DNA of 14,809 bases, taken from Glaciimonas sp. (GTDB taxonomy: Bacteria > Pseudomonadota > Gammaproteobacteria > Burkholderiales > Burkholderiaceae). Position numbers and translations under genes: made by a program. Below the pieces are notes generated by a model. The model did not search any database and had not been told where the DNA came from. It worked only from the letters and a program-made list of their open reading frames with translations. Location of the stretch: assembly GCA_014377145.1 (NCBI GenBank), contig JACMQE010000145.1:1-14809 (forward strand). The letters are read 5' to 3'. How positions within the stretch are numbered: the first letter of the stretch is position 1; each line of letters starts with the position of its first letter. Positions 1 to 14,809 of the stretch are shown here, in pieces.

Positions 1-324
1 GACGTCGCATTAGTACATTTGGTACGCATCGTCAAACAAACTCTACGATCAATCGACGTCATCGCCCGCTACGGTGGCGAAGAATTTTTAATCATCATGC
101 CGGAAACCACGCTAGACGAAGCAGCCTCAGCGATGGCCAGAGTGCAAAGAGAATTAACCACCCACTTCTTTACTGCAAATAATCAACATTTGTTTATTAC
201 CTTCAGCGCAGGCGTAGCACTGCGCACACCAGGTGAATCGCAAGATACCGTTGTTAAGCGGGCTGACAAAGCCATGTATGAGGCGAAGAAATCCGGGAAA
301 AATCGTGTGATCAAGGCAGAGTGA
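1..324 (+). CDS. GGDEF-domain diguanylate cyclase, C-terminal part (5' truncated by window edge)
   Basis: The open frame runs from the first base and ends at TGA 322-324, so only the last 107 residues of a longer protein are present. They form most of a GGDEF domain, which condenses two GTP into the second messenger cyclic di-GMP. The active-site loop reads RYGGEEF (visible residues 23-29), an accepted GGDEF/GGEEF variant. Five residues before it lies R16-S-I-D19, matching the RxxD inhibitory I-site that binds product c-di-GMP, so feedback inhibition is likely. The domain ends with the usual ADxAMYxAKxxGKNR segment. Any sensory, response-regulator or membrane domain lies upstream and cannot be seen. 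A hairpin terminator follows directly. The gene converges with the glycan operon and is probably not part of it, though c-di-GMP signalling next to flagellar genes is common. The family call is firm; the partners are unknown. Confidence 0.93.
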   Translation, partial: DVALVHLVRIVKQTLRSIDVIARYGGEEFLIIMPETTLDEAASAMARVQRELTTHFFTANNQHLFITFSAGVALRTPGESQDTVVKRADKAMYEAKKSGKNRVIKAE

Positions 325-331
325 AAACCTT

Positions 332-370
332 CCATTTTTCGAAAAAATATTATGAAAAATGGTTTCTTTT
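332..370 (+). terminator. Rho-independent terminator after the GGDEF gene
   Basis: CCATTTTTC (332-340) pairs with GAAAAATGG (354-362) over nine bases with a 13-base loop, and is followed by TTTCTTTT (363-370). It begins eight bases after the stop codon. The stem is AT-rich and so only moderately stable. Read on the minus strand the same stem is followed by AAGGTTTTC, so it might also end the converging glycan operon, but less efficiently. Confidence 0.6.
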
Positions 371-500
371 GCGCAGTCATTCAGGCAAGTTATTAGCTAG
401 AATTACAACATTTTTAATTATCACACCTTGCATCTCACCCATCCAGGCCGCCAGAGGCATAATTTATAACGAGTATTTCCTAGTTAATCTTTAATAACTT

Positions 501-1661
501 TCAACCTTTAGACAACTGCAACGACAATTGAAGAAACAAAGCGCTTCCCATAACAAAGGCAACATCGATTTTATCCTGATGTTCGGCCAAAAATTCATCC
601 CCAACGCGTTGAGGGCCATCCCCATAAGGCCAAATATAATCATCCACAATGATCCATCCTCCAGCCACCACCAAGTCAGCCCAAGCTAAAATATCGGTCT
701 TTGCTGCAGCATAGTTGTGATTACCGTCAATATGCAGGATCGCTATACAACCGGAATAGCGAGTTGTTCCAAACGATGTTGTAGTTACATCTCTGTGCGC
801 TCGATAATACTGTGCGCCGTCTATCGATGGCATGCGTAAATAGTTAACGTGATTGACGTTGTAAGGCAGCAGGTTCATTTCAAAAACAACAAGAGCCTCC
901 TCTGCGTCCACCTGTGCGGATACTCTATCGACCATACCTGTGTCGTCACTTTGAACTAGATGCGCATTCGACCATGGATCGACGCAGAGCAGCTTGCCGA
1001 TGGAGTAGCAACGCGCGAGTCTGGAAAGAATAAAGGCTGATTTCCCCCACCAGCTACCTATCTCGACAATATCTCCGACTGGACTATGGCGGGCAATTTC
1101 GCACAGGACACAAAATTTCTCATGGTCGCACATGCCTGGAATCACATCAGCATGTCGAAACATGGCGGCCAATTCAAGCTCCGACACTGACTGAACGGCA
1201 GCGGCATTCGAAGCCAGCTGAAACTGCCTTTCAAGCAGGCTGTGTGCGTAACTGCGAGCGGTCCTATAACCACTCAACTCTATATTTACGGGTGAGTCGT
1301 TAACGAGAGAAACACCTAGAGCAAACTCTTTCAAGACACGGTTCAAATAGTCCCAGACGACTGGATTTGGCGAATAAATCCCTATAATGTTGAATTCATC
1401 AATAGCCTTTTTTAATGCCCCTTCAAATTCTGAATTAGTGATGTACGGAAGCGACAGCCATGAGGGATATTGCTCCCGAGATGGGTCAAAGCCAAGCGAT
1501 GAAGCACCGACTACAGATTGCCCTTCCCGCAAACATTTTTGTAGGTATTCAATCGAACGTGGCATTCCCGCCGGAAAAATCAAAATGGATCTCGTCACTT
1601 CTACCTCTGCCCCACCAGAAGTAACAAAGTCGTTTGTTAACATAATTAATTTTTCGTGCAT
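501..1661 (-). CDS. SAM-dependent methyltransferase with an extra N-terminal preATP-grasp-like domain
   Basis: A 386-residue protein, last gene of the minus-strand glycan operon. The C-terminal part (about 195-385) is a class I Rossmann methyltransferase. The SAM-binding motif I is IVEIGSWWGKSA (198-209), followed by CVDPW (226-230), HIDGNHNY (310-317) and IIVDDY (337-342). That pattern is typical of a family found in sugar and polysaccharide modification clusters. Residues about 24-112 look like a different domain: a hydrophobic strand ILIFPAG, a helix, then alternating strands and helices as in the preATP-grasp fold of carbamoyl-phosphate-synthase-like ligases, with no ATP-grasp catalytic domain after it. 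That part is inference. The start at 1661 overlaps the previous gene's stop by 16 bases. An internal ATG at 1643 would remove the overlap, and neither has a clear Shine-Dalgarno. The substrate is probably a hydroxyl of the flagellin sugar, not proven. Confidence 0.82.
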   Translation of the reverse strand: MHEKLIMLTNDFVTSGGAEVEVTRSILIFPAGMPRSIEYLQKCLREGQSVVGASSLGFDPSREQYPSWLSLPYITNSEFEGALKKAIDEFNIIGIYSPNPVVWDYLNRVLKEFALGVSLVNDSPVNIELSGYRTARSYAHSLLERQFQLASNAAAVQSVSELELAAMFRHADVIPGMCDHEKFCVLCEIARHSPVGDIVEIGSWWGKSAFILSRLARCYSIGKLLCVDPWSNAHLVQSDDTGMVDRVSAQVDAEEALVVFEMNLLPYNVNHVNYLRMPSIDGAQYYRAHRDVTTTSFGTTRYSGCIAILHIDGNHNYAAAKTDILAWADLVVAGGWIIVDDYIWPYGDGPQRVGDEFLAEHQDKIDVAFVMGSALFLQLSLQLSKG

Positions 1662-2371
1662 ACAATATAGACACTTGCCGACAGTTCAGGATATTGCATA
1701 CCCATTGCGTAACAACCATCCAAGTAGTTTTGATCGATAATCTTATTTTTCATAAGTAGATCAAACTGAAAATTAGCAAACGGTTTAAAAAACACGCCGC
1801 CTCTCGACAAGATATTTAATCCAGCCAGACGAGCATCATGTTCCAACGTATCTAAACTATATGTACAACGATGACCGTGAGACAACTCACCGGCAGTCAC
1901 AGAATTATTTGTCGCAATCAAGCCCATTTTCACAGCTATCTGCCGTGACGCCGCGTTAGCGTTCGGAACGACAATGAATAGTCGTCCAGTAGGACTCAAC
2001 CAACGTCGTATGCGTGCAAGTACTGCTACAGGATCGTCCAAATGTTCCAAAGTATGAACCAAAAAAATCGTATTGTATATTTCGTCAAGCTCGGCAATTT
2101 CGATCGTAGAGTGAATGAAGTGAACTGTTGACGGAACTTTCGTTCGTGCAATAGCGATCAAACTTTCTGCGGCCTCCAACACCGTTACATCGTCAAAATA
2201 TTCCATCAGAAGGCTTGTTGAATCTCCCTCAAAACATCCTATCTCTAGGGTCTTACCTTGAGTAAAAAAAGGATATAAGCTTTTCAACGTATAGCGTCGA
2301 ATGACAAAATCGAAATCATATGAATATTGACGTAATTCATTATCTTGGTATTCGTTATTATAGTTTCTCAT
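1646..2371 (-). CDS. Class I SAM-dependent methyltransferase
   Basis: A 241-residue methyltransferase of the Methyltransf_11/23 type. It shows motif I LEIGCFEGDST (42-52), the acidic LEA after strand 2 (65-67), HTLEHLDDP (106-114), and the post-motif segment LSPTGRLFIVVPN (125-137). An ATG at 2506 in the same frame would give 286 residues, but it would overlap the PhyH gene by 125 bases and add 45 residues with no domain character. The ATG at 2371 is preferred because GAAGAA lies just upstream, it sits 10 bases after the PhyH stop, and the product has normal length for the family. It has no membrane segment and is likely cytosolic. It probably O- or N-methylates the nucleotide sugar or its acyl substituent, in step with the adjacent dioxygenase and the second methyltransferase. 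The exact substrate cannot be read from sequence. Confidence 0.85.
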   Translation of the reverse strand: MRNYNNEYQDNELRQYSYDFDFVIRRYTLKSLYPFFTQGKTLEIGCFEGDSTSLLMEYFDDVTVLEAAESLIAIARTKVPSTVHFIHSTIEIAELDEIYNTIFLVHTLEHLDDPVAVLARIRRWLSPTGRLFIVVPNANAASRQIAVKMGLIATNNSVTAGELSHGHRCTYSLDTLEHDARLAGLNILSRGGVFFKPFANFQFDLLMKNKIIDQNYLDGCYAMGMQYPELSASVYIVCTKN

Positions 2372-2381
2372 AAATATTTCT

Positions 2382-3197
2382 TCAGCCTTGACCCGGTTTA
2401 TACATACGTTTTTCTGGTGGCTGGTACCACTCATCGTAGCCATTAGGCACGCGTGAGTTATAGCCCAACAGCTGACGCATTTTTTCATTTTTAGGATAGT
2501 ATTCACCTAAGACACGTGAATAGTCCATTTGTTGTTTAAAAAATGGTCGAGTAAATGTTAACGTTAACGCCATTCTTGGCATTTGCGTAATATTCTGTGC
2601 TGCGCAATGCCAAATGTTAGAATCAAATAAAAGGACACTTCCTGCCTTTCCAGTAATTTGCACGGCATTTGATTCTAAAAATGCCTCGTTCGGTCGTTGC
2701 TGCACACGATGCGTACCTGGTACTACTTTAGTTGCACCGTTTTCAATCGTAAAATTATCCACCATGACAAGCATATTGATCATCAGGTGAAAATTTTTTG
2801 AATAGGTCCGCACATCTCGGTGAAAACGCTGAGCATGCTGATATGTATGATTAGAGTACGGCAAATTGTTTAGCGCTCCATACGAATTAAGAATATATTC
2901 TCCATCGAAATATGCGTTTATGTACGTATCTAGATAAAATTCATACAAAAACCACTCAAGGCTATCTCCACCTCCAACGACATGATGAGCAGCTCCCTCC
3001 ATTCCAATATCTAGGCCGTTTTTCTTTTGCCATTTAAGACAGAATTTCTCGCGAGAAGGAATATCGATTCGTATTTTTTCGAGCATCTCCTCGGGAACCA
3101 ACTGCTCAAATAATACAAAACCTGACACGTCCATTTGATATTGAAAATCGAGAACACTCAATTGCAAACTTGACTTTGGCTGATTACTCTCGGTCAT
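2382..3197 (-). CDS. Phytanoyl-CoA dioxygenase (PhyH) family Fe(II)/2-oxoglutarate oxygenase
   Basis: A 271-residue cupin-fold oxygenase. The iron-binding triad is visible as H126-x-D128 in FHRDVR and distal H197 in SNIWHCAAQN. Arg208 after it fits the 2-oxoglutarate-binding position. Between them ENGATKVVPGTHR (152-164) is the family's usual signature for the segment leading into the second half of the barrel. PhyH enzymes hydroxylate small molecules using O2 and 2-oxoglutarate. Inside a sugar-modification operon the likely target is the acyl group or ring of the amino sugar. The start at 3197 is preceded by the strong ribosome site GAGGGGG. A 61-base gap separates it from the upstream GNAT gene, the largest gap in the operon, so an internal promoter is possible although none is convincing. 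The methyltransferase gene follows 10 bases downstream. The family call is firm; the substrate is unknown. Confidence 0.9.
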   Translation of the reverse strand: MTESNQPKSSLQLSVLDFQYQMDVSGFVLFEQLVPEEMLEKIRIDIPSREKFCLKWQKKNGLDIGMEGAAHHVVGGGDSLEWFLYEFYLDTYINAYFDGEYILNSYGALNNLPYSNHTYQHAQRFHRDVRTYSKNFHLMINMLVMVDNFTIENGATKVVPGTHRVQQRPNEAFLESNAVQITGKAGSVLLFDSNIWHCAAQNITQMPRMALTLTFTRPFFKQQMDYSRVLGEYYPKNEKMRQLLGYNSRVPNGYDEWYQPPEKRMYKPGQG

Positions 3198-3258
3198 ATC
3201 GCCCCCTCTAAGTAGGCTACTACAGAGCTAACTAAAAGATAATTCGCGGTCAAGATCA

Positions 3259-3816
3259 TCACCCCCAGTAATTAATTTCATCAACAAATAGATGATATTT
3301 TTCGCGAGTAATGCCAACAAGAACCTTATCGTAATATTGACCGCTCCGGTAAAACCATTGTTTTTTTCTCCCTTCGATCTCCCATCCACATGACTTGACG
3401 TAAAAGTTAATAGACCTGATATTTGTCTCGATCATATCGCTATCTAATCGCATGAGACCCAGTTCATCAAAAGCGTAACGCATAATGCTCATGACAGCGT
3501 CAAGGCCAAATCCTTTTCCTCGTATGTCCACTTTTCCCAACATCACTCCATGAAAAGCATTTCTATTTTTCCAATCAATGTCGACAAGGTTTGCCGTACC
3601 TAACAACTGGCCATCGAAGGTATCAATACAAAATACCTGGTCAGAAACACTATTACTTAATGAATAAATCCACTTTTCGGTTGAAATGCTGGAATATGGG
3701 AAATGCCAACCACCAAGCTGCTTCCATATTTCTGGATCGTTTGCCCATTGGTGTAAAAGTGCAGCATCCCGAAGTTCTGGGGCTCGCATTAAAATCTTCC
3801 GTCCATGAATATTCAT
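3259..3816 (-). CDS. GNAT-family N-acetyltransferase (RimJ/RimL-like)
   Basis: A 185-residue single-domain GNAT acyltransferase. It begins with the typical ILMRAPELRDAALLHQWANDPEI (residues 8-30). The acetyl-CoA pyrophosphate loop is R99-G-K-G-F-G104 in VDIRGKGFGLDA. The motif B region is ETNIRSINFYVKSCGWEIEGR (130-150), as in RimJ/RimL and in amino-sugar acetyltransferases such as PseH. It lies one base after the stop of the divergent DegT gene (TGA-A-ATG on the minus strand), so translation is probably coupled. In this context it likely N-acylates an amino sugar made by one of the aminotransferases, which would be the analogue of VioB in viosamine pathways although VioB belongs to a different fold. 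Acetylation of flagellin itself is an alternative. Family certain, substrate inferred. Confidence 0.88.
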   Translation of the reverse strand: MNIHGRKILMRAPELRDAALLHQWANDPEIWKQLGGWHFPYSSISTEKWIYSLSNSVSDQVFCIDTFDGQLLGTANLVDIDWKNRNAFHGVMLGKVDIRGKGFGLDAVMSIMRYAFDELGLMRLDSDMIETNIRSINFYVKSCGWEIEGRKKQWFYRSGQYYDKVLVGITREKYHLFVDEINYWG

Positions 3817-3817
3817 T

Positions 3818-4798
3818 TCAACGTTTCCAATCTAGTATGATCTGGGTTATTTTTTTTAAATCTTGAATTTCATAACGTTGATCGCAAGGTATCGCGATGC
3901 ACTTATCACATAAATAAGCTTCAACGTCATCGTCGCAAGTTCGCCCTTTGACATCGGACCAATAAGACGGAATAAATACGCGCTCCGCAACCAACAATTC
4001 CCTTATTTCGGAACTAATGGTAATAAATGGATAACAAAGTGGCCCATCTACATTATTTAATTTGATCTGCAGTTGATTGAGATTTCCTAAGCACCCATGA
4101 AGAAATCTAAAGTTTTGATTACGTCTCGTTCTAATGTATTGGTAGTCAATACTTGCGAGCATTCGTCGAGTTAAACATGACATTTCAAGTGGTTCAAATT
4201 CGCTTAACGATTTCTCCGCCTGCAAATAATCTGCATAGCCTGACTGAGGGGAATCGGCTAATCGTTTAAACAAGTGAGTTATACGATTTATTGAGTCATT
4301 ATCAATTTCAGATGGCGTTTTTACAGATAACTGAGTAACGAGTAAGCCCCCATCAGGAATACCAAAAAATTTACGTGGAGAATAAATGGTTGCTAAGCAA
4401 TCCTTTGGTGCCACATAAAACGCATGGGAATGATCAAGAACAATCTGATGTTGATTAAATCTCGCAAAGATGTTTTCGACGTTGTCTGAACATACGCCGA
4501 AATAATTCACGTAAAACAGCCAATCCGTTGGCCTCACGTCGACATCACCAACAATATCAAACTGCGCATTAATATTGTAAAATAAACAATCAACTCCAGC
4601 CCTTACAAGAGGCTCAAGCATGGAATTGCAAATATATTTGGGCATCCATACACGAGTAGGTCTTCCTTCAAGGAGCAAAGCAAAAAAAGCGGCGCGAGCA
4701 GACTGAAAGCCTAATGTACCGCGATACAAAAAAGACTTTGGACTTGGCAGTTCCAGCTCAAAATAGCCGCCGATAGATGCACTAATTGCGCTGTGCAT
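3818..4798 (-). CDS. Divergent DegT/DnrJ/EryC1/StrS-type PLP-dependent aminotransferase-like protein
   Basis: A 326-residue protein, shorter than the usual 370-400 for the family. It keeps family landmarks: FQSARAAFFALL (31-42) in the cofactor phosphate region, WMPKYICNSM (51-60), the aspartate expected to contact the pyridine nitrogen, D122 in VLDHSHAFY, and the Schiff-base lysine K143 in IYSPRKFFGIPDGG (138-151). So PLP binding is probably retained. The C-terminal half is shortened and lacks the usual glycine-rich and NaxxAAxG-like segments seen in its operon neighbour. Its start overlaps the WbqC stop by 17 bases, and its stop lies one base before the GNAT start, placing it firmly in the amino-sugar pathway. 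It may aminate a second keto sugar or an acyl-type substrate, or may have lost activity. WbqC-DegT pairing suggests the two act together. Moderate confidence in fold, low in reaction. Confidence 0.75.
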   Translation of the reverse strand: MHSAISASIGGYFELELPSPKSFLYRGTLGFQSARAAFFALLLEGRPTRVWMPKYICNSMLEPLVRAGVDCLFYNINAQFDIVGDVDVRPTDWLFYVNYFGVCSDNVENIFARFNQHQIVLDHSHAFYVAPKDCLATIYSPRKFFGIPDGGLLVTQLSVKTPSEIDNDSINRITHLFKRLADSPQSGYADYLQAEKSLSEFEPLEMSCLTRRMLASIDYQYIRTRRNQNFRFLHGCLGNLNQLQIKLNNVDGPLCYPFITISSEIRELLVAERVFIPSYWSDVKGRTCDDDVEAYLCDKCIAIPCDQRYEIQDLKKITQIILDWKR

Positions 4799-5534
4799 TT
4801 ATCTGCTCCGCAACAATATCAATTGCATTATTTTGAGAACAAATTAAGCTAAAAGCTTTAAGACGATGCTTAATATTTACACTTCCTAACGCCATCAAAG
4901 TATCAATAATTGAAAGCAATGGCACAAACTGCTCCCCGAATTGTAAGTAGTTCATTGATAACGATTGAATAAATTTGAGATCAATGCTCTGCTCCCGAAA
5001 CACTTCTTCTGAATATAAATTTACCCCTCCTATAGCATTAACATAAGTATCCCCACTCACAGCGATGCAAAGCGCAATCACCTTATCCTGATTTTTCAAA
5101 TTATGATCGATAGCGATGTGGGAGGAAATCTTGATCGCCGTAACAATTCCCAAGTGTTCACAAGTTTTTACGATGGAGTGATGAAGAAATTTAAAAAGAT
5201 TTTTTTCCTGAAACTGAATGATTCGCTCGACCAAGGCAAATGTCTGTGAAAAATATGGCGCATGTTTATATGCCTCTCTAATTTGATTCAGCAATTTGTC
5301 TCGATTAAAACCTAAAGCTAATTCCCGTTCGCGCACGTCCAGGTAATCAGAATCTTTTTTCAGTGGCAACGAAACCATGGCACTCTTACCATTTTGCAAT
5401 ATACGATTACGGTTTATCCATCCCTTTTTTGTGTATTTTATGTTGTCATACAATATAAATACATCGACCGCTGCGATTAGCTGAAAGTAACCAATATAGG
5501 GGAAAAAATAAGGCTGCATAATAGCTACCTTCAT
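4782..5534 (-). CDS. WbqC-family protein
   Basis: A 250-residue member of the WbqC family, recognised from its N-terminus: AIMQPYFFPYIGYFQLIAAVD (residues 4-24), ILYDNIKYTKKGWINRNRI (27-45), then a basic segment with SLPLKKDSDY. WbqC proteins occur in O-antigen and other surface-sugar loci, usually beside sugar aminotransferases. Their reaction is not settled, and transfer of an amino acid or acyl group to an amino sugar is a common suggestion. No signal peptide or membrane segment is present, so it is probably cytosolic. It starts 47 bases after the VioA-like gene and its last 17 bases overlap the next gene. No strong Shine-Dalgarno is seen, only GAAG about eight bases before the ATG. Placed between two aminotransferases, it most likely acts on the sugar amino group. 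Confidence 0.88.
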   Translation of the reverse strand: MKVAIMQPYFFPYIGYFQLIAAVDVFILYDNIKYTKKGWINRNRILQNGKSAMVSLPLKKDSDYLDVRERELALGFNRDKLLNQIREAYKHAPYFSQTFALVERIIQFQEKNLFKFLHHSIVKTCEHLGIVTAIKISSHIAIDHNLKNQDKVIALCIAVSGDTYVNAIGGVNLYSEEVFREQSIDLKFIQSLSMNYLQFGEQFVPLLSIIDTLMALGSVNIKHRLKAFSLICSQNNAIDIVAEQINAQRN

Positions 5535-5581
5535 TTTACAAACTTCATCATTGTTAAATTTTCCACCTTTATCTTGTCGGG

Positions 5582-6712
5582 TTATATTAAATTAACAATA
5601 GCGTCGATTTGTGACGTTTTTAATCCGGGATAAATCGGCAAGCAAATTACCTGCTCTGCTACTTTTTTCGCTGTCAACAAATTTGAGTGCACAGCCGAGG
5701 GCATTCCTCGATACATTGGAAAATCGCTAATCAGTGGATAAAAATAGCGTCGCGCGTAAATTTTATTTACACGTAGCTTTTGGTATAAATCATCACGGAG
5801 TAAGGGATATTCAGGTTCCACCAAAATTGGAAAGTATGCATAATTTTCTACCTCATTCGCAGAAACAGAAATACAACGTATCCCTTTAACCCCAGCCAGA
5901 GTTTCACGGTAACGGGCATCAATCGCTTTGCGTAGCAGTATTGCATCGTCAATACCTTTGAGTTGCAACAAACCAATGGCTGCATTAATTTCACTCATTT
6001 TGCCGTTGATACCGGGCGCAACGACGGTGACTTCATCGACAAAGCCAAAATTCTTCAGATGGTCAATATGTTGTTTAGTCTTGGCATCCGGTGAGATGAT
6101 CGCTCCACCTTCAAATGTATTGAATACCTTAGTCGCGTGAAAACTCAGCACAGACAGATCGCCATGATTAAGTACACTGTTACCGCTAGTCTGCACACCG
6201 AACGCATGCGCAGCATCGTAAATAACCTTTAAGCCATAGTTGTCGGCAATCTTTTGTATACGCACCACATCGCAAGGATGGCCGTAGCAATGCACAGGCA
6301 TGATGGCGGTAGTTTGGGGAGTGATTGCAGCTTCAATTTTCTCCGGGTCGATATTGAACGTCTCAGGGTCAATATCCACAAACACTGGTTTGATACCATT
6401 CCAAAGAAGCGAATGTGCTGTCGCCACAAAAGAATAAGGTGTTGTAATAACCTCGCCACCAATACGTAAAGCTTGCAAGGCTGTGATTAAAGCGATTGTC
6501 CCATTAGCAAATAAGGAGATATGTTTAACCCCAAGATAATTACATAAGGCAAGTTCCAGTTGTTGATGAAAAACCCCGCCATTAGTTAAAATTTTATTTT
6601 CCCAAATCTGTTCAAGATAAGGTAAAAAATCCTTAAGCGGGGGTAACAGCGGTTGCGATACATAAATCGGCAACCCTATATCGCAGTCATCTATTCTCGG
6701 AGCTCTTTTCAT
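5582..6712 (-). CDS. vioA: VioA-like DegT/DnrJ/EryC1/StrS sugar aminotransferase (probable dTDP-4-amino-4,6-dideoxyglucose transaminase)
   Basis: A full-length 376-residue PLP-dependent sugar aminotransferase. Landmarks in order: LPPLKDFLPYLEQIWENK (23-40) and LTNGG (42-46), SLFANGTIALITALQAL (66-82), TTPYSFVATAHSLLWNG (90-106), D166 in IYDAAHAFG, the Schiff-base lysine K195 in LSFHATKVFNTFEGG (189-203), and MSEINAAIGLLQL, the segment reaching across the dimer. The N-terminal pattern and the SFHATKVFNTFEGG loop match VioA-type enzymes, which convert dTDP-4-keto-6-deoxy-D-glucose plus glutamate to dTDP-viosamine (Qui4N). A related 3- or 4-amino specificity cannot be excluded. No rmlA or rmlB is present here, so the substrate must be made elsewhere. 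Its ATG overlaps the stop of the OGT-like gene as ATGA, which shows translational coupling of glycan synthesis and transfer. The symbol is assigned by resemblance and is not proven. Confidence 0.85.
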   Translation of the reverse strand: MKRAPRIDDCDIGLPIYVSQPLLPPLKDFLPYLEQIWENKILTNGGVFHQQLELALCNYLGVKHISLFANGTIALITALQALRIGGEVITTPYSFVATAHSLLWNGIKPVFVDIDPETFNIDPEKIEAAITPQTTAIMPVHCYGHPCDVVRIQKIADNYGLKVIYDAAHAFGVQTSGNSVLNHGDLSVLSFHATKVFNTFEGGAIISPDAKTKQHIDHLKNFGFVDEVTVVAPGINGKMSEINAAIGLLQLKGIDDAILLRKAIDARYRETLAGVKGIRCISVSANEVENYAYFPILVEPEYPLLRDDLYQKLRVNKIYARRYFYPLISDFPMYRGMPSAVHSNLLTAKKVAEQVICLPIYPGLKTSQIDAIVNLI

Positions 6713-9324
6713 TTTTTACTCAACTTTGGCGACGTAATTTCAAAAGATTTTGTTGGTAAGCCTACGCACCAGTTTTGCCACATTACGCGTAATGCACCAA
6801 TAACGCTTACCGCTATTAAATTAGGGTCTCTGAGCGGAGATGCGCTCAAACGGTTGCGCAAACTAGCTCTCAATCCTGCCAATTCATTTAAATTTTTGCT
6901 CCAGTAAATGGCCGTATTCACAAAATCGTCGTCTGTCCTAACTGCAAATTTTTGCAAACCAACATGAGATAAAATGCACACTCCGGTACGTCCAGCGATT
7001 GTTGTACCTACCTTGGTCAACGTCGGCACTCCCATCCATAGAGCATGCAACGTCGTCGTCCCGCCGTTATAAGGAAAAGTGTCTAAGCAAATATCCACTT
7101 TCTGTAGCTGCTCGAGATAAATATCAATATTGCACCGACCGAAAAAAATCAATCGATCTCGTTCAATTCCATATTCTTTAAAGATATTGATCAAATGTTG
7201 AAAGTTTCCATCTGAAGGTAAACCACCAAGAAAAAAATTACTGGACGGAACAGCAACTAACAATCGTGACCAAACTGCGACGACATCACGCGATATTTTA
7301 CTTATACGATTAAAACTGGCGAATGTTACATAACCGTTTAACAACGCTGGCAAAGGATTTACTTCAGGGCTGCGCTCATGAGGTTGGAAAGCTGCTGAAG
7401 CTGGTAAACGAACAAGTTTTTCTGAGAAAAATTGATCAAACTCACCCTCAGGTAGAAAATAACGATCGGTTAAGTAATAATCCATTGCATGCAATCCTGT
7501 CGTACCTGGATAACCGATCCAACTAATCTGCACAGGCGCTGCTTTATGCGCAAACACGACCAATCTATTCTTTGCGGTATGTCCTGACAAATCAAATAAA
7601 ATATCTATCCTATCTTCTTGTATTTTTTTTACAACTTCAACATCGGACAATGTATGAATTTTTGTCCAAAAATGAAATTTTTCTTTTAATTCGACCGTAA
7701 CATCATCGTCATTGATATTGTTTGCGTACGCATATAAATTGATACTTACGTTGTTTTTCAAATAATCGAGTATTGGTAAAATAAAAGTAGCGACAGCGTG
7801 GTTATAAAAATCTCCAGAAACGATTCCAACTCTTAAACATCGATCCAGCGTTTTATCATTATCATGTTTAGGCCACTGTGCAATTAAATCTCGCTCCACA
7901 CGCTCACCAAATCTTCGATGTTCGACAAACAGCTGTTCGGCACCACAAGCTGGACTTTCTCCTAGTAAAAATAAAATTGCAGTATTGGCCTCGTTATCAT
8001 TGGGATTTACCTCCATTGCTTTTCGAAAATAAGTCAACGTCGTGTCAGCGGGCTCATTTAAATTCCAACTAACATAACCAAGTAAGCGCTGTGGCCCACT
8101 CATGGCTGGATTGAACTCTGAGTATTTTTCAAAATACGGCCTCGCCTTCACGTACTGCTTCATTTCAAAATACACCACCCCTAAATTATTATAAGCATCT
8201 GGATAAGCAGGTTTTAATTCAATCGCGTGAAGAAAATGATCAACCGCACTATTGAACTCCTTGAGTTCATAACAAGCCAGGCCGAGAACGTTTTGCGCTT
8301 CGGCCATGGCAGGGTTGAGTTGAACAGCTTTAATTGCGATAGATTTCGCGTCGATATAGGCACGTTTAATAATCAGGACTAAAACAAGATTAATATATCC
8401 AAAAATAAAATCTCTGTGTTGCGCTATTAGCGCTCTAAAACAAGCCTCGGCCTCATCGAATTGGCCATTTGATCTGAGTAAGTTACCTAAATTGTTATAG
8501 GCCTCTAGCATGCTTGGATTTATACGGATTGCTTCGCGATAATGATGGTCAGCCAGCGCTATGTGCGCTAGTCGTCCGCAGCAAATTGCCAAATTGAAAT
8601 GAGCAACCGCATCATTTGGCAAAATTCTCACCGCATTTTCAAAACTGATTAAGGCCCCTGAAATATTGGCTAACTCAAGCAACGCAAGTCCGTTAAACTT
8701 CCAAGTGATACCGTTATTTTTATTTTTATTTATAGTTTTTTTTGTAAATTTCTCAAGCGCTTTAAACTCACTACGCTGAAACAAAATCGTCATTCGACTT
8801 ATTTCAGAAGATAACGATTTTTTGTCATTAACCAAGCCAGCAATAACATTATTAGTTGGCAATTTAATATTTTTATTGTCAACACCAAGATTATTTATAT
8901 CAAACTCTATTTCTTGAAATTCATCCGTGTGTTGTTTGCCGTCTGAAATCAAGTTATCTGAAATATAATAGGATCTTAGCTTTACTGCTTCATCAACAAG
9001 GCCTTGCTGACCGACTTTGTTTAGGATAGCTACATACTCATCCCAGTAAACAGGATTACTTGGCAATGCTCGTATTGCTGCCTCAATATGCTGTAACGCT
9101 TCTTCTATTTGCAAAGTATGAAAAAGAATTTTTGCTAAACAAAAATTCGCATCAGGATGATCTGGTGCATATTGCAAAACTAGCCGATAACAAGCTGCTT
9201 CTTTTACTTGATTATGGCCTTCGCCCGATGACTTTGCCAACGCCATTAGTTGAACAAGCTCCTGCTGAAAAGCAGCATCGAGAGCCTCTGTTTGAACATA
9301 ATTTGATTGAGTAACGTCGCTCAT
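6709..9324 (-). CDS. TPR-containing SPINDLY/OGT-family O-glycosyltransferase, probable flagellin glycosyltransferase
   Basis: An 871-residue GT41-type enzyme, first gene of the operon and divergent from fliC. Residues about 40-120 hold TPR-like helices, a charged Asn/Lys-rich linker follows (about 126-175), then a second TPR array (about 176-445) with several canonical AYNNLG repeats. The catalytic region (about 495-850) shows SGDFYNHAV with H509 at the position of human OGT His498, FDLSGHTAKNRL (577-588), APVQISWIGYPGTTG (596-610), FASFNRISK with K676 at the position of human Lys842, and CLDTFPYNGGTTTLHALWMGVP (746-767). It should transfer a sugar from a nucleotide donor to Ser/Thr hydroxyls, with the TPR superhelix holding the protein acceptor. 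The neighbouring Ser/Thr-rich flagellin is the obvious target. AAAGG lies eight bases upstream of the ATG. Donor sugar unknown; the family default is UDP-GlcNAc, while the operon suggests an activated amino-deoxy sugar. Confidence 0.92.
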   Translation of the reverse strand: MSDVTQSNYVQTEALDAAFQQELVQLMALAKSSGEGHNQVKEAACYRLVLQYAPDHPDANFCLAKILFHTLQIEEALQHIEAAIRALPSNPVYWDEYVAILNKVGQQGLVDEAVKLRSYYISDNLISDGKQHTDEFQEIEFDINNLGVDNKNIKLPTNNVIAGLVNDKKSLSSEISRMTILFQRSEFKALEKFTKKTINKNKNNGITWKFNGLALLELANISGALISFENAVRILPNDAVAHFNLAICCGRLAHIALADHHYREAIRINPSMLEAYNNLGNLLRSNGQFDEAEACFRALIAQHRDFIFGYINLVLVLIIKRAYIDAKSIAIKAVQLNPAMAEAQNVLGLACYELKEFNSAVDHFLHAIELKPAYPDAYNNLGVVYFEMKQYVKARPYFEKYSEFNPAMSGPQRLLGYVSWNLNEPADTTLTYFRKAMEVNPNDNEANTAILFLLGESPACGAEQLFVEHRRFGERVERDLIAQWPKHDNDKTLDRCLRVGIVSGDFYNHAVATFILPILDYLKNNVSINLYAYANNINDDDVTVELKEKFHFWTKIHTLSDVEVVKKIQEDRIDILFDLSGHTAKNRLVVFAHKAAPVQISWIGYPGTTGLHAMDYYLTDRYFLPEGEFDQFFSEKLVRLPASAAFQPHERSPEVNPLPALLNGYVTFASFNRISKISRDVVAVWSRLLVAVPSSNFFLGGLPSDGNFQHLINIFKEYGIERDRLIFFGRCNIDIYLEQLQKVDICLDTFPYNGGTTTLHALWMGVPTLTKVGTTIAGRTGVCILSHVGLQKFAVRTDDDFVNTAIYWSKNLNELAGLRASLRNRLSASPLRDPNLIAVSVIGALRVMWQNWCVGLPTKSFEITSPKLSKK

Positions 9325-9376
9325 TGCCGCCTTTATCTAATTGGCATCACATTGAATGTTCTCATTACGGCAATTT

Positions 9377-9405
9377 ATTATCGTAAAAATAATAATTCAC
9401 GGCAA
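9377..9405 (-). promoter_or_regulatory. Possible sigma-70 promoter of the glycan operon
   Basis: On the minus strand TTGCCG (9405-9400) and GATAAT (9382-9377) stand 17 bases apart, matching four of six and five of six consensus positions. This would give a leader of about 45 bases before the ATG at 9324. The region is AT-rich, so a chance match is possible. No sigma-28 or sigma-54 promoter was found for this operon. Confidence 0.4.
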
Positions 9406-9585
9406 AAAACATCATTGAATGCGATTCGATCTCACACCAATACAACTTAGAATAACAAATTTCGGCATGAAATAAACACAGAATAAGCTGATATTTACCC
9501 TCAAGTATTTCGATTTGATGTCGTGGAACGGAACTAAAACTAAAACTTTACACACAAAATAAAATATTTACTTGGGGAAATTCAT

Positions 9586-9612
9586 TAAACTTTTTAAAAG
9601 ACTGTCCGATAC
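9586..9612 (+). promoter_or_regulatory. FliA (sigma-28) promoter of fliC
   Basis: TAAACTTT (9586-9593), an 11-base spacer, then TCCGATAC (9605-9612). This agrees with the sigma-28 consensus TAAAGTTT-N11-GCCGATAA at 13 of 16 positions with exact spacing. Transcription would start near 9619, leaving a leader of about 86 bases. It places fliC among the late class flagellar genes. Confidence 0.75.
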
Positions 9613-9704
9613 CTGATAGCAACGGCGGTCCGATAATTAAAGATGGACAGACCAAAGTTTAAGGCGAGAGCCAAATTCATTTAACTTAGGTAAGGGGAAT
9701 AAAA

Positions 9705-11528
9705 ATGTCTTCAGTTATCAATACAAATATTGCTTCGCTCAATGCGCAACGCAATTTAAGCACTTCACAAGCTTCACTCAACACATCCTTGCAACGCTTA
9801 TCTTCTGGTCTGCGCATTAATAGCGCAAAAGACGATGCAGCTGGTTTGGCAATTTCAGAACGTTTCACCTCGCAAATTGGCGGCACTAACCAAGCTGTAC
9901 GTAATGCAAATGATGGTATATCACTTGCGCAAACAGCTGAGGGAGACTTAGCGCAAATTGGCTCTAACTTGCAACGTATCCGCGATCTAGCTGTTCAATC
10001 AGCAAATGCGTCTAATAGCGCATCAGATCGTGCAGCGATCAACAACGAAGCAACTCAACTTATTTCTGAAATTGACCGTGTTGCAAGCGGCTCCAACTTC
10101 AATGGCGTGAGTTTACTGAACGGTACTTTTAACAAACAATCTTTTCAAGTGGGCGCAAATGGGACTGCAAATGACAGGATTGATGTTGCATCAATCGCAA
10201 GTGCAAAATCTTCGTCCTTAGGCGTTGGTGCAGGCTCAAGTTATACAACAAGTCTTTCGGGCGGCACAAATGGCGTTGGTGGATTTAGCTCTGGCGACTT
10301 GGTCATTAACGGCTTTAACGTTGGTGCAACGAGTAATGATGGCGTTTCTTACGCAGATGCAAAAGGTAGCGCGATTGCCAAAGCAGCCGCCATTAATACC
10401 GCAAGCGGCTCAACGGGTGTTACTGCAACAGTAAATGCAACGACAACAACAGGCACAGCTGCAACCGGTTTTGCCACAGCGATCACTGCTGGGGCAGTAT
10501 TGATTAATGGCACTGATATAGGTGCACTGGCTGCGGCTGGTAGTGCTGCAGAACGCGGAGCACAAGTCACCGCAGCAATTAATTCCAAATCTAGTCAAAC
10601 TGGTGTTACTGCAACATTTGATTCATCTACGGGTGCTGTTGATTTGGCAGCAGCAGACGGTAGAAATATCACGGTATCTAAAACTGATGCGTCTTCAGGT
10701 CTTGCCGCAACAGTAACTGGCTTAGGAAGTACCACTGCAGGTTCGGCAACTGCTGTCAGCACAGCAGCGGTTACAACAACTACGGCTGGTACGCTTAAGC
10801 TCAGTTCAACAAGCTCAGCTGGTATTGTTCTTGCGAACGGAGGTGCTGGTGCAGCAACTAGCGGTACAACCATCACAACGACAAGTGCTATCAGCATTGC
10901 ATCAGGTGACATCCAAATTAACGGCGTGGATATCGGCGCAATTACTGGTGGTGCATCTGCAACATTGAATGGTGCAGCGATTGCTGACGCGATCAATTTA
11001 AAAACTAAAGATACGGGCGTTACAGCAGCAAACGCAGCTGGCGTTGTGACTTTAACCAGCTCACAAAACGCTGGCTACACCTTTACTATTAAAGGTACTG
11101 CTGCAGTTACTGCAGATACTGGTTTTAGTGCTGGCACTACCACTGTTGCCGGTAAAGGTGCCACAGCTGCAGGGCTCACCGCTGGAGCAACAGCGGCAAC
11201 GACAACCGTTGGTGCTGGTGTCTCTTCGCTTGACTTAACGACTGCATCTGGTGCCACCGCAGCATTAGCAACAATTGACTCGGCGCTTTCCTCAATCAAT
11301 AGTTCGCGTGCTTCTTTGGGTGCTTACCAAAACCGTTTTGCATCTGCGGTCAGCAGCTTGCAAACGACAGGCGAAAACTTGACAGCATCACGTAGCCGTA
11401 TTCGCGATGCAGATTTTGCACAAGAAACAGCACAATTGACTCGCGGTCAAGTATTGCAACAAGCCGGCACAGCGATCTTGGCACAGGCAAATGCTTTGCC
11501 ACAGGGTGTTCTGGCACTTCTGCGGTAA
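9705..11528 (+). CDS. fliC: Flagellin
   Basis: A 607-residue flagellin, the subunit of the flagellar filament, exported through the flagellar type III apparatus. The conserved N-terminal D0/D1 region (1-170) includes INTNIASLNAQRNL and LQRLSSGLRINSAKDDAAGLAIS. The C-terminal D1/D0 region (about 508-607) includes SRIRDADFAQETAQLTR and ends ANALPQGVLALLR. Between them lies a long variable region rich in Ala, Thr, Ser and Gly, with three flagellin hook IN motifs starting GDLVINGFNVG (198), GAVLINGTDIG (263) and GDIQINGVDIG (401). This surface-exposed part has many potential O-glycosylation sites. It is longer than a minimal flagellin of under 300 residues and somewhat longer than E. coli-type subunits. 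The ATG has AAGGGGA six bases upstream and a sigma-28 promoter further up. A hairpin terminator follows. No lysine-methylase gene is visible nearby; the glycan operon is divergent. Confidence 0.97.
   Translation: MSSVINTNIASLNAQRNLSTSQASLNTSLQRLSSGLRINSAKDDAAGLAISERFTSQIGGTNQAVRNANDGISLAQTAEGDLAQIGSNLQRIRDLAVQSANASNSASDRAAINNEATQLISEIDRVASGSNFNGVSLLNGTFNKQSFQVGANGTANDRIDVASIASAKSSSLGVGAGSSYTTSLSGGTNGVGGFSSGDLVINGFNVGATSNDGVSYADAKGSAIAKAAAINTASGSTGVTATVNATTTTGTAATGFATAITAGAVLINGTDIGALAAAGSAAERGAQVTAAINSKSSQTGVTATFDSSTGAVDLAAADGRNITVSKTDASSGLAATVTGLGSTTAGSATAVSTAAVTTTTAGTLKLSSTSSAGIVLANGGAGAATSGTTITTTSAISIASGDIQINGVDIGAITGGASATLNGAAIADAINLKTKDTGVTAANAAGVVTLTSSQNAGYTFTIKGTAAVTADTGFSAGTTTVAGKGATAAGLTAGATAATTTVGAGVSSLDLTTASGATAALATIDSALSSINSSRASLGAYQNRFASAVSSLQTTGENLTASRSRIRDADFAQETAQLTRGQVLQQAGTAILAQANALPQGVLALLR
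10296..11030 (+). repeat. Three flagellin hook IN motif repeats within fliC
   Basis: Encoded repeats cover residues 198-241, 263-304 and 401-442 (bases 10296-10427, 10491-10616 and 10905-11030). Each starts with a G-x-x-x-I-N-G-x-x-I/V-G strand pair, continues with an Ala-rich helix containing AAIN or ADAIN, and ends TGVTA. The first two copies also share the 15-base DNA identity GGTGTTACTGCAACA at 10416-10430 and 10602-10616. The third is more diverged. Confidence 0.75.
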
Positions 11529-11570
11529 TCAACAATGAAAGAGGACTAGTTCTTCATTGACAAAATGCAA

Positions 11571-11606
11571 TCCCCTGTTCAATTTATTTGACCAGGGGAA
11601 TTTTAC
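11571..11606 (+). terminator. Terminator or attenuator between fliC and flaG
   Basis: TCCCCTG (11571-11577) pairs with CAGGGGA (11593-11599). An inner TCAA/TTGA pairing (11579-11582 with 11588-11591) extends the stem and leaves a five-base loop. ATTTTACTT follows. It ends about 15 bases before the flaG ATG, so partial read-through would supply flaG at a lower level than fliC. A weaker hairpin CAATGAA/TTCATTG (11533-11539, 11553-11559) lies just before it. Confidence 0.65.
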
Positions 11607-11620
11607 TTAAGGAAACAATC

Positions 11621-12001
11621 ATGAGTATCCCATCATTAGGAAATCAAATAGCATCTGGAATACCAATTTCAGACAATATCCCGACCTCGAATACGACTCA
11701 ACAATTTGCTAAAGCTTCGGCACCATTGGAAAGCAATAATCCAGTTACGCAATCGGATCGAGTTTCCAAAGTAGCTACAATCGAGCAAGTGACCAAGGCC
11801 GTACAAGACATTAACAATGCGATTCAGGCAACTTCACAAGGTCTTGAATTTAGTGTCGACAAAAGCGCACACGAAGTTATCGTAAAGCTCATCGATCAGC
11901 AAACTAAACAAGTACTTCGTCAAATTCCGACTCAAGAAGCACTGGAAATTGCTAAGTCGCTCGATAAATTGCAAGGCTTACTCATTAAACAAACCGCGTA
12001 G
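11621..12001 (+). CDS. flaG: FlaG family flagellar protein
   Basis: A 126-residue FlaG protein. The conserved C-terminal core (about 58-122) has LEFSVDKSAHEVIVKLIDQQTK (75-96), then VLRQIPTQEALEIAKSLDKLQGLL (98-121), matching the family pattern FSVDE-x-T-VVKVID-T-EVIRQIP. The first 50 residues are polar and probably disordered. FlaG is found between fliC and fliD in many bacteria and affects filament length, but its mechanism is not settled. The ATG at 11621 is chosen because AAGGAAA stands seven bases upstream; a TTG 33 bases earlier in the same frame lies inside the terminator hairpin and is unlikely. It depends on read-through from fliC or an unseen promoter. A hairpin overlapping the fliD promoter probably ends its transcript. 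Confidence 0.93.
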   Translation: MSIPSLGNQIASGIPISDNIPTSNTTQQFAKASAPLESNNPVTQSDRVSKVATIEQVTKAVQDINNAIQATSQGLEFSVDKSAHEVIVKLIDQQTKQVLRQIPTQEALEIAKSLDKLQGLLIKQTA

Positions 12002-12033
12002 TTTATAAATAATGCTTAGATTAAAAACAAACG

Positions 12034-12066
12034 GGCAAATCCCCTTCTAAAGTTTGATTTGCCTTT
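12034..12066 (+). terminator. Hairpin terminator of flaG, overlapping the fliD promoter
   Basis: GGCAAATC (12034-12041) and GATTTGCC (12056-12063) form an eight-base perfect stem with a 14-base loop, followed by only three T before GCCG. The short T-run makes termination partial at best. The loop contains the sigma-28 -35 element and the right arm lies in the promoter spacer. Confidence 0.5.
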
Positions 12067-12074
12067 GCCGATAA
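12048..12074 (+). promoter_or_regulatory. Perfect-consensus FliA (sigma-28) promoter of fliD-fliS-fliT
   Basis: TAAAGTTT (12048-12055), an 11-base spacer, GCCGATAA (12067-12074): all 16 positions of the enterobacterial sigma-28 consensus match. The start of transcription would be near 12081, giving a leader of about 28 bases to the GTG at 12109. It makes fliD, fliS and probably fliT a late flagellar operon with its own promoter. Confidence 0.93.
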
Positions 12075-12108
12075 TCTAGTACAGTGTTATCAAGCAAAGG
12101 AGAGTCAA

Positions 12109-14175
12109 GTGGGCATTCAATCAACAGGTATCGGTTCGGGTCTGGACGTAACAACTCTCATCACTAAACTGATGCAAGTAGAGAGCCAACCACTAACGGC
12201 ATTAGCAACTAAAGAAGCTAGCTTTCAAGCCAAATTATCTGCCTATGGAACCCTCAATAGCGCTGTTAGCGGATTTCAAAGTGCCCTTACATCACTAAGT
12301 AAACCAACTACGTTTCAGTCCCTTTCAGGAACATCTAGCGATGCGACTATTGCATCGGCATCAGCATCTAGTGCTGCAAGTGCTGGATCATATAGCATAA
12401 CCGTTACCAAACTGGCACAAGCGCAAGGCATTTCAAGTATCGGAAAAGTAAGCTCTACTGATGCTATCGGAGATGGTGTAGCTACCACCTTGACGTTTCA
12501 ATTTGGTACGATTGTTGGCACGATTGATACTGCCACGACTACGCCAGGTCCACCACCACTACCCAACCCTAATTTAGGTAAATATCAGGCTGGCGCTACG
12601 TTCACTCAAGATGCGAACCAAACGACAGGTACAGTGACAATTGATAGTAAAAATAATTCGTTACAAGGTATTAGAGACGCTGTTAATGCGGCCAATGTTG
12701 GAGTAAGTGCCTCTATCGTCGGGGATGGCAGTGCCACGCCATACCATTTGGTACTAAACTCGAGCAAAACTGGTTTGGCATCAAGCCTTAAGATTACCGG
12801 CACTGGTGGTGATGGGGCCGTGACGAACCTAGTTGGCAATGATCCAGCCGGGGTGCAGAATTTTACAGAAGTGACTGCCGCACAAAATGCTGAACTTAAA
12901 ATAAATGGAATAAACATTACGAGTGCCGCAAATAGCGTTTCTGGCGCTATTCAAGGCGTCTCTATTAATTTGACCAAAGTTGGTACTACCTCTGTTTCTG
13001 TGTCCGCTAATACCAGTGCAATACAAACTGGAGTAACCAGCTTTGTAAAGGCGTATAACGACCTGAACACGACGATAAAGTCCTTATCTGGATACAATGC
13101 CAGTACAAAAAAGGGAGGATTGCTGCTGGGCGACTCGACTACGCAAGGCATTCAAAACCAGATACGCAATACATTATCTACCGCAGTCAATGGATTAGGA
13201 GGTGGATTTACTAATTTAACGCAGATTGGGGTGAGTTTTCAAAAAGATGGCTCACTTACCCTGGATGCAGAAAAATTGACAGCTGCTTTAAGTACTAATT
13301 ACTCCGACGTCGGTGGATTATTTGCCTCAATAGGTAAAGCGTCTGACAGTTTGATCAGTATTGCAGGGTCAAGCAGCGCAACAAAACCAGGTAGTTACGC
13401 TTTAGTTGTTAACCAAGTGTCAACACAAGGTATATTGACCGGAAATTCCCCCCCTGCCGAACCAATTACGATTGCACTTAACACCACATTGAGTGTGACC
13501 CTAGATGGCATCAATGCCAGCGTCAGTCTGGCTGCTGGCACGAGTTACACAAGAGCGCAATTAGCAACGTTATTACAGACATCGATCAACGGAAACACCG
13601 CGTTTTCGTCCGCTGGATCATCGATTGTTGCGAGCATAGATGGCAATAATAATTTGGTTCTCAAATCAAATAAATATGGCTCAACATCGAGTATCAGTAT
13701 AGCCAACGGCTCTAGTGGAACAACCGCCAGCTCATTAATCGGAAGTGCACCAATTTTGAGCAATGGAGTCAATGTTGCGGGGACACTAAATGGAATATCC
13801 GCAATCGGTTCTGGACAAACACTAACGGGTGCAAAGGGAACCGATGCTGAAGGGCTTCAACTATTAGTTGCGGGAGGGACCCAAACTGCTAGAGGAACAA
13901 TCAATTTTTCGCGCGGTTATGCGTTTCAACTCGATAAGCTACTAAGTGGCTTTGTTGGCAGCAGCGGTACTATTTCAAGTTCAACCACAGGCGTTAACAA
14001 CAGCATTAAAGAAATTGGGAAGCAAAGGGTGACGTTAAACAATCGATTATTTGATATCGAGGCAAGATACCGTGCCCAATTCACCGCGTTAGATAAAGTA
14101 ATTAGTAGTCTAAATAATACAAGTACATTTTTGACACAGCAACTTGCAGCACTTAGTGGCACAACTAAATTTTAG
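12109..14175 (+). CDS. fliD: Flagellar filament cap protein FliD (hook-associated protein 2)
   Basis: A 688-residue FliD, which forms the pentameric cap that guides flagellin assembly at the filament tip. The start is GTG at 12109, supported by AAAGGAG six bases before it and by the family's N-terminal GIGSGLDVTTLITKLMQVE (7-25). FliD_N covers about 8-105. Residues 258-292 (NAELKINGINITSAANSVSG and on) are the middle IN-type motif. FliD_C starts near 300 (TSFVKAYNDLN) and resumes after about 580, ending with the coiled-coil segment IEARYRAQFTALDKVISSLN (650-669). It is far longer than the roughly 450-480 residues of enterobacterial FliD because about 170 residues are inserted at about 415-590. 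These resemble the protein's own residues 92-290. Its own sigma-28 promoter lies directly upstream, and fliS follows after 33 bases. Confidence 0.96.
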   Translation: MGIQSTGIGSGLDVTTLITKLMQVESQPLTALATKEASFQAKLSAYGTLNSAVSGFQSALTSLSKPTTFQSLSGTSSDATIASASASSAASAGSYSITVTKLAQAQGISSIGKVSSTDAIGDGVATTLTFQFGTIVGTIDTATTTPGPPPLPNPNLGKYQAGATFTQDANQTTGTVTIDSKNNSLQGIRDAVNAANVGVSASIVGDGSATPYHLVLNSSKTGLASSLKITGTGGDGAVTNLVGNDPAGVQNFTEVTAAQNAELKINGINITSAANSVSGAIQGVSINLTKVGTTSVSVSANTSAIQTGVTSFVKAYNDLNTTIKSLSGYNASTKKGGLLLGDSTTQGIQNQIRNTLSTAVNGLGGGFTNLTQIGVSFQKDGSLTLDAEKLTAALSTNYSDVGGLFASIGKASDSLISIAGSSSATKPGSYALVVNQVSTQGILTGNSPPAEPITIALNTTLSVTLDGINASVSLAAGTSYTRAQLATLLQTSINGNTAFSSAGSSIVASIDGNNNLVLKSNKYGSTSSISIANGSSGTTASSLIGSAPILSNGVNVAGTLNGISAIGSGQTLTGAKGTDAEGLQLLVAGGTQTARGTINFSRGYAFQLDKLLSGFVGSSGTISSSTTGVNNSIKEIGKQRVTLNNRLFDIEARYRAQFTALDKVISSLNNTSTFLTQQLAALSGTTKF

Positions 14176-14208
14176 TCTGCTTTTAGAAAAAAATAGAGGA
14201 ATATCGAT

Positions 14209-14679
14209 ATGTTTGGCTCATCTCAAGCTCATGGCGCAAACGCTTATGCAAAGGTTGGTATTGAAACTGGCGTGATTGCAGCCAGTCCACACAAACTCAT
14301 CGTAATGCTGTTTGAAGGTGCGATCGTGGCATTATCAAACGCCATTACGCAAATGAACAATGGTGATATTGCTGCCAAGGGTCACTCAATCTCGAAGGCT
14401 ATTGCGATTATCGATAGTGGGCTACGCGCTAGCTTGGATAAAAAAGCTGGTGGCGAGATTGCGGTTAGTTTAGATTCATTGTATGAATATATGAACAATC
14501 GCTTACTTCTCGCAAATCTCAATAACCAAGTTGAATTATTAGGCGAAGTACAAATTTTGCTACGTGACTTAAAGTCGTCTTGGGAAGCCATTTCTCCGTC
14601 AAATACGTCGTTAGTAGAAAAAACACGCTCACCAGTTGATGCACTCTCACCCCGCGCTGTCAATTATCTTGAGGCATGA
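14209..14679 (+). CDS. fliS: Flagellar export chaperone FliS
   Basis: A 156-residue FliS, the cytosolic chaperone that binds the disordered C-terminus of flagellin and prevents premature polymerisation. Family landmarks are NAYAKVGIETGVIAASPHKLI (11-31), MLFEGAI (33-39), the helix with KGHSISKAIAIIDSGL (57-72), GGEIAVSLDSLYEYMNNRLL (81-100) and LRDLKSSWEAI (118-128). About 25 extra residues follow the conserved core, a tail rich in Ser and Pro that is commonly variable. AGAGGA lies eight bases before the ATG. It sits 33 bases after fliD and seven bases before fliT, so it is co-transcribed from the fliD promoter. If the filament is glycosylated, FliS-bound flagellin in the cytosol would be the substrate pool for the OGT-like enzyme. 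Confidence 0.96.
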   Translation: MFGSSQAHGANAYAKVGIETGVIAASPHKLIVMLFEGAIVALSNAITQMNNGDIAAKGHSISKAIAIIDSGLRASLDKKAGGEIAVSLDSLYEYMNNRLLLANLNNQVELLGEVQILLRDLKSSWEAISPSNTSLVEKTRSPVDALSPRAVNYLEA

Positions 14680-14685
14680 TTCAAC

Positions 14686-14809
14686 ATGAATAGTCTAGAA
14701 CTCATTTCTTTGTATGAAAATGTGGCAACGATCACCACCAATATGCTAGATGCTGCACGCACCAGCGATTGGGATTTATTAACGCAGTTGGAATTAGATT
14801 GTTCGAGAA
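14686..14809 (+). CDS. fliT: FliT-like flagellar chaperone, N-terminal part (3' truncated by window edge)
   Basis: The frame opens with ATG at 14686, six bases after the fliS stop, and is still open at the window end (41 complete codons). The residues MNSLELISLYENVATITTNM and then SDWDLLTQLELDC form two amphipathic helices with the W-x-x-L-x-x-L-E-x-x-C pattern seen in FliT-type chaperones of beta- and gammaproteobacteria. FliT binds FliD before export and in enterobacteria restrains FlhDC. GAGG stands 11 bases upstream, a somewhat long spacing, and overlaps the end of fliS, so translation may be coupled. The call rests on the partial sequence plus the fliD-fliS-fliT order. Confidence 0.8.
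   Translation, partial: MNSLELISLYENVATITTNMLDAARTSDWDLLTQLELDCSR

What the first reader, a model, noticed from the sequence alone, without database searches (positions are those of the whole stretch)
501..9324. Eight-gene flagellin glycosylation island predicted to make and attach a heavily tailored amino-deoxy sugar
Seen: OGT-like transferase, VioA-like aminotransferase, WbqC, divergent DegT protein, GNAT, PhyH dioxygenase and two methyltransferases, all on one strand with short gaps or overlaps, divergent from fliC. Known: Pseudomonas syringae flagellin carries modified viosamine made by a vioA-containing island with acyl- and methyltransferases. Inference: this operon makes a related glycan, but the WbqC, second DegT and PhyH genes imply a different, possibly undescribed decoration. 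I cannot tell whether this exact gene set has been described.
Basis: partly seen in the sequence, partly recalled or inferred. Interest (0 to 1): 0.75.

Follow-up and report, generated by a model that had tools for sequence, protein, structure and literature searches.

The report
Flagellin sugar operon with aminoacyl arm
Next to the flagellin gene of a probable Undibacterium-like bacterium lies an operon that probably decorates the flagellum with a 4-amino-6-deoxy sugar carrying an amino-acid arm, and comparing it with known surface sugars suggests what two uncharacterised protein families do.

The parts
6709..9324 (-). GT41 (OGT/SPINDLY-like) glycosyltransferase with N-terminal TPRs, 871 aa; predicted flagellin O-glycosyltransferase
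   Evidence: Glyco_transf_41 E 4.8e-46 and TPR families
5582..6712 (-). VioA-type aminotransferase, 376 aa; predicted dTDP-4-keto-6-deoxyglucose -> dTDP-Qui4N
   Evidence: PF01041 E 2.3e-101; best NCBIfam model DesI, below its cut-off; 71% DNA identity over 717 bp to annotated E. coli vioA; 67-68% protein identity to two E. coli VioA
4782..5534 (-). WbqC family protein, 250 aa; predicted ATP-dependent aminoacyl-amino-sugar ligase
3818..4798 (-). DegT2, 326 aa, no Pfam family; PLP enzyme predicted to invert the aminoacyl arm
3259..3816 (-). GNAT acyltransferase, 185 aa; predicted to N-cap the aminoacyl arm
   Evidence: Acetyltransf_3 E 1.3e-16; 62% identical full length to the GNAT of the E. 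coli O123/O186 cluster
2382..3197 (-). PhyH-type Fe(II)/2-oxoglutarate hydroxylase, 271 aa
   Evidence: PF05721 E 2.4e-18; H126, D128, H197, R208 invariant in 8 members (their roles recalled)
1646..2371 (-). class I methyltransferase MT2; probable start ATG at 2371 rather than GTG at 2506
   Evidence: Methyltransf_23 E 2e-18; ATG
501..1661 (-). MT1, 386 aa: Methyltransf_24/TylF-like domain (199-342) behind an N-terminal domain (22-136) like that of ATP-grasp proteins of sister islands; predicted sugar O-methyltransferase
   Evidence: PF13578 E 2.6e-16, TylF E 5.7e-5 just under its cut-off; hhalign prob 96.8, E 2.4e-10 to the ATP-grasp cluster
9325..9704 (.). divergent intergenic region, with a sigma28-like site 9586-9612 (3 mismatches) before fliC
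9705..11528 (+). fliC flagellin, 607 aa; predicted acceptor
   Evidence: Flagellin_N E 4.5e-42, Flagellin_C E 8.9e-25

Best explanation
The operon makes and attaches to flagellin a 4-amino-4,6-dideoxyglucose (Qui4N, viosamine) whose 4-amine bears a capped amino-acid arm. Steps: (1) host RmlA/RmlB supply dTDP-4-keto-6-deoxyglucose (inferred; RmlB seen in relatives, RmlA not searched); (2) VioA aminates it (well supported by homology); (3) WbqC activates an amino acid with ATP and joins it to the 4-amine, as BshC joins cysteine to an amino sugar (BshC's reaction recalled; inferred from fold, gene replacement and O-antigens of known structure); (4) DegT2 forms a PLP aldimine with the arm's free amine and inverts its alpha carbon, most likely L-Ala to D-Ala (inferred, the weakest step); (5) the GNAT acylates that amine, perhaps with 3-hydroxybutanoyl (inferred); (6) PhyH hydroxylates, MT2 and MT1 methylate, MT1 probably a sugar hydroxyl (inferred); (7) GT41 transfers the sugar to Ser/Thr of flagellin (inferred from context). 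Predicted residue mass: 302.148 Da for Qui4N-Ala-hydroxybutanoyl, 346.174 with two methyls and one oxygen (arithmetic; an acetyl cap with the same tailoring would also give 302.148).
Against: No chemistry was measured. WbqC-BshC similarity is not seen by sequence profiles (hhalign prob 0.1; Viterbi P 0.007, prob 5.6), and Foldseek alone gives only E 2e-3. DegT2's role rests on two O-antigens; the table also lists Qui4N with D-Asp, L-Asp and L-allothreonine and a review passage an N-(R)-3-hydroxybutyryl-L-alanyl Qui4N, whose gene clusters I did not see. MaoC, which may supply hydroxybutyryl-CoA in O123, is found in none of the fetched loci but three E. coli ones, nor in the window. The window GNAT is 59% to L101 but 33% to L100, so the cap may differ between islands. 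L100 has the eight genes without flagellar genes nearby; 7 of 24 well-flanked GT41 loci also lack them. The FemX-like matches are weak.
Confidence: 0.62

Rival explanations
1. DegT2 is a second sugar aminotransferase, making a diamino sugar, and WbqC acylates it with a simple acid.
For: DegT2 has the fold and catalytic Lys/Asp of sugar aminotransferases.
Against: The loci hold an amino-acid-loader candidate of one of three unrelated kinds. O123, whose cluster has DegT2, is listed with a mono-amino Qui4N bearing D-Ala. No gene of the window looks like a maker of a second keto group on the sugar.
Confidence: 0.12
2. DegT2 makes the free D-amino acid, or aminates an arm loaded as a keto acid (pyruvate to alanyl), rather than inverting a loaded L-amino acid.
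For: Transamination is what its fold usually does; D-Ala in O123 fits either route.
Against: The FemX-like and L-amino-acid-ligase replacements would be expected to load L-amino acids (family knowledge, not tested).
Confidence: 0.22
3. The glycan goes to lipopolysaccharide or another protein, and sits by fliC by chance.
For: The core is common in loci with a recognised Wzx flippase (17 of 55); the L100 island has no flagellar hit in 56 kb.
Against: No flippase, polymerase or other glycosyltransferase among the genes between GGDEF and fliC; GT41-flagellar association; conserved block in L101.
Confidence: 0.12
4. A plain P. syringae-type modified viosamine: Qui4N with a directly attached 3-hydroxybutanoyl and a 2-O-methyl.
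For: VioA and methyltransferase in both.
Against: The seven P. syringae genes include VioB, VioS, VioR and an ACP, and no WbqC or second DegT; no VioS, VioR or ACP gene is seen here.
Confidence: 0.08

Closest known systems
E. coli O123/O186 O-antigen cluster (L086, L129)
   Same: VioA, WbqC, DegT2, GNAT in the same order; GNAT 62%, DegT2 40%, WbqC 34% identical
   Different: Polymer cluster with Wzx/Wzy, own rfbA/rfbB and MaoC; no PhyH, MT1-type methyltransferase or GT41 in the annotated stretch
E. coli O121 / Shigella dysenteriae 7 O-antigen cluster (L084)
   Same: VioA-WbqC-GNAT; WbqC 38%
   Different: No DegT2; a different GNAT (25% over 79 residues); glycine instead of alanine in the listed sugar
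Pseudomonas syringae viosamine island (PMC3927599)
   Same: Modified viosamine on flagellin; aminotransferase and methyltransferase
   Different: Acyl route by ACP, VioS, VioR and VioB; the sugar sits on rhamnose; no WbqC or DegT2
Enterobacterial flagellin glycosylation islands (PMC4875605; Dickeya zeae WH1, PMC9650423)
   Same: Island at fliC with GT41 in many strains, aminotransferases, methyltransferases, lower GC; WbqC and a DegT protein reported together in D. zeae WH1
   Different: fliC-fliA site; in our Enterobacter-type loci an ATP-grasp and FkbM protein follow DegT2; no function assigned to WbqC in the passage read
Bacillithiol synthase BshC
   Same: Fold over 224 of 250 residues; joins an amino acid to a sugar amine (recalled)
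   Different: No significant sequence similarity; 540 residues in the matched chain; makes a thiol cofactor rather than a surface glycan (recalled)

Membership tests
Flagellin glycosylation island | glycosyltransferase and sugar genes beside the flagellin gene | tested here: met
   conserved in L101
Flagellin glycosylation island | flagellin carries the glycan | not testable with these tools
   needs mass spectrometry
GT41 (OGT-like) | Glyco_transf_41 catalytic domain with TPRs | tested here: met
VioA (dTDP-Qui4N aminotransferase) | DegT family, close to annotated VioA | tested here: met
   71% DNA identity over 717 bp, 67-68% protein identity; none of the 16 NCBIfam models hit reached its cut-off
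WbqC-like (PF08889) | match over the gathering score | tested here: met
   219.8 bits against 21.3
BshC bacillithiol synthase | sequence membership (profile similarity) | tested here: not met
   hhalign prob 0.1; no BshC family hit
BshC bacillithiol synthase | same fold of the catalytic core | tested here: met
DegT_DnrJ_EryC1 (PF01041), for DegT2 | match to the Pfam model | tested here: not met
   no hit
DegT_DnrJ_EryC1 (PF01041), for DegT2 | fold and PLP Lys/Asp | tested here: met
P. syringae viosamine island | VioB, VioS, VioR, ACP acyl route | tested here: not met
   no such gene among the eight; the rest of the genome is not held
E. coli O123-type aminoacyl-Qui4N module | VioA, WbqC, DegT2 and O123-type GNAT together | tested here: met
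E. coli O123-type aminoacyl-Qui4N module | product is an N-acyl-D-alanyl Qui4N | not testable with these tools
   needs glycan analysis

The most novel reading that the evidence does not exclude
WbqC is a family of BshC-fold, ATP-dependent ligases that put amino acids on nucleotide-linked amino sugars, and the Pfam-less DegT2 family are PLP enzymes that invert the loaded amino acid; together they give flagellin a D-amino-acid-bearing sugar. Over a thousand uncharacterised homologues of DegT2 would gain a predicted function.
Probability: 0.4. Interest if true: 0.72.

Novelty: new variant of a known kind. Interest (0 to 1): 0.58.

Why it matters
Flagellin sugars shape motility and recognition by hosts and phages. 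WbqC is called functionally uncharacterised in the 2017 paper I saw a passage of. DegT2 has 1408 relatives in one search; of the 120 listed, those with a source name are called hypothetical or DegT-family proteins. Fold, gene replacement and O-antigen structures point to one testable reaction for each, and would let aminoacyl-sugar arms be predicted from genomes.

Tried and rejected
Sequence searches did not place WbqC or DegT2 (PDB sequences; PHROGs). A profile test of WbqC against 18 BshC sequences (of 19 extracted one over 620 aa was left out, and a few others were shortened by the choice of start) was negative, so I claim fold only. I tested whether a MaoC gene, the likely source of hydroxybutanoyl in O123, accompanies the module: it was found only in three E. 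coli loci, so the acyl group stays open. A sigma28 pattern with the wrong spacer found nothing; the right spacer found two sites, 7 of 200 shuffles reaching two. Sigma-70 and terminator scans were at chance level. A diamino sugar was considered and set aside. Whether the Burkholderia cenocepacia flagellin island (recalled: Qui4N with hydroxybutanoyl) has this gene set could not be checked; the two papers I asked for are not held. I hoped E. coli O114 (listed with L-serine on Qui3N) would test the DegT2 idea; it was not found among the regions I opened. Literature searches for WbqC with flagellin, WbqC alone, viosamine flagellin, BshC with WbqC, the gene set and alanyl-sugar flagellin gave, in the listings and passages seen, no description of this function. 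The library holds open-licence papers only, so 'not in print' is not claimed. Limits: loci are the best 80 of 348 DegT2 relatives plus one from the plasmid search, so all percentages are conditional on DegT2; two of the 80 come from one Polaromonas genome. Genes in loci were called by a simple open-frame rule and home-made HMMs, Wzx by two clusters and flagellar genes by FliC/FliD/FliS only. Kinship was not corrected in any count.
Full report
What is there. The window reads, left to right: end of a GGDEF gene, eight minus-strand genes (501-9324), a 380-bp divergent gap, then fliC, a FlaG-like frame, fliD and fliS on the plus strand. The eight genes are MT1, MT2, PhyH, GNAT, DegT2, WbqC, VioA and GT41, transcribed from GT41 towards MT1. 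The island is 40.6% GC against 45.0% for 9705-14809, while MT1 has 46.6%.

Conservation. A DegT2 search in 392 genomes of one family gave 11 genomes with a match. All 11 loci were scanned as 2-4-kb stretches and three were read further. L101, a 13.7-kb contig of G355, has the same eight genes in the same order, then FliC, FlaG-like, FliD and FliS divergent, with a GGDEF remnant at the far end. L102 has part of DegT2, two MT2-like regions, MT1 and GGDEF on a 5-kb contig. Among 81 other DegT2 loci (80 best of 348 in genome contigs, plus L001) seven hold GT41, VioA-type AT, WbqC, DegT2, GNAT, PhyH and MT2 together; six of these also hold FliC/FliD (L015, L021, L024, L034, L037, L043) and L009 does not. 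None of the 81 holds all eight; MT1 is in L006, L041 and L049. Identity is patchy: against L101 GNAT 59% but GT41 36%; against L100 MT1, MT2 and PhyH 66-70% but GNAT 33%. This looks like exchange of parts.

Flagellar or polysaccharide. In 55 loci with at least 8 kb on each side, 17 have GT41 and flagellar genes, 7 GT41 only, 2 flagellar only, 29 neither (Fisher p 1.1e-6, kinship not corrected). All 17 loci with a recognised Wzx lack flagellar genes. So the VioA-WbqC-DegT2 core is shared between polysaccharide and flagellin systems, and the GT41 version goes mostly with flagella.

Replacement of WbqC. Of 82 DegT2 loci (window included), 67 hold WbqC but no LAL-type ATP-grasp, 12 the reverse, 1 both (L032, the ligase about 8 kb away on the other strand), 2 neither. 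WbqC is directly upstream of DegT2 in 55; elsewhere it lies further off or on the other strand. The ATP-grasp protein examined carries an L-amino-acid-ligase C-terminal domain and is directly upstream of DegT2 in all 12. Of the two exceptions L046 begins 53 bp before DegT2; L061 has two proteins of one cluster with weak matches, one to a FemX-type alanyltransferase (E 1.9e-5, far below cut-off), both to Acetyltransf_6 under its cut-off. Three unrelated candidate amino-acid loaders in the same neighbourhood argue that an amino acid is loaded. The slot after DegT2 holds a GNAT (32), a sulfotransferase (16) or another ATP-grasp type (10); the other 24 have something else or nothing recognised.

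Known structures. E. coli O121 has rfbB, rfbA, VioA-type AT, WbqC, GNAT and no DegT2 (13 of 5426 genomes hold this WbqC). S. dysenteriae 7, whose antigen equals O121 (recalled), is listed with N-acetylglycyl-Qui4N (PMC10609480, table); its GalNAcA and amide fit the tviB, epimerase and asnB genes seen. E. coli O123/O186 has the AT, WbqC, DegT2, GNAT and MaoC (DegT2 in 10 of 5426 genomes). O123 is listed with N-[(S)-3-hydroxybutyryl]-D-alanyl-Qui4N. Thus the achiral amino acid goes without DegT2 and D-alanine with it. Two antigens are a small sample, and other amino acids listed on Qui4N (D-Asp, L-Asp, L-allothreonine; an L-alanyl one) come from clusters I did not see. The window GNAT belongs to the O123 subclade (52-64% to its members, at most 34% between the subclade's two queries and the rest). 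N-acetyl-D-alanyl-Qui4N is also listed from Pseudoalteromonas (PMC3210612 passage).

Tailoring and transfer. PhyH keeps H126, D128, H197, R208 in 8 members. MT1's N-terminal region resembles the N-terminal region of ATP-grasp proteins found after DegT2 in sister islands (prob 96.8, E 2.4e-10), a methyltransferase apparently in place of the ATP-grasp core. GT41 catalytic residues were not mapped. The window has no rmlA or rmlB; 7 of 8 relatives searched have an RmlB above cut-off, G008 (L039) only weaker matches; RmlA was not searched.

Literature. Read: PMC4875605 parts 1-3 of 6; PMC3927599 part 1 of 5 and passages; PMC10609480 passages and the tables section; passages of PMC3210612, PMC9650423 and PMC5532660. 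D. zeae WH1 carries WbqC and a DegT protein between fliA and fliC, without a function stated in the passage; WbqC is called functionally uncharacterised in PMC5532660.

Verdict. A real, conserved, probable flagellin glycosylation operon. The new content is a concrete mechanism for its two unexplained enzymes, with support from fold, gene replacement and known antigens, and no direct biochemical proof.

Noticed in passing
window 501-1661 (residues 22-136 of MT1): N-terminal domain homologous to that of ATP-grasp proteins that follow DegT2 in other islands, here fused to a TylF-like methyltransferase.
   Followed up: partly
L087:4324-5738 (Vibrio phage vB_VpS_PG28): A gene annotated as bacillithiol-type deacetylase overlaps by one base a gene with a partial WbqC match.
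   Followed up: no
L128:5893-9339 (E. coli isolate AB66 plasmid 5): Aminotransferase, GNAT, another annotated PLP-type enzyme (ACC deaminase/D-cysteine desulfhydrase) and ATP-grasp in a row: a possible parallel solution.
   Followed up: no
window 12048-12074: Perfect match to a sigma28 consensus (recalled) upstream of fliD.
   Followed up: no
L006:5526-6575 and L041:6653-7747: A clustered protein between MT2 and MT1 in two related islands; the L006 member is a leucine-rich repeat protein by Pfam.
   Followed up: no
L010, L018, L020 and 13 other loci: A sulfotransferase-type protein takes the place of the GNAT after DegT2, suggesting sulfated arms.
   Followed up: partly
L056 and L080: Two LAL-type ATP-grasp genes flank DegT2, perhaps adding two amino acids.
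   Followed up: no
L088 (Proteus mirabilis H63): A 4.08-Mb record labelled plasmid carries aminotransferase, GT2, WbqC, DegT2 and epimerase genes; by size probably a chromosome.
   Followed up: partly
L100:3968-8242: Two GT41 units in one open frame in the Collimonas-like island.
   Followed up: no
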